Notes under the pieces: model-generated
What the model was told of the DNA's origin: nothing
What the model saw: the letters and a program-made list of their open reading frames with translations, nothing else
The model's database searches: none
DNA from: Pseudohongiella sp.
Lineage (GTDB): Bacteria; Pseudomonadota; Gammaproteobacteria; Pseudomonadales; Pseudohongiellaceae
Length of the DNA stretch: 64,000 nt
NCBI GenBank assembly: GCA_030696315.1
Contig: JAUYSM010000015.1
Span: forward strand, 1-64,000
Direction of reading: 5' to 3'
Shown here: one piece after another, positions 1 through 64,000 of the stretch
How positions within the stretch are numbered: the first letter of the stretch is position 1
How the letters are laid out: every line of letters begins with the position of its first letter
Translations under genes and position numbers: made by a program

Positions 1-240
1 AACCTGAAACAGCTTGTAGAACAAAGCATTAGCCGGCACGAACCGCTCAGAGTCTCCCGACGGTCCAGGCAGGACTTTGTTGTGATGAGCGCAGAAGACT
101 GGGAGCGTGAACAGGAAACGCTATATGTTCTGCAAAACAGCAGCTTGATGCAGCAGCTGGCCGAGTCGGTCAAAACCCATACCGAGCGGAAAGGATACAC
201 GCCTACAAAAGAGCGAATGGATGAGATCACTGGTATTTGA
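1..240 (+). CDS. yefM: YefM/Phd-family antitoxin (5' truncated by window edge)
   Basis: Seventy-nine residues are visible in frame from base 1; by comparison with E. coli YefM only about ten N-terminal residues are missing. YefM binds and neutralises the YoeB endoribonuclease and represses its own operon. The visible part contains the end of the Phd-type DNA-binding fold (RRSRQDFVVMSAEDWE) and the disordered C-terminal tail that wraps the toxin. The stop lies 20 bases inside the following toxin gene, an overlap typical of translationally coupled toxin-antitoxin pairs. Identity rests mainly on the recognisable fold motif plus the unmistakable YoeB partner. The promoter and operator lie outside the window. 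Confidence 0.85.
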   Translation, partial: NLKQLVEQSISRHEPLRVSRRSRQDFVVMSAEDWEREQETLYVLQNSSLMQQLAESVKTHTERKGYTPTKERMDEITGI

Positions 241-493
241 GGGCAGAACCTGGGAAGCCTATGAAGCCATGCGCCAAACGGACAAAAAGCTGCACGAATC
301 TGCGCGCAAAATCATCAAAGAGCTCCTTCGGTGCGATGATCCCGCTGTCGGGACAGGTAAGCCCGAACCCTTGAAGCATAATCTATCCGGTCTTTGGTCA
401 AGACGTTTGAGCCAGAAAGATCGTATTGTGTATAGGTTCGATGAGTCATCAATCTATGTCTTTGCTTTGGGCGGACACTATGATGAGTCCTAA
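221..493 (+). CDS. yoeB: YoeB/Txe-family mRNA interferase toxin
   Basis: A 90-residue RelE-superfamily toxin that cleaves mRNA at the ribosomal A site when free of YefM. The family core GKPEPLKHNLSGLWSRRL is present. The catalytic residues of E. coli YoeB (E46, R65, H83, Y84) correspond to E49, R68, H86 and Y87 here, so the toxin should be active. The start ATG lies inside the antitoxin gene (20-base overlap), which forces coupled translation. The protein ends five residues beyond the usual C-terminal tyrosine region. Function is known from the family; activity here is inferred from intact residues. Confidence 0.93.
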   Translation: MRSLVFEGRTWEAYEAMRQTDKKLHESARKIIKELLRCDDPAVGTGKPEPLKHNLSGLWSRRLSQKDRIVYRFDESSIYVFALGGHYDES

Positions 494-556
494 TACCCGT
501 GCTGAAAGAACTGCAGCTGGCCGAGTGGTATCGTTCAAATTCGGTTGATGATTACC

Positions 557-1385
557 CTATTCCTGATTCAGGATTTCAATATAGGCGCTATAGGCAAACA
601 CGCGGTTGCGTTTCTGTCCGGTGAGTTCACGCACCAGCGCCAGTTCGGGCTGCGCCAATTTATCCATGACTTTGCCTGCGGTGGCGGCGCTTATTTTGCC
701 GTGTTCTACGAGGGTGTTGATATTGGCAATGGGGTATTCAAAGAGCACGTCCAATACCTGTTGGGCCGACGGAGCTATTCGCCCGAGGCTGCTGAGTCGG
801 TCGCGGTCTACCTGGCGCAGTTGCTTAAGTTGTTGGGCGGTATTCACGGCCTGGTTGGCAGTTTCCGCCACGGCATCCACAAAGAACAACAGCCAACTTT
901 CCCAGTCGCCACTGATGCGTACCTGTTGCAGGCGGTCGTAATAAACCTGACGGTGTCTTTTGAAAAATACCGACAGGTACAGCAGTGGTTCACTCAATAC
1001 ATTGGCGGCCATCAGTATGAGCGGGATCAGCAAGCGACCCAGGCGGCCGTTACCATCCATAAACGGGTGGATGGTTTCAAACTGCACATGGGCGAAAGCG
1101 GCTTTGATGAGAGGGTCAGTCGCTTCAGGAACATCATTGAGAAAGCGCTCTAGTTCTGCCCAGCAGTTGGCCAGTTCGTTGGCGGAGGAACAGGCGGGCA
1201 TCCGGGAGCAGAACGCTGATAGCATCGAGACGGCCAAGGGCCAGCATAGCCAGGTTAATGCGACTCTGCAGCCTGTTGTCCAGTTGCAGCGGCGGCTGAG
1301 GTGGCAAAGGGTCAGGTATAAACGCCTGGCAATTTACCCCTCCCGCGATGCTGGCCGTGTATTGACCGGTGATGCCCCGCTCCAT
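557..1385 (-). pseudogene. Fic-family adenylyltransferase, broken by an out-of-frame internal deletion
   Basis: Two reading frames together encode parts of a Fic (AMP-transferase) protein. From 1385 down to about 1190 the first frame gives the usual N-terminus (MERGITGQY, then a PLPPQPPLQLD segment and LPDARLFL), then runs to a stop at 1134. The second frame, readable from near 1190 to the TAG at 557, resumes at a segment corresponding to roughly 100-120 residues further on and holds the complete catalytic motif HPFMDGNGRLGR followed by a winged-helix C-terminus. The missing piece should include the inhibitory (S/T)xxxE(G/N) helix and the helices before the active site. The simplest reading is one deletion that also shifted the frame. 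An internal ATG at 1237 could still start a 226-residue Fic core, but no good ribosome binding site is obvious. Confidence 0.8.
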
Positions 1386-1397
1386 GGTGTTTCCTCT

Positions 1398-3104
1398 CTA
1401 GCGCGTGATAGCGTCCCAGTTCTGCGCAAGATACTCGGTTGTTCGCCACGCCAGCGCCTGCGCGGTGAGCGTGGGATTCCTGGCTCCGCTGGTGCCCATC
1501 ACGGAGGCGCCGAGCACACCCAGGTTCTTCACCTCGTGTGCAAACCCGAAGCGATTGGTGACGTTGGTTTGTGGATTGTCACCCATGCGCGTGCCACCAT
1601 AGGCGTGCGTTGAGGCCCCCATCGCGCCCCCGAGTCCGGCGCGGATTATCCGTGTTGCACCCGCCGCCCTGTACCATTCTTCCATGCGATCCTGCGTGAA
1701 CGCGGCAATACGCAGCTCATTCTCGCGATACTCACCGGTAATGCGAATCACAGGAAAGCCGAGTTTGTCTTTTATCAGCGGATCCAGATCCAGGCGATTG
1801 CCCCGGTACGGCAATGTGGTTTTCTGAATGTAGGAACTGTTGGTACGGTCCGCGTTCTCGCTGATAAACGCTTTCCATTGCGCGCCCCAGTTGGGCACCT
1901 GATCGAAGGTGGACATCTTCGCCGCTGAGATCGGCTTGCGATCAGTATGCACCCACAGATTACCGCCACCGATGAAATCCAGGTCGCTGTGATCGAAGTT
2001 GTCATCGGCCCATTCGTCGATGGCAACTCCTTGTGCAGGCAGCCCATACCAGTTATGCAGATTCCGAGGGAACAATGCCGTAACCGGAGCCCCTTGATGA
2101 TGACTGAGATAATGCTCCCCCACCTGTCTGCTGTTGTTGGCCAACCCGTTGGGGAACTGACGCGACTTCGACAACAGCAGCAGGCGGGTGTTCTCGTAGG
2201 TGTGGCTGGCGAGCAATACCGCATCGGCCGGTTGGAACATCACTTGATTGCCCATTAAATATTCCACACCCGTGGCGCGCCCATTGGCGTCATTGACGAT
2301 CCGCAGCACGCGCGCATGGGTGATCACTTTCAGGCGCCCGGACTTCAACGCCTCGGGAATGGTGGTGACCGCTGTCGAACTCTTGGCTGCCACGTGACAC
2401 CCGCCCCGATCGCAAAACCCGTGATACAGACAGCCGGGGCGATCCCCGTAAACTTCAGTATTGATCGCCGCAGGACCCTGAAACGGATGCCAGCCAATCT
2501 GCCGTGCAGCGTCGCTCATCAGGTCGGTAAATACTGAACTGCGCAGCCCCGGCATCGGATAGGCTCGTGCGCGAGCACCTTCAAATCGGTTGCCATTGGG
2601 CTGCAGCGTGCCGTTGATATTGCCTGCGTTGCCCGAGACACCCAGTGCGTATTCCACGGTGTCGTAATAGGGTTCCAGATCCTCGTAGCTGATCGGCCAA
2701 TCCTCAACCGTGGAATCCAAAGGAATGCGATGGGCACCATAGCGGCGCGTGGTCTCGCTCACCGTCTTGAAATCCCATGGATTGAGGCGCCAGCTCTGCG
2801 CCCAATAGTGCAACGTGGTACCTCCCACACCATTCATCATGGGATGTCCGCCCCCTTGTACCGCCTCGAAATTGATGTTGGCGCGAGAGGTGGGAATTTC
2901 ACTCTTGGCTTTAGGAACGGCCTGCGGCCAGTCGCGCAGATTGTTGCGCACTTCATCGGGTGCGAAGTCGCGCGTCGTCATCCAGCCGCCGGCTTCCAGG
3001 CCAATAACATTCAGGCCCGCGTTGACGAGCGGCAGTACCGCAACACCGCCCACAGCGCCCAGGCCAATCACTACAACATCAGTGCGCGCGTTTTCATTGG
3101 CCAT
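1398..3104 (-). CDS. GMC-family oxidoreductase, gluconate 2-dehydrogenase-type flavoprotein subunit
   Basis: A 568-residue FAD enzyme of the glucose-methanol-choline family that oxidises a sugar, sugar acid or alcohol in the periplasm. The Rossmann FAD motif GLGAVGG is at residues 14-20. The C-terminal active-site pair is visible as the His in STHAYGGTRMG and the Asn in GARNPTLT. The start at 3104 is preferred over upstream in-frame codons because GGAGG sits about eight bases before it and it overlaps the end of the small-subunit gene by 11 bases. It has no signal peptide of its own; in this family it is exported together with the Tat-tagged small subunit. The usual third partner, a cytochrome c subunit, is not next to it. 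The substrate cannot be told from sequence. Confidence 0.85.
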   Translation of the reverse strand: MANENARTDVVVIGLGAVGGVAVLPLVNAGLNVIGLEAGGWMTTRDFAPDEVRNNLRDWPQAVPKAKSEIPTSRANINFEAVQGGGHPMMNGVGGTTLHYWAQSWRLNPWDFKTVSETTRRYGAHRIPLDSTVEDWPISYEDLEPYYDTVEYALGVSGNAGNINGTLQPNGNRFEGARARAYPMPGLRSSVFTDLMSDAARQIGWHPFQGPAAINTEVYGDRPGCLYHGFCDRGGCHVAAKSSTAVTTIPEALKSGRLKVITHARVLRIVNDANGRATGVEYLMGNQVMFQPADAVLLASHTYENTRLLLLSKSRQFPNGLANNSRQVGEHYLSHHQGAPVTALFPRNLHNWYGLPAQGVAIDEWADDNFDHSDLDFIGGGNLWVHTDRKPISAAKMSTFDQVPNWGAQWKAFISENADRTNSSYIQKTTLPYRGNRLDLDPLIKDKLGFPVIRITGEYRENELRIAAFTQDRMEEWYRAAGATRIIRAGLGGAMGASTHAYGGTRMGDNPQTNVTNRFGFAHEVKNLGVLGASVMGTSGARNPTLTAQALAWRTTEYLAQNWDAITR

Positions 3105-3831
3105 GAGCTGCACCTCCGCTCCGAGCAGATGCAGGACCCGCCGGATTCTTGGTATAGGTTGGCATGTCGTAGGCAGATTGTCGGCTTGGTGCCAGTGCGC
3201 GGCCCTGGCGGACATCTTCCTGACTCGACCCCGCGCGGACCCCCGGATAGCCGATCATGTCCCAGCCCACGAAGTCACGGTTGCCCCCGTAATAGGGATC
3301 GCTGAACGTACCGTCGATGGTGTGTGTGCGGACTGTGTTGAAGAAACCCGAGTTCAGCATGGCAAAGCCCGGGATGGCGTTGCGGGTCATCGCGTCGATG
3401 ATGTCGTCCTGCGCGCTGGTTGGCAGCAGGTGAAAGGGTGTACTGCCCACTTCCATCGCATGAGCATCCAGCGCTGCCAGACCCGTAGCGTAAAGTTCAC
3501 GTGAAGCGGCCATTGCGCCAGTTAATCCACGATCGATGTAGTGCACGGCGCGCGCTTCATGAGCACCTGGTGTGCCGTCATCACTGGGCAGGATGCGGGA
3601 GGTGAAGGCGTCAAGCGCCGCACTCTCAGCCGCGGTGAGCGTCTCGAAAGCTTCGGTGACAGGAATGCGCGCGCGGGCCGGCTGCTGCAGGGACGACTGC
3701 GCGATGGCGGAACTGCTCGCCCCGGTGATCAGTGCTGCGCCTGTCAAACCGACACCTTTCAGCAGGTCGCGGCGCGATAGCGATGTTTCCTGTGTGGTTA
3801 CTGTGCATGCGTCGTTATTATTCTTGTTCAT
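3094..3831 (-). CDS. Gluconate 2-dehydrogenase subunit 3 family protein with Tat signal
   Basis: A 245-residue small subunit of a membrane-associated GMC dehydrogenase. The N-terminus holds a twin-arginine signal (SLSRRDLLKGVGL followed by an Ala/Gly-rich hydrophobic stretch and a probable cut after SSAIA). The body shows the family pattern LTAAESAALDAFTSRILPSDDGTPGA. It precedes the flavoprotein gene and overlaps it by 11 bases, so the two are co-translated. It is believed to carry the folded flavoprotein across the inner membrane and stabilise it. No haem-binding motif is present. Confidence 0.85.
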   Translation of the reverse strand: MNKNNNDACTVTTQETSLSRRDLLKGVGLTGAALITGASSSAIAQSSLQQPARARIPVTEAFETLTAAESAALDAFTSRILPSDDGTPGAHEARAVHYIDRGLTGAMAASRELYATGLAALDAHAMEVGSTPFHLLPTSAQDDIIDAMTRNAIPGFAMLNSGFFNTVRTHTIDGTFSDPYYGGNRDFVGWDMIGYPGVRAGSSQEDVRQGRALAPSRQSAYDMPTYTKNPAGPASARSGGAAHGQ

Positions 3832-3852
3832 GCTCGTTGCTCCGGCGGTTAA

Positions 3853-4422
3853 TTATTCTGTGTACTGGTAAAGCCCGGTAAGTAGCCCTGTCGCCAAAAT
3901 GTGCCCTTCCATCGCCTGCAGCAAACTCTGCTTGTTGTAGCCATCGGGAAGGTTCAATTCGTAGTCCAGAGCATAGATGCGAAAGTTGTAAGTATGCACC
4001 TTGCCATCGGCAGGTGGGCGCGGCCCAAAGTAGCCGGTACGGCGCGTGCCATTGGCGCCATTGATCATGCCTTCCAATCCGGGGTGGCGCACAATGGCAT
4101 CGGTGGACAATGCTTCGGGCAGGCCGGTGGCTGTAGCCGGGATGTTGTAAGCCACCCAGTGCACGAAGGGTTGAAACCCGAACACCGGATCATCCAGAAT
4201 CAATGCGAGCTGCCGGGTACCTTCCGGCAGATTGAGCCAGGAAATATCGGGAGTGATGCCCTCGCCATACGCCGAATAGCGCAGCGGTATATTGGTATTG
4301 TGTTCGAAAGCCCGGCTGCTGACGAGGATGGTCTCGGGCGGCTCAGCGGACCAGGCGGGCACGACACTCAGAGTCAGTATAAAACCCAGCAGGCAGGCGA
4401 GCGTGGTGCGGAATGTGGACAT
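3853..4422 (-). CDS. YbhB/YbcL-family (PEBP-like) secreted protein
   Basis: A 189-residue protein of the phosphatidylethanolamine-binding / Raf-kinase-inhibitor-like family. The start at 4422 follows GGAGAG at normal spacing and gives a clear Sec signal peptide ending near VVPAWSA. Family hallmarks are the DPVFGFQPFVHWVAYNIP segment and, later, the GYFGPRPPADGKVHTYNFRIYALD region that lines the small-anion pocket. The biochemical role of bacterial members is not settled. It lies 21 bases downstream of the GMC small subunit on the same strand but transcribed before it, so it may head that operon. Confidence 0.88.
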   Translation of the reverse strand: MSTFRTTLACLLGFILTLSVVPAWSAEPPETILVSSRAFEHNTNIPLRYSAYGEGITPDISWLNLPEGTRQLALILDDPVFGFQPFVHWVAYNIPATATGLPEALSTDAIVRHPGLEGMINGANGTRRTGYFGPRPPADGKVHTYNFRIYALDYELNLPDGYNKQSLLQAMEGHILATGLLTGLYQYTE

Positions 4423-4553
4423 GTGGACTCTCCGTAATGAAAACCAGTGTGGCTTCACCTACTGCAGTGCGGCAGCGTGATGAAAACGGGCGCCATAAGC
4501 GGTGCATGCCGCACCATATACTGCGCCACATAATCGGGCGTGATTTGCCAAAT

Positions 4554-4727
4554 TCAAGACGCTTTGCCCAATGCCTCTAGCTTGGAGTATATAGCCTCAG
4601 CCTCTTCCTGCAACATTGAGTAGCCGCGGATATCTCCATTGCGCTGTGCGTGCATGGCCTCGGTAAGTTTTTCTTCATAGGCTTTTTGAAGTTTTTTCTG
4701 CGGATTTTTTTTAAACAGATTAAACAT
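4554..4727 (-). CDS. DUF6435-type small protein
   Basis: A 57-residue soluble helical protein beginning MFNLFKKNPQKKLQKAYEEK, followed by a conserved-looking EAMHAQRNGDIRGYSMLQEE segment. This pattern is recognisable as a small family of unknown function found next to many gammaproteobacterial housekeeping genes. An in-frame ATG 132 bases further upstream exists, but the added residues do not resemble the family, so the shorter form is chosen. The ribosome binding site is weak (GAAGAA). It is divergent from the DUF2164 gene. Confidence 0.75.
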   Translation of the reverse strand: MFNLFKKNPQKKLQKAYEEKLTEAMHAQRNGDIRGYSMLQEEAEAIYSKLEALGKAS

Positions 4728-4886
4728 GTTAGATTCTTCGCAGCGGCAGGTCAGATTGGATTCAGTAAGTACGCGTTGTAAGTACGGCTGAAATCCAATG
4801 TCGGATGACATGATCATGACAGGGTAGACCGTGGTATCCGTCGAGATTGAATTGATCATTTGTTGGATAGCATCAAGGAACTCACG

Positions 4887-5141
4887 ATGAGCAAAATTGA
4901 ATTCTCAAAAACAGAAAAAGAAATAATGATCCAGAAGGTCAAGACTTACTTCCGAGAGGAACTCAACCAGGATATTGGTAACTTCGATGCCGAGTTTCTG
5001 ATCGATTTTTTTGCGGAACAAATGGGCGGCTTTTTCTACAATCGAGGCCTTTATGATGCCGAGACCATGATTTCCGAAAAAGTGTCGGAGATTTCAGACC
5101 TACTGCTACAACTCGAGAAGCCGGTTTTTGCCGGGAAATGA
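4887..5141 (+). CDS. DUF2164 family protein
   Basis: An 84-residue protein starting MSKIEFSKTEKEIMIQKVK and containing FFAEQMGGFFYNRGLYDAE, the signature of DUF2164. Function is unknown; members are small, acidic and helical. The start at 4887 follows AAGGAA eight bases upstream and matches the family N-terminus; the in-frame ATG at 4860 adds nine unrelated residues. Divergently transcribed from the DUF6435 gene with about 160 bases between, which must contain both promoters. Confidence 0.85.
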   Translation: MSKIEFSKTEKEIMIQKVKTYFREELNQDIGNFDAEFLIDFFAEQMGGFFYNRGLYDAETMISEKVSEISDLLLQLEKPVFAGK

Positions 5142-5181
5142 TGCGTCTTTGGCCTTGAATCGGCAGCACGCAAACCACAAT

Positions 5182-5778
5182 TTACTTCCGCCAGAACGCC
5201 ATGCGTGCACCACTGTAAGTCATATACATCAACAAGAATAACCCCAACAGTCCAAACACATCGTCAAACGGGCGATACCCCGTCCAGCGCAAGTAATGGA
5301 TGTCATACACCTTGTTGATCCAGTAGGTATCACGCCCCGTCTGATACAAACTCATCACATCCCAGTTGATGGTGATCTGCACGCCAGTGTCTGTGATCGC
5401 TGTATTGTTTTCAATGGCCTGGATACGACCATAACGTGTGGGGTTGGCACTGAAGGCATCTTCGAGCAAGCGTTGCAGGCTGCCGTTATCCGGCTGCGGC
5501 CATGGCTCAAATGTTACAGCATTCAAGTGCTGCCAGCGCTTTGCCTCGCGCACCATCAAGTGATCACCCAACACTGTGCGAAACAAGCGGAACTCTTCCC
5601 ACTCAGCTGCAGGCACGATGGTATAGGGTTCAGTCAAGGGTAACTGACGCACCGCCAACTGCTCGTAGGCTTGTTCATACGCAGGCCGCACCAGAAAAAA
5701 AACTGCCGTTGATGCCCAGGCCACGAATGGTATCAGCAACAAAATGCCCGTCAGTCGATGGAGTTTACGTCGATTCAT
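5182..5778 (-). CDS. PepSY-type two-pass inner-membrane protein
   Basis: A 198-residue protein with one N-terminal hydrophobic segment (residues about 9-30), a periplasmic domain of about 130 residues and a second C-terminal membrane segment (about 172-192) ending in AFWRK. The layout and the HRLTGILLLIPF start match half-size PepSY-associated membrane proteins, often linked to iron or redox chemistry at the membrane. There is no haem-binding or FAD domain. The specific function is not identifiable. It is the last gene before a short spacer and the lysine-rich small protein on the same strand. Confidence 0.6.
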   Translation of the reverse strand: MNRRKLHRLTGILLLIPFVAWASTAVFFLVRPAYEQAYEQLAVRQLPLTEPYTIVPAAEWEEFRLFRTVLGDHLMVREAKRWQHLNAVTFEPWPQPDNGSLQRLLEDAFSANPTRYGRIQAIENNTAITDTGVQITINWDVMSLYQTGRDTYWINKVYDIHYLRWTGYRPFDDVFGLLGLFLLMYMTYSGARMAFWRK

Positions 5779-5915
5779 ATGCTGTCAAGAAGGGAAATGC
5801 GACCAGGCCGTCATGCTGGGATATATGCCGGTATGATTACCAAAGAAACACACGAGCCTGCACCTCACGTGGGTCAAGGCCCGTGATCTCTCAAAGGATC
5901 AAAGAATTACTGGCA

Positions 5916-6020
5916 TCAGCTCTTGTTGTTTTGTTTTTCCTTTTTTGCTGCCTTTTTCTCCTTTGGGCTCAGCAGTGGCTTTTTCTTGGTTTCTTTAACG
6001 CTTTTCTGTTCTTTGGCCAT
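5916..6020 (-). CDS. 34-residue lysine-rich small protein
   Basis: A very short frame with a strong ribosome binding site: GGAGGAATTATTT directly before the ATG at 6020. The product is 34 residues, starts MAKEQKSVKETKKKP, contains LSPKEKKAAKKEKQNNKS, and is about 40 percent lysine with no hydrophobic stretch. Similar 30-40 residue MAK-type basic peptides occur in pseudomonads and marine relatives; their function is unknown and could be nucleic-acid or ribosome related. Support comes from the near-consensus Shine-Dalgarno sequence and the family-like N-terminus. It stands alone between a PepSY-type gene and a divergent Crp-family regulator. Confidence 0.7.
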   Translation of the reverse strand: MAKEQKSVKETKKKPLLSPKEKKAAKKEKQNNKS

Positions 6021-6142
6021 AAATAATTCCTCCAGTTGGGGCTAACAATATAGCACCGCGAGAAAGTGTCAGGTAGAAAATAAACAACACTTTCAAGTAT
6101 TTCAGGCGCATACTGTGAATCCTCAATAATAGATATCAATTT

Positions 6143-6874
6143 ATGCCTAAAAAATCAGCGGCACCTGAATTAAAACCCTGCCCGAAACAAAACCACTTGC
6201 TAGCAGCCCTACCCCCTACCGATTACGCGCGTCTATTACCTGATCTGGAACTTGTAGACATGCCACTTAACTGGACGATGTCCGAGTCCGGAGATCACGT
6301 CAATTATCTGCACTTTCCGGTTTCCGGCATTGTGTCACTCATTTATGCGCTGGAAGATGGTTCCACCAGCGAAACCGCCTTGGTTGGTAAAGAAGGTCTG
6401 GTAGGAATTTCGATTTTTATGGGCGGCGAAAGCATGCCCACCAGCACCGAAGTACAGAGTCATGGCCAAGCTTATCGGTTAAGTCGTAAGGTGATGAAAA
6501 AGGAGTTTGCCCTCGGCGGCAAATTACAACATCTTGCTCTGCTGTTCACTCAGGCGCTGATATGTCAAACCTCACAAACGGCTGTCTGCAATCAACATCA
6601 TGATCTTGATCAACGCATGTGCAGATGGTTATTAACCAGCATCGACCGATTGGAATCAAACATCATCATTATTACCCAGGAAATGATCAGTAGTTTGCTG
6701 GGTGTGCGCCGCGAAAGTATTACTCAAGTTGCGGGAGATCTGCAGAAAGCAGGTTTGATTGAGCGTGCCCGCGGGCGGATTACGGTAATCGACCGTGCCA
6801 CACTGGAAAAACGGGTGTGTGAGTGTTACTCGGTTGTAAAGGAAGAATACAGACGACTGTTGCCATCAAGCTAA
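6143..6874 (+). CDS. Crp/Fnr-family transcriptional regulator
   Basis: A 243-residue regulator. Residues about 20-145 form the cyclic-nucleotide-binding-like beta-roll (for example FPVSGIVSLIYALEDGSTSE and LVGKEGLVGISIFMGG). Residues about 175-220 form the winged helix-turn-helix with recognition region SSLLGVRRESITQVAGDLQ. The Fnr cysteine cluster is absent and the cAMP phosphate-binding Arg/Ser pair of Crp is not evident, so the ligand is unknown. The start ATG has a weak ribosome binding site. It is convergent with katG, so it is not an obvious operon partner. Confidence 0.85.
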   Translation: MPKKSAAPELKPCPKQNHLLAALPPTDYARLLPDLELVDMPLNWTMSESGDHVNYLHFPVSGIVSLIYALEDGSTSETALVGKEGLVGISIFMGGESMPTSTEVQSHGQAYRLSRKVMKKEFALGGKLQHLALLFTQALICQTSQTAVCNQHHDLDQRMCRWLLTSIDRLESNIIIITQEMISSLLGVRRESITQVAGDLQKAGLIERARGRITVIDRATLEKRVCECYSVVKEEYRRLLPSS

Positions 6875-6894
6875 AGCAAAACCAGAAACCCAAA

Positions 6895-6927
6895 CCCGGG
6901 CAAAGCCACAAATCAGCTAAGCCCGGG
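6895..6927. terminator. Possible stem-loop between convergent crp-like gene and katG
   Basis: CCCGGGC (6895-6901) can pair with GCCCGGG (6921-6927) around a 19-base loop, in the 70-base gap between two convergent stops. No run of T follows on either strand, so it may be a 3'-end stabiliser rather than a classical intrinsic terminator. Confidence 0.3.
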
Positions 6928-6944
6928 CCAGGTATCAGTTCGAC

Positions 6945-9188
<2,244 letters not shown>

Positions 9189-9267
9189 TTATCGATCTCT
9201 CAATCATTCGAGACCGACTATACATCAACTTCATGACAATGCTTAAATTATTAAATAAGACTTTTTG

Positions 9268-9282
9268 ATAGATTATATCTAT
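9268..9282. promoter_or_regulatory. Possible OxyR-type half operator upstream of katG
   Basis: The string ATAG-N7-CTAT, an exact match to one half of the OxyR tetramer consensus, lies in the AT-rich spacer between katG and the divergent lipoprotein gene. Only one of the two expected dimer sites is clear, so assignment is tentative; position upstream of a peroxide-defence gene is what makes it credible. Confidence 0.35.
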
Positions 9283-9363
9283 TGATTTGGCGCTCACAAG
9301 TTGACAGTAACAGCGATGGCTGAGATGCTGGCCTTGGTCAATAACAAAAATGGAGCCACACTT

Positions 9364-10572
9364 ATGAGTATTAAATCGACTCGCCCGGTATCCGCTATAA
9401 AAACCCTGGCGGCTGCGTCGCTGATTGTTTTGTTTACTGCCTGCTCTGAACCTGCAAACAACGCAACAACTACCACCATGCCACCTGCTGCATTGACAGC
9501 AATAACAACTGAATCGACTCCGCCAGGAAATATCATCACGGGTGAGGGCATTCCCAATCCGAATCCCGTCATCACTCAGAACTGGGGAGAACTGCCCGAA
9601 GGTCGGGTCTGGGGCTCCTCCGCCGGAGTCGATATTGATCCGTTCGACGGGCACATCTGGGCATACGAACGTTGCGGCGCAGGCAGTTTTGGCGCCGGCG
9701 TTCCAGTGACCTGCGACACCAACCCTGTTGATCCCATTTTTAAATTTGACCGCAATACCGGTGAAGTCCTGGCCAACTTTGGTGGCAGCATCATGGTTAC
9801 CCCACATGGCATTTATGTGGATGATGAAGGCAATGTCTGGGTGACCGACTTCGCCACCAATGCTGATGAGACCAAAGGTCAACAAGTTCACAAGTTCAGC
9901 CCAAGTGGTGAACTGCTACTCAGCCTGGGGACACCCGGGAAAGTTGGTAACGATGGCGCTCACTTTAATCAACCTAACGATGTGATTGTAGGTCCTGATG
10001 GCAGCATTTATGTCTCGGATGGCCATAGCGGCCAAGGGATGACCACCAATCAGGCAATGGCGGAGGGACGCGCGGCAGGACTGACCGCACGCGTTTTGAA
10101 GTTCGCACCCGATGGTACTTTCATCAAACAGTGGGGACAGATCGGTGTCAGACACGGTGAATTCCGTACACCGCACGCTCTGGAGTTCGATTCTCAAGGG
10201 CGCCTGTGGGTGGCCGACCGCGGCAATCATCGCATCGAAATTTTTGACCAGGAAGGAAACTACCTCGACTCACGTTATGCCTTTAGCCGCATCAGCGGAT
10301 TGTTTATCACGGATGACGACATCTTATACGCCATCGACTCCGAATCCAGCCCGACCAACCATGTTGGCTGGCGCAATGGCATACGAATCGGCCACATCGA
10401 TCATGATCACGTCACCGGTTTTATTCCACCCTTTGAGCGCGAAGATCGAGTCTACCAAGGCACCGCCGGCGAAGGTGTTGCGGTAGATGCTGATGGCAAC
10501 GTCTATGCCGCAGAAGGCCCCAACTCCTTGACGCAGGCAGGCGGCGCATTTACCAAATATTCAGTGCGCTGA
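9364..10572 (+). CDS. NHL-repeat beta-propeller lipoprotein
   Basis: A 402-residue lipoprotein. The start at 9364 follows GGAG eight bases upstream; the next in-frame upstream codon adds residues that would spoil the signal. The signal ends in a lipobox LFTAC. The mature part is a six-bladed NHL propeller: repeated units such as TPHGIYVDDEGNVWVTDF, QPNDVIVGPDGSIYVSDG and TPHALEFDSQGRLWVADRGN. The arrangement resembles peptidyl-alpha-hydroxyglycine alpha-amidating lyase and bacterial relatives that often sit with redox genes, but lyase activity cannot be claimed. The propeller probably serves binding or enzymatic work in the periplasm. Divergent from katG. Confidence 0.8.
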   Translation: MSIKSTRPVSAIKTLAAASLIVLFTACSEPANNATTTTMPPAALTAITTESTPPGNIITGEGIPNPNPVITQNWGELPEGRVWGSSAGVDIDPFDGHIWAYERCGAGSFGAGVPVTCDTNPVDPIFKFDRNTGEVLANFGGSIMVTPHGIYVDDEGNVWVTDFATNADETKGQQVHKFSPSGELLLSLGTPGKVGNDGAHFNQPNDVIVGPDGSIYVSDGHSGQGMTTNQAMAEGRAAGLTARVLKFAPDGTFIKQWGQIGVRHGEFRTPHALEFDSQGRLWVADRGNHRIEIFDQEGNYLDSRYAFSRISGLFITDDDILYAIDSESSPTNHVGWRNGIRIGHIDHDHVTGFIPPFEREDRVYQGTAGEGVAVDADGNVYAAEGPNSLTQAGGAFTKYSVR

Positions 10573-10603
10573 AAAAGACGGCGAGTTGCAAAGAACATCA
10601 GGA

Positions 10604-10750
10604 CCACTAATAGCCAGCCGTGAGCGAACAACAAAAAATTGCCCGGAGCAATTTTTGGCGCTGCTTTAGCGGCGCCCCGAAGGGTGGCGGCCATGGATGG
10701 CTGCCACAATCAGACGCGAAGCGTCGTTGTGAGGAACGGCTGGCTAGTGG
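10604..10750 (+). repeat. Multi-hairpin repeat element, copy 1
   Basis: The 116-base core at 10621-10736 recurs with about 97 percent identity at 11873-11990, in the same orientation. It folds into four successive hairpins: AAAAATTGC/GCAATTTTT, GGCGCTGCT/AGCGGCGCC, GGCGGCC/GGCTGCC and GACGC/GCGTC. Outer arms CCACTA-AT-AGCCAGCCG (10604-10620) and CGGCTGGCTAGTGG (10737-10750) pair to close the whole structure. It lies between the lipoprotein gene and the ParD-like gene and encodes nothing convincing. It looks like a small non-autonomous mobile or structured repeat element. Confidence 0.85.
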
Positions 10751-10845
10751 TGGACCTGATAGTCCGGAGTGCTACGAAACAACTGACTTCACACCAAGCC
10801 CAAGCTGATATATGCTTCATATACAAACCATATATCGAGGCACTC

Positions 10846-11061
10846 ATGGGCATCGTAAAAATCAGCGACGAACTTCACGAAGAAATCCGCAAAGCCAGCT
10901 CAACCATGGTCAGGTCCATCAACGCCCAGGCCGAGTTCTGGATCAAAGTTGGCATGTTAGCTGAAACCAACCCCGGCATGAGCTACCAGCAAATCCTGAA
11001 ACGCGAGCTGGAGCGGGCCGACGTCAGAACAAGTCTGTTACAAGATGAGATTGCTGACTGA
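10846..11061 (+). CDS. ParD-like antitoxin-type protein
   Basis: A 71-residue protein beginning MGIVKISDELHEEIRKASS, matching the ParD-like family (ribbon-helix-helix type DNA-binding or antitoxin proteins). A conserved QAEFWIKVGMLAE segment follows. The start ATG has GAGG five bases upstream. Its TGA overlaps the ATG of the methionine aminopeptidase gene (TGATG), so the two are translationally coupled, in the position normally occupied by an antitoxin before its toxin. No ParE-type toxin follows. AT-rich sequence rich in TATA-like strings at 10807-10836 may hold the promoter or a self-operator. Confidence 0.8.
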   Translation: MGIVKISDELHEEIRKASSTMVRSINAQAEFWIKVGMLAETNPGMSYQQILKRELERADVRTSLLQDEIAD

Positions 11062-11843
11062 TGGCCGATGTAAAATTGAAAACGCCAGAAGAGCTTGCAA
11101 TGATGCGCGAGTCCGGCCGCCTGCTGGCAATGGTGTTTGCATATCTGGACCCTCACGTAAAAGCCGGCGTCAGCACCATGCAAATCAACAATCTGGTGGA
11201 AGATTTTATCACCGGGCCCTTGGCATCGAGACCCGCCAGCAAAGGCCAATACAATTTTCAGTATGTGCTCAATTCATCGATTAACGATGTCATCTGCCAC
11301 GGTGTGCCATCAGAAAACGACGTATTAAAATCAGGTGACATCGTCAACATCGACATCACGCTGGAAAAGAACGGCTTCATCGCCGACTCCAGCAAAATGT
11401 ATCAGATCGACAGCGTATCCCCATTAGCAAAACGTCTGGTTGAAAAAACCTACGAAGCCATGTGGCTGGGCATCAAGGCTGTCAAACCCGGCGCAACCCT
11501 GGGCGATATAGGTCACGCAATTCAGCAACATGCCAGAATCAACGGTTACTCAGTGGTGCGTGAATACTGCGGTCACGGCATAGGCCGACAAATGCATGAA
11601 GACCCCGCAGTACTCCACTACGGTGAACCAGGCCGAGGCCTAGTGCTGAAAGAAGGCATGACCTTCACCATAGAACCCATGATTAACCAAGGCAGCGCAA
11701 AAATAAAAACCAAACGCGACGGCTGGACAGTTGTCACCCGCGACAAAAAACTCTCCGCACAGTGGGAGCACACCATCGCCGTCACTGCCGACGGCCACGA
11801 AGTACTGACCCTGCGCGAGGAAGAACGCCCGCGCCCAGCGTAG
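11061..11843 (+). CDS. map: Type I methionine aminopeptidase
   Basis: A 260-residue dinuclear metalloprotease that removes the initiator methionine. All five metal ligands are in place: Asp in NIDITLEKNGF, Asp in IADSSKMY, His in EYCGHGIGRQMHE, Glu in FTIEPMI and Glu in SAQWEHTIAVT. The substrate-site His is in VICHGVP. Length and motifs fit type Ia enzymes without the N-terminal zinc finger. It is coupled to the upstream ParD-like gene by a TGATG overlap, and the pair is bracketed by two copies of a hairpin-rich repeat. In E. coli the essential map gene sits beside rpsB, which is not here; this may be an additional, accessory copy. Confidence 0.93.
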   Translation: MADVKLKTPEELAMMRESGRLLAMVFAYLDPHVKAGVSTMQINNLVEDFITGPLASRPASKGQYNFQYVLNSSINDVICHGVPSENDVLKSGDIVNIDITLEKNGFIADSSKMYQIDSVSPLAKRLVEKTYEAMWLGIKAVKPGATLGDIGHAIQQHARINGYSVVREYCGHGIGRQMHEDPAVLHYGEPGRGLVLKEGMTFTIEPMINQGSAKIKTKRDGWTVVTRDKKLSAQWEHTIAVTADGHEVLTLREEERPRPA

Positions 11844-11864
11844 GAAAAATGGGGCCTCTGCGGA

Positions 11865-11998
11865 CCGGGAAGTGAGCGAGCAACAAAAAATTGCCCGGAG
11901 CAATTTTTGGCGCTGCTTCAGCGGCGCCCCGAAGGGTGGCGGCCATGGATGGCTGCCACAATCAGACGCCGAAGGCGTCGTTCTGAGGAACTGCCGGG
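11865..11998 (+). repeat. Multi-hairpin repeat element, copy 2
   Basis: Core 11873-11990 (118 bases) matches the copy at 10621-10736 with four substitutions and a two-base gain. The gain lengthens hairpin four symmetrically from GACGC/GCGTC to GACGCC/GGCGTC, a compensatory change that argues for selection on structure. The outer arms differ from those of copy 1 but still pair with each other imperfectly (CCGGGAAG with CTGCCGGG). It follows the map stop codon by about 20 bases and may also serve as its transcription end. Confidence 0.85.
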
Positions 11999-12031
11999 CT
12001 TCCAGTGTGCTCTTTCTTTTCACATACACAG

Positions 12032-12289
12032 TCAGCAGGGACAGCGCTTCATCGCGCCATCCTTACCAGCCCCATAACGCGCATCCACCCTGTTCCGATA
12101 CCAGTGCTTGTAATCCATCACAGGCGCATCGGCATGATGCTCCTGCATGTGTTTGACATAAGCATCATAGTCACCCACCCCGATCATCAGCTTCAAGGTC
12201 TGACCAGTCAGTTCTATCCCGCGTCGCAAGGTCGCAAGTGTGCGACCCGGACGCAGTGATATTGCGCGAGGTTCTGCGTGTTCGATCAT
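12032..12289 (-). CDS. YbdD/YjiX family protein
   Basis: An 85-residue protein of the YbdD/YjiX family, recognised by LKLMIGVGDYDAYVKHMQEHH and ARYGAG near a Cys-containing C-terminus. Genes of this family follow cstA-type pyruvate transporters, and its start overlaps the cstA stop by four bases (ATGA), as here. It may be an accessory factor of the transporter; its biochemistry is not known. Confidence 0.9.
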   Translation of the reverse strand: MIEHAEPRAISLRPGRTLATLRRGIELTGQTLKLMIGVGDYDAYVKHMQEHHADAPVMDYKHWYRNRVDARYGAGKDGAMKRCPC

Positions 12290-14328
12290 GCTACATACTC
12301 CTCAAGCAGTTTTTCTTCAGATAACTGCGGACCCGCCAGAGCTTTACGAATTGCTTTGACAGCAAGCACTGCCATCACGATAACAACCATCATAAAGAAC
12401 GCAGTCATAAAAGCGTTGATGCGGTCGTTAAACAACACCGCTTCCATCTGTGCCATTGTTGTAGCAGGAGCCACTATTTCGCCACGTGCAATTGCATCCG
12501 AGAACACACGCGCGTGTGACAGAAACCCGATTGCAGGAATATCACTGAACAGCTTCTGCCACCCGGCTACCATCGTAATAAACAGCACCCATAGTGCCGG
12601 CACCGCCGGAACCAGGGCCAAGCGGCCTTTGCCCATTCGCACCAACGCCACCGTTGCCAGAATCAACGCAATACCCGCGAGCATCTGGTTGGATATACCA
12701 AACAATGCCCACAATGTATTGATCCCTCCGAACGGATCGGACACACCGGCATAAAGGAAATACCCCCAACCTGATACCACCAATGCTGTAGCCAGCCAGC
12801 TGGCTACATGGTTGTTAGTATCTTTAAATGCCGGCACAGCCATCCCCATCAGATCTTGCATCAGGAAACGACAAACACGGGTACCCGCATCCACTGTGGT
12901 GAGAATAAACAACGCCTCAAACAGAATCGCAAAGTGATACCAGAACGCCATCATTGCGGTGCCCCCCATTGCCTGAGACAGGATGTGGGCCATACCGACG
13001 GCAAATGTCGGTGCTCCGCCGGTACGTGACAGGATTGAAGTTTCTCCCATATCACTCGCCAACTGATCAAGCATTTCCGGAGTGACAATAAAACCCCAGG
13101 CACTGATAGTCTCTGCTGCGCTTTGAACAGTGGTGCCAATAACACCTGGACCGCTATTAAGTGCAAAGTAAACACCAGGATCCAGCACACAAGCTGCAAT
13201 CAGCGCCATGATCGCTACAAATGATTCAGTCAACATGGCGCCATATCCGATAGGACGAATATGCGATTCGTTGTCGATCATTTTGGGTGTGGTACCGGAA
13301 GACACCAGTGCGTGGAAACCTGACACTGCGCCACAAGCAATGGTTATAAACAGGAACGGAAACAGTGCGCCAGAAAACACCGGCCCGGTGCCATCAATAA
13401 ACGGCGTAATCGACGGCATGATCAGCGGCGGATTTACAATCAGAATGCCCACCGCCAAACCGGCAATAGTGCCGATTTTGAGGAAGGTAGAAAGATAATC
13501 ACGTGGTGCCAGCAACAGCCAGACGGGTAACACAGAAGCAACAAATCCATAAGCCATCAACCAGAGCGTTAATGCCTGACCGTCGAGCGTGAACATCGGA
13601 CCCAAGGTTGGATGACCGGCAATTGTCTGGCCATACAACAAGGCGGATATCAGCATGGCAAAACCGATAACTGAAATTTCACCCACTTTGCCCGGACGGA
13701 TATAACGCAGGTAAACACCCATGAACAAAGCAATCGGTATGGTCATCGCCAAAGTGAACACACCCCACGGGCTGCCAACCAGGGCTTTCACCACAATCAT
13801 TCCGAGTACAGCTAGAAGAATAATCAGAATGGCCAGAATACCGACAAGACCAACCACACCGGCAACCGGCCCCATCTCTTTACGAATCATGTCACCCAGT
13901 GAGGCGCCACCGCGACGTGTCGACAGGAACATAATAATCATGTCCTGCACAGCTCCGGCAAACACGACCCCCGCAAGAATCCACAAGGTACCGGGCAAAT
14001 ACCCCATTTGCGCAGCAAGTACCGGTCCTACCAGAGGGCCAGCGCCAGCAATCGCGGCAAAGTGGTGACCAAACAGAACCCACTTATGCGTTGGCACAAA
14101 ATCCAGTCCATCAGACTTGGTATGTGCCGGCGTTGGACGAAGAGGCTCCAACACCAGAACCTTTTCAGCGATAAACCGACTGTAAAAACGATAGGCAATG
14201 GTGTAAACACACAATGCAGCCGTCACCAGCCACAAGGCACTGATAGTTTCACCACGATTTAATGCAAGCACACCCAGACACGCTGCACCCAACAGAGCAA
14301 CAGCACCCCAGAACATTTTTTCTTTCAT
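12286..14328 (-). CDS. cstA: Carbon starvation protein CstA, pyruvate transporter
   Basis: A 680-residue inner-membrane protein with about 16-18 hydrophobic segments. It shows the CstA signature THKWVLFGHHFAAIAGAGPL followed by VGPVLAAQMGYLPG, and DMIIMFLSTRRGGASLG. CstA and its paralogue BtsT import pyruvate when carbon is scarce. The start at 14328 fits a MKEKMFW beginning with GGGAG upstream; the longer in-frame form adds a hydrophilic stretch not seen in the family. It forms an operon with the overlapping ybdD-type gene. Confidence 0.94.
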   Translation of the reverse strand: MKEKMFWGAVALLGAACLGVLALNRGETISALWLVTAALCVYTIAYRFYSRFIAEKVLVLEPLRPTPAHTKSDGLDFVPTHKWVLFGHHFAAIAGAGPLVGPVLAAQMGYLPGTLWILAGVVFAGAVQDMIIMFLSTRRGGASLGDMIRKEMGPVAGVVGLVGILAILIILLAVLGMIVVKALVGSPWGVFTLAMTIPIALFMGVYLRYIRPGKVGEISVIGFAMLISALLYGQTIAGHPTLGPMFTLDGQALTLWLMAYGFVASVLPVWLLLAPRDYLSTFLKIGTIAGLAVGILIVNPPLIMPSITPFIDGTGPVFSGALFPFLFITIACGAVSGFHALVSSGTTPKMIDNESHIRPIGYGAMLTESFVAIMALIAACVLDPGVYFALNSGPGVIGTTVQSAAETISAWGFIVTPEMLDQLASDMGETSILSRTGGAPTFAVGMAHILSQAMGGTAMMAFWYHFAILFEALFILTTVDAGTRVCRFLMQDLMGMAVPAFKDTNNHVASWLATALVVSGWGYFLYAGVSDPFGGINTLWALFGISNQMLAGIALILATVALVRMGKGRLALVPAVPALWVLFITMVAGWQKLFSDIPAIGFLSHARVFSDAIARGEIVAPATTMAQMEAVLFNDRINAFMTAFFMMVVIVMAVLAVKAIRKALAGPQLSEEKLLEEYVA

Positions 14329-14544
14329 TTTTATCTGACTCCCCAGCGCTTGGACGGCAGCGCGCGGCCAGCATACGCCTGCTCCCCGGGAGCTTGCATA
14401 GGGGGTCAATATGAAATTTTTTGTGACATGATTTGTGGAACAGGAATTGCGTGTACCAGCAAACTGCTAATACGAACACCCGCTCATGACGCTACCAACC
14501 GGGGAGCCGGGGAGCAACTACCATTCGGCAGAGAGCGAACAACA

Positions 14545-15963
14545 TCACTCCGCCATCACCGCTTCCAAGGCTTGCTCATCACGCCACTTACCCGACTTCA
14601 GCCGCATCAAAAACACCAACGCTATCGCCAGAATCATCGCGCAAAAAACCAGCCAGGATGCCTTAGGCCCAAACTCCCACACTCGAATAACCAGATACTG
14701 GATCACCAACATAATCCAGTGCAGCGCTGTCGACGAGTACATGACCCATTGTGTGTCACCCGCCCCTCTTAATACCCCACCGGATACCTGAATGATGGCG
14801 TCTGCCATGGTGTAGCAGCACAATCCAATCATCATAAAGGCAGCCAGTGAGCGGATTTCACTGAAATCACCCTGCGGCGGTGCGAATACATCGACCAAAG
14901 GATAACGGAAAATGATGTACAGCAATGCCAGCATCGCTGAGTAAGAAATGGCGATGAGAAACCCAGCCGATATAACTTCGTTGGTTTTTTCCATGCTGCG
15001 TGCGCCAACTGAATGGCCAATCAGACTGACAATACCGATATTCAAACCAAGCATAGGCACAAATGACAGGATGTCCCAGTTAAACACAATGGCAGCGGAT
15101 GCCCCTTCAGTGACGCCATACGATTGAAACATCAGCAGGAACAGATTGAATGCCGCCACATTCAGAAACAGCTCGACGCCAGAAGGCAAGCCAAGCCTCA
15201 GGAAGCGGCGCATGATGGGCATGTCCAGCTGAAACGAATGCATGACAAAAAATGCCAGGCGATTCTGACGCGCCAGATAAAAAATGCTGAATAGAACCAG
15301 TGAGAAAACAGACGACAACACCGTGCTCCAGGCGGCACCATCGATGCCCATGGCGGGAAAACCAAAGTGCCCAAAGGCCATTGCCCAGCACAGTGGAATG
15401 TTCAATATCAAACCCGCAACGTCACACACCATCACTACCCGTGTGCGACCGATGCCAGCAAAATATGAAGACAGGCACGCCTTCCACAACGCAAACAGAG
15501 AACCCAGCATCAAAATGGAAAAGTAGCTGCTTTCCAGCGCAAGCATTTCCTGTTCATGCCCCATTACAGTAAACAACTGAAGCACATAAAACCCGATGAC
15601 CAACATGATGGGCTGCGACAACAAAGCCATAATCAAGCCTTGCGTCACTACACGAGAACACTTGGCGGGCTCTTCAGCGCCCCGGTACTGCGCCACCAAT
15701 GCATTGGCATATGAAATGACACCGGAAAAAAAACACAGGCTGAAGAAAAATGCCACGCCACCGCCCAGCGATGCCGCCATGTGTGTAGGGTCTATCTGCG
15801 ACATAAAATAGCGATCAGTAAAAATCATGACCGCAAAAGCGCCTTGAGACACCACCATAGGCAGCGCGATGGACAACAATGTGCGCAAGGTGTCCATATT
15901 AAAATGCAAACGGGCAAGCAACATTTGTAAGAACTCAAACTGAGCGAAAAAACTGGCGAGCAT
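14545..15963 (-). CDS. MATE-family multidrug/organic cation exporter
   Basis: About 472 residues with twelve predicted membrane helices in two similar halves, typical of NorM/DinF-type antiporters driven by sodium or protons. Recognisable parts are TLLSIALPMVVSQGAFAVM in helix 1, GVISYANALVAQYRGAEE after helix 2, and GGVLRGAGDTQWVMY in the second half. The exact start is uncertain: in-frame ATGs at 15963, 15924 and 15897 are all possible and none has a strong ribosome binding site; the last matches the usual family start best. Substrate unknown. Divergent from the acyl-CoA dehydrogenase gene. Confidence 0.88.
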   Translation of the reverse strand: MLASFFAQFEFLQMLLARLHFNMDTLRTLLSIALPMVVSQGAFAVMIFTDRYFMSQIDPTHMAASLGGGVAFFFSLCFFSGVISYANALVAQYRGAEEPAKCSRVVTQGLIMALLSQPIMLVIGFYVLQLFTVMGHEQEMLALESSYFSILMLGSLFALWKACLSSYFAGIGRTRVVMVCDVAGLILNIPLCWAMAFGHFGFPAMGIDGAAWSTVLSSVFSLVLFSIFYLARQNRLAFFVMHSFQLDMPIMRRFLRLGLPSGVELFLNVAAFNLFLLMFQSYGVTEGASAAIVFNWDILSFVPMLGLNIGIVSLIGHSVGARSMEKTNEVISAGFLIAISYSAMLALLYIIFRYPLVDVFAPPQGDFSEIRSLAAFMMIGLCCYTMADAIIQVSGGVLRGAGDTQWVMYSSTALHWIMLVIQYLVIRVWEFGPKASWLVFCAMILAIALVFLMRLKSGKWRDEQALEAVMAE

Positions 15964-16114
15964 GGTAAGCGATCAGCTAGAGCGGAACAATGCTGTGCCT
16001 ATAGTGGCATAAAAAGTATGAATGAGGTTCAATCACCAGCGTGTGATCAGGCGCACAGTTAATAATAAAGATCTGTAAATATCCGGCTCTGCTGAATTGG
16101 CAAAGAAAAAAACT

Positions 16115-17272
16115 ATGAATTTTGAACTGAACGAAGAATTCCGCATGTTGCAGGAACTGGTGGCGCATTTTGTCAATGATGATTTGATACCCCTGGAACC
16201 CGCACTGTTACATCAAGACATGAGCGGCGCTGGTGGAGAGTTGTCAGCAGATGCATTGATGCCCTTGAATCAAAAATGTCGGGAACTGGGTTTATGGGGA
16301 CTGGATGTGCCTGAGCAGTTTGGGGGAGCCAACTTGCCTGCCCTGGCCATGGTGGGAGTGAACGAAGAGGTCGGCCGCAGCGCAGTACCCTTTCATTTTC
16401 CGCCAGACTCACCCAATCTGCACATGCTGATCAGCAGCGTGACGGATGCTCAGCGTGAAAAGTACCTGTTGCCGTATTCAAGAGGCGAAACGGTGTCCGC
16501 TATCGGTATTTCCGAACCGGGCGCGGGTGCCGACCCGGCTGCGATGTCCACGCGCGCAGAATTACACGGTGACTATTGGGTACTGAATGGTCGCAAAATC
16601 TGGATCAGCAAAATGGACATGGCTGATTTCACCATCGTGATGGCTAAAACCGATCCCTCCAAAGGTCGCCATGGTATTTCGGCGTTTCTGGTCGACAAAG
16701 ACACGCCCGGTTTTATTGTTGAGCGTAAAATCCCCATGATTGGCGGCACCAAAACCTATGAAATCCTGTTGGATAATTGCCGCTTGCATAAAGATCAGTT
16801 ACTCGGTGAAATCAACAAAGGCTTTGCTCCGATGCAATTGCGTCTGTCTGTACGCCGACTGCAAATGGCAGCCTGGTGTATTGGCAAGGCGCGACGCGCT
16901 GTCGAGATGATGGCAGCACATGCGCAGCAACGCGTCACCTTTGGTCTGCCGTTGTCAGAGCGCCAAAGTGTGCAATGGTGGATTGCCGATGCCGAAACTC
17001 GCATTCATGCCTGCCGCCTGATGTGCCAGCATGCGGCCTGGAAGCTTGATTGCGGCAACGATGTCCGCACAGAAATTTCCATGGCAAAAGTGTTTGGCAC
17101 CGAAATGGCTCACGATGTAATTGACCATGCCATGCAATGCCTCGGCGCCCTTGGTATGACCAAAGAGATGCCGCTACAACTGATGGCCGGACAGGTACGT
17201 ACCATGCGGATTTATGATGGCCCGTCCGAAGTTCATCGCTGGGTGATTGCGCGCAATCGTCTATCACAATAA
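16115..17272 (+). CDS. Acyl-CoA dehydrogenase family protein (ACAD10/11-like)
   Basis: A 385-residue FAD enzyme that forms a double bond in an acyl-CoA. FAD-binding signatures are present: AIGISEPGAGADPAAMSTRA and WISKMDMADFTIVMAKT. Near the C-terminus the motif MRIYDGPSEVHRWVIARNRL has Asp at the position of the catalytic Glu of medium-chain enzymes, as in ACAD10/11-type proteins, so it probably works with Asp as the base on unusual or branched substrates. ATG at 16115 is chosen over an upstream TTG at 16097. It is followed 30 bases later by a crotonase gene, suggesting two successive steps of one CoA pathway. Confidence 0.88.
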   Translation: MNFELNEEFRMLQELVAHFVNDDLIPLEPALLHQDMSGAGGELSADALMPLNQKCRELGLWGLDVPEQFGGANLPALAMVGVNEEVGRSAVPFHFPPDSPNLHMLISSVTDAQREKYLLPYSRGETVSAIGISEPGAGADPAAMSTRAELHGDYWVLNGRKIWISKMDMADFTIVMAKTDPSKGRHGISAFLVDKDTPGFIVERKIPMIGGTKTYEILLDNCRLHKDQLLGEINKGFAPMQLRLSVRRLQMAAWCIGKARRAVEMMAAHAQQRVTFGLPLSERQSVQWWIADAETRIHACRLMCQHAAWKLDCGNDVRTEISMAKVFGTEMAHDVIDHAMQCLGALGMTKEMPLQLMAGQVRTMRIYDGPSEVHRWVIARNRLSQ

Positions 17273-17302
17273 CCACATGCCCATTTAACAAGAGTTTTTA
17301 AT

Positions 17303-18079
17303 ATGCAATTTGGTGATGTACACGTCAGCATAAACAACCATGTCGCCTTGGTAGAAATTCAGCGACCTCCCCACAACTTTTTTGATGTCGCGCTCATAGA
17401 GAATCTGGCTGACGCATTTGAAGCCATGGACAACAATAGCGACTGTCGGGCACTGGTCCTGGCGGCACAAGGCAGTGCATTTTGTGCCGGCGCTAATTTC
17501 TCATCAGGCCCCTCTGTGCTGGAACAATCCGATGGCAAAGGGCGAAACCCCTTATATGTCGCGGCGGTGCGACTGTTCAGCAATCGCAAACCGGTGATAG
17601 GGGCAATTCACGGCGCGGCCATTGGTGGCGGATTGGGTTTGGCCTTGGTACCCGATTTTCGTGTCACTTGCCCGGAAGCCAGTTTTGCTGCCAATTTCAC
17701 CAAACTCGGATTCCATCCCGGATTTGGCCTGACACACACATTGCCCGCGCTGATTGGCCAGCAGAAAGCAGCGCTCATGTTTTATACAGGCAGGCGTATC
17801 AAAGGCGAGCAAGCCTTTGAATGGGGTTTGGCGGATGTACTCACTACATCAGATCAAGTCCGATCAGACGCCATCAAACTGGCTGAGGAGATTGCGGGCA
17901 ATGCACCTCTGGCGGTGACATCAGTACGTGCAACACTGCGACAGGGTTTGGTTGAAATGTTGCAAGCGGTCACGGATCACGAAGCCGCGGAACAGGATTG
18001 GCAGCGTCTGACTGAAGACTTTAAAGAGGGCATCGCATCGGTAGCTGAGCGCCGGCCTGGCCGTTTTCAGGGCAAGTAG
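17303..18079 (+). CDS. Enoyl-CoA hydratase/isomerase (crotonase) family protein lacking both catalytic Glu
   Basis: A 258-residue crotonase-fold protein. The oxyanion-hole region (FCAGAN, and GAAIGGGLGLAL) is intact. Aligned to rat enoyl-CoA hydratase, Glu144 (GGGCELA) is replaced by Gly112 and Glu164 (QPE) by Phe132, so ordinary hydratase chemistry is not expected. It could catalyse an isomerase, hydrolase or C-C bond step using other residues, or only bind an acyl-CoA. The distinctive FAANFTKLGFHPGFGLTHTLP stretch resembles a subgroup of unassigned crotonases. Linked to the preceding acyl-CoA dehydrogenase. Confidence 0.88.
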   Translation: MQFGDVHVSINNHVALVEIQRPPHNFFDVALIENLADAFEAMDNNSDCRALVLAAQGSAFCAGANFSSGPSVLEQSDGKGRNPLYVAAVRLFSNRKPVIGAIHGAAIGGGLGLALVPDFRVTCPEASFAANFTKLGFHPGFGLTHTLPALIGQQKAALMFYTGRRIKGEQAFEWGLADVLTTSDQVRSDAIKLAEEIAGNAPLAVTSVRATLRQGLVEMLQAVTDHEAAEQDWQRLTEDFKEGIASVAERRPGRFQGK

Positions 18080-18098
18080 CGTTTAGCTGATCGGATCT

Positions 18099-18124
18099 AC
18101 GTCAGTACGCTGCGATACTGACGT
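18099..18124. other. Stem-loop at the convergent 3' ends of the crotonase and EAL-GGDEF genes
   Basis: Perfect nine-base arms ACGTCAGTA (18099-18107) and TACTGACGT (18116-18124) around an eight-base loop. It includes the stop of the minus-strand gene. No T-tract follows on either strand, so it is at best a weak terminator or 3'-end protection structure. Confidence 0.35.
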
Positions 18125-19979
18125 CAGATAGCTCAATCGCCGTTTGTTGAATGGAATGGCTTGAGCCAACTTCAGTCAAATAGATGCTGAAGCCCTTTTG
18201 CTTTTTGGCCTCATGTTTATTGTGAGAGGCCAGCTCAGCCAGACGTGAAGCATCCAGTAATTCGCCCGCGCCAGCCGATACCGCCAGCACACCTATCGAT
18301 AGGTTGAGCAGTGCGTGTTGACGCCAGTTACCGTCCCGATCCGGTGCATCAAACCCGCCTGCTTCAATATGTTCAGATCGATACAGCGATGTGCACAAAC
18401 GGCTGAAACGTTGATCCAGAGTTGATAATTGATTGCGCCACTCATCAGTGCGTAGCACCAGTAAAAAATCATCGCCACCGATGTGACCGACAAAATCAAA
18501 ATCCTGATCACACAATTCTTTGAGAATCTGCGCAAGACCCAGCAGCACCTCATCGCCTTTACCGTATCCATAGATGTCATTAAATGGCTTGAATGAATCC
18601 AGATCTATGTAACAAACATGAGCTGAGAGATTATTGCTGAGCAGACGTCTTAAACATTCATGGATGGAGACATTTCCCGGCAATAATGTCAGTGGATTGG
18701 CTGACTGAGCCTGCTGGATCTGCAACTCGGTTATCTGACGCAATACATCGATCACTCTGCCCAAACCAAGATATCTGCCGTTCTCGGTGATAATAAAATC
18801 CTCTTCCAGTCTCTGCCGGGCGCGGCTGGTCAACAAGCGACTGATGCGCTGCAAGCTCTGTTTGACATCAACAATGAGTGAATCTGCCGCAATCAACTGA
18901 CTGATTGGTTTGCGTCCATGAAGTTCCATGGCATAGGGTTTCAACATGATCTGGCTGAGTTCATGGCAATGCACCGTCCCCACAGGTCGATCACCTTCAT
19001 CAAGAACCGCCAATGAATTCAGGCTTGGCTGCTGCTGAAATCGCTGCAAAACGGCATTTACTTTTTCATGCTGATAGACACCTGCCATAGAAATGACCAA
19101 GCTGTGTAACCCGGCATCCTGTTGCATGCTCTTTTCGCAGTCACTGAATTTCTGTTGCAGTTCACAATTGTCAATAACTGGCACTTCTTGTGGTCGACCC
19201 AACCAGTAACCTTGAACCCAGTCCACTCCCATGTCCATCAGCACACTGAGTTCTTCGCGCAATTCAATACCTTCAGCAATCACATGAGCGCGCGAGGCTT
19301 TTGCCATATTCAGAATGGAGCCAACAAACTCACGTTTGACGGGATCCCGATGAATGCCATCAATAAAGTGACGATCTATTTTGACAAACTCTGGCTGCAA
19401 TTCTGTCCACAAACGCAAACTTGAGTAACCTGCCCCCAGATCATCCAAGGCCATTGAGAAGCCCATGTCCCGATAATGGTGTAAGGCGTTAAACAGCAGT
19501 TCCGGGTTATCTACAGGTGAATGTTCGGTAAGTTCAATAATTACACGTTCGGGTGGCAGCCCCATCTCTTTAATAATGGATAATGTGCGACCGGGGTAGT
19601 GCTGCTGCTCTAGCAGACTCTCAGGGGAAACATTCAGAAACAGCAGCCCCTGCAATTGCAATTTGCAAAAGGCCTCCACCGCTTTTCGCCGGCACAAAAG
19701 CTCAACGTCAGTCAACAAACCCCAATGCCGGGCGGCGGCAAACAACATGAGAGGGGAATGAAGCGGACTATTGGACGGGCCTCTGCTTAAAGCTTCATAA
19801 CCAACAATTTTATGTTCAACAGCAGACACAATTGGTTGAAACAGAATGGTGACAGCACCATTGTGCAGAATCGAAAGCAGATGTAGATGTTGTTCTTGCA
19901 GGGTCATGATGCCATCCGGAATGACACTCAATGCTGACATGCCTTGATGACAAAATCGTGACGCCAGAGGTCGTTCCAT
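18102..19979 (-). CDS. EAL-CBS-GGDEF c-di-GMP signalling protein
   Basis: About 625 residues in three parts. EAL domain (roughly 35-270): YEALSRG, ELTEHS, LDDLGAGYSSL, VKIDR and AEGIE are all present, so phosphodiesterase activity is expected. Middle region (about 290-425) resembles a CBS pair that could sense nucleotides. GGDEF domain (about 435-600): substrate region NPLTLLPGN, then YIDLDSFKPFNDIYGYGKGD and the active loop as IGGDDF, compatible with diguanylate cyclase activity. The absence of membrane segments points to the cytoplasm. The first ATG has a poorly placed ribosome binding site; an ATG 24 codons later is an alternative start. Confidence 0.9.
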   Translation of the reverse strand: MERPLASRFCHQGMSALSVIPDGIMTLQEQHLHLLSILHNGAVTILFQPIVSAVEHKIVGYEALSRGPSNSPLHSPLMLFAAARHWGLLTDVELLCRRKAVEAFCKLQLQGLLFLNVSPESLLEQQHYPGRTLSIIKEMGLPPERVIIELTEHSPVDNPELLFNALHHYRDMGFSMALDDLGAGYSSLRLWTELQPEFVKIDRHFIDGIHRDPVKREFVGSILNMAKASRAHVIAEGIELREELSVLMDMGVDWVQGYWLGRPQEVPVIDNCELQQKFSDCEKSMQQDAGLHSLVISMAGVYQHEKVNAVLQRFQQQPSLNSLAVLDEGDRPVGTVHCHELSQIMLKPYAMELHGRKPISQLIAADSLIVDVKQSLQRISRLLTSRARQRLEEDFIITENGRYLGLGRVIDVLRQITELQIQQAQSANPLTLLPGNVSIHECLRRLLSNNLSAHVCYIDLDSFKPFNDIYGYGKGDEVLLGLAQILKELCDQDFDFVGHIGGDDFLLVLRTDEWRNQLSTLDQRFSRLCTSLYRSEHIEAGGFDAPDRDGNWRQHALLNLSIGVLAVSAGAGELLDASRLAELASHNKHEAKKQKGFSIYLTEVGSSHSIQQTAIELSDVSIAAY

Positions 19980-20018
19980 CTCTCGCTTAGGCAGACCACA
20001 CCGGGCGCGGGTCTGGAC

Positions 20019-20924
20019 TCAGTCTGCCAGGCCGCCAAACGCCGCAAACAGACTGGCGAACAGGCCCGCAAGTGTCAGGCTCATAATGGCAAAGTCCTGA
20101 TCAAACTGCTGAGCCGCAGATTCTGGATCAGATTCGCGGGCTTGCTCCAGCACCATGTCTTCGAACCTGAGTCGGCTCAGAGACAAATCGGCGTTGATGA
20201 CACACGCCACAGCTTCATTCCAGACCACTCCCAATTTTTTTACCTGTTTACCGGCATCAAGATGTGCCTTGATTTCATCAGCTGACAAGTCTTGGCTGCG
20301 TGCGCGCAATACGTTGCCCTCTTCCATCGGGTTGATCAATTCACAATCCTGATCAATCACAAAATGATCTGACGCCGATTGATCTTTCAACCACTGCGTC
20401 ATGACCGCCATCGGGGCATGATTGACGTCCGGCAGACTCAAAGGCAGTGAACCCAGGCTCTCTCGTAAACAAGCGATCAGTTCTTCTGCGGCAGCAGCAC
20501 TGCTGCCATTGACCACCAACAACTTTTGTTTCAGATCCAGATAAGCAAACAACACACGACTGCGGGTGAACGCACGTGGCATCAGCGTTGCAATCACATC
20601 ATCCTTGATCTGCATTTTTTCTTTGCGATACACCTTGCGGTCTTGCGCCTGTTCAATTTCGTCAATCTTCTCTTGAACTGCTTCATTGATCACAGCAGAG
20701 GGCAATAAGCGCTCCTCTTTACGTAAACAGAACATCACACTGTCGCCAAGACGGTGACTGAGCATTTCGCCATCGCGCCCCAATGGGCTTACCCAGCCGA
20801 CACGCGCCGCCTCTGACTTGCCACAAGGCTGGAACACCTGGGCGGCCAGCTGATCCTCCAAAGAATCCCAAGGCATAACAAATTCAGTGGATAGTTGGTA
20901 AAGGCGGACGGTTTTAAACCACAT
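20019..20924 (-). CDS. rdgC: Recombination-associated protein RdgC
   Basis: A 301-residue DNA-binding protein that forms a ring around duplex DNA and modulates RecA. It is recognised by the N-terminal MWFKTVRLYQL, the central LPSAVINEAVQEKIDEIE and KDDVIATLMPRAF regions, and normal full length. It stands as a single gene; the 200 bases upstream contain short direct repeats nearer the next gene. No unusual features seen. Confidence 0.95.
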   Translation of the reverse strand: MWFKTVRLYQLSTEFVMPWDSLEDQLAAQVFQPCGKSEAARVGWVSPLGRDGEMLSHRLGDSVMFCLRKEERLLPSAVINEAVQEKIDEIEQAQDRKVYRKEKMQIKDDVIATLMPRAFTRSRVLFAYLDLKQKLLVVNGSSAAAAEELIACLRESLGSLPLSLPDVNHAPMAVMTQWLKDQSASDHFVIDQDCELINPMEEGNVLRARSQDLSADEIKAHLDAGKQVKKLGVVWNEAVACVINADLSLSRLRFEDMVLEQARESDPESAAQQFDQDFAIMSLTLAGLFASLFAAFGGLAD

Positions 20925-21063
20925 AACAAAATCCTGTGACGATATTCAGATTTAAAAAATGGGGGCGGATTGTAACCCAAAGCGACGTTTATATGTTGCC
21001 CGCCGTTGTGCTGACACAGCGGCGAGAGTAACCTAACGATCATCGCGTCATGACAACAAATAG

Positions 21064-21115
21064 AAGAGTTCACAATAACAAGAGTTCACAATAACAAGGT
21101 TTCACAATAACAAGA
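21064..21115 (+). repeat. Tandem 16-bp repeat, three full copies plus part of a fourth
   Basis: The unit AAGAGTTCACAATAAC occurs at 21064-21079 and 21080-21095, with a one- or two-base variant AAGGTTTCACAATAAC at 21096-21111, then the first bases AAGAGG of a fourth. It ends 12 bases before the serine hydrolase start, so the last AAGAGG acts as its ribosome binding site and each unit carries a similar AAGAG string. Copy-number change by slippage could alter translation. Confidence 0.9.
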
Positions 21116-21127
21116 GGTCAGCCTGCT

Positions 21128-22471
21128 ATGCTTCATCGCACCCCAAATTCTCATTTGCTTACAAAAAAACTCTGGCAGAGTGTTGCTGCGCTTGCTGTCA
21201 CTGCCAGCATGGCATTTGCTCAGTCCTTATATGCTGACACCAGCTGGCCACTCAAAGCAGATGGCGCTGCAGCCGCCGGTTTTTCAGCGGATACCATTGA
21301 GCGCCTTGATGCGGCCATGGAGAAAATTGTCAGTGATCAGGATGTTGCAGGCATGGTCTGGTTATTGGCAAAAGACGGCAAAATTGCCACTTTTGACTCA
21401 GCAGGCATGGCCTCCATTGAAGACAATAGAGCCATGGAGCTGGATGCCCTGTTCCGCATTTACTCCATGACCAAACCCGTCACTGGTGTCGCATTGATGA
21501 TGCTGCACGAACAAGGACTGTGGGACTTTGATGACCCGGTCAGCAAATTTGTACCTGAACTGGCTAATCTGCAGGTGATGGTGCGACACAATGAAGCCGG
21601 TGAGATGGAGTTAGTGCCTTTGACTCGCCAACCCACGATGCGTGAATTGCTCAACCACTCTGCCGGTTTTGGTTATGGCCTCAGCGGCAACGATCCGGTC
21701 AACAACATGTTCCGCGACCGCGCTGTACTCGCTGCAACAGACCTGAATGACATGATCGCGCGCCTGGCAGACATCCCACTGTTATTCCAGCCCGGCGAGC
21801 AGTGGTATTACTCCGTTGCGGTGGATATTCAAGGCTACATTGTTGAGAAACTCAGCGGACAACGCTTTGGTGAGTTTCTGGATGACAAAATTTTCAGTCC
21901 ACTGGGCATGAATGACACGGCTTTTTTTGTTCAGGAGTCTGATCGCACACGTTTTGCCGATGTGTATCGTTGGGATCGCGAGCAAAACAAACTGATGCGC
22001 AATGAAGAGCGTCCCGACCGTCCCAGCTATTTTGACTCAACACGGCTCGAATCCGGTGGCGGTGGACTGGTGTCCAGCACACACGACTATGCCCGCTTCC
22101 TGCAAATGTTTATTAATGGCGGTGAACTGGATGGCGCCCGCATTATCAGCCAACAGTCCATCGATGCGATGCGTGTCAACACGCTGCGCGACGGTCTACT
22201 GCTGCGCGGTACTGACACCAGCCCAGGTCAGGCAGGACAGGGTTTTGGAGTGGACTTTGCGGTCATTTTTGATCCGGCAGCGGCCAACAGCCCACAAGGT
22301 GAAGGTACTTATTACTGGAGCGGCGCTGCCGGCACCTGGTTCTGGATTGACCCGGTGCATGACATGTACTGGATTGGCATGATCCAAAGCCAGGGTGGTA
22401 ATCGTCCAGGCGCGGCCAACATGCGTGATATCGCGGTGGATATCATTTACGCGGATCCCAGCCTGAACTAG
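21128..22471 (+). CDS. Beta-lactamase class C-type serine hydrolase, exported
   Basis: A 447-residue enzyme of the serine beta-lactamase / EstB esterase superfamily. A signal peptide ends near residue 36 (MAFAQSLYA). The nucleophile motif SxxK is SMTK at 113-116, the second motif is Y228-S229 in the WYYSV pattern usual for the esterase branch, and ESGGGGL supplies the third. It is more likely an esterase or peptidase acting in the periplasm than an antibiotic resistance enzyme. The ribosome binding site is the final AAGAGG of a tandem repeat. Convergent with a TonB receptor gene. Confidence 0.88.
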   Translation: MLHRTPNSHLLTKKLWQSVAALAVTASMAFAQSLYADTSWPLKADGAAAAGFSADTIERLDAAMEKIVSDQDVAGMVWLLAKDGKIATFDSAGMASIEDNRAMELDALFRIYSMTKPVTGVALMMLHEQGLWDFDDPVSKFVPELANLQVMVRHNEAGEMELVPLTRQPTMRELLNHSAGFGYGLSGNDPVNNMFRDRAVLAATDLNDMIARLADIPLLFQPGEQWYYSVAVDIQGYIVEKLSGQRFGEFLDDKIFSPLGMNDTAFFVQESDRTRFADVYRWDREQNKLMRNEERPDRPSYFDSTRLESGGGGLVSSTHDYARFLQMFINGGELDGARIISQQSIDAMRVNTLRDGLLLRGTDTSPGQAGQGFGVDFAVIFDPAAANSPQGEGTYYWSGAAGTWFWIDPVHDMYWIGMIQSQGGNRPGAANMRDIAVDIIYADPSLN

Positions 22472-22487
22472 ATCGTTGTCTTGACAC

Positions 22488-24623
22488 TCAGAACCGATAT
22501 CGCAGATTCAGCTTTGCGGTTCTGGGTTCAAAGATGTGAAAGTGCCTATCCATCACGGGATCCAGTCCGGCATCCAGCTCTGACTTCAGCCGGGATTCAT
22601 AGGCGTATTCAATATCCCTGTCCGCTGAGTCAAACAGATTCAACACGTCCATTGAGATATCAAACTTATCATTCAGTCGGTAAGCAATACGCAAATTGGC
22701 CAGCGTGCTGGCATCGGCTTTTAGGCCACCATCCAGTGGATAATCGTCGAAGTGGCGCAGTCGTAAATTAAAATACAGTTCGTCGGTCAACTGGGCGTTG
22801 ACGCCCGCGCTCAGCACGTGTTCCAGAGCGCCAGGGATATCACGTGAGCCGTCCAGTGCCTCATCAAATCGTGCCTTGGACCATGCGTACTCCAGATCAA
22901 ACGTCCAGGTACTGTTGAGATAATAATAAGCCGTCAGTTCCAGCCCATGTCGCTTGCTGCCAACACCGGTATCTTCAGTACTGCCGCTGTCGCCCACAAA
23001 TACCAGCTCAGAATCAATTGCCAGGGACCACAGCGCAATCGATGCATTCAGCTGGTCGTTCAGGTAAGTGCGCAGACCAAACTCAAATCCTCGGGTATCC
23101 ACCAGCGGATCAACTTGGTCTGCCGCCTCTCCACTGACCGGATCGACTTGTATCGTGGTGCCACGCGCGTCATTGCTATGGAACCCCTGGCCTGCATTTA
23201 CGTATACCTCAATGGTATCGGTAAAAGCATAACTCGCACCCAGTGAGGTAGTGACGATACTGTCGTTGGCGCTGCCCCCGTTTAACAGAAGAGATGGCAG
23301 AAATGCAGCCTGCAGCGGCGTCACACTAAAATCGTAATAGTCATACCGCACACCCATGGTGCTACGGAACCTTTCAGTCCAGCGCAGCTCGTTATCCCAA
23401 TAAATGCCTGTACTCCACTGATCGACCGCATCGGTGCGATATACGCCGGTATCCCGCCGGGCCTGACTGCGCAGTACACCCACTTCGTCGATATCGTCAT
23501 ATCGCAACTGTGAGCCCACCGTGTTAATAGCTGGCACCGAGCCCCACACACTGTTCTGGGTTCTGGCCACATCCCAACCATAGATTTTACGGTCATCCAA
23601 TTGGTGGTGCTGATCACCGTCAGGTTCTACAAAGTAGGTAAAATTTGCCCACAGATCCATACCGTAGTCGATAGCATAAACACTGCCAGCCCACTGAACA
23701 TCAGTCTCTTGCCTGGACCATTGCGCTGACACGCTGTAGCGGTGCGATTGCCCGCCTGAGGTGGTATCAATGGATCCAAACTCAGAGATAAAACCCTGTT
23801 CAACCGCGCGTTGGGGTATCTGGTCCGCCGAGTTCCAACGATTGTGGTAACCCATAAACGTCGCGCTAAAGTTGTTGTTGCCTTGTTGCCATTGCTGCTT
23901 GAGCCAGAGATTCTTGCGTTGCAGATCGGTATTCACATCATCCCAATGGCCGTCGGTTGTTTCGCCTTCAAGACCATACAACAAACTGCTGCGTGCGCCG
24001 GTCGTCACCTGCCCGGTTGCCAACACACGATTCCAACTCTCCTGGCCAAAGTCAGAGCCCAACTGGATAGTGTTGTCACGCAGACTGTTCGCCACACTCA
24101 GGCGTGCGGTGCCTGTCCCCGAGAAATCGCCGGTGCTTGGATAATAGGAGCCTTTCTGATATTCAATCTGGCCAATCAGCTCAGGGATAATAAAGTTGAG
24201 ATCGGTGTAACCCTGACCATGTCCATGAGTGCGCATGTTGACCGGCATGGCATCAATCAAGGTGGCAAAGTCATTACCATGGTCCAGATTAAAGCCACGT
24301 AGATAATATTGATTCGCTTTGCCGGGCCCGCTGTGCTGACTCGCCACCAGCCCGGGCACTGTTTCAAGCACTTCACCGGTGCGCAATAAAGGTCGGATCG
24401 CCAATTCATCTTGCGTGACGATACCTTCCGAAGCCGTAGAGGCCTGTCCTACCAGGTTCATTTTCCGACCCAGAATGCGGATTTCTTCTACGGGTGCAAC
24501 GGTGTTGCTTCGGCTGTTATCTGTGTCTTGTGCAAATGACGCACTCGTGCAAATCGACGCGATCGCACTCAGCACCACTAAGGATGACAGGCTGTTCAAT
24601 TCAATCTTTGGAAAATACCGCAT
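22488..24623 (-). CDS. TonB-dependent outer-membrane receptor
   Basis: A 711-residue receptor: signal peptide ending at SASFA, plug domain (about residues 45-160, with NQYYLRGFNLDHGNDFATL and a His-rich MRTHGHGQGYTDLNF loop), and a 22-strand barrel ending in the terminal Phe of LNLRYRF needed for outer-membrane assembly. The start at 24623 has GAGG six bases upstream; an earlier in-frame ATG precedes the signal peptide and is rejected. The His-rich plug loop could contact a metal or metal complex, but the substrate is unknown. It is not adjacent to a transporter gene. Confidence 0.92.
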   Translation of the reverse strand: MRYFPKIELNSLSSLVVLSAIASICTSASFAQDTDNSRSNTVAPVEEIRILGRKMNLVGQASTASEGIVTQDELAIRPLLRTGEVLETVPGLVASQHSGPGKANQYYLRGFNLDHGNDFATLIDAMPVNMRTHGHGQGYTDLNFIIPELIGQIEYQKGSYYPSTGDFSGTGTARLSVANSLRDNTIQLGSDFGQESWNRVLATGQVTTGARSSLLYGLEGETTDGHWDDVNTDLQRKNLWLKQQWQQGNNNFSATFMGYHNRWNSADQIPQRAVEQGFISEFGSIDTTSGGQSHRYSVSAQWSRQETDVQWAGSVYAIDYGMDLWANFTYFVEPDGDQHHQLDDRKIYGWDVARTQNSVWGSVPAINTVGSQLRYDDIDEVGVLRSQARRDTGVYRTDAVDQWSTGIYWDNELRWTERFRSTMGVRYDYYDFSVTPLQAAFLPSLLLNGGSANDSIVTTSLGASYAFTDTIEVYVNAGQGFHSNDARGTTIQVDPVSGEAADQVDPLVDTRGFEFGLRTYLNDQLNASIALWSLAIDSELVFVGDSGSTEDTGVGSKRHGLELTAYYYLNSTWTFDLEYAWSKARFDEALDGSRDIPGALEHVLSAGVNAQLTDELYFNLRLRHFDDYPLDGGLKADASTLANLRIAYRLNDKFDISMDVLNLFDSADRDIEYAYESRLKSELDAGLDPVMDRHFHIFEPRTAKLNLRYRF

Positions 24624-24829
24624 ATCTGCCTCGCTGATCACTTGTAGCAAACTCAAACCCGGAAAGGCCTGCGATTATGCGCGGACTCATGACCACGTAG
24701 ATATAACTTGTTGTTTTTAAACTGTTAAATTAACGTTAACGGTTTGTTAATAATTGTATTTTTCTCAAGATTATCAACAACACTGAAAGCTACTCTTCCA
24801 GGGCGCCTAAATTTAATTCACATATCGTA

Positions 24830-24857
24830 TTGACTTTATAAAAAGCAAGCGTACGAT
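24830..24857 (+). promoter_or_regulatory. Sigma70-type promoter for the small ORF at 24924
   Basis: TTGACT (24830-24835), a 16-base spacer and TACGAT (24852-24857), in AT-rich intergenic DNA with no other gene downstream except the small ORF. The match to consensus is moderate. Confidence 0.45.
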
Positions 24858-24923
24858 TCCGCACCTTGAACTGTCAGGTCGCCCTCAAAAAAAGTGACGC
24901 ACTGACCCTTTAAACGCAGAGTT

Positions 24924-25097
24924 ATGTCCATGACGTCTTATTACTCACATCACCAGCAAGCACTCAACAGCGGCTCAACCCAGCTGTCGTCCATGCCATG
25001 GGCGCAAATTACCGTGGCCGTGCAGGTGTTTTCAGTGATGGTGTGCAATCACAAGCTGCGTGATGAGAAGTTGAAATGGGAGGTCTGCCTGACCTGA
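24924..25097 (+). CDS. Unrecognised 57-residue small ORF with its own promoter and terminator
   Basis: A short frame in a 620-base stretch otherwise without genes. The product begins MSMTSYYSHHQQALNSG, has an uncharged middle (SSMPWAQITVAVQVFSVMV) and a charged end with one Cys on each side (CNHKLRDEKLKWEVCLT). An alternative ATG lies two codons later. The ribosome binding site is weak. What supports it is the plausible promoter about 70 bases upstream and a strong intrinsic terminator 35 bases after the stop. It may equally be a small regulatory RNA of roughly 300 bases. I do not recognise the protein. Confidence 0.45.
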   Translation: MSMTSYYSHHQQALNSGSTQLSSMPWAQITVAVQVFSVMVCNHKLRDEKLKWEVCLT

Positions 25098-25132
25098 GAT
25101 CTGAATCAATCAGATAACGAGCCGGCAAATAC

Positions 25133-25169
25133 AAAGGCCTCTGAATTTCAAAAGAATTCAGGGGCCTTT
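25133..25169 (+). terminator. Strong intrinsic terminator after the small ORF
   Basis: Fifteen-base arms AAAGGCCTCTGAATT and AATTCAGGGGCCTTT pair with one G-T wobble around a short loop and run into TTTTGCATT on the plus strand. The A-rich start of the left arm means it may also work on the other strand. Confidence 0.85.
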
Positions 25170-25275
25170 TGCATTCTGGGGCTTAAAAAAACGAAACACT
25201 TCAAAAGGAAATAAATCTGCCCAAAAAGCGGAGTTTGGTGACGCCTTAACAAGAGTCGGCACCTGGAGCCACAAC

Positions 25276-26490
25276 ATGGAATATCGATTACGAAGGAACA
25301 TAAAACTCGTTTACGGATTGGCATTTTTTCACGCTTTTATGCTGATTGTGCCGGTGCTGGTACCCTTTTTCCAATCCAAAGGTCTCGATCTTGCGGAGAT
25401 TTTTTACCTGCAGGCAGTGTATGCCGCCGTCATTGTGCTGCTGGAAGCGCCCTCAGGTTATTTCGCCGATGTGATGGGTCGGCGACTTGCCTTGATTGTT
25501 GGCGCTGCCGCGCATGGCCTTGGCTATTTCTGGCTTAATTTTGCCACGGATTTTTGGGGCTTGATGATTTTTGAAATCATCCTGGGCGTCGCCATGAGCA
25601 TGATGTCAGGCGCTGACCTCGCTTTGTTGTACGACAGCGAACAAGCGCTGGCAAACGCTGAGCAAGAGCATACACCCAGTCTTGCCAACCTTGGTTTCAC
25701 CAAATCAGTGGCTGAAGGAACGGGCGCATTATTGGGCGGTGTACTGGCAATGTGGTCGTTTGACCTGATGATATTGATTCAGTCACTGACGGCGTGGGTC
25801 TGCCTGTGGCTGGCATTATTGGTGATGGAACCGCCCCGCGATGGTGTGATACATGATCCTGCGGGCAAAAACTCCCAGCATGCAGTCAGTGTCCGAGAAA
25901 TCTGGCAACATCTGGCTAAAGGCGACCCGATTCTGAGACGCGTGTTCATCGCGCTGCCGCTGTACAGTGTTGTCAGTATCAACGTGACCTGGTTGATACA
26001 GCCCTACTGGGACAGCATGGGTTTGTCACTGGCGATGTTCGGGGTACTGTGGTTTGCACAAAGCCTTACCGTGGCGGTTGCCAACCGATGCGGCTACGCC
26101 CTTGAAAAGAAAACTGGCGCTGTTTTTGCGTTGTTTGTGATCGGTGTACTGCCCTTATTGGGCATCTTTGGCATGGCGTTCGGTACCAACTGGATCGGAA
26201 TCGGATTCGGGTTTGTGCTGTTTTTCAGTCGCGGCTTGTATCAGGTCATTCTGGTCAACGCGCTGAACAGGCGAATCCCCGGGAAATTCAGGGCAACACT
26301 GAACTCATTAAACAGCCTGTTGTTTCGATTTGGTTTTATTGTGACGGGGCCCGCACTCGGCTTTGTGGCAGATCGCTACAACATACAAACGGCGCTTCTA
26401 TTGATTGGTGTGTTTTCGGCATTGTGTTTTGTATTGATCACCTTGCCATTGATCAAAGCAGTTCGCACACTTCAGGCGGCAGCGGTCTGA
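25276..26490 (+). CDS. Major facilitator superfamily transporter
   Basis: A 404-residue permease with twelve predicted helices. The loop 2-3 motif appears as GYFADVMGRRLALIVG and the second-half counterpart as GFVADRYNIQTALLL. GGAG lies eight bases before the start. The substrate is not identifiable; the general pattern is that of drug or metabolite exporters. A second, unrelated MFS gene begins 26 bases after its stop and is probably co-transcribed. Confidence 0.85.
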   Translation: MEYRLRRNIKLVYGLAFFHAFMLIVPVLVPFFQSKGLDLAEIFYLQAVYAAVIVLLEAPSGYFADVMGRRLALIVGAAAHGLGYFWLNFATDFWGLMIFEIILGVAMSMMSGADLALLYDSEQALANAEQEHTPSLANLGFTKSVAEGTGALLGGVLAMWSFDLMILIQSLTAWVCLWLALLVMEPPRDGVIHDPAGKNSQHAVSVREIWQHLAKGDPILRRVFIALPLYSVVSINVTWLIQPYWDSMGLSLAMFGVLWFAQSLTVAVANRCGYALEKKTGAVFALFVIGVLPLLGIFGMAFGTNWIGIGFGFVLFFSRGLYQVILVNALNRRIPGKFRATLNSLNSLLFRFGFIVTGPALGFVADRYNIQTALLLIGVFSALCFVLITLPLIKAVRTLQAAAV

Positions 26491-26516
26491 TACACTTTGC
26501 AAAAAGGGAGATTGAG

Positions 26517-27728
26517 ATGTCAACAGCGGAAAAGCAATCTGACAGCAAACCAGAACGTCCGTCGATTGTTCTGCTTATTGCACTGGGTATGCTGAGTACG
26601 CTGGTTGCCGTGGTATTTGCCAGACTGGCTTACGGCCTGGTATTGCCGTCGATGCGCGAAAATCTAGGGCTAAGTTATGCCCAGGCGGCCAATCTGGGAA
26701 CCGTCACTGCGATTGGTTATTTGTCAGTACTGCTTTACGCAGGCGTGTTTGCAGGTCGACACGGCAGCAAAAAAGCAATTTTGCTGGGAATGTTGTTTGC
26801 CTGTGCAGGATTTAGCGGTCTGAGTGTCAGCACAAACTATGGCTTGTTGATGATGTGTATGGTGTTGCTGGGCTTTGGCACCGCCTTTACGTTTACACCA
26901 TTGATCTCTTTGTTGGGCAGTTGGTATCCAGACCGGCGCGGCACTGTGATTGGATTTGCTAACAGTGGCGTAGGCATAGGCATGTTGATCAGCGGTGCGT
27001 TGGTACCGGCGTTAACCCAAGCCAATCCATCTGAAGGTTGGCGGCAGGTCTGGATGATTTTTGCCCTCAGTGCCGCCATCACAGGCTTATTGATTGCCGG
27101 ATTTCTGCGTAGCCCGACAGTCTCTCAATCCGGGAGCAGCCTGAAACAAGGATTACTCAGCGTCTACCGAAGCCCACACGTGGTGATCATGGGGCTGATT
27201 TACGGCATTGTGGGCCTGACCTACATCGTACAAACCTTGTTTATGTACAGTTTTACATTAGCGTCGGATGTTCCAGCCATCACCGCTGGGCGACTGGTGG
27301 CTTTGATGGGGATCATTTCAGTTTTTGCAGGCCCCGCGTGGGGCGTAGCGGCTGACCGCATCGGACACGCCAATGCTCTTGTCATCTGTATGTTGATGGC
27401 AATGCTGAGCAATTTGCTGCCTGTGATCTGGTCTACAACACCGGTATTCGCCCTGCACTATATATTGATAGGTTTGTCGATCAGCGGACTGTTCACATCG
27501 ATTCTGGCGGCATCAACCAGTACGGTTCAACCTCATCTTGCGGCCATGGCGGTGAGCTTCGTCACCGTGTTTTTTGCCTTGGGTCAATTGATCGGCCCCG
27601 CGGTTGCAGGCGTATTGATTGAGTGGCAACAGGATTTTCGCTTGAGTTTTGGTTTGTGCGCTGCGCTGCTACTCCTTGGCACTGCACTCAGTCATCGCAG
27701 CCGACGGTTTTTGATACAACGCAGCTGA
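26517..27728 (+). CDS. YbfB/YjiJ-family MFS transporter
   Basis: A 403-residue twelve-helix permease. The stretch RLAYGLVLPSMRENLGLSYAQ in helix 1 is characteristic of the YbfB/YjiJ group. An ATG at 26517 with GGGAG upstream is chosen; a longer frame that starts inside the preceding gene is rejected because the extra residues are not membrane-like. Substrate unknown. Second gene of a two-permease operon. Confidence 0.87.
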   Translation: MSTAEKQSDSKPERPSIVLLIALGMLSTLVAVVFARLAYGLVLPSMRENLGLSYAQAANLGTVTAIGYLSVLLYAGVFAGRHGSKKAILLGMLFACAGFSGLSVSTNYGLLMMCMVLLGFGTAFTFTPLISLLGSWYPDRRGTVIGFANSGVGIGMLISGALVPALTQANPSEGWRQVWMIFALSAAITGLLIAGFLRSPTVSQSGSSLKQGLLSVYRSPHVVIMGLIYGIVGLTYIVQTLFMYSFTLASDVPAITAGRLVALMGIISVFAGPAWGVAADRIGHANALVICMLMAMLSNLLPVIWSTTPVFALHYILIGLSISGLFTSILAASTSTVQPHLAAMAVSFVTVFFALGQLIGPAVAGVLIEWQQDFRLSFGLCAALLLLGTALSHRSRRFLIQRS

Positions 27729-27850
27729 GTGGCTGTTACAAACGATTACAAAGTTTAGACGACATCCACGCATTTGATGGTAACAATATTGCGCTTTATG
27801 CCGATATCTAAGGTGCCGGCAATAGTTCCACCACAATCGAGAGAAGCATT

Positions 27851-28630
27851 TTGCAAACTATCCCTGTCACGAATACCCTGGATGCGCGAGAACCCGGCTG
27901 CAGTCAATGCCGGGATCAGGACCACCAAGCCTTTGACCTGAGTTTTGCATTTCAGCCCATCGTGCGAGCAAGCTCACGCAGCATAGTTTCGTACGAGGCA
28001 CTTGCACGCGGACCGCAGGGACAAGGATTCGCCTACGTAAAACAACAAATCAACGACAGTAATCTTTACCATTTTGACCAGACCTGCCGCGTCAGAGCCA
28101 TAGAGCTGGCTACCCGATTAAATCTGAAAGTGGCACTGAATATCAATTTCACACCCAACGCGGTGTATCGACCCGAGACATGTATCAGAACCACCCTTGC
28201 TGCAGCAAAAAAATATGGATTCCCGGTTGAGAATATCCATTTTGAAGTCACCGAAAGTGAGGAAGTGCAAGAGAAGAGCCATCTGTTTGATATTATTACC
28301 GCCTACAAAAAACTGGGCTTCACCACGGCAATTGATGATTTTGGAGCAGGTTTTTCGGGATTGAATCTATTGGCAGAATTTCAGCCAGACTACATCAAAA
28401 TTGACCGCGCATTGATTGACCGCGTCGATCAAAAACCCGCCAAACAAGCCATTATCCAAGGCGTTTTATTGACCTGCAAAATGCTCAATATCGGCGTATT
28501 GGCAGAGGGTGTAGAGCGTAGAGAAGAATACGAATGGCTTAACAGCAAAGGCGTTGATTTGTTTCAAGGTTATTATTTCGCCCGACCAGGTTTTGAGCAA
28601 TTGCCAGAGGTTGCCGGGTCGCTGTTTTAG
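27851..28630 (+). CDS. Stand-alone EAL-domain c-di-GMP phosphodiesterase, TTG start
   Basis: A 259-residue protein that is almost entirely an EAL domain. Catalytic motifs are complete: YEALARG, NINFTPNA, EVTESEE, IDDFGAGFSGL, YIKIDR and AEGVERREEYEW, so it should hydrolyse c-di-GMP to pGpG. No upstream ATG or GTG gives a better frame; TTG with GAGAAG before it is the likely start. The N-terminus carries a CxxC pair (PGCSQCRDQD), which could bind a metal or act as a redox switch. No sensor domain or membrane anchor. Confidence 0.88.
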   Translation: MQTIPVTNTLDAREPGCSQCRDQDHQAFDLSFAFQPIVRASSRSIVSYEALARGPQGQGFAYVKQQINDSNLYHFDQTCRVRAIELATRLNLKVALNINFTPNAVYRPETCIRTTLAAAKKYGFPVENIHFEVTESEEVQEKSHLFDIITAYKKLGFTTAIDDFGAGFSGLNLLAEFQPDYIKIDRALIDRVDQKPAKQAIIQGVLLTCKMLNIGVLAEGVERREEYEWLNSKGVDLFQGYYFARPGFEQLPEVAGSLF

Positions 28631-28698
28631 GGTGATTTTTGGCCTTCGTACCATTTAGTTGGCGCCCGATTTAAACGACAGTTTTGAAGCTGTGTACT

Positions 28699-28730
28699 AA
28701 AAAGCCAAGCCGGCGTCATACCGGCCTGGC
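28699..28730 (-). terminator. Intrinsic terminator of the first large TonB receptor gene
   Basis: Arms GCCAAGCCGG (28704-28713) and CCGGCCTGGC (28721-28730) with one mismatch, followed on the minus strand by a five-T run. It lies between two convergent genes and serves the minus-strand receptor gene. Confidence 0.75.
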
Positions 28731-28747
28731 CTCTTAAAAACAGCTGA

Positions 28748-31700
28748 TCAGAACTGCATTAACGCTCTGGCATAGAAACGTCTGCCACGACCATCAAACA
28801 CCGCCGCATCATAATTTAATGCACCGTTATAGTGGAACGGGATAGTTGAGTTAAACGCATCCAACAGACCAAAGGTCAGCGTTGTCGTGCCCATATTGGT
28901 ATTGGCCCACTCGTGCACGTAGTTGTACTGCATATCAACACTGGAGTAACTGGAAATGGTGCGATTTGCTACCGTGCGCACGTAGTCGTTACCGTTATCA
29001 AAGGTGTCCTGGAACTGCAGATTGTCGTAACCACCAATAAACCGCCCGATCACCGATACGCTGTGCCTGAGTTCATTGCTGCTCCAGCCAATCGTCAGAT
29101 TACCTTTTTTGTCCGGCAACGAGCGCACTAGCGAACCATCACCGGTTGTACCTGCTGCGTCAAACAATCCTGTCTCACGCAGCCCCAGCTCCAACCCTGG
29201 CACATTGACCAGTTCATAACTGTTTACAAAGGTAAAATCGATACTGGTACGGAATCGACCCAGACCAGTCTGCCAGCGATAACCCAACTTGATGTCAGCA
29301 CCGTCTGAATGCACTTCACCTGCATTGATTGAGCGCTGCGAAATTGTAACCAATCCTGCCGTAGTACTTCCAAGTGAGCGCACCACGTCGGGCACCTGAT
29401 AGGTCAATGGATTGACCACACAATCAAGTCGGGACAGCGGAATTACACCACCGGCTGCGTTCTTGGATTTAGCAGGATCTTTTGTCCACACAGCTTCAAG
29501 TGCGGCCGGGTTACAGGGCGCGTACGGGCCAAGTCCGGCATACACAGCGCCAGGGCTGCTGGAGATAGTGCCGTTGTAAACATAATTGGCTGGATTTTTA
29601 GCCGCCTCATTAAATGCTGCGATCTCATGTTGGATTGAAGAGATGCCTGGCGCTGGCATCACCCGGTTCTTCACCTCAAATCGCCAGAAATCGATGTTGA
29701 CACTAGCGCCTTCCAGCGCTCCGCCAGGCGTCCAGATAAAGCCGGTGCTATAAGTGTTGGCGGACTCGTTACCGATGTCCGGCGCGGGTCGTCCAACAAT
29801 ATATGTTGAGTTAGGCTGAGCATTGTCATTAATAGCTTCCAACAATCCCGCACGCACTTCCTGCCTGCGAATCGGATCACGGAAGGTTGTTGAGCTGGAC
29901 TCCAGACCTTCTTTTTGAACACCAATATTAGGCGCACGGAATGACTGCGACCATGATCCCCTCACCAACCAATCGTCTGTCGGCCGCCAGCTCATCGCAA
30001 CTTTAGGAGTGACCTCGCTGCCAATAGATCCACCGTAGCTTTCCCAGCGCAGCGCGACCTGTGATTCAACTCTATCCCAGAATGGCAAAGACATTTCGGT
30101 AAACACTGCTTTTACATTGCGGTCATGGTCGTAGTTAAACGCACACATGGAGCATTCGTAATTGTTACTGACATAGTGGTAACGATTGGGCTTTCCGTCA
30201 CTTCCATACCCCAAAATAGCATTGGGCAGACCGGGTATATTGAGCTCGGGCGCAATGGATTTATTATTTTGCATGCGGTACTGAGCACCAAATGCAACTT
30301 GCGCCGTACCACCACGCATGTCGAACAATTCACCAGCGACCACCGCGTCAATAACACCTAATTTATTGCGTTTGTCGCCACGTCGCACCGTAGGCAACAT
30401 CCAGTCAATCATTTCCTGGCTGTTGGCCAAGGCAGGGTTAGTCATCTGGGTCAGGAACGGGTTATAGAATTGGCAACCACCCTGCCCATGGTTGTTGCTG
30501 GTGAGAGCCAGAGAAATACTCTCGCGTGTGGTATGCACAAATCCCGGGAAAAAGTACTGGGTAAAGTTTCTGGAGGTTGGAGTCTGCCAGAAACCTGGTT
30601 GACCGGAGAAGTTAAAATCACTTCGACCATTGGGCGTGCAGTTGGGACCTCCCAGTCCATTCACGGCAAGTTCGGCGCGATCACGTTGAAAGGTTTTATA
30701 TTCCAACTCAAAACTGGTGCCGCTCCAGGAATAACTGACATCGTAGTTGAACCGTCGATCGTTAAAAGCAGTAAATTCCCCTTTTAAGCCCATTTGGGCT
30801 CCCACTGTCTCAGTGAGGTTCATATTATTGTTAGCGCCATTACGTGGGGCATTACCGATGACGATATTGGAGGACATCGGGACGTTAGGCCCACCATTGG
30901 ACAAGGCTATTGGCGCGTTTGTGATATTGGCGGCTGAAGGTCTGGTCAAACCGACGGCCGGCGCGAAATGCCCCAACTCCATCTGCTGCCCGATAGCATT
31001 GGCATGAGACCCAGGGGCTGCCAGGAAGAAGCTGGGACCTCGGGCGCTATAAACACCACTATCCGCACGCTGGATATCACTTTTTGACCACTGCATAAAA
31101 CTGTAAAACTCGGCCGAGTCACTAAAACTATGATTAAACGCGGCCGCAACACTGTTACGCTCCATCCCTACGCTGAGCAGGCTCCACTGATAACTATACT
31201 CCCGGCAGGTTGAGTTGGGTTGGCCACGCTGGCTGGTATTGGTGCCGGTAAAAAACGGTGTGCCGTCAGTTGAGCTCAAACTCGAACACAGAGGATCGGT
31301 GAACAGGTTTGTGTTGGCATTGCCGCCCTCCGCTCCCGCCTGCGCCATCAATCCGGTATTAAGGTAACTGGTATTCAGACGCGACCCAAACGCCGCATTG
31401 GAAATCAAGGTGCCAAGGCCGCCAACACTGGCACTGAACTCGGAATTACCATCAAAATATCGGGCAGCTTCCAGAGGCACGGCGTCGCGACGAAAGCCCT
31501 CACCAGCCAACACAAAATGGGTAGTCTGACTGTCATTTGACCAACCCCAGATCGCGCTGACAGTACGATCCTGTTTGCCGGGTTCGGTCGCCAGCGCCTG
31601 CAGATCACCATATATTTCAAGACCTTCAAACTCGGTACGCATGATCACGTTGACTGCACCGGCAACAGCGTCCGACCCGTAAAGCGCTGAACCACCATCG

Positions 31701-32257
31701 GTCAGCACTTCCAATCGCTCCACCATTACCAAGGGAATGGTATTGATATCAACAAACTCACCCCCGGATGGTGTGGTGGTTGCCGCAGCAACCTGTCGTT
31801 TGCCATTGATTAATGTCAGCGTTGAGTTCTCGCCAAGGTTGCGCAAATTAACGTTGGCTGTGCCCGACAAGTTGCCCATGGCAGCATTACCACCATCGGT
31901 GCCTTCGTTGGTAATGGAACCGGAGTTTATCTCAAGATTTTTGATGACGTCCCATATCTGCGCGGCGCCTTGCGCCTCAATGGAAGTCCTGTCAACAACG
32001 GTAACCGGTGACGGGGCATCAAGCGGACTGCCACGCAAATAAGATCCGGTGACAACAACTTCCTCAACTTCCCGCTCCTCTTCCGCGGTCTGTGAGGCCT
32101 GATTAGTTTGCGCAAATACAGGAAAACACGCTGCGGTTGATAACAATCCTGTCAGAAAAAGTGCTTTTTTTCGAAAACCAGGCCACTGACCGGGCGAGCT
32201 TAGATCTTTTGATTGGTAAGTTCTGGCGATAGGTCGAACAAGATATGAATGGCTCAT
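28748..32257 (-). CDS. Large TonB-dependent receptor, copy 1 of 3 in tandem
   Basis: A 1169-residue outer-membrane receptor. The start at 32257 has GGGGAG before it and gives a signal peptide ending near FPVFAQ; upstream in-frame ATGs are rejected. The plug begins after EVEEVVVTGSYLRGSPLDAP, includes LRNLGENSTLTLINGKRQV and EVLTDGGSALYGSDAVAG, and the barrel ends GRRFYARALMQF. It is about 250-400 residues longer than siderophore receptors; the extra length is in extracellular loops, one with a CSMC pair and others rich in Asn/Gly. Such large receptors often take up oligosaccharides or peptides. It is the most divergent of the three neighbours. No SusD or degradative enzymes are adjacent. Confidence 0.93.
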   Translation of the reverse strand: MSHSYLVRPIARTYQSKDLSSPGQWPGFRKKALFLTGLLSTAACFPVFAQTNQASQTAEEEREVEEVVVTGSYLRGSPLDAPSPVTVVDRTSIEAQGAAQIWDVIKNLEINSGSITNEGTDGGNAAMGNLSGTANVNLRNLGENSTLTLINGKRQVAAATTTPSGGEFVDINTIPLVMVERLEVLTDGGSALYGSDAVAGAVNVIMRTEFEGLEIYGDLQALATEPGKQDRTVSAIWGWSNDSQTTHFVLAGEGFRRDAVPLEAARYFDGNSEFSASVGGLGTLISNAAFGSRLNTSYLNTGLMAQAGAEGGNANTNLFTDPLCSSLSSTDGTPFFTGTNTSQRGQPNSTCREYSYQWSLLSVGMERNSVAAAFNHSFSDSAEFYSFMQWSKSDIQRADSGVYSARGPSFFLAAPGSHANAIGQQMELGHFAPAVGLTRPSAANITNAPIALSNGGPNVPMSSNIVIGNAPRNGANNNMNLTETVGAQMGLKGEFTAFNDRRFNYDVSYSWSGTSFELEYKTFQRDRAELAVNGLGGPNCTPNGRSDFNFSGQPGFWQTPTSRNFTQYFFPGFVHTTRESISLALTSNNHGQGGCQFYNPFLTQMTNPALANSQEMIDWMLPTVRRGDKRNKLGVIDAVVAGELFDMRGGTAQVAFGAQYRMQNNKSIAPELNIPGLPNAILGYGSDGKPNRYHYVSNNYECSMCAFNYDHDRNVKAVFTEMSLPFWDRVESQVALRWESYGGSIGSEVTPKVAMSWRPTDDWLVRGSWSQSFRAPNIGVQKEGLESSSTTFRDPIRRQEVRAGLLEAINDNAQPNSTYIVGRPAPDIGNESANTYSTGFIWTPGGALEGASVNIDFWRFEVKNRVMPAPGISSIQHEIAAFNEAAKNPANYVYNGTISSSPGAVYAGLGPYAPCNPAALEAVWTKDPAKSKNAAGGVIPLSRLDCVVNPLTYQVPDVVRSLGSTTAGLVTISQRSINAGEVHSDGADIKLGYRWQTGLGRFRTSIDFTFVNSYELVNVPGLELGLRETGLFDAAGTTGDGSLVRSLPDKKGNLTIGWSSNELRHSVSVIGRFIGGYDNLQFQDTFDNGNDYVRTVANRTISSYSSVDMQYNYVHEWANTNMGTTTLTFGLLDAFNSTIPFHYNGALNYDAAVFDGRGRRFYARALMQF

Positions 32258-32306
32258 AAACAACTCCCCGCACTTTTTATTGTTGATTGAGATCGTTGGG
32301 CATGCC

Positions 32307-32333
32307 GCGCTTCCTGCGACTGCAATTCGATAC
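32307..32333 (-). promoter_or_regulatory. Leader motif shared with the second large receptor gene
   Basis: Read on the minus strand, GTATCGAATTG(C/T)AGTCGC with (C)AGGA and GCGC following is nearly identical to a stretch at 36120-36147. Both sit about 50-80 bases before the start codons of receptors 1 and 2. Could be a promoter part or operator. Confidence 0.5.
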
Positions 32334-32511
32334 ATCGCTGACATTGATCCTTCAGATGCGTCAGCACAACAGGGAATTGGCTTGAGTTTATCCAATAAAA
32401 AGCCTCATAGCAATACTAATCGGTTTAGTTTGAACCATTTGAATGGAATAGACCGTTAATACATAAATCATTCTGATAGTAACTATATGCCATAATGATA
32501 AAACTTTAAAA

Positions 32512-32552
32512 AATCAATAAAAAACGGGGACATCCGTGAGGATATCCCCGTT
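32512..32552 (-). terminator. Intrinsic terminator of the second large TonB receptor gene
   Basis: On the minus strand AACGGGGATATCC, loop TCAC, GGATGTCCCCGTT, then a run of T. The stem has one internal mismatch. It lies 37 bases past the stop of receptor 2. Confidence 0.9.
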
Positions 32553-32588
32553 CTTTACATCAATTACCGACCGGTTATAAACCGTTGA

Positions 32589-35500
32589 TTACAGCTGCAA
32601 CAACACGCGCGCATACAGTCGACGGCCACGGCCATCAAACACACCTGCGTCGTAGTTGATACCACCGGCTTCACGGTAAGGAATGGTTGCGTTGAAGGCA
32701 TCCAATGCTCCTACGGTGAATATGGTGGTACCCATTCTTTCATTAGCCCACTCATGCGTGAAGCTGTACTGCAAATCCACACTGCGGTAGCTGTCAATAC
32801 GACGGGTCAGCAATGCACGAACTTCATCATTGGCCGTACGGAATGTATTGTCATAAGCCAGATCCCGGTAAGAACCTATAAAGCGGGTAATAATGGCTGC
32901 GCTGTGATTATCCTGCATCCAGCTCAGGCTGATATTGCCCTTTTTATCCGGCAGTGAACGCACCAGGTTACCGTCACCGGTGGTACCGGCAGCGTCAAAC
33001 ACGCCGGTTTCCAACAGTCCCAGTTCCAGGCCGGGAACATCGGTCAGTTTGTACTGACGGACATGGGTGTAATCCATGCTGGCACGGAAACGGCCCCAAT
33101 CGTTGTTCCAGGTGTAGCCGACTTTTAAGTCAACACCGTCTGCAGTAATTGTACCAGCGTTGATGGTACTCAGCACCGTTGTGGTCAATGCACCTTGGTT
33201 AGTACCAAACGTACGCACCACACCTTCGATCTGGTATGCCGCCGGGTTAACTACGCAATCCAGGCGAGAGCCTGGTGTAACGTTGTTATAACCGGTCACG
33301 CCACCCACACCACCTTGAGTAGCGGGGTTGGTACCAAACTGTGCTGCCAACGCGGCAGGATTACAGGGTGTGTACTGATCCATCGCAGCCCATGCACCGG
33401 TTCTGGTTGCCGGGATAGTGCCGTTCAACACGTAGTTGGCTGGATTGGCTGCAGCCTGTTTAAACAGTTCCAGTTCATCTGCAATTGCAGAAATACCAGG
33501 CTGAGGCAGTACTTTGTCAGTCAGATCAAAACGCCAGAAATCGGCGTTTACGCTCAAACCTTCCCAAACGCCTGATCCAGTCCAGATGAAACCGGCGCTG
33601 TAGGTGTCAGCATATTCATTGCCAACATCAGGCGCAGGTCCGCCCAAGGTGTAGGTAAAGTTTGGCAAAGCGTGATCATTGCTGACTGGCAGCAATCCTG
33701 CACGGACGGCCTGGTTACGCAGTGGATCGCGGAAGGTATTGCTGGATGACTCCAGACCTTCTTCCACAATGCCCACGTTCGGAGCACGGAACGACTGAGA
33801 GTATGACGCACGGAACAACAACTCATCCATGGCGCGCCAGCTCAATGCCACTTTAGGCGTGACTTCACTGCCGATGCGGCCGCCGTAACTTTCCCAACGC
33901 AGCGCAACCTGGCTTTCCACATTCTCAATCAGAGGCAGAGACAATTCACCAAACACGGCTTTGACATTGCGGTCATTGCTGTAGTTGAAGATACACTCAG
34001 AGCACTCAAAGTTGTTACTGACGTAATGTGTTCGGTTCGGTGCGCCATTAACCCCCCAATCCAGAATCGCATTCGGCAAACCAGGCTGGTTCATTTCAGG
34101 TGCTATGGAAGCGTTGTTCTGCATACGGTACTGCGCACCCACAGCAAACTGCGCGGTGCCGCCCCTAAGCTCCATCAACTCCCCGGAGATTACTGCATCA
34201 AGAACACCCAGTTTATTGCGCTTGTCCGCACGTTTGATGGTCGGATTCATCCAGTCCATCAACTCTTGTGAGTTTGCCAATGCCGGGTTGTTCATCTGAG
34301 TCAGGAACGGGTTGTAGAACTGACAACCACCCACACCCATGTTGTTACTGGTCAACGCCAGTGCCAGACTTTCGCGGGTTGTGAACACAAATCCTGGGAA
34401 GAAGGTCTGGGTATATCCGTTGTAATACGCCTTGTTACTGACGTTCCACATAGTGGGCACTGCGCCACCAAAGGGACCAGGTGCATCACGGAAGTTGAAA
34501 GTGCTGCTGCCGTTTGGTTTGCAGTTTGGACCACCCAGTCCGTTAGCCGCCAATTCAGCGCGGTCACGCTGGAAGGTCTGGTACTCTTGCTCAAAGCTGG
34601 TGCCGCTCCAGGAATAACTCACGTCGTAGTTAAAACGACGGTCATTCATGGCGTAGAACTCGCCTTTTAATCCAGCTTGCGCACCTAATGTTTCAGTGTC
34701 GGTCACATTGGTATTGCCGCCCTGGCGCGGGGCATTACCGTTCCAAACGGTTGTGTAGAACGGTACGTTCAGTCCGCCATTAGCCAATGCGTTGGGCACA
34801 TTCGGGATATTGGTTGGACGGGTCAGGCCAATATTGGGTGCGTAGTAACCCAGTTCGGCACTCATACCGATGCCGTAACCACCAAATGCCGGGTTGCCGG
34901 CATGTGATCCGGGTGCTGCCAGAAACACAGTTGGACCACGGGTACCGTTGGCGCCAGAATCTGAGCGCTGAATAGACGACCCGGAATACTGGAAGAATGA
35001 ATAAAACTCGGCCTTGTCACTGAAGGTGTGATTAAACGCGCCAGCAATGCTGTCACGCTCCATACCCACAGTCATGTAGCTCCAGTCTTCCGTGAACTCA
35101 CGGCAGGCGCCGCCGTTGTTGCCGCGCTGATCCGTTCGGGTTCCCGTGAAGAATGGGCGTCCATCGGCGCTCTTTAATGAATAGCAAAGCGGGTCTGTCA
35201 ATATCTGAGTCGCAGAGCCGCCCTCGGCCACGTTTCGCGCCGTGATTGCGGTATTGATATAAGCCGTGTTGATGCGTGAACCAAAAGCAGGGTTGGCCAT
35301 GGTGGCACTGATATTCCCCGCAAGACTGCCGACAACTCCGGTGTACTCAACGTTTTCATCATAAAAACGGCCATATTCCACTTTGACAGGATCTCGTCGG
35401 AAGGCTTCCGCAGAAATCACAAAATGTGTGTTGCCGCTATCACTTGCCCAGCCCCAGATGGCGCTGGCCGTCTGATCCTGATCACCGCGCGCAGCATCCA

Positions 35501-36068
35501 GTGCCTGCAGATCACCGTAAATTTCAAGACCTTCAAAATCGGTACGCATGATGACGTTGACCACGCCGGCCACCGCATCAGATCCGTACAGTGCTGAACC
35601 GCCATCGGTCAACACTTCAACACGTTCTACCATGACCAATGGGATGGTATTGATATCCACAAACTCACCGCCGCTGCGTGTGACGGTTGCAGCAGAGACC
35701 TGTCGTTTGCCATTGACCAGGGTCAATGTGGAGTTTTCACCCAGGTTACGCAGGTTGACGTTTGCGGTGCCTGACAAGGCACCACCTTCACCTGAGCCTT
35801 CGTTAGTGAATGACCCGGAGTTGATTTCGAGATTCTTGATGACGTCCCAGATCTGGGCAGCGCCTTGTGCTTCGATTGACGTTCTGTCAACCGTTGTAAC
35901 CGGCGAAGGTGCATCCAGTGGACTGCCCCGCAGATAGGAACCGGTAACTATAACTTCTTCAATATCAGCGTCTGTATTTGCCTGCTGTGCAAATGCTGGC
36001 AGACAACTGACGCTTGAAATAATACCCAGCAGCAATGCATTTTTGCGGAAACCAGGTCTTGTCGACAT
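32589..36068 (-). CDS. Large TonB-dependent receptor, copy 2 of 3 in tandem
   Basis: A 1159-residue receptor with signal peptide ending at LPAFAQ, plug starting EEVIVTGSYLRGSPLDAP, and barrel ending GRRLYARVLLQL. GAGGGGG precedes the start. It matches copy 3 over the whole length (identical lengths of 1159 residues) more closely than copy 1. An extracellular loop carries a CSEC pair at the position of CSMC and CSQC in the sisters. The substrate is unknown; the conserved plug and varied loops suggest related but distinct ligands. Own promoter region (375 bases upstream) and own terminator, so transcribed singly. Confidence 0.93.
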   Translation of the reverse strand: MSTRPGFRKNALLLGIISSVSCLPAFAQQANTDADIEEVIVTGSYLRGSPLDAPSPVTTVDRTSIEAQGAAQIWDVIKNLEINSGSFTNEGSGEGGALSGTANVNLRNLGENSTLTLVNGKRQVSAATVTRSGGEFVDINTIPLVMVERVEVLTDGGSALYGSDAVAGVVNVIMRTDFEGLEIYGDLQALDAARGDQDQTASAIWGWASDSGNTHFVISAEAFRRDPVKVEYGRFYDENVEYTGVVGSLAGNISATMANPAFGSRINTAYINTAITARNVAEGGSATQILTDPLCYSLKSADGRPFFTGTRTDQRGNNGGACREFTEDWSYMTVGMERDSIAGAFNHTFSDKAEFYSFFQYSGSSIQRSDSGANGTRGPTVFLAAPGSHAGNPAFGGYGIGMSAELGYYAPNIGLTRPTNIPNVPNALANGGLNVPFYTTVWNGNAPRQGGNTNVTDTETLGAQAGLKGEFYAMNDRRFNYDVSYSWSGTSFEQEYQTFQRDRAELAANGLGGPNCKPNGSSTFNFRDAPGPFGGAVPTMWNVSNKAYYNGYTQTFFPGFVFTTRESLALALTSNNMGVGGCQFYNPFLTQMNNPALANSQELMDWMNPTIKRADKRNKLGVLDAVISGELMELRGGTAQFAVGAQYRMQNNASIAPEMNQPGLPNAILDWGVNGAPNRTHYVSNNFECSECIFNYSNDRNVKAVFGELSLPLIENVESQVALRWESYGGRIGSEVTPKVALSWRAMDELLFRASYSQSFRAPNVGIVEEGLESSSNTFRDPLRNQAVRAGLLPVSNDHALPNFTYTLGGPAPDVGNEYADTYSAGFIWTGSGVWEGLSVNADFWRFDLTDKVLPQPGISAIADELELFKQAAANPANYVLNGTIPATRTGAWAAMDQYTPCNPAALAAQFGTNPATQGGVGGVTGYNNVTPGSRLDCVVNPAAYQIEGVVRTFGTNQGALTTTVLSTINAGTITADGVDLKVGYTWNNDWGRFRASMDYTHVRQYKLTDVPGLELGLLETGVFDAAGTTGDGNLVRSLPDKKGNISLSWMQDNHSAAIITRFIGSYRDLAYDNTFRTANDEVRALLTRRIDSYRSVDLQYSFTHEWANERMGTTIFTVGALDAFNATIPYREAGGINYDAGVFDGRGRRLYARVLLQL

Positions 36069-36119
36069 GGATGTTCCCCCTCGTGATTATTATTGTTGAA
36101 AGCATTCGATTGGTCGTTC

Positions 36120-36147
36120 GCGCATCCTGGCGACTACAATTCGATAC
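36120..36147 (-). promoter_or_regulatory. Leader motif shared with the first large receptor gene
   Basis: On the minus strand GTATCGAATTGTAGTCGCCAGGATGCGC matches the 32307-32333 motif with few changes. The surrounding 200 bases are otherwise unlike, so the block is conserved beyond its flanks. It is absent upstream of receptor 3. Confidence 0.5.
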
Positions 36148-36369
36148 TACTCCGGCGCCATATCCATAAAAGTGTCCGGAAATACAGGGAATCGATCTGA
36201 CTCTAACCAATTGAACATGTCAACGCAACATAATTTGAACGGGTTCACAGTTGAAGAGGTCAGCTCCCATGACAGGTGTCACCATAAGAAACACGTGCGT
36301 ACCAAAATCAAAAAAATTGACAATTTGTCAGCTATTTAACAGCAAACATCAGGCACTTTTTTAACGTAT

Positions 36370-36400
36370 AAAAAAGCCCCGGTGTTTTAAACCGAGGCTT
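36370..36400 (-). terminator. Intrinsic terminator of the third large TonB receptor gene
   Basis: On the minus strand AAGCCTCGGT, loop TTAAAAC, ACCGGGGCTT, then six T. Located 44 bases past the stop of receptor 3. Confidence 0.9.
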
Positions 36401-36443
36401 TGATTAGGGCAGGTCAATCAGGCCCAACGGGCCAGTGATGTGA

Positions 36444-39400
36444 TTACAGCTGCATCAACACACGTGCATACAGACGACGTCCGCGACCATCAAATACCGA
36501 GGCATCATAGTTGATAGCGCCAGATTCGCGGTAAGGGATAGTCGCATTAAATGCATCCAGTGCGCCGACCGTGAAAATGGTGGTGCCCAAACGCTCGTTT
36601 GCCCACTGGTGCGTGTAGTTGTATTGCAGATCCACACTCTGGTAACTGTCGACTGTTGGCTTCATCACCGCACGTACCGCATCGTTTGCGGTACGGAAGG
36701 TGTTGTCGTACGCCAGGTCGCGATAGGAACCCACAAAACGGGTAATAACCGCAGCGCTGTGTTGTGACTGCATCCAGCTCAGGCTGATATTGCCCTTGTT
36801 GTCTGGCAGTGAACGCACGAGGTTGCCATCGCCGGTAGTGCCCGCTGCATCAAACACGCCGGTTTCCAGCAATCCCAGCTCGAGGCCTGGCACGTTCTGC
36901 AGCAAGTATTGACGCACATGGGTGTAGTCCGCAGACGCGCGGAAACGACCCATATCAGTTTCCCAGCTATATGCAATTTTGAGGTCAACACCGTCTGCGG
37001 TGATTTCACCTGCATTGATTGCCTTCAACTGTGTAGTTGTCAATGCACCCTGGTTGCTGCCGAATGAACGAACGACACCGTCCACTGTGTACGCCGCTGG
37101 ATTAACAACACAATCCAGACGTGAACCCGGCGTGACGTTGTTAAATCCAGTTACGCCGCCCACTGTTGCCTGCGTCGCCGGATTAGTGCCGAACTGTGCA
37201 GCCAATGCCACCGGATCGCAAGGTGTGTACTGGTTCATCGCCGCCCAAGCACCGGTGCGTGTTGCTGGAATGGTGCCATTCAGGATGTAGTTAGCCGGGT
37301 TGGCTGCCGCTGCTTCAAACGCTGCCAGTTCGCCGGCAATCGCGGAGATACCGGGTTGTGGCAGCACTTTGTCAGTCAGCTCAAAGCGCCAGATATCTGC
37401 CGTTACACTCAGACCGTCCAGAGCACCTGACGGCGTCCACACAAATCCGGTGCTGAAGGTATCCGCATACTCATTACCAACGTCCGGTGCAGGCGCACCC
37501 AGCGTGTAGGTTGAGTTAGGCAATGCATAATCGTTACTTACAGGTAACAGACCCGCACGAACTGCCTGGTTACGTAGCGGATCGCGGAAGGTGTTACTTG
37601 CCGCTTCCAGGCCTTCCAGTACGATGCCTGAGTTTGGTGCACGGAATGACTGCGAGTAAGAACCACGGAACAACAGGTCATCGCTGGCGCGCCAGCTCAA
37701 AGCAACCTTGGGCGTCAACTCTCCACCAATGTTTCCGCCGTATTCTTCATAACGCAGCGCAATCTGCGACTCAATGTTCGTCCAGAACGGCAACGAAAGT
37801 TCGGCAAATACTGATTTCACATCGCGTGTATTGTCGTAGTTAAACGCACACTGTGAACATTCAAAATTGTTGCTGACGTAGTGCGTTGTGTTTGGCGCAC
37901 CATTGCGGCCATAACTCAGAATCGCGTTCGGGATACCTGGCTCGTTGAGGATAGGAGCAATCGACTTGTTATTCTGCTCGCGGTATTGTCCACCCACTGC
38001 AAACTGCGCCATACCACCACGCATTTCAGTCAATTCGCCAGAGATTACCGCATCCAGCACGGCCAGTTTATTACGCCTGTCTGAACGCTTGATCACCGGG
38101 TTCATCCACTCCATTAACGCCGGATCATTGGCGAGCGCAGGATTGGTCATCGCCGTCAGGAAGGGGTTATAAAACATGCAACCATCTTTGCCCTGGTTGT
38201 TACTGGTCAGCGCCAGCGAAATACTCTCGCGCGTCGTGAATACAAATCCGGGGAAGAAAGTCTGCGTGTAACCGTTGTAGTACGCCGCATTACTGACGTT
38301 CCACATGGTTGGCAGTGCGCCGCCCAATGGGCCAGGCTCGTCCCTGAAATTAAAGTTCTTGATGCCATTCGGTGTACAGTTGGGGCCACCCAAGCCATTA
38401 ACGGCAAGTTCCGCGCGGTCACGCTGGAAAGTCCGGTACTCTTGTTCAAAGCTGGTACCGCTCCATGAATAGCTGACATCGTAATTAAAACGACGATCAC
38501 CAGCGGCATAAAACTCGCCTTTTAAGCCTGCCTGTACACCCAGTGTTTCGGTGTCAGTGACGTTGTCGTTGCCCCCGGTTCTCGGGAAATTACCGGCGTT
38601 GATGGCGTTGTAAAACGGTACGTTGAGGCCGCCATTTGCCAAGGTATTAGGCGAATTGGGGATGCTGGTCGGACGCGTCAGACCGGCTTTGCCGGCATAG
38701 TAACCAAGCTCTGCCGTCTGGCCGATGGCATAACCACCCCAGGCTGGATTGCCGGCGTGTGAGCCAGGCGCAGCCAGGAATACGGTTGGGCCGCGAGATA
38801 CGTTGGCGCCTGAATCAGCGCGCTCAATCGACGTGCCAGAGTATTGGAAAAATGAATAAAACTCGGCTTTTTCGCTGAAAACATGGTTGAACGCACCGGC
38901 AAAACTATCACGCTCGGTACCAACCTGCATGAAGTTCCACTCATCTGTGTACTCTCGGCATACACCACCATTGGAACCGCGCTGATCTGTGCGGGTACCC
39001 GTAAAAAATGGGGTACCGTCGGCTGATGTCAGTGTAGAACACAGAGGATCAGTCAACACCTGAGTCGGGCTGCCGCCTTCAGCAATATTCTGTGCTGTAA
39101 TGGTATTGTTCAGATAAGCGGAATTGATGCGCGAGCCGAACGACGGGTTAGCCATCGTGTTACCGATTGTCCCGGTGATGGAACCTACCTGGCCAGAATA
39201 CTCAACGTTTTCATCATAAAAACGACCAAACTCGACCGGCACACCGTCGCGTCTGAACGCCTCGGCTGATATCACAAAGTGTGTGTCACCACTGTCGCTG
39301 GCCCAGCCCCAGATTGCGCTGACTGTTTGATCCTGCTTGCTGGTGGCCGACTCCAAGGCCTGCACATCACCGTAGATCTCCAGTCCTTCAAAATCGGTGC

Positions 39401-39923
39401 GCATGATGACGTTGACCACACCAGCCACTGCGTCCGAGCCATAAAGTGCAGAACCACCATCGGTTAACACTTCTACACGCTCGACCATCACCAAGGGAAT
39501 GGTGTTGATATCCACAAACTCGCCACCGCTGCGGGTTGTGGTTGCTGCAGACACCTGACGCTTTCCATTCACCAGTGTCAGCGTGGAGTTTTCACCCAGG
39601 TTACGCAAGTTGACGTTTGCAGTACCAGACAGCGCATCGCCTTCGCCAGCACCTTCATTGGTGAATGAACCCGAATTGATCTCCAGATTTTTGATGACAT
39701 CCCAAACTTGAGCCGCTCCCTGTGCTTCGATGCTGGTTCTGTCGACGGTGGTTACCGGAGAAGGTGCATCAAGCGCACTGCCTCGGATATAAGAACCGGT
39801 AACAACTACTTCTTCGATTTCGTCTTGCCCTGCATTCTGAGCAAACGTTGGCAGACAGGTGATTGCTGTCATGACCCCAATAAACAAGCGGGTCCTCTTG
39901 TTATTCCCAAGCCGTGTGGACAT
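36444..39923 (-). CDS. Large TonB-dependent receptor, copy 3 of 3 in tandem
   Basis: A 1159-residue receptor with signal peptide ending LPTFAQ, plug EEVVVTGSYIRGSALDAP and barrel ending GRRLYARVLMQL. The start at 39923 has GAGAGG upstream; a longer frame is rejected because its first 23 residues precede the signal. The closest relative is copy 2: long stretches such as SRGPTVFLAAPGSHAGNPA-type loops are shared. An extracellular loop carries a CSQC pair. Single-gene transcript by its own terminator. The three genes probably arose by successive tandem duplication and then diverged. Confidence 0.93.
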   Translation of the reverse strand: MSTRLGNNKRTRLFIGVMTAITCLPTFAQNAGQDEIEEVVVTGSYIRGSALDAPSPVTTVDRTSIEAQGAAQVWDVIKNLEINSGSFTNEGAGEGDALSGTANVNLRNLGENSTLTLVNGKRQVSAATTTRSGGEFVDINTIPLVMVERVEVLTDGGSALYGSDAVAGVVNVIMRTDFEGLEIYGDVQALESATSKQDQTVSAIWGWASDSGDTHFVISAEAFRRDGVPVEFGRFYDENVEYSGQVGSITGTIGNTMANPSFGSRINSAYLNNTITAQNIAEGGSPTQVLTDPLCSTLTSADGTPFFTGTRTDQRGSNGGVCREYTDEWNFMQVGTERDSFAGAFNHVFSEKAEFYSFFQYSGTSIERADSGANVSRGPTVFLAAPGSHAGNPAWGGYAIGQTAELGYYAGKAGLTRPTSIPNSPNTLANGGLNVPFYNAINAGNFPRTGGNDNVTDTETLGVQAGLKGEFYAAGDRRFNYDVSYSWSGTSFEQEYRTFQRDRAELAVNGLGGPNCTPNGIKNFNFRDEPGPLGGALPTMWNVSNAAYYNGYTQTFFPGFVFTTRESISLALTSNNQGKDGCMFYNPFLTAMTNPALANDPALMEWMNPVIKRSDRRNKLAVLDAVISGELTEMRGGMAQFAVGGQYREQNNKSIAPILNEPGIPNAILSYGRNGAPNTTHYVSNNFECSQCAFNYDNTRDVKSVFAELSLPFWTNIESQIALRYEEYGGNIGGELTPKVALSWRASDDLLFRGSYSQSFRAPNSGIVLEGLEAASNTFRDPLRNQAVRAGLLPVSNDYALPNSTYTLGAPAPDVGNEYADTFSTGFVWTPSGALDGLSVTADIWRFELTDKVLPQPGISAIAGELAAFEAAAANPANYILNGTIPATRTGAWAAMNQYTPCDPVALAAQFGTNPATQATVGGVTGFNNVTPGSRLDCVVNPAAYTVDGVVRSFGSNQGALTTTQLKAINAGEITADGVDLKIAYSWETDMGRFRASADYTHVRQYLLQNVPGLELGLLETGVFDAAGTTGDGNLVRSLPDNKGNISLSWMQSQHSAAVITRFVGSYRDLAYDNTFRTANDAVRAVMKPTVDSYQSVDLQYNYTHQWANERLGTTIFTVGALDAFNATIPYRESGAINYDASVFDGRGRRLYARVLMQL

Positions 39924-40133
39924 GGTAAACCTCTCATGATTTTTTTTATGTAAAATGCCAAAAACTACGGTTACATGTTGCTGATTTGTCATGCAGATCA
40001 GTAACTACTCCGTGTGAAGCGGCCAGCAACAGGCAGAGAAAAGACACACGGTACGTCTACAAAAAAGCAAGCCAACGATAGCCAAAGGTTCCTGTTAATG
40101 CAAACATCTTGACGCTGAACGCGCTCAGTTTGT

Positions 40134-40166
40134 CCTTTATAAGCCTCGTTAATGCCCTTTATAAGC
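40134..40166. promoter_or_regulatory. Pair of CCTTTATAAGC direct repeats
   Basis: CCTTTATAAGC occurs at 40134-40144 and 40156-40166, 22 bases apart (about two helical turns), between the divergent receptor 3 and ygiQ genes. It could be a regulator site for either gene. No known consensus recognised. Apart from this and the promoter next to it, the 360-base gap shows nothing else. Confidence 0.3.
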
Positions 40167-40216
40167 TAAGTCAATACCAATAAGCAGCGTACGCCTGAGT
40201 ATTTCCAGAAGTTTAT

Positions 40217-40244
40217 TTGTTACAAGGCCTTACTAGGCTAGAAT
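40217..40244 (+). promoter_or_regulatory. Likely promoter of ygiQ
   Basis: TTGTTA (40217-40222), a 16-base spacer and TAGAAT (40239-40244), about 40 bases before the ygiQ start codon. Confidence 0.45.
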
Positions 40245-40282
40245 GGCGGCCACGCTTCGTTAGCTCCCGAGAGCAGACCCTC

Positions 40283-42505
40283 ATGAAATCCTACACAAAC
40301 AACACAAATGCCAAAGGCACTGGTCCCAAGAACAGAGAGCCGGCATCAAATGATAAGCCGCGCCACCTGTTTTCCTACCCGCGTTATTGGGCTGAGTGCT
40401 TTGGCACAGCACCCTTTTTGCCCATGTCGCGCGCGGAGATGGACGAACTGGGCTGGGATAGCTGCGACATTATTATTGTCACGGCAGATGCCTATGTGGA
40501 CCATCCAAGCTTTGGCATGGCGGTTGTTGGCCGTTTGCTCGAGGCCCAGGGCTTTCGTGTCGGCATCATTGCCCAGCCTGCGTGGGACAGCGCCGAACCG
40601 TTTAAGGCGCTGGGTGAACCCAATCTGTTTTTTGGGGTCACCGGCGGCAACATGGATTCCTTGATTAACCGCTATACCGCCGATTTGCGCATCCGTACGG
40701 ATGACGCCTATACCCCCAACGCTGAAGCAGGCAAACGCCCGGATCGCTCAGTGATTGTGTATAGCCAGCGCTGCCGGGAAGCGTATTACAACACCCCAAT
40801 TGTGATTGGCGGCATTGAGGCCAGTTTGCGCCGAATTGCGCAGTACGACTATTGGAGTGATCAGGTCAGACAGTCTGTTCTGATCGATTCCAATGCAGAT
40901 ATCCTGTTGTTCGGCAATGCCGAACGTGCCTTGGTCGAGCTGGCGCATCAAGTGGCGGCCGGCAAATCAGTTGATCAGCTCACCAATTTGCGTGGCACGG
41001 CGATAGTTCGTCGCAGCATTCCTGCCGGCTGGACGGAAATTGACTCCACCCGCATTGACTGGCCCGGGCGTGTAGACCAGATACCAAACCCCTATGATGC
41101 TCCGCACGACCAGATCAGTGAACCGGATGCTCGCAAACACCGCGAGTCCTCTGAGGCAAAAATCGCCGATCCTGACGTCTCACCTGTGCGTATCATACCG
41201 CTGCCCCTGCATCGCAAGTTTGACAGCGACCCCGACAAAACCTACATCCGTTTGCCGTCGTTTCAAAAAGTGAAAAACGACCCGGCGCTTTATGCTCATG
41301 CGTCGCGGGTGCTCCACCAGGAAGCCAATCCATATAACGCCAAGGTGCTGGTGCAAAAACATGGCACCCTGGAAGTATGGGTCAATACGCCCCCTATTCC
41401 ATTAGAAACCGATGAGCTTGATGGCGTGTTTGACCTGCCTTACGCGCGCACGCCCCACCCCTCTTACGGGACAGCACGGATACCGGCCTACGACATGATC
41501 AAGACCTCGGTCAATATCATGCGCGGTTGTTTTGGTGGTTGTACCTTCTGCTCTATTACTGAGCATGAAGGTCGCATCATTCAGAGTCGCTCCGAGGAGT
41601 CCATTCTCAAGGAAATCGAGAAAATACGTGACCTGGTACCAGGTTTTACCGGCACCATTTCCGATCTGGGCGGCCCCACCGCCAACATGTACAAACTTAA
41701 TTGTAAATCACACGACATCCAGAAGAATTGCAAACGTCTGTCCTGTGTGTTTCCAACGATTTGCCAGCATCTGAATACCGACCATAGTCCGACAACTCAA
41801 CTGTACCGTAAGGCCCGCGCCATTCCCGGTGTGAAAACTGTCGCAATTGCCTCTGGTCTGCGTTACGACCTGGCACTGAGAGACCCAGAGTATGTAGAGG
41901 AACTGGTCACGCATCACGTGGGTGGTTATCTGAAGATTGCCCCCGAGCACAGTGAAGAAAATACACTGTCGAAAATGATGAAACCCAGCATCGGTTCCTA
42001 CGACGAATTTAAAAAGATGTTTGACCATTTCTCGGCGAAGGCCGGGAAAAAACAGTATCTGATCCCCTACTTTATTGCCGCACACCCAGGCTCTGACAAT
42101 GAAGACATGATGAATCTGGGCCTGTGGTTAAAAAAGAACAAGTTCCGACCCGATCAGGTACAGACGTTTTATCCCTCGCCAATGGCGCTGGCGACAGCCA
42201 TGTATTACTCAGGCAAAAATCCTTTAAAAAAGGTGACTTACAAGAGCGAATCCGTGGAATCGTGCAAAGACATCGAGCAACGGCGCATCCAAAAGGCGTT
42301 TCTGCGTTATCACGATGCCAAGAACTGGCCGATGCTGCGCACGGCATTGAAGCAAATGGGCCGGGAAGATCTGATCGGTAGCGGCCCACAGCATCTGGTG
42401 CCGCCCGACAGACCAGGGCGAGGGCCAACCCGCCCGCCGGTCAAACCACTAAAACAACGGCCCGGCATGAAGGCAAGCACCAAATCACGGGGTGCCCGCC
42501 CCTGA
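40283..42505 (+). CDS. ygiQ: YgiQ-family radical SAM protein
   Basis: A 740-residue iron-sulfur protein. The N-terminal part (about 40-330) is the YgiQ-specific domain, for example [21 protein letters not shown] and [19 protein letters not shown]. The radical SAM cluster motif CFGGCTFC is at about residues 416-423. The C-terminal tail is basic and Pro-rich, as usual. The reaction is unknown although the family is widespread. The start at 40283 is chosen over an in-frame upstream codon because it fits the family length and the promoter position. Confidence 0.92.
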
Positions 42506-42531
42506 TTGCGGTGTTGACACAGCTCAAAGTT

Positions 42532-42567
42532 AACGAGAATCATTACTTGACGATAATGGTTCTCGTT
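42532..42567. promoter_or_regulatory. Fur box upstream of the siderophore receptor
   Basis: Inverted repeat AACGAGAATCATTA / TAATGGTTCTCGTT (13 of 14 positions symmetric) around eight bases. It contains GAGAATCATT-type Fur half sites and covers the -35 element of the promoter at 42547-42575, so bound Fur-iron would block transcription. Confidence 0.8.
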
Positions 42568-42575
42568 TGTATTAT
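42547..42575 (+). promoter_or_regulatory. Promoter of the siderophore receptor gene
   Basis: TTGACG (42547-42552), 17-base spacer, TATTAT (42570-42575): a near-consensus sigma70 promoter that overlaps the Fur box. The transcript leader is about 80 bases. Confidence 0.75.
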
Positions 42576-42659
42576 GCGCCTCATTCAGAGGGCGTAACTG
42601 CAAGACTTGCCTTACTCCCCTGCGACACAAACCCCTTTGTTGTACCGGGAGCACAACAC

Positions 42660-44786
42660 ATGCATCACAACACGTCATCCGTTTTTTCACTCCGCAGCAA
42701 ACGCCGCCCTCTAGCAGGCGCCATTGCGCTGCTGGGCGGCAGCCTGATGCTGCAACAATCTACGCTGGTTCTAGCCCAAGAAGAGGAGCCGGTTCTGCGC
42801 CTGCCCACCATCCTCGTGATTGGTGAAAATCCTGCTGACGTGTCGCGACAACCAGGTGCTGTGTCACTGGTACAACTGGAAGAATTGATACTGAGGCAGC
42901 CACGCTCAACTGAAGAAGCCCTGCGCACGGTGCCCGGCATTACCATCAAGCCCGAAGAGGAAAGCGCGATAGTTGCCAACATCGGCATGCGCGGCCTGAG
43001 TTCAGGGGACTATAAAACACTGATTCTGGAAGACGGTGTACCCGTCGCTCCCGGTCTGTTTGTGGGTAATGGCCGTTATTACAACCCCCGCATCCAACGT
43101 ATGGAAGGTATTGAGGTGCTTAAAGGTGCAGCATCCCTGCGCTACGGCCCAAGCACCATCGGAGGCGTGATCAATTACGTCACCAAACAGCCGCGTGATG
43201 GCGTGGAACTCTCATTGCGAGCAGGCTCCTGGAATACACAGGAAGCCACACTGGAAGTGGGTGGCAGCTCAAATTCAGGTGACGCCACGTTTGGTGCCAT
43301 CATAAACAATGTCAGCAGTGACGGTTTTCTGAACAAAGCCTACGACACTACCGATATCATGATCAAAGCCGGCATGGCTATTGGCAATAACCAGCGTATC
43401 AGCGTGAAATATGCTGACTACAGCAACGATGCCAATATCTCTTATCGCGGACACTTCCTGCAGGAATATCGCAATGACGCGCGAAACAACCCTGCCCCGG
43501 ATGACTATTTTCTGACTGAGCGACGCTCGCTGGACGTCAACCATCAGTGGGACATCAACCCGTCAGCGCAACTCAACACGCTGGTATTTGGTAGCGAAAT
43601 GTTCCGCGATTACTGGCGTTTTAATACCAATAACGCAGCCTCTGCCGCCGCTGGCAGCTGGGTTTATACCGACGTTCTAAATGGAAACAACCGCGCGTTT
43701 GAACGCTTTGGTGTTGATACCCGCCTGCTGATTGATCACCAGTTGTTTGGTGTATCAAGTGAAACAGAACTCGGACTGCGCTACATGGACGAGGAAATGG
43801 ACGACAAAACCGTGCAGGCAACCCGGGCCACCCCGCGTACCGGCCCATTGGGCAAAGACACGCTGGACACCGCCGAGAGTTATGCGTTGTATGCCCAAAA
43901 CCGCTTCTTGTTGACGGACAACGTCGCGCTGACGGCAGGCCTTCGTATTGAACAGTACGAGCAAGATCGGCTGGATCTGCGTCGCACCGCTGCACAAGGT
44001 AATTTTGCGTCAACCGACAACACTGAAGTGATGCCTGGTGTCGGCATGAGCTGGCAGATAAACCCTGAGTTACAACTGTTCGGCAGTGTGTACAAGGCCT
44101 TCTCGCCGTCATTAAACAGCGATTCCCTCAATGGTCTGCAAGACCAGCAGCTGGACGCTGAGCGCTCCGTTAACATCGAGTTTGGCTTACGTGGCGCTAA
44201 CCCGCGTATGAGCTACGAATTTGCGATGTTCCGTATGGATTTTGATAACCAGATAATTCCAGCCAACAGCAACTCACAATTTCAAGTGACCAACGGCGGT
44301 GAAACCCTGCATCAGGGCCTGGAGTTTGGATTAGGGTTTGACTTGGGATCAGGTTTTAGCCTGAACACCAATGCTACCTATGTGAGCGATGCCGAGTTTA
44401 GAGGCAATCGCCTGGCGCGCAATGGCGCGATCACCACACCGGATGGCAACCGTATTCCTTACACTCCTGAGTGGACTGGCAATATGTCGCTGGAATACGA
44501 AACCGGAAATCTGCGATCAGGGCTCAGTATTCATCACACCAGTGCACAGTACACGGATGTCTTGAACACAAAAGCTATCACAGAAAGTACCAGTGGATTT
44601 TTTACCGGTCAGACGCCGTCATACACTATTGCTGATCTGTTCCTGGTGTATTCCATCAATGATCAGCTGACGGTGAATGCTGCGGTGAAAAATCTGCAAG
44701 ACAAGCGTTACATCGCCAGCGTGCGTCAGGGTATTTATGTCGGCCCGGAGCGCAGCATTGATGTGGGTCTGCGTTACCGTTTTTGA
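42660..44786 (+). CDS. TonB-dependent siderophore receptor, FecA-like
   Basis: A 708-residue iron-complex receptor. The start at 42660 has GGGAG nine bases upstream and gives a signal peptide ending at TLVLAQ. The plug (about 30-165) includes NIGMRGLSSGDYKTLILEDG, VEVLKG-type sequence and YGPSTIGGVINYVTKQP; the barrel ends IDVGLRYRF. No N-terminal signalling domain for an anti-sigma factor is present, so it does not control its own sigma factor. Iron repression is expected from the Fur box over its promoter. The likely ligand is an iron-siderophore or citrate complex. Confidence 0.93.
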   Translation: MHHNTSSVFSLRSKRRPLAGAIALLGGSLMLQQSTLVLAQEEEPVLRLPTILVIGENPADVSRQPGAVSLVQLEELILRQPRSTEEALRTVPGITIKPEEESAIVANIGMRGLSSGDYKTLILEDGVPVAPGLFVGNGRYYNPRIQRMEGIEVLKGAASLRYGPSTIGGVINYVTKQPRDGVELSLRAGSWNTQEATLEVGGSSNSGDATFGAIINNVSSDGFLNKAYDTTDIMIKAGMAIGNNQRISVKYADYSNDANISYRGHFLQEYRNDARNNPAPDDYFLTERRSLDVNHQWDINPSAQLNTLVFGSEMFRDYWRFNTNNAASAAAGSWVYTDVLNGNNRAFERFGVDTRLLIDHQLFGVSSETELGLRYMDEEMDDKTVQATRATPRTGPLGKDTLDTAESYALYAQNRFLLTDNVALTAGLRIEQYEQDRLDLRRTAAQGNFASTDNTEVMPGVGMSWQINPELQLFGSVYKAFSPSLNSDSLNGLQDQQLDAERSVNIEFGLRGANPRMSYEFAMFRMDFDNQIIPANSNSQFQVTNGGETLHQGLEFGLGFDLGSGFSLNTNATYVSDAEFRGNRLARNGAITTPDGNRIPYTPEWTGNMSLEYETGNLRSGLSIHHTSAQYTDVLNTKAITESTSGFFTGQTPSYTIADLFLVYSINDQLTVNAAVKNLQDKRYIASVRQGIYVGPERSIDVGLRYRF

Positions 44787-44807
44787 TGGATAGAGGATAG
44801 TGTGGCC

Positions 44808-44990
44808 GCACCGGCGGAGTTGGGCAGATTCAGACCGGCCACATCCATTCACAGGACACCGGACGCTGCGCAACTCCTCCTCAGGCGCTGCGCGCCTTGC
44901 GAAGTCGAACAGTGCTCGCGTTTATCCCGGTGTCCTGTGAACGGATAAACGTGGCCTGACTGGTCTGAACCTGCCCAACTCCGCCGGTGC
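44808..44990. repeat. 183-bp near-perfect palindrome (long inverted repeat with 64-base loop)
   Basis: Left arm 44808-44862 (55 bases) pairs with right arm 44927-44990 (64 bases): 53 of 55 left-arm positions match, with five- and four-base bulges in the right arm. The 64-base loop holds a second hairpin GGCGC-TGC-GCGCC at 44884-44896. It fills the gap between two convergent genes and has no credible ORF or obvious target-site duplication. Far longer than an intrinsic terminator. It could be a miniature inverted-repeat element, a structured RNA or both. Confidence 0.9.
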
Positions 44991-45020
44991 TCTCACGTCT
45001 GGCTGCAACATCCGCTCAAA

Positions 45021-47348
45021 CTATTTTTTATTCTTCAGGGCCTGCTCAAACAACGACGCCATTGTTCCCGTTGAGCGCTTGTTTTGCGCAGCCGCATCAA
45101 AGTCCTTTTTGCGTTTTGCCGACTCCGCGGTCGTTGGTGCCGGTCGGGCTCCTTTGGGTGCCCCCTCGGTTGGCAACGGATCAGACAAACGCAAGGTCAA
45201 CGCAATACGCTTACGCTCCTTATCAACCTCCAACACTTTGACCTTCACAATTTGCCCGGCTTTAACCACTTCATGCGGATCTTTGACAAATTTTTCCGAC
45301 AATGCCGAGATATGCACCAGACCATCCTGATGCACCCCAATATCCACAAACGCCCCAAAATTGGTGACGTTGGTGACCGTACCTTCCAGCGTCATGCCCG
45401 GCACAAGATCCTTGAGCTCTTCCACACCTTCCTTGAGTTCAGCGGTTACAAACTCGCCACGCGGGTCACGACCAGGTTTTTCCAGTTCACGCAGAATGTC
45501 CTGAACCGTGGGTAGACCGTATTTTTCAGACACATAATCACTGGCTTTCAGACTGCGCAGAAATGCACCATCGCCGATCAACGACTTGACACTTCGTCCA
45601 TGGCGGCGCGCGATCTCTTCTACCAGAGCATAAGACTCGGGATGCACCGATGAGGCATCCAGAGGATTTTCACTTTCCTGTACACGTAAAAAACCGGCTG
45701 CCAATTCAAAGGATTTTTCGCCAAAGCGTGGCACCTTTTTTAATTGCTCCCGGGTCCGGAATTGGCCGTTTTTGTCCCGGAATTCAAGAATATTGTTGAC
45801 CAGGGCCTGCGTTAATCCCGAAACCCGCTTTAACAAAGGTGCTGAGGCGGTATTGATATCCACGCCCACCGCGTTTACGCAATCCTCCACCACCGCATCG
45901 AGAGAACGTGACAATTTCACCTGGCTGACGTCGTGCTGATACTGACCCACGCCGATAGATTTCGGTTCAATTTTTACAAGCTCCGCCAAGGGATCCTGCA
46001 AACGCCGCGCGATGGACACCGCACCACGAATCGTCACATCTAAATCCGGCAGCTCCAGTGACGCAAACTCCGACGCCGAATAAATAGAGGCACCAGACTC
46101 ATTCACAATCACTTTTTTGACTTTGAATTGCGGAAACGCTTTACAGAATTGCGCAACAAAACTGTCCGTTTCACGTGATGCCGTTCCGTTACCAATACTG
46201 ATCAGTTGCGCATTGTATTTTTCGCACAACTTCTTCAACACCAGCGCTGCTTCTTCAATCTTGTTTTGTGGCGCATTTGGAAAAATGGCACCGTGATCCA
46301 ACACCTTGCCAGTCTCATCAACAACCGCAACCTTCACGCCGGTGCGCAAACCAGGGTCCAAACCGATAGTCACCTTTTTGCCGGCAGGCGCGGCCAGCAG
46401 CAGATCCTTGATGTTGCGCGCAAATACTTCAATGGCATCGGTTTCTGCCTGATCGCGCAGCTCGGTCAGAAAATCGGTCTGCAAATGTGTGTGGACTTTC
46501 ACTCGCCAGGTCCAACGCACTACGTCTTGCAGCCAGCTGTCTGCTGCACGTCCCTGATCCTTGATCTGCCAGTGATTGGCAATCATGGCTTCGCACGGGT
46601 GTTTGACGGGCGGGGCGTCCGGGTTGACCGGGATTTCAATTTTGAGATTCAGTATGCCTTCATTGCGCGCACGAAACAGTGCCATGGTGCGGTGTGATGG
46701 AATTTTGGTGACCGCTTCGGAGAAGTCAAAATAATCGCGGTACTTGGCGCCTTCTTGCTCTTTGCCGACAATCAATTCCGACATCAAGTGCGCGCTGTTC
46801 CAGAAATAGTCGCGTAGTCGACCCAGCAAGGTTGCATCTTCACCAAATTGTTCAATCAAAATGTAGCGCGCGCCTTCCAGTGCCGCTTTGACATCTGCAA
46901 CGCCCAGTTCTGCGTTTACATATGCGGCAGCCTCCTGCTCCGGATTCAGTGCAGGGTTGGCAAACAGAGCATCGGCAAGCGCCTGCAATCCGGCTTCACG
47001 GGCAATCTGTGCACGTGTACGACGCTTGGGTTTGTAGGGCAAATACAGGTCTTCAAGGGTGGTTTTGGTGGATGCAGCCCGTAGCTGTGCCTCCAGCTCC
47101 GGCGTCAGCTTCTGTTGTTCTGCAATACTTTTGATGATGGCATCACGCCTGTCATCCAATTCACGCAGATACAGCAAGCGCTCCTGAAGTTTACGTAACT
47201 GTATATCGTCGAGGCCCCCGGTTACTTCTTTGCGATAACGCGCAATAAATGGCACGGTTGCGCCGTCATCCAGCATGGCAACAGTCGCAGCAACTTGTTC
47301 CGGGCGCGCAGCAATTTCTTCAGCTATCTGATCAAACATCAATGACAT
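45021..47348 (-). CDS. tex: Tex transcription accessory protein
   Basis: A 775-residue RNA-binding protein conserved in bacteria. The N-terminal YqgF-like/HHH parts ([40 protein letters not shown], then LLKRVSGL) and the C-terminal S1 domain (about 655-725, with [21 protein letters not shown] and DGLVHIS) are all present. It has a role in transcription and RNA metabolism through the S1 domain. Normal length, with a lysine-rich tail. Transcribed downstream of trmJ on the same strand, 9 bases after its stop, so probably one operon. Confidence 0.96.
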
Positions 47349-47357
47349 ACGTTTTAT

Positions 47358-48230
47358 CTAATCCTTTTTATTGGCAAGTTTGACGTGGTGATCCACATAG
47401 GTGAGTACGCCACGCAGAACGTTTATTTCCATGGTATCCGGGCGAATACGCGTAAAAAGCCGACGCATCCGCTGCATCAGCAAACGCGGGTTTTCCGGCT
47501 TGTGAAAGGTAAGCTCAACCAAAGTCTTTTCAAGATGTTCATAAAACAACTCCAATTGATGTGCGTCGGCTTTTGGCACATCCCAGAACTCCACTTCGTT
47601 GTCCGGATTGTAGAGTGCATCTTCGGCAAAACGCTGGTCGCGTTGTGCAAGCTCGCTGCCCTCAGGCGCCAGACGCTCCAGCATCGCCACGCGCACCTCG
47701 TAGCAGACAACCATCACGGCTGCCGCCAGATTGAGAGAGCTGTACTCCGGGTTGGCTGGAATCTGCACATGGTAGTGACACAATTGAAGTTCTTCATTAC
47801 TCAGACCGGTATCTTCTCGGCCAAACACCAATGCAACCCGGTTTTTAGCCGCATCCAACACAACGTGGTTGGCACACTGACGCGGTGTCAACACCGGCCA
47901 GGGGATTCTACGCGAACGCGCGCTGGCGCCGATGATCAGGCCACAGTCAGCGACAGCATCGTTCATGGTGTCAAATACTCGGGCTTTCTCCAGAACATCC
48001 GTGGCAGACGCTGCTCGCCAAGTCGCTTCATCACTGGGGAATTCAGTTCTCGGTGCAACCAGCCTGAGATTGGAAATCCCCATATTTTTCAGAGCCCTGG
48101 CAGCTGCCCCGATGTTGCCCGGGTGCGATGTCTGCACCAACACCACCGCGATATTGTCAAAATCCGGCAGAGAATCAGAGTCAATCACTGGCACCGTCGA
48201 TCTGCTCAAAGTCAAACTCCAAAGGCTCAC
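47358..48230 (-). CDS. trmJ: tRNA (cytidine/uridine-32-2'-O-)-methyltransferase TrmJ
   Basis: A SpoU-family (SPOUT) methyltransferase that uses SAM to methylate the 2'-OH of nucleotide 32 in tRNA. Knot motifs are visible: LVQTSHPGNIGAAARALKNMG, ALVFGREDTGLSNEEL and IPANPEYSSLNLAAAVMVV. The frame extends to a GTG at 48230 (290 residues), but the family usually begins near the sequence 25 residues later; GTG or TTG codons within the first 15 positions are alternative starts. Divergent from the SuhB-like gene, the same arrangement as in E. coli. Confidence 0.93.
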   Translation of the reverse strand: MSLWSLTLSRSTVPVIDSDSLPDFDNIAVVLVQTSHPGNIGAAARALKNMGISNLRLVAPRTEFPSDEATWRAASATDVLEKARVFDTMNDAVADCGLIIGASARSRRIPWPVLTPRQCANHVVLDAAKNRVALVFGREDTGLSNEELQLCHYHVQIPANPEYSSLNLAAAVMVVCYEVRVAMLERLAPEGSELAQRDQRFAEDALYNPDNEVEFWDVPKADAHQLELFYEHLEKTLVELTFHKPENPRLLMQRMRRLFTRIRPDTMEINVLRGVLTYVDHHVKLANKKD

Positions 48231-48307
48231 CGGCTTACGTATCCCGGTTGGTTGGTTTTAAAGGTTGGGGATTATAACAACTAGTTGAGGACTGACTGCC
48301 AGCATTT

Positions 48308-48316
48308 TGCTATGAT
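48308..48316 (+). promoter_or_regulatory. Possible extended -10 promoter of the SuhB-like gene
   Basis: TGCTATGAT, an extended -10 element, lies about 65 bases before the start codon. No clear -35 hexamer is present, which is usual for this promoter type. Confidence 0.35.
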
Positions 48317-48380
48317 TGCGCCGTTTTCGAAAACATGCCTAGCAGCCTTAACAGCAACCAGATCAGAAACAGCGGACACC

Positions 48381-49169
48381 ATGCATCCTGTTATCAATAT
48401 TGCCCTTCGGGCGGCGCGCGGCGCTGCAGAACAAATCATCCACGTCAGTGACCGACTTGATCGGGTCAATGTTATTGAAGACACAAATGGCACACTGGTG
48501 ACCAGTATGGATCTGGATGCCGAGCGTACCATTCTTTACCATCTGCAAAAGGCTTATCCAGACTATAGCATTGACTCGCGTCTGAGTGGTTTTACCGAAG
48601 GCGCAGACAAAGATCATGTCTGGCTGATCGATCCACTGGTGAGCAACCGCAACTTTTACAAAGGTTTTGGCTCGTTCTGCATATCACTGGCTTTAAGAAC
48701 GCCAAAAGGCATTACCCATGGTGTGGTATTGAACCCTGTCAACAATCAGGAATTCAGTGCCAGCCGCGGCGACGGCGCACAGCTCAACGATAGTCGTGTG
48801 CGAATCGGTAAAATGCTCAACCTGGAAAATGCATTTGTGGCGCTGGATCCTGAACAGTCATCAGAGGATGATTTTCTACCGCAGCTGCAGTCCCAATTAC
48901 TCGCTTTGCCCGTGCATCTGCGCATGAGCGGATGCCCCGCGCTGGACATGGTCTATGTTGCGGCAGGCCGTCTTGACGCCGGCTGGTGTCGACAGCAACA
49001 TCACACCTCACTGGCGGCAGCTCAACTCATTCTGCTGGAATCCGGTGCACTGCTTAGCGACCCGCAAGGTAATCCGCAAACCCAGGGCAGCAAGGAAATG
49101 TTATTTGGTAACCCCAAGTGTTTTAAACATCTGCTGCAGATCCGGCAGACCCTGAAAGCCCAGGCCTGA
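48381..49169 (+). CDS. suhB: SuhB-like protein without inositol-phosphatase active site
   Basis: A 262-residue inositol-monophosphatase-fold protein with the SuhB N-terminus MHPVINIALRAARGAAEQII and the usual locus beside trmJ. Metal-binding positions of E. coli SuhB are altered: E67 is R67, E68 is L68, D87 is V87, and the late Asp of the WDFAAG motif is Ser (TSLAAA). Only D84 remains (WLIDPL). Fold-defining parts such as EFSASRGDGAQLN and LDMVYVAAGRLD are conserved, so the gene is under selection. E. coli SuhB acts with NusA in rRNA antitermination independently of its enzyme activity; retention of that role is inferred. Confidence 0.87.
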   Translation: MHPVINIALRAARGAAEQIIHVSDRLDRVNVIEDTNGTLVTSMDLDAERTILYHLQKAYPDYSIDSRLSGFTEGADKDHVWLIDPLVSNRNFYKGFGSFCISLALRTPKGITHGVVLNPVNNQEFSASRGDGAQLNDSRVRIGKMLNLENAFVALDPEQSSEDDFLPQLQSQLLALPVHLRMSGCPALDMVYVAAGRLDAGWCRQQHHTSLAAAQLILLESGALLSDPQGNPQTQGSKEMLFGNPKCFKHLLQIRQTLKAQA

Positions 49170-49202
49170 TCACCCTGATACTTCTCATAATGACGGCCTG
49201 AC

Positions 49203-50609
49203 ATGGCAGCAAACGCAGCGCTCGACAATAATCAGAAAAAAAAATCCAATACGCGACAGAAACTGACTGACGGCCCCATCACTCCCATCCTGATCAGCAT
49301 GACCATCCCGATGATTGTGGGCATGGTCATGATGTTCAGTTTCAGTCTGGTCGACACATTTTTTGTCAGCCTGCTGGGCACTGAAGCGCTATCTGCCATC
49401 AGCTTCACCTTCCCGGTGACTTTCACCATCATGAGTCTCGCGATTGGTCTGAGTATTGGTACCTCAGCAGTGGTTGCCAAATACATCGGACGTGGTGAAA
49501 CCGAAAAAGCCAAACAGGCTTCAACGGTCACCAACTATGTTGCAATAGTGTTGTCGGGGTTATTGGCCGCCACCGCCTACCTATTTATGGATCAGATTTT
49601 TCTGGCGCTGGGGGCATCCACCGCATTGCTACCGGTTATTCGCGAATATATGGATATCTGGATGCCGACCAGTGTGTTGCTGGTAGCAATTATCTGCGCC
49701 AATTCGGTACTACGCGCCAACGGAGATACCCGTACCCCCAGTATGCTGATGGCAGGCTCCGGTCTCATCAATGCCGTGCTCACTCCACTGATGGTATTTG
49801 GTCTGGGCCCAATACCAGCGCTCGGCATTGCCGGAGCTGCCTGGGCAACCCTGATCTCGTGGATCGCAGGCGTTATTTTCCTGTTTTATTTTTTGGCTAT
49901 TCGCCATGAGTTGATTTACAAGGGCCTGCCCTCAGGACCCGTGTTCAAAACCTCAGCACTGGAAATGTTAAAAATTGGTATACCGGCATCCGGCTCCAAT
50001 ATGCTGACACCCATTGCAGGTGGCGTATTGACCGCGATTGTGGCCAGTTATGGTGAAACCGCAGTGGCTGCTTTTGGTGTGGGTTCGCGGCTTGAATCGA
50101 TTGCCTGCCTGGTTATTCTGGCGCTCTCAAGCACACTCCCGCCGTTTGTCAGCCAGAATCTGGGCGCCGGGCGCATCGATCGTATCGAAGAGGCTTGTCG
50201 CACGTCCCTGCGGTTTGTATTGACTTGGCAATTGCTGATTTATGCGCTCATGGCGCTCAGCGCCGGTTTAATTGCTGCGGTATTTACCCGCGACGAATCC
50301 GTTGCCAACATCATCAAACTGTATCTCTGGATTATGCCCTTGGGCTACGGAATGCAGGGCGTCATCATTCTTTGCAATTCTGCGCTTAATGCCATGCACA
50401 AACCGATGATTGCACTGTACCTGAGCATCGCACGGTTTTTTCTGTTTATTGTGCCACTGGCGTGGATTGGCAGTGAGGTGGCAGGATTGCAGGGCTTTTT
50501 TGTCGGCGCATTCACCGGCAATGTGTTAATGGCGTTGTTATCGTGGATTACATTCAGGCGCGTGCTCAAACTGGAGCGGGCGCAATATACTGACGCCCCG
50601 GCCAGTTAA
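49203..50609 (+). CDS. MATE-family exporter, second copy
   Basis: A 468-residue twelve-helix antiporter of the MATE group, with TPILISMTIPMIVGMVMMFS in helix 1, ANSVLRANGDTRTPSMLMAG, and the second-half counterpart starting IPASGSNMLTP. Unlike the exporter at 14545-15963 in sequence. It begins 33 bases after the SuhB-like gene and may be co-transcribed. Substrate unknown. Confidence 0.9.
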   Translation: MAANAALDNNQKKKSNTRQKLTDGPITPILISMTIPMIVGMVMMFSFSLVDTFFVSLLGTEALSAISFTFPVTFTIMSLAIGLSIGTSAVVAKYIGRGETEKAKQASTVTNYVAIVLSGLLAATAYLFMDQIFLALGASTALLPVIREYMDIWMPTSVLLVAIICANSVLRANGDTRTPSMLMAGSGLINAVLTPLMVFGLGPIPALGIAGAAWATLISWIAGVIFLFYFLAIRHELIYKGLPSGPVFKTSALEMLKIGIPASGSNMLTPIAGGVLTAIVASYGETAVAAFGVGSRLESIACLVILALSSTLPPFVSQNLGAGRIDRIEEACRTSLRFVLTWQLLIYALMALSAGLIAAVFTRDESVANIIKLYLWIMPLGYGMQGVIILCNSALNAMHKPMIALYLSIARFFLFIVPLAWIGSEVAGLQGFFVGAFTGNVLMALLSWITFRRVLKLERAQYTDAPAS

Positions 50610-50629
50610 CATCGACAGACTGCCAAGCT

Positions 50630-52315
50630 TCAGGGGCTGCGGAACAGTCCCCTGAGGCTGCTCATCAAGGAGCGCTGCTGTTTCACAGCCAGTTGATCTA
50701 GCGTATTGGATTCAAGCTCAGCTTCCGCATTGTCACTTTCCTGCACTGCCACTGCTGAGACATCGGCTGGCTGCTTGGCCGAACCATTTTCCGCTTTGAC
50801 AGTGTCGCCCGCTTTGAGAGTATCGTCCATTTTGACAATACGCGGCGCATCGTCGCCATCTGCAAAACTCAGACGATTATTTTTTTCCTGAAAATCCAGC
50901 ATCTCAAAGCAGATGGATTCAAATTCATCCTGGGTCAACAGATCAGGACATTCTTTCAGGTTGAGAAAGAATCTGCGGTTTAACGCGCCTGACAGATAGT
51001 GCAAACTTTTTCTGTCGTGGAGCAGCAATCCCTCACGCTCCGCAACCTCGTAAAGAGGTGTGCCACGCAAGGGGATATAGTTAAAAAAGAAGAAAAACTC
51101 CGGGGCAATGATGCGGTTGAGCTCAAGCGTCTGTCGCATATTTTCTGCAGTTTCCAGCGGCATGCCAACAATATTGAAGGTCAGGCGATTGATGCCGGCC
51201 TTTTTGCAATTATCGGCCGCAATAATCACTTGTTCGTTGGTCATTTTTCTACCAAGCATCTTGCTGCGATAGGTTTCATCACCACTTTCAATACCAAACC
51301 AGATGGTGTGGCAACCGGCAGCGGCTGCTTTTTCGCAGAACTTTTCATTCATCACTTCAACACGTGAATTGATTGAAAAAGGTAGCCCGACCTGCTCTTT
51401 GTACAGATCAAAAAACGCATTTACAAACTTCAGATTTGACAGGAACAGCTCATCCCAAAATTCAAAGTAGCCAACGCCGTACTTGTCTCGCAGCCTGATC
51501 AGTTCATCGACCATGGCCTGCGGTTCATATTTTCTCAAAAACTCTTTTTTGTTTTTCCAACCATCCAGCAAGGGTGTGTTACAGCAATATGTGCATCGGT
51601 AAGGACAACCGCGGCCCGTCATGACTGGCAGCACCAGTTTTTCCTTGGGTCCAAAAATAGAGGTGTTTACGTTGTTAAAACCATCTTCCTTTTCAAATAT
51701 GTCATAGTCCGGGAACGGCAAAGCGGCAAGATCGCCTATCTGGTGCGGCTCAGTCTCAACGACGCTGTCATCCGCCATACGCTCCCACATGCCATCAACG
51801 GGGCCATCTTTGCTGCCACGCATAAACTGCACCAGATTGCCCATGGCATATTCGCCATCACCCGTACAGATGAAGTCTATGTTGCGGTTCTCGATTGTCT
51901 GTTGTTGCGACAGCATGGCCTGATAACCACCGATACAAATGGCAGTTTCCGGTAACAACTTTTTGATCTGCTCAAAATAAGGTTCCATCGGGAACCAGTG
52001 TGGACTCATCACGGAGAATGCAACGAGGTCAGGCTCGAGTGCAGCGATAGATGCCGCGAAATTCTCCGGTGAGTAAGCTTGTTCATCACGCAAAATCAAA
52101 ATCGGGCACAAATGCAGTTCAACCCAAGGGAAATCGCGTTTCAGATATGCTGAAATGCTTGCCAGCGGCATCGCCACTTCATTGCCATCTGGCGAGTAAA
52201 AACTCAGCACCAGGCGCAGTGGTCGACCGGCAGTTTTTGCATACCAGCGCGAAAGTGACTGGGGATAAACAGGTCTTTCGCGGCTGATCGCGATAACGTT
52301 GGCAATTGAACTCAT
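50630..52315 (-). CDS. B12-binding-type radical SAM protein
   Basis: A 561-residue enzyme. The N-terminal half (about 35-200) resembles a cobalamin-binding domain but lacks the DxHxxG ligand motif; the radical SAM motif CPYRCTYC lies at about residues 235-242, followed by EFWDELFLSNLKFVNAFF and SGDETYRSKMLGRKMTNEQ. The C-terminal 90 residues are acidic and of low complexity (DGDDAPRI, KAENGSAKQPADVS), with no family match. The start at 52315 has GAGGAA upstream. The product is not known; such proteins often modify lipids, cofactors or small peptides. Confidence 0.85.
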   Translation of the reverse strand: MSSIANVIAISRERPVYPQSLSRWYAKTAGRPLRLVLSFYSPDGNEVAMPLASISAYLKRDFPWVELHLCPILILRDEQAYSPENFAASIAALEPDLVAFSVMSPHWFPMEPYFEQIKKLLPETAICIGGYQAMLSQQQTIENRNIDFICTGDGEYAMGNLVQFMRGSKDGPVDGMWERMADDSVVETEPHQIGDLAALPFPDYDIFEKEDGFNNVNTSIFGPKEKLVLPVMTGRGCPYRCTYCCNTPLLDGWKNKKEFLRKYEPQAMVDELIRLRDKYGVGYFEFWDELFLSNLKFVNAFFDLYKEQVGLPFSINSRVEVMNEKFCEKAAAAGCHTIWFGIESGDETYRSKMLGRKMTNEQVIIAADNCKKAGINRLTFNIVGMPLETAENMRQTLELNRIIAPEFFFFFNYIPLRGTPLYEVAEREGLLLHDRKSLHYLSGALNRRFFLNLKECPDLLTQDEFESICFEMLDFQEKNNRLSFADGDDAPRIVKMDDTLKAGDTVKAENGSAKQPADVSAVAVQESDNAEAELESNTLDQLAVKQQRSLMSSLRGLFRSP

Positions 52316-52469
52316 GACTTCCTCAATAACCTTGGGTGTCCGGCAAACGGGCGTGGGAAATAATACCACCGACCACCCGACAGGGGAACTCAGCTTACAC
52401 TCACGATTCTATTAAACCAATATTTGATTTATGCTCACCGTCAGTTTAATGACTTACCTGGAAAACTTA

Positions 52470-53024
52470 ATGGACGCACTTACTGCGCTGCACACGCGCG
52501 TTTCTGTATCACGCGTACGAGCCCCTGGCCCGGATCCGCATACGCTGGAACAGATTATCAGAGCAGGCCTTCGTACAGCAGATCATGGTTTACTCAGACC
52601 GTGGCGATTTTTGTTGATCCGCGATAATTCCCTGGAAAAACTGGCCGATCTGTTCGCAAACGCCAGCCTTGCCGATACACCGGATATAAGTTCGGGTGAA
52701 CTTGCTAACATTCGGGCAAAGGCACTGCGCGCACCCTTGGTGCTGGTTGGCATCGCTTCACCCAAACCACACCCCAAAGTCCCGATGGCAGAACAACACC
52801 TGTCGGCAGCCGGTGCATTGCAGAACATGTTGACCGCAGCACACGCTCTTGATGTCGGTGCAATCTGGCGAACCGGCCCGATGGCTGAACACCCCATTGT
52901 GCGTGAGGGACTCGGTGTGAGTGACGCGGAATCAATTATCGGGTATCTCTATATGGGCACGATTGATGGCCCGGTCCGGCAGTTACAAGAGGAATCCATC
53001 AGCTCGTTTGTTCAGGATTGGTAA
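52470..53024 (+). CDS. YdjA-type nitroreductase family protein
   Basis: A 184-residue FMN-dependent oxidoreductase resembling E. coli YdjA: start MDALTALHTRVSVSRV, FMN site IIRAGLRTADHGLLRPWRF, and later KVPMAEQHLSAAGALQNML and AIWRTGPMAEHPIVREGLG. The ATG at 52470 matches the family start; the longer frame adds 13 residues. The natural substrate is unknown. Its stop codon is immediately followed by the start of an acyltransferase gene, so the two are coupled. Confidence 0.85.
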   Translation: MDALTALHTRVSVSRVRAPGPDPHTLEQIIRAGLRTADHGLLRPWRFLLIRDNSLEKLADLFANASLADTPDISSGELANIRAKALRAPLVLVGIASPKPHPKVPMAEQHLSAAGALQNMLTAAHALDVGAIWRTGPMAEHPIVREGLGVSDAESIIGYLYMGTIDGPVRQLQEESISSFVQDW

Positions 53025-53636
53025 ATGTCTGAAAAACCTAAAAACACAATAAAAATAATGCAGAAGACGGTGTTTAATACACCCGTTGTAACGCCTGTTC
53101 TCAGGGCAATTTCATCCACCATATTGCGTTTGGCAGGCTGGCGCGCCATAGGAAAACGTATTGAAAATCAGCGTTTTGTGTTGATAGGTGCGCCACACAC
53201 CAGTAACTGGGATTTCCCTTTAATGTTGATGGTGGTGCTCAAATTGGAGCTGAAACTGCACTGGATGGGGAAAAGCTCGCTGTTTATATTTCCCTTTGGC
53301 GGCATCATGCGCTGGCTTGGCGGCATTGCCATTGATCGCAGCCAGCACCATGGCGTGGTGGATCAGGTGGTACAACAGTACAAAGACAACCCACAGATGG
53401 TTGTTTTGGTGCCCCCTGAGGGCACTCGCAGCAAAGTAAAAGAATGGAAAACCGGTTTTTACCACATCGCAAATAATGCAGGTGTTCCGATTCTTATGGG
53501 ATATCTGGATGTTGCTAAAAAAGAAGCGGGGCTTGCTGACTTTTTTTATCCTACCGGCATGATCGAGCAAGACATCAGCGAGATAAGAAAGTTTTATAAG
53601 GGCAAGCGCGGAATCAAACGGCAGAATACGGACTGA
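53025..53636 (+). CDS. Lysophospholipid acyltransferase (PlsC-type) family protein
   Basis: A 203-residue enzyme with the acyltransferase motifs: HTSNWDF (Hx4D) and PEGTRSKVKEWKTGFY (EGTR). It transfers an acyl group to a glycerol phosphate or related acceptor at the inner membrane. Shorter than PlsC, similar to small family members in marine bacteria. Its ATG abuts the nitroreductase TAA, with AGGA inside the end of that gene serving as ribosome binding site. A role together with the nitroreductase is not established. Confidence 0.85.
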   Translation: MSEKPKNTIKIMQKTVFNTPVVTPVLRAISSTILRLAGWRAIGKRIENQRFVLIGAPHTSNWDFPLMLMVVLKLELKLHWMGKSSLFIFPFGGIMRWLGGIAIDRSQHHGVVDQVVQQYKDNPQMVVLVPPEGTRSKVKEWKTGFYHIANNAGVPILMGYLDVAKKEAGLADFFYPTGMIEQDISEIRKFYKGKRGIKRQNTD

Positions 53637-53678
53637 CATCCCTGTCATCGATAGCCGGCCGGTGCCACATCCGGCGGT

Positions 53679-54419
53679 TTACTTTTTATAGTTAAGGCTG
53701 TTTAACAGATTCGACAGTATGTATTCCGCATACTGTTGGATGTTGGTGCCCAATTGTTGAAACTTCCAACGTTTCAGGTACCACTGTTGCAGCATTGCCG
53801 TTGTGCCGGCCGCCAACAAAGGCAATTCCCCGTCATAACGAAAAACCCCGGTCTGAATGCCTTCGGAGAAAATTTCCTGTAAGCGCAGATCAAAGCGAAA
53901 TTCCATTTGAATGGCTTCTTCACGCTGGGCTTTATCGAGCCCTTTTGCCTCGAGAAAACAGAAGTAATACCACTGATGCAAAATATCATTCATATAAAGA
54001 TCGGCATATATCAGCGCCTTCAAGCGCTGATAGGGATCAAGATTATGAAGCGTCAAGTCTGATAGAACATCATCAATTGTTTGCCGAACTACAGCCGCTA
54101 TTGCCGCTGCCAGATCGCTTTTGCTGCCGATGTAAGCGTATAGCCCACCCATACTGATTTCAGTTTCACGACTCAGGTCGCGCAAACTCATGGAATGGAA
54201 ACCCTGACTATTGGCCAGGCGAAATGTACAGGTAAATATTTTTTGGAGATTTTTAAGCGCAGTTTTGCCGTTTTTTATCTGCATTCGCTCGTGATGAACC
54301 GCAAACACCCGCTCCCAAAGCGGTTCGCCTTCCAACAGCCAGGCGCGTTTAAATGCATCCATTCCCGTGTTATGCGGCCACGACAGCTGTTCCGTTTCAA
54401 GTTTGACAGCGTTATTCAT
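53679..54419 (-). CDS. TetR/AcrR-family transcriptional regulator
   Basis: A 246-residue repressor-type protein. The helix-turn-helix is at about residues 74-105 (SMSLRDLSRETEISMGGLYAYIG), preceded by an unusually long N-terminal extension of about 55 residues with a WERVFAVHH segment. The C-terminal ligand domain is full length. It is convergent with the acyltransferase gene and codirectional with the TauE/SafE gene upstream; possible targets are nearby genes. The 178 bases between it and the exporter gene show no clear operator. Confidence 0.85.
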   Translation of the reverse strand: MNNAVKLETEQLSWPHNTGMDAFKRAWLLEGEPLWERVFAVHHERMQIKNGKTALKNLQKIFTCTFRLANSQGFHSMSLRDLSRETEISMGGLYAYIGSKSDLAAAIAAVVRQTIDDVLSDLTLHNLDPYQRLKALIYADLYMNDILHQWYYFCFLEAKGLDKAQREEAIQMEFRFDLRLQEIFSEGIQTGVFRYDGELPLLAAGTTAMLQQWYLKRWKFQQLGTNIQQYAEYILSNLLNSLNYKK

Positions 54420-54597
54420 TAGCTATAACTCCTTGCCCGGCACCATGGCTAACCGCATAGCTTTGCAGTTATTCACCCGGTGCACTACCAAGCTTGATTA
54501 TTATTTTGAGAACGATCAGACGGTATTGATGTTGATCACAAACGCAGGAGTTTAACTCAATAAACAGATTAACAACAGGCGGCCATGCTTGGCCCAC

Positions 54598-55308
54598 TTA
54601 GCCTGCTAGGGCTGAAACAACCGCATATAGACCCGAAACGGCACACAATGTCAGCGAACCTAACCGCACCATACGGGCTGAAATGCGGTTCATGGTCCTT
54701 CTGGCAAGCCAATAACCTGCCAAGGTTGCAGGCAACAAGGGCAAAGACAATACCATATGGGAAATTCCAAAATGCCCGATCGGCGCCAGAATTATCAGAG
54801 AGATCAAACAACTCACCACAAAAAACGCAGCCAGATTGGCGCGAATCAGCGCCAGATCCTGATGCTGCCACAGCAATGCCATCGGCGGGCCACCAATAGA
54901 GGTACTGGTACCCATAAACCCGGACAGGAAACCTGCCGCCATCATACGATTATTGGTCGGATGCCAACGCAATGAACTCAAACTGACTGCAACCGCAAAC
55001 AGCACTGACAGCCCAATCCACAGTGCCAGCATGTCTTTGTCCATCCATAACAATAACGCTGCTCCTGCCACTGAGCCAGGGATACGACCAATTACCGCTG
55101 CCTGCAATCCTTTTAATGACACACCTTCACGAAACACCCACGCATTGATCAAGGACAAAAACAGCGCGCACACCGTCACCGGTGCCGGCACCAGGGCTGG
55201 GTTGACAAAAAACAACACGGGCGCTGCAATGACAGCCAGACCAAAACCGGTGGCGGTTTGCACATAGGCGCCCACAAAAACAAGCGCAATGGCAATAAAA
55301 ATGTCCAT
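54598..55308 (-). CDS. TauE/SafE-family sulfite or anion exporter
   Basis: A 236-residue membrane protein with seven to eight helices. The paired family motifs are GAYVQTATGFGLAVIAAP and SGFMGTSTSIGGPPMALL. ATG at 55308 is chosen; the upstream TTG adds five residues. These exporters handle sulfite, sulfoacetate or other small anions; the substrate here is unknown. A single gene. Confidence 0.88.
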   Translation of the reverse strand: MDIFIAIALVFVGAYVQTATGFGLAVIAAPVLFFVNPALVPAPVTVCALFLSLINAWVFREGVSLKGLQAAVIGRIPGSVAGAALLLWMDKDMLALWIGLSVLFAVAVSLSSLRWHPTNNRMMAAGFLSGFMGTSTSIGGPPMALLWQHQDLALIRANLAAFFVVSCLISLIILAPIGHFGISHMVLSLPLLPATLAGYWLARRTMNRISARMVRLGSLTLCAVSGLYAVVSALAG

Positions 55309-55388
55309 GGTAGCTACCGGCAAGTCAGGCCTGATTAAAAGTGCGCGTATTCTACGCTCAGTCCCGAACGACTGCTATAATCCCGGCC

Positions 55389-56279
55389 ATGTATCCCATG
55401 TCCTATATCGAACCGGTTTTTCGCCCGCCCAGTGAGTGGAAGTCCCTGATTTTGCAGGTAACTAACGGCTGCTCGTGGAACAAATGTACATTTTGCGACA
55501 TGTACACCGATCCTCAAAAACGTTTTCAACCGCAGGATCTGCTCGCGATCGAGGCACAGTTGCGCCAGATTGTTGAATCAGGATACCCGGTGCACCGGGT
55601 TTTCCTGGCCGATGGCGATGCCATGACGCTATCAACACGTCGTCTGCATGAAATTATGGATATGCTCAATCGCTGGCTGCCGCACAAACCTCGTGTCAGT
55701 GCCTACTGTCTGCCGCGCAATCTGCGCAACAAGACTGTCGAAGATTTACAGGCCTTGCGCGCAAAAGGATTGAGCCTGTTATATGTTGGCTGCGAAACCG
55801 GCGACAACGAATTGTTGACCCGAATCAGCAAAGGCGAAAGCTTTGACAGTTCGCTGGAGGCACTCGAAAAAATGCATGCCGCTGGTATCAAGAGTTCTGT
55901 GATGGTCCTTAACGGCCTGGGCGGACCTGATCTCAGCGAACGCCATGCGCTGGAAAGCGCCCGACTGATGAATGCCGCACAGCCGCATTATCTGTCAACC
56001 TTAGTGGTGGAATTCCCCAAAGGCACTCAACGTTTTAATGACCCGTTTGAAGGCCGCTGGCGCAAACTGGGCAAAATGGAACTGTTCCGCGAGATGGAAA
56101 CCTTCCTTTCGGCACTGGAACTGAACAGCACTATTTTCCGAAGTGATCACGCCTCCAATTATCTGGTGCTAAAAGGAGTGCTTGGCAAAGATAAACAGGC
56201 GCTGCTGGATATTGTGCGCACAGCGATCAATCAGCCCGGTCGAATTCCGCTGCGTGAAGAATGGCAGCGTGGCTTGTGA
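55389..56279 (+). CDS. Radical SAM protein with Cx4Cx2C cluster motif
   Basis: A 296-residue radical SAM enzyme. The cluster motif is CSWNKCTFC with four residues between the first two Cys, not the usual three, a spacing typical of a widespread subgroup that starts MYPMSYIEPVFRPPSEW. Other elements are VFLADGDAMTLSTRRL and LLYVGCETGDNELLTRISKG. The reaction is unknown. The start at 55389 or the ATG three codons later are both possible; an upstream GTG frame is unlikely. Convergent with DUF502. Confidence 0.87.
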   Translation: MYPMSYIEPVFRPPSEWKSLILQVTNGCSWNKCTFCDMYTDPQKRFQPQDLLAIEAQLRQIVESGYPVHRVFLADGDAMTLSTRRLHEIMDMLNRWLPHKPRVSAYCLPRNLRNKTVEDLQALRAKGLSLLYVGCETGDNELLTRISKGESFDSSLEALEKMHAAGIKSSVMVLNGLGGPDLSERHALESARLMNAAQPHYLSTLVVEFPKGTQRFNDPFEGRWRKLGKMELFREMETFLSALELNSTIFRSDHASNYLVLKGVLGKDKQALLDIVRTAINQPGRIPLREEWQRGL

Positions 56280-56328
56280 GCGCCCTGCCCCGCCGATTAA
56301 CCACAAAACTGATGGCTATCAATCACAA

Positions 56329-56943
56329 TCACACTTTTTTCGACCTTTTACCCTTCTGCTTCTGCCCCAGACCCGCGCTCATGATCAGCCGCAAGGCATC
56401 GCCCGCATTCATATCTACCGGCTCAACATTCGCTTTCGGTAGCACCACCATATAACCACCCACCTGATAACTCATCGGCAGATACACAGCGATTTCATCA
56501 TCTGAAATCATTTGTCCCAGCCGCGAATTCTTGTCGTCGCCCTGCTTGGTGACAACGCCCAGTAGCTTGTAAGGAGAATCCGGCATTTTGACCCAGACGA
56601 CCGATTGATCACCAAAATCCTGCCCACCAATCAGATCAAAAAAGTCCTTGATCGTGTTATAGACATAGTTAAGCACCGGGATACGATCCAGAAGATCGTG
56701 ACTGTATTGCCACAACGCCCCGATCACCCGCACCCTGAAACTGACTCCTACCACTAAGGCCAGCAGCAAAAAACTGACAATCGCCATCCCCGGCAGATAC
56801 CACGCTGGCGGCAGCAGCAGTTCCCACAACGGCTTTAACCACCCTTCAACTGTTGTCACCAGCCAGATAAGCAGTTGAATGGAAAGCACAACCGGCAATA
56901 ACAGGGATAATCCCGTCAACAGATCCCGAGTCAGTTTTTTCAC
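56329..56943 (-). CDS. DUF502 family inner-membrane protein
   Basis: A 204-residue protein with two membrane helices (about 8-30 and 50-72), then a conserved soluble domain: LLDRIPVLNYVYNTIKDFFDL, VWVKMPDSPYKLLGVVT and AVYLPMSYQVGGYMVVLP. These mark DUF502. The C-terminus is basic (KQKGKRSKK). Function unknown; the family is common near housekeeping genes in proteobacteria. GGAG is at normal spacing before the start. Confidence 0.9.
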   Translation of the reverse strand: MKKLTRDLLTGLSLLLPVVLSIQLLIWLVTTVEGWLKPLWELLLPPAWYLPGMAIVSFLLLALVVGVSFRVRVIGALWQYSHDLLDRIPVLNYVYNTIKDFFDLIGGQDFGDQSVVWVKMPDSPYKLLGVVTKQGDDKNSRLGQMISDDEIAVYLPMSYQVGGYMVVLPKANVEPVDMNAGDALRLIMSAGLGQKQKGKRSKKV

Positions 56944-57078
56944 AAATAGCTCCTGCCCCCGCGCAGGGGTTTTGTCGTAGTCAAATAATGGTAATCAGGG
57001 CAGATTGTAGCGCTTTCGCGCATTTTTAATCATGCTAGAATCCCGGCGTCCTATCACAAACCGATGGAGAATTCAGAC

Positions 57079-57669
57079 ATGAGTGATCATCAGCAACCAC
57101 AAGCCACCTTCAAGAGTTTTAAAGAAAGCACGCTTGAAGACTGGCAAATCATTGGTAAAGCATTTAATGAATTTGCATCGGATTTGCCAACGCGCGTGAT
57201 CAAGCATCTTGAGCTGTTAAAAGGCGACTGTGGCGGCTTTCCTGTTGATCGATTTGAACATTGCCTGCAGACGGCTACGCGCGCTCATGCCGGTGGTGAG
57301 GACGAAGAGTATGTTGTCGTCGCGCTGCTGCACGATATCGGCGACACGCTGGGCACTTACGATCATGGCGAAATCGCAGCGGCTATCCTGAAGCCTTTTG
57401 TCAGTGAAGCAAACCATTGGTTGCTGCGCCATCATCAGATATTCCAGGGTTATGACTACTTTCACCACTTAGGCGGTGATCGTGACATGCGCGAGAAGTA
57501 TGCCGACTCCCCCTACTACAACTACACAAAACGCTTTTGCGATATTTACGACGGCAAGGCTTTTGATCCGGAATTTGAATCAAAACCGCTGGAGTTCTTT
57601 TTACCCATGGTGCAACGCGTGATGGCGCGGCCACGCAAAACCATTTTTAACGGTATAAAGGATATCTGA
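57079..57669 (+). CDS. HD-domain protein, PhnZ/MIOX-like
   Basis: A 196-residue protein with the metal-site pattern DRFEHCLQTATRAH, VVALLHDIGD, YDHGEIAAAIL and LRHHQIFQGYDYFHHLGG, so His and Asp ligands for a di-iron or similar centre are in place. It resembles the branch of HD enzymes that includes PhnZ and myo-inositol oxygenase, but phosphonate chemistry cannot be claimed. The start at 57079 has GGAG upstream; an in-frame ATG five codons earlier is possible. It ends 10 bases before the uvrA fusion gene. Confidence 0.85.
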   Translation: MSDHQQPQATFKSFKESTLEDWQIIGKAFNEFASDLPTRVIKHLELLKGDCGGFPVDRFEHCLQTATRAHAGGEDEEYVVVALLHDIGDTLGTYDHGEIAAAILKPFVSEANHWLLRHHQIFQGYDYFHHLGGDRDMREKYADSPYYNYTKRFCDIYDGKAFDPEFESKPLEFFLPMVQRVMARPRKTIFNGIKDI

Positions 57670-57679
57670 AATCACTGAC

Positions 57680-60600
57680 ATGTCGCTCGTAAAGCAAAAG
57701 TCCGCTGGTGGCAGTGCAATTGAATCCATTGTGCTGCGCGGCGCAAGACAGAACAATCTCAAAAACATCTCACTCGAGCTGCCGGTCAACAAACTGATTG
57801 TGATCACCGGCGTCAGTGGCTCAGGCAAATCCACACTGGCCTTCGACACGATTTATGCCGAGGGCCAACGTCGTTATGTAGAAACGTTCTCTGCTTATGC
57901 GCGCCAGTTTCTGGATCGCATGGACAAACCGGCGGTCGACAGTATAGAAGGCATCCCGCCGGCCATTGCGATAGACCAGAGCAATCCGGTACGCACCTCG
58001 CGCTCAACGGTCGGCACCATGACCGAACTGAACGACTATATCAAACTGGTTTATGCCCGGCTGTCTCATTTGCATTGCCCTGGCTGTCAGCGCGAGGTCA
58101 AACGCGACAGCACGCAGACCATCATTGCGGATTTGATGGCCAGCCTGCCGGCCGAGTCACGTATTCATGTATGCCTGCCTGTTAATGTACCGCACAATTT
58201 TTCCGGCGATGAGATCCTGCAGTGGCTCAACCAACAAGGGTACACCCGCATTCAGGTACAGCACGAGCACCAGGTTCATGCCGTGCAGGATCGACTTCGC
58301 CTGAATGAAGGCAACCGGGAACGTCTGGGCGAAGCCATAGAAACCGCTCTGCATCATGGCAGCGGCCATGTCATTGTGTATGGCGAACCAGACACAGCAC
58401 AACAAGTGATCAAAGCCTATTCCAGTCATTTGCATTGTCCAGACTGTGACCGACAATTCAGCGAACCCGGCCCAGGCTTGTTTTCATTCAACTCCCCGAT
58501 TGGGGCCTGTGAAAGCTGCAAAGGGTTTGGACGCATCATTGATGTCGATTTTGATCTGGTCATTCCTGACCACAATAAGACCCTGCGTGAAGGCGCGATT
58601 AAAATATTTCAGAGCGCCAGCTACAAAGAATGTCAGGACGATCTTGAGAAATATGCACGCAAAGCCGGCATCCCCTTGGATACACCGTGGAAAGAGTTGA
58701 CGCAACAGCAACAAACCTGGGTGCAGGAGGGTGAAGGCGGCTGGCAGGATAAAGTCTGGTATGGCATCCGCCGGTTTTTCGGCTGGCTGGAAAGCCGGGC
58801 TTACAAAATGCACATCCGCGTGTTGTTGTCGCGTTACCGCGCCTACACTGAATGTCATGCCTGTCATGGCGCGCGACTGAAACCCGAAGCCTTGTGGTGG
58901 CGTCTGCATCAACAGCCATCATTGCCGGGCGATCATGGCCTGCCAGCACACAGCTACCCGATCAACGAACTTATGCTGTTGTCCCTGCAAGACTGCGCAG
59001 CCTATTTTAAAGCGCTGCGTTTGCCCGGCAGGCTGGACGCGGCAACTGAGTTACTGCTTGGCGAAATCCGGTCGCGACTGAATTACCTGCTGGATGTTGG
59101 ACTGGGCTACCTGACCCTGGATCGGCAATCACGCACATTAAGCGGCGGGGAAGTGCAGCGTATCAATCTGACCACTGCGCTCGGCACATCGTTGGTGAAT
59201 ACCTTGTTTGTGCTTGATGAACCCAGCATAGGCCTGCATACCCGTGATATGCAGCGCATGGTCAGTATCCTGCACAGATTACGTGATGCCGGTAATTCTC
59301 TGATTGTGGTGGAACATGACCCGCAGGTCATGCTGGCCGCTGATCTGATCATTGATATTGGTCCGGGCCCTGGCAAGCGCGGCGGTGAAGTACGTTTTAT
59401 GGGCACACCGGCGGAACTGCTGCGCAACAAAGACTCACTGACCGCAAAATATCTCCGCAGCGAACTGTTGGTCGCTGAACCATCTGTCAGTAATTCCGAC
59501 ACTGCTGCGAAAACTGAGCTACGCCCGACTTTTGATCATGTAATCAATATCAAAGGCGCACGTGAGAACAACCTAAAAAATATTGATCTGGAAATTCCGC
59601 TACAAAAACTGGTGTGTATCACCGGCGTCAGCGGTTCAGGCAAATCAACGCTGATGCGTGATGTGCTGTATCGCGGGCTTTGCCGCCACTTTGGTATTAC
59701 CACAGAGGCCCCCGGCTCACACGACAGCATCAATGGTCAGCAGCATCTGTCCAATATTGTATTTGTAGACCAGAGTCCGCTTGGTAAAACCACACGCTCG
59801 ATTCCTGCTACCTATGTGGGTGCCTTTGATGTCATCCGCAAACGGTTTGTTGATCAACCCTTAGCAAAAGAGCGTTCTTATACACCGGGCATTTTCAGTT
59901 TTAACTCCGGCAACGGACGCTGCCCGGTGTGCTCAGGCAATGGCTTTGAACACCTTGAGATGCAGTTCCTGAGTGACGTGTATCTGCGCTGCAGCGAATG
60001 TAACGGCAAACGGTATCGCCGGGAAATTCTGGAAGTCACTTTGCTGGATCCGCGCGACAGTACACAAGCACTATCAATTGCTGATGTACTGGAACTGACC
60101 GTAGAAGAGGCACTGGAGTTTTTCCAGGGTGATACGGACGTTGAGCACTGCCTGCAACCACTGATCGATGTTGGCCTGCACTATTTACAATTGGGCCAGG
60201 CTGTCCCCACCCTGAGCGGTGGCGAATCTCAGCGCCTCAAACTGGCAGGGCATCTGGCCGAATTACCGACTGCTACTGCCAGCAAACGCAAAAGCGCAGC
60301 GGGAAGCAAAACAAAGGCACCAAACAAAGGTATTCTATTTCTGTTTGACGAACCCACCACGGGTCTGCACTTCCACGATATTCATGTCTTGTTGAAAGCG
60401 TTTCGCAAGTTGATGGATGCCGGGCATTCGCTGCTGATCATTGAACACAATCTGGATGTCATTCGCGCTGCCGACTGGCTGATTGATATTGGCCCGGAAG
60501 GTGGTGTCGACGGCGGCACGTTGATCGCCAGCGGCACACCTGCATGGTTTAGCTCAGACGGTACAGGGCACACCGCCGACGCACTGCGTCAGTATGAGCA

Positions 60601-63331
60601 GGAACTCAAACTTAGCAAATCCGGCAAACTGCCAGTGGCTAAAGTCAGCGGTGTCAAAGCTGTTAAACGTGAAGCCGCTATTCAGATTCACCACGCGCGC
60701 GAACACAATCTAAAAAATGTCGATGTCAGTATTCCCTGGAACAAGTTCACGGTTATTACCGGCGTCAGTGGTAGCGGCAAGAGCACGCTGGCCTTTGACA
60801 TCGTGTTTGCTGAGGGGCAGCGTCGTTACCTGGAATCATTGAATGCCTATGCGCGGCAGTTTGTGCAACCGGCCACTCGGCCTGATGTGGATGCCATTCA
60901 TGGCATTCCGCCAACTGTTGCCATTGAACAGCGCACCAGCCGCGGTGGCCGCAAAAGTACGGTGGCCACACTGACTGAGATTTACCACTTTCTGCGCCTG
61001 ATTTTTGTGAAGCTGGGCACACAATATTGCCCAAGCTGCGAGGTGCCGATTGAACCACAAAGCCGCGAGATGATTTTGTCGCGACTGCTCAGTGACTGGC
61101 AGGGGCAGACTGTGAGTGTGCTGGCACCGGTGGTGGTCGGCCGCAAAGGCATTTACAAAGAACTGGCAGCCTGGGCGGCCGGCAAAGGTTATACCGAACT
61201 GCGTGTGGACGGGAAATACCTGCCCGCCAACGACTGGCCGGTGCTGGATCGTTTTAAGGAACACAATATTGAAGTGCTGATCAATTCAATTGCTATCAGC
61301 AGCAAAAACGAAAAGGCTCTGACCACGTTGATTGACGAAGCGTTGGCAGTGGGTAACGGATTGTTGATGATCAGCCCCGTTAACACGGCGGCTGGCGTTA
61401 CAAAAACCGGCACTAAAAAAAGCACCAGCAAAATGCAGGCGGCCACCGACGCGTTATTCTCAACCCGGCGCGCCTGCCCCTCATGCGGTGACAGTTTTGA
61501 TGATCTGGACCCGCGTCTGTTTTCGTTTAACTCCAAACATGGCTGGTGCCACAGCTGTTATGGTACGGGGGAGATCCTGCCAGAGTTTACTGAAGAGTTA
61601 ACGGGCGAAGAAGAAAACTGGCTTGATCAGGAAAACGCTGATGTCGGCAAACCCTGTAAAAAATGCAAAGGCACACGGTTGAATCCGGTGGCACTGGCAG
61701 TGCGCTTCCAACAGTGGAATATTGCTGAGTTGACGCAACAGTCCGTGGATCATGCCGCAACCACCATCAGCAAAATCAAACTGGACAAAAAACAGGAGAG
61801 CATTGCGCGCGATATCCTGCCAGAGCTGACCGGCCGCCTGAGTTTCCTGCAAAAAGTCGGACTGGGTTATCTCAGTCTGGACCGGGGCGCGCCCACACTC
61901 AGTGGTGGTGAGGCGCAACGCATACGGCTGGCGTCACAGCTTGGTTCCAACCTGCAGGGCGTCTGTTACATTCTGGATGAACCCACGATCGGCCTGCATG
62001 CGCGCGACAATGCGCTGCTGATCAAAACCCTGCGTGAGCTGCAGCAACATGGCAACACCGTGGTTGTGGTGGAGCATGACGATGCCACCATGGCAGAAGC
62101 AGATTTTCTGATTGATGTGGGACCTGGTGCCGGAGTTAAAGGTGGAGAAATTGTCGCTACCGGCACATTGGCACAGCTGAAGAAAAACAAACGCTCATTG
62201 ACAGGGCAGTTCCTGGCCAATCCCATGCGTCACCCCTTATCCGATGTGCGCAACAGCCAGAGCCGCGATCAGTTTGAAACCGAACAACTGCGCATCAGCG
62301 GCGCCCGGATGAACAACCTGCGCAAACTGGATATTGATATCCCTCTGCGCAGACTAGTTGCCATCAGTGGTGTCAGCGGTAGCGGTAAAAGCACCCTGAT
62401 ACGTGGGGTCCTGTTTAACAACATACACGCTGCTGTGAGCGCCGCCGGCAGATTCACAAAAAAGTCTGCACGCAAAGCCATCAACTGGCAGGACTGCGAC
62501 AACATCGACGGCTGGCAATCCATCGACAGCATTCTGCAGGTGGACCAGACGCCGATTGGTAAAACACCACGCTCCTGCCCTGCCAGTTATGTCGGCATCT
62601 GGGACACCATCCGCAAACTGTTTGCCGACACCGTTGATGCGCGCCTGCGCGGTTATCAGCCCGGTCGTTTTTCTTTTAACGTTTCCGGCGGACGCTGTGA
62701 AACCTGCTCCGGTAACGGCATGCAGAAAATCGAAATGAATTTTTTACCGGATGTGCGTGTCGATTGTGAAGCCTGCGGTGGTTGGCGATTTAATCCGGAA
62801 ACACTGTCAGTTCAGTACAAGGGTAAACATATTGGTGAAGTACTGGCCATGGATATCGATGAGGCGGTGGTGTTTTTTGAGTCGGTACCCTCCATCTATC
62901 ATTCGCTGCGACTTTTGCAGGAAGTGGGCCTGGGGTATCTCACACTGGGCCAGCAAAGCCCGACCTTGTCGGGCGGTGAGGCTCAGCGTATCAAGCTGGT
63001 ATCGGAGCTGGCTAAAGCCAAACCGCATTTGAGTCTGCGCGGCAGTAAACCACCACACAAACTGTATGTGCTGGATGAACCCACCGTCGGGCTACATATG
63101 GCGGATGTAGAAAAGTTGTTACGGGTGTTGCACCGCTTGGTGGATGCGGGCAACTCGGTGCTTGTGATTGAGCATAATCTGGATGTGATTGCGGAGGCCG
63201 ACTGGGTGATTGATATGGGGCCGGAGGGAGGCGATGCCGGCGGCAAGGTGGTTGCTCAGGGGACACCTTTGAAAGTGGCGGGGAGTAAGAAGTCGCACAC
63301 TGGAAAATATCTGGCACCCTTACTCGCTTGA
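57680..63331 (+). CDS. Double-length UvrA-type excinuclease ABC subunit A (fused tandem UvrA)
   Basis: An 1883-residue protein made of two complete UvrA units joined head to tail (about 1-980 and 1010-1883). Each unit has two ABC ATPase modules: Walker A GVSGSGKST at about residues 45, 648, 1026 and 1562; ABC signature LSGGE at about 487, 843, 1406 and 1760; each followed by a Walker B of the LDEPT/LDEPS or FDEPT type. Cys-x2-Cys zinc motifs (HCPGCQ, CPDCD, CESCKG; CPSCE, CPSCGD, CETCSGNG) are present in both halves. Ordinary UvrA is about 940 residues and works as a dimer; a fusion could form an intramolecular dimer for lesion recognition. Fused forms exist in other bacteria. No uvrB or uvrC nearby. 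Confidence 0.92.
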   Translation: MSLVKQKSAGGSAIESIVLRGARQNNLKNISLELPVNKLIVITGVSGSGKSTLAFDTIYAEGQRRYVETFSAYARQFLDRMDKPAVDSIEGIPPAIAIDQSNPVRTSRSTVGTMTELNDYIKLVYARLSHLHCPGCQREVKRDSTQTIIADLMASLPAESRIHVCLPVNVPHNFSGDEILQWLNQQGYTRIQVQHEHQVHAVQDRLRLNEGNRERLGEAIETALHHGSGHVIVYGEPDTAQQVIKAYSSHLHCPDCDRQFSEPGPGLFSFNSPIGACESCKGFGRIIDVDFDLVIPDHNKTLREGAIKIFQSASYKECQDDLEKYARKAGIPLDTPWKELTQQQQTWVQEGEGGWQDKVWYGIRRFFGWLESRAYKMHIRVLLSRYRAYTECHACHGARLKPEALWWRLHQQPSLPGDHGLPAHSYPINELMLLSLQDCAAYFKALRLPGRLDAATELLLGEIRSRLNYLLDVGLGYLTLDRQSRTLSGGEVQRINLTTALGTSLVNTLFVLDEPSIGLHTRDMQRMVSILHRLRDAGNSLIVVEHDPQVMLAADLIIDIGPGPGKRGGEVRFMGTPAELLRNKDSLTAKYLRSELLVAEPSVSNSDTAAKTELRPTFDHVINIKGARENNLKNIDLEIPLQKLVCITGVSGSGKSTLMRDVLYRGLCRHFGITTEAPGSHDSINGQQHLSNIVFVDQSPLGKTTRSIPATYVGAFDVIRKRFVDQPLAKERSYTPGIFSFNSGNGRCPVCSGNGFEHLEMQFLSDVYLRCSECNGKRYRREILEVTLLDPRDSTQALSIADVLELTVEEALEFFQGDTDVEHCLQPLIDVGLHYLQLGQAVPTLSGGESQRLKLAGHLAELPTATASKRKSAAGSKTKAPNKGILFLFDEPTTGLHFHDIHVLLKAFRKLMDAGHSLLIIEHNLDVIRAADWLIDIGPEGGVDGGTLIASGTPAWFSSDGTGHTADALRQYEQELKLSKSGKLPVAKVSGVKAVKREAAIQIHHAREHNLKNVDVSIPWNKFTVITGVSGSGKSTLAFDIVFAEGQRRYLESLNAYARQFVQPATRPDVDAIHGIPPTVAIEQRTSRGGRKSTVATLTEIYHFLRLIFVKLGTQYCPSCEVPIEPQSREMILSRLLSDWQGQTVSVLAPVVVGRKGIYKELAAWAAGKGYTELRVDGKYLPANDWPVLDRFKEHNIEVLINSIAISSKNEKALTTLIDEALAVGNGLLMISPVNTAAGVTKTGTKKSTSKMQAATDALFSTRRACPSCGDSFDDLDPRLFSFNSKHGWCHSCYGTGEILPEFTEELTGEEENWLDQENADVGKPCKKCKGTRLNPVALAVRFQQWNIAELTQQSVDHAATTISKIKLDKKQESIARDILPELTGRLSFLQKVGLGYLSLDRGAPTLSGGEAQRIRLASQLGSNLQGVCYILDEPTIGLHARDNALLIKTLRELQQHGNTVVVVEHDDATMAEADFLIDVGPGAGVKGGEIVATGTLAQLKKNKRSLTGQFLANPMRHPLSDVRNSQSRDQFETEQLRISGARMNNLRKLDIDIPLRRLVAISGVSGSGKSTLIRGVLFNNIHAAVSAAGRFTKKSARKAINWQDCDNIDGWQSIDSILQVDQTPIGKTPRSCPASYVGIWDTIRKLFADTVDARLRGYQPGRFSFNVSGGRCETCSGNGMQKIEMNFLPDVRVDCEACGGWRFNPETLSVQYKGKHIGEVLAMDIDEAVVFFESVPSIYHSLRLLQEVGLGYLTLGQQSPTLSGGEAQRIKLVSELAKAKPHLSLRGSKPPHKLYVLDEPTVGLHMADVEKLLRVLHRLVDAGNSVLVIEHNLDVIAEADWVIDMGPEGGDAGGKVVAQGTPLKVAGSKKSHTGKYLAPLLA

Positions 63332-63344
63332 TGTGTAAACAACT

Positions 63345-63373
63345 GCCAAAGCAGCGTTAGTGGCTGCTTTGGC
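63345..63373. terminator. Bidirectional intrinsic terminator between the UvrA fusion and the porin gene
   Basis: Perfect eleven-base arms GCCAAAGCAGC and GCTGCTTTGGC around a seven-base loop, with GCTCTTTGTATTT after it on the plus strand. The genes on both sides end here. Confidence 0.85.
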
Positions 63374-63393
63374 GCTCTTTGTATTTGCCGGTT

Positions 63394-64000
63394 TCAGAAT
63401 GACAATGTGCTTTGCAGGTAAGCATAAGATGTTGATGCCGGAGTATCAGCACCCGGCACGCGACGGGCAAAACCGGATGTGGCCATCACCGCCGCGCCAC
63501 CTTCAATCGTGATGTTGCCCGGCACCACATCCCACTGAACGCGCACTTCCACTTGCTGGCCAAGGCCCCGACCAGAGCGACCCGAGCTATCGCGCAACCC
63601 GGTGCCCACCCACTGATCTTTCGCCTCAGCCAGACGATAATCGCGATGTGCCAGCATCACGCGCACACCGGTCATAGGCGTAGCTGTCAAGCGATACCCG
63701 GCCGACACCAGATTGGCACGCGAGAACGGCCCGAATAGACCAGTAGGCCCGAAATCAAAACGCCGGTCACCATACAGCGTGTCAAAGCGTCCGTTAGTGC
63801 CATCCGAGGGATCTTTATCACCCGAGGCATAATCAAACTGCGCCTGTAAACGGATACGCCATGCGCTGTCAAAGGTATAACCCATTTCGGCATGGTAAAA
63901 GTGTGCACGATGATCCAGCGCGCGCACATCGGTGACCGCTGCGCTTGCATGCGAGGTGCCTCGCTGAAATATGGCCTCCACTTCAAAATCCAGTTGCTGA
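63394..64000 (-). CDS. Alginate-export-type outer-membrane porin, C-terminal part (runs off window)
   Basis: The visible 200 or so residues continue in frame to the window edge, so the N-terminus is missing. The alternating pattern of a beta-barrel is clear (HFYHAEMGYTFDSAWRIRLQ, then AQFDYASGDKDPSDGTNGRF) and the last residue is Phe, as needed for outer-membrane assembly. GRFDTLYGDRRFDFGPTGLF is typical of alginate_exp-domain porins. These export alginate or take up other solutes; neighbours that would tell are outside the window. Confidence 0.7.
   Translation of the reverse strand, partial: QQLDFEVEAIFQRGTSHASAAVTDVRALDHRAHFYHAEMGYTFDSAWRIRLQAQFDYASGDKDPSDGTNGRFDTLYGDRRFDFGPTGLFGPFSRANLVSAGYRLTATPMTGVRVMLAHRDYRLAEAKDQWVGTGLRDSSGRSGRGLGQQVEVRVQWDVVPGNITIEGGAAVMATSGFARRVPGADTPASTSYAYLQSTLSF

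Follow-up and report, generated by a model that had tools for sequence, protein, structure and literature searches.

The 183-nt palindrome at positions 44808–44990 of a 64,000-nt stretch of Pseudohongiella sp. contig JAUYSM010000015.1 (hereafter the window) is a member of a large dispersed family of hairpins and not a one-off structure. Our comparisons show that the fold of this family is conserved, that its arms co-vary and that its bulges are fixed. On balance, we favour the interpretation that these hairpins are oversized REP/REPIN-like elements that are maintained in folded form on the strand facing away from the upstream gene, read by a protein and copied or moved in trans.

The left arm of the palindrome (44808–44862, 55 nt) faces a right arm of 64 nt (44927–44990), with matches at 53 of the 55 left-arm positions, and the right arm carries the bulges TGACT (44957–44961) and AAAC (44947–44950). 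A third one-sided bulge, TTTAT (44921–44925), lies on the same arm, and the 64-base loop encloses a hairpin of its own, AGGCGC-TGC-GCGCCT (44883–44897). The initial annotation had placed this palindrome exactly, with two bulges on one arm and a hairpin in the loop, but had mentioned neither the third bulge nor the tail that follows the hairpin (44991–45004). Folded as RNA, positions 44787–45020 reach −139.5 kcal/mol (z −12.2), and folded as DNA, positions 44800–45000 give z values of −12.6 and −12.2 on the two strands; none of 200 shuffles folded as well in any of these three folds. When the whole window was scanned for perfect 14-mer inverted repeats within 400 bp, they were found only at this hairpin. 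Its reported position between convergent genes is likewise correct. The flanking genes encode a TonB receptor (42567–44786, +) and tex (45021–47348, −), names that we assigned from reading the translations, and the hairpin fills most of the 234 bases between their stop codons. Two mechanically called ORFs of 84 aa overlap the hairpin ends (44619–44873, −, and 44987–45241, +), but neither looks like a gene because both run antisense through a long gene. The hairpin comprises the following features.

44804–44812, + strand: start motif GGCCGCACC, recognised from the sequence and from similar starts in other copies.
44808–44836, + strand: left arm, outer helix, copy-specific sequence; pairs with 44962–44990.
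44837–44842, + strand: left arm, short middle helix GGCCAC; pairs with 44951–44956 and is conserved in alignments A1 and A3.
44843–44862, + strand: left arm, inner helix, copy-specific sequence; pairs with 44927–44946.
44866–44876, + strand: left half of the conserved apical block, CTGCGCAACTC; most positions vary little or not at all in A1, and the block is present in other phyla.
44883–44897, + strand: apical mini-hairpin, with a C-GCA-G triloop on the − strand, from the sequence and a loop survey.
44909–44919, + strand: right half of the conserved apical block, ACAGTGCTCGC; again with little or no variation at most positions of A1, and likewise present in other phyla.
44921–44925, + strand: one-sided bulge A, T-rich; 4–5 nt in 96/96 full copies.
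44927–44946, + strand: right arm, inner helix; pairs with the left inner helix.
44947–44950, + strand: one-sided bulge B, AAAC; 4–5 nt in 96/96 full copies.
44951–44956, + strand: right arm, middle helix GTGGCC, from the sequence and arm pairing.
44957–44961, + strand: one-sided bulge C, TGACT; 5 nt in 96/96 full copies.
44962–44990, + strand: right arm, outer helix; pairs with the left outer helix.
44991–45004, + strand: tail TCTCACGTCTGGCT behind the hairpin; missing along with the hairpin in the G005 allele.

Among 94 copies, in which stem ends were placed only roughly, the most frequent starts include GGCCGCAC, GGCCGCGT, GGCCGCAT and AGCCGCAA, with 3–4 copies each, and a few tail types recur. 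When the register is set so that GGCC faces GGCC, the family consensus of bulge C reads TGATT.

A plain nucleotide search of the own genome returned 11 further matches at E ≤ 0.001, ten of them 66–78% identical and one a short piece at 93%. Copies with both arms have a similar loop, whereas their stems differ yet still pair. From 51 aligned copies, 47 pairs were predicted, and 39 of these had changed on both sides. The covariance model R1 built for the family covers 151 positions, beyond which the outer stem continues for a median of 15 further pairs (94 copies). With the best 150 of 735–1739 candidates scored per genome, this model detected the hairpin in all 15 genomes of the genus, with at least 233 matches at E ≤ 0.001: G012 contributed at least 44 of them, G008, which is assembled as a single contig, 31, G014 27 and the own genome 21, and each of the others at least 5–16. 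Blastn with the window copy revealed it in only 11 of the 15. A family with stems that differ almost completely between copies and a shape that stays is difficult to detect by sequence similarity alone. These counts bear out the suggestion in the initial annotation of a BIME- or MITE-like repeat, in that the hairpin is dispersed, and the fold-back assembly artefact that it had also considered is refuted by the number of matches across 15 genomes, among which is a single-contig assembly.

In the order, at least 29 of 390 genomes and at least 13 of 142 genera were positive, with the own genus accounting for seven of these genomes and one of these genera and the other 22 genomes lying outside it, and in the class sample at least two of 369 were, namely the own genome and one partial match; as only the best 7–8 candidates per genome were scored under strict filters, carriers outside the genus are undercounted and 'no match' does not equal absence. 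Plasmid and phage collections contained no match to the window copy. Two stretches from viral contigs carry the bare apical pattern, one of them (L299) with a weak model match.

The pattern of the two apical blocks was found in at least 119 stretches from species genomes, two of which (L213 and L292) are records of the genus. Of the 136 pattern matches outside the genus that could be scored, 69 had a true inner helix (score of at least 9; the other 67 fell below this threshold, and five of 141 strict matches were dropped at a contig edge), whereas only 5 of 2720 placements drawn at random in this DNA did. By this inner helix, 65 of the 117 non-genus loci qualify. According to the record titles, the qualifying Pseudomonadota include Azoarcus, Dechloromonas, Thauera, Gallionella, Thiobacillus, Marinobacterium and Halioglobus, and other titles name Coriobacteriia, Patescibacteria (Magasanikbacteria, Falkowbacteria and Uhrbacteria), Myxococcota and Desulfobulbaceae. 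At least four other phyla are represented among the records in which the apical module is accompanied by a real helix, although single taxonomic assignments may be wrong because many records are metagenome bins. The covariance model gave 49 matches at E ≤ 0.001 in 80 of the at least 119 pattern stretches plus the two viral loci. One public record titled Rhodoferax sp. OV413 (L213) contains a hairpin practically identical to copy L037 of G010, and the genus in its title is doubtful.

The conservation of shape was quantified in 99 distinct aligned copies. In these, 94.5% of the stem cells were paired, against 68.9% with shuffled partners, and the covariation score was 0.598, against 0.151 with shuffled partners and at most 0.081 with slid partner columns; the alignment was fitted to the model, so that the pairing and bulge counts lean towards structure. 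Model-free helices beside the apical blocks, chosen by score, had median lengths of 20 positions for genus copies and 13 for copies outside the genus, among which L213 and L292 were counted. Any two copies share approximately 41% of the stem letters and 75% of the loop letters, and the similarity between the two members of a hairpin pair does not exceed that between random copies. Between copies at least 95% identical, we counted 14 single-arm and 5 double changes, and between copies 80–85% identical, 527 single-arm and 1053 double changes (comparisons overlap in both classes). The dominance of double changes with increasing divergence fits the compensation of mismatches over time. All three one-sided bulges are kept in each of the 96 full copies among those aligned. 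Bulges fixed across a family in this way do not support the earlier view that they are indels after an originally perfect inversion. The other view offered at the time, selection for a bulged RNA, is right in that the bulged hairpin is kept, but an RNA form is disfavoured by the evidence given below.

In the genus, the upstream gene points at the hairpin in 42 of 54 cases, counted among copies at least 800 bases away from either end of their locus. Outside the genus, an upstream gene of the same orientation was found in 32 of 53 cases, which is not significant (80 of the at least 119 stretches, with crude ORF calls and L213 included). Distinct neighbouring copies within 700 bp were convergent in 21 of 21 cases in the aligned set and in 13 of 13 by a pattern-based count, seven of these in the genus. 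Some pairs have members that start alike (GGCCGC in L047) and others do not, and no clean target duplication was seen. Six hairpin pairs stand 0.9–1.3 kb apart with ordinary or unknown genes between them, among which no transposase was recognised by eye; the intervals examined give no sign of a larger transposon with inter-hairpin cargo, an idea that we set aside. In two species, a pair of convergent hairpins encloses a gene of the same membrane-protein family, identified by eye (L058, 10211–10942, and L063, 8708–9460), and in G008 the same interval holds an antitoxin/toxin-like gene pair. No recurrent mobility gene was present beside the hairpins in 111 loci, where the most widespread neighbour clusters are ordinary and occur in at most seven loci each.

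At the window locus, two convergent hairpins are present in G010 and G003, one in G000 (the own genome) and G001, two degenerate ones in G014 and none in G005. On contig C52 of the own genome, positions 5982–6008 (L013) form an apparent deletion scar of a sister copy, in which the start motif and the tail TCTCACGTCTGGCT remain; at the matching locus of G001 (L064), that hairpin is still complete. Hairpin turnover is thus visible in the varying window locus and the apparent scar. The empty site envisaged in the initial annotation has a counterpart in the G005 allele, which carries no hairpin but can equally be explained as a deletion. A search of candidate loci for clean insertion into an empty site yielded no unambiguous case; as these candidates could also be deletions, it is the copy number and the scattered sites that point to mobility.

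The mismatches within the stems indicate which strand folds. On the strand of the upstream gene, A.C mismatches outnumber G.T mismatches by 127 to 39 (p 4e-12 if the cells were independent, which they are not), and by sequence 57 lean one way and 11 the other. This count omits two columns of fixed G.T (159 cells), with which it becomes 198 G.T against 127 A.C. We regard these columns as a register artefact, because in an alternative bulge register both G's face C's, and 78 of the 99 copies then have Watson-Crick pairs at both positions. A model-free count of the inner helix, which is free of the register problem although its cells are not independent either, gave 25 A.C against 4 G.T in the genus and 27 against 6 outside it; the latter divide into 9 against 0 in other genomes of the order, a weaker excess of 17 against 6 in public pattern hits (p 0.03) and 1 against 0 in viral loci. 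Each A.C corresponds to a G.T on the complementary strand, which suggests that it is on the strand opposite to the upstream gene that the fold is kept. The same excess of A.C could also result from biased correction, if repair eliminated G.T from the other strand.

Wobble on the opposite strand amounts to only about 3% of the cells (127/4338). Outside the genus, 77 of 96 apical triloops are TNC closed by C-G, which corresponds to C-GNA-G on the minus strand, and in the genus this form is found in only 18 of 34. The C-GNA-G loop is unusually stable in DNA. Wobble that is low for an RNA, together with this loop, favours a single-stranded DNA hairpin, although low wobble speaks for DNA only indirectly. 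We infer that the selected form is a single-stranded hairpin of the strand opposite to the upstream gene, with DNA more likely than RNA.

The most serious alternative is a structured RNA, which we consider unlikely but worth weighing; selection would then act on an RNA hairpin in a 3'-UTR or between genes that serves as a stabiliser, a terminator or a substrate of RNase. It is consistent with the very stable RNA fold of the window hairpin, with the strong covariation and with the position of the hairpins directly 3' of genes in the genus. On the strand of the upstream gene, however, G.U is rarer than A.C, the reverse of what selection of an RNA predicts there, and the opposite strand also shows too little wobble to suit an RNA. 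A simple consensus scan of positions 44600–45200 found no promoter-like site and no T-tract or terminator-like site, and an ordinary intrinsic terminator was rejected on these grounds. Rfam returned no match in the window, only two matches to one miRNA family, far below its cut-off, in 12 loci of the own genome and only an rRNA in 18 other loci; with no family at gathering score for the hairpin, membership of a known Rfam family was rejected as well. The long double-stranded RNA hairpin from read-through that had been suggested initially is possible but disfavoured, given the result of the consensus scan and mismatches that point to the opposite strand.

According to our preferred reading of a REP/REPIN-like element kept as a folded strand, the unit would be the hairpin of approximately 180 bases with its stacked helices, three one-arm bulges and conserved apical module, in many cases arranged as convergent pairs. 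The bottom strand would become single-stranded during replication or repair and then fold, and a protein would recognise the bulges and the apical module of the folded strand. This protein may copy or move the element in trans, often as convergent pairs, and the intergenic spots behind genes may be the places where copies survive. Resident copies may, in addition, insulate convergent genes from each other. A broader and more doubtful proposal, which we put forward tentatively, is that the family represents cross-phylum mobile DNA with single-stranded DNA hairpin ends of approximately 180 bases, recognised through fixed bulges and a conserved apical module and not through sequence tags, and that the enzyme moving it is distinct from both Y1/HUH transposases and integron integrases.

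A neutral origin is improbable. Under this explanation, the palindrome would be a relic kept by template-switch repair between its arms (quasipalindrome correction), and its fold would have no function. Template switching can create and maintain hairpins, as stated in the accessible part of PMC8794818, and the apparent hairpin-deletion scar L013 accords with such a process. The copying of one arm from the other should, however, erase one-arm bulges, yet three persist in all full copies, and the apical module and the middle helix are conserved across genera.

Mobilisation as a REP by a resident RAYT/Y1 (HUH) transposase is largely refuted and in our judgement very improbable, although the organisation of the hairpins is REP-like. 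The accessible part of PMC3733652 describes REPs as forming inverted dimers, often with differing stems and mostly downstream of genes. Judged against that account, REP, BIME and REPIN elements and the hairpins are alike as dispersed intergenic palindromes that form inverted dimers, many with differing stems, and the hairpins likewise lie downstream of genes in the genus, though not significantly so outside it. They differ in length, as REPs have 20–40 bases and the hairpins approximately 180 (183 nt in the window), and in the stacked helices, fixed bulges and apical module of the hairpin family, which also has neither a GTAG or CGTC tag nor a link to RAYT. Near the hairpin base, GTAG occurred in 11 and CGTC in 16 of 94 copies, against 8 and 22 of 94 in a random control. 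A RAYT of approximately 240 aa is encoded in nine of the 15 genus genomes (L101–L109; truncated in G008, L109), all of them among the 11 that were positive by blastn, which is in line with the RAYT explanation. The palindromes beside eight of these RAYTs, however, are others, of the type GGGGACGGAG. Together with them, the genus RAYT matches the TIRYT type, which the same accessible part of PMC3733652 defines as Y1 transposases flanked by inverted repeats with GGGGWSAS; these repeats are unrelated to the hairpin studied here. Genus genomes without RAYT are also rich in copies, for example G012, and hairpins occur in all 15 genomes. Y1 genes are no commoner in hairpin carriers (9/17) than in genomes without a match (8/13). 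No hairpin was found within the 1.5-kb flanks of 25 scanned Y1 loci (29 found), and 20 Y1 loci of the genus (24 found) gave only three blastn matches, of 17–22 bases.

Folded bottom-strand hairpins with extrahelical bases are also formed by attC sites, which carry the core boxes RYYYAAC ... GTTRRRY at their base. The hairpins resemble attC sites in being bulged, apparently strand-specific and fixed in orientation behind genes in the genus, and the own genome does encode an integron integrase (C9). An attC-type recombination site of a chromosomal integron is nevertheless hardly credible and was rejected, as mirror-placed R boxes were present in none of 94 copies, an integrase above the cut-off was encoded in 7 of 19 selected carriers and in 9 of 19 selected genomes in which no hairpin was matched, only one of seven integrase regions contained a hairpin (approximately 11 kb away), and copies are scattered beside ordinary genes instead of clustered at the integrase. 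In two integrase regions, no attC-like candidate passed a crude filter that proves little. The integrase gene of the own genome (G000:C9:4586–5527) scored above the cut-off, and broken or partial copies were observed in G001, G006 and G014.

ERIC sequences are intergenic imperfect palindromes of comparable length. The hairpin family, which we liken to them by description, is marked by arm co-variation and by an apical module shared across phyla. Our literature searches, mostly narrow multi-term queries with most subscription journals and bioRxiv outside their coverage, returned no description of the family. Judged by the searched literature, the family looks new, but dispersed palindromes between genes are as such a known kind of element. 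Should an enzyme use the fold as its substrate, the hairpin would mark unknown machinery acting on single-stranded DNA. Otherwise, the copies form a sizeable collection of natural experiments on the evolution of long hairpins and on their tolerance by bacteria.

The window contains further repeats. A second, different structured repeat is located at 10597–10765 and 11872–11997, where two genes named by eye, one ParD-like and one methionine-aminopeptidase-like, lie between direct repeats of 98 nt that are 98% identical. The first copy has a closing stem with several hairpins (z −9.6), and one loop hairpin shows a compensated difference between the copies (GACGC-GAA-GCGTC and GACGCC-GAA-GGCGTC). 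The own genome also contains another long copy of this repeat, on C23, along with seven short pieces. Three diverged repeats with a spacing of approximately 3.85 kb at 28745–39817 are probably three tandem paralogous genes, and a short tandem array with a 16-bp unit lies at 21056–21119.
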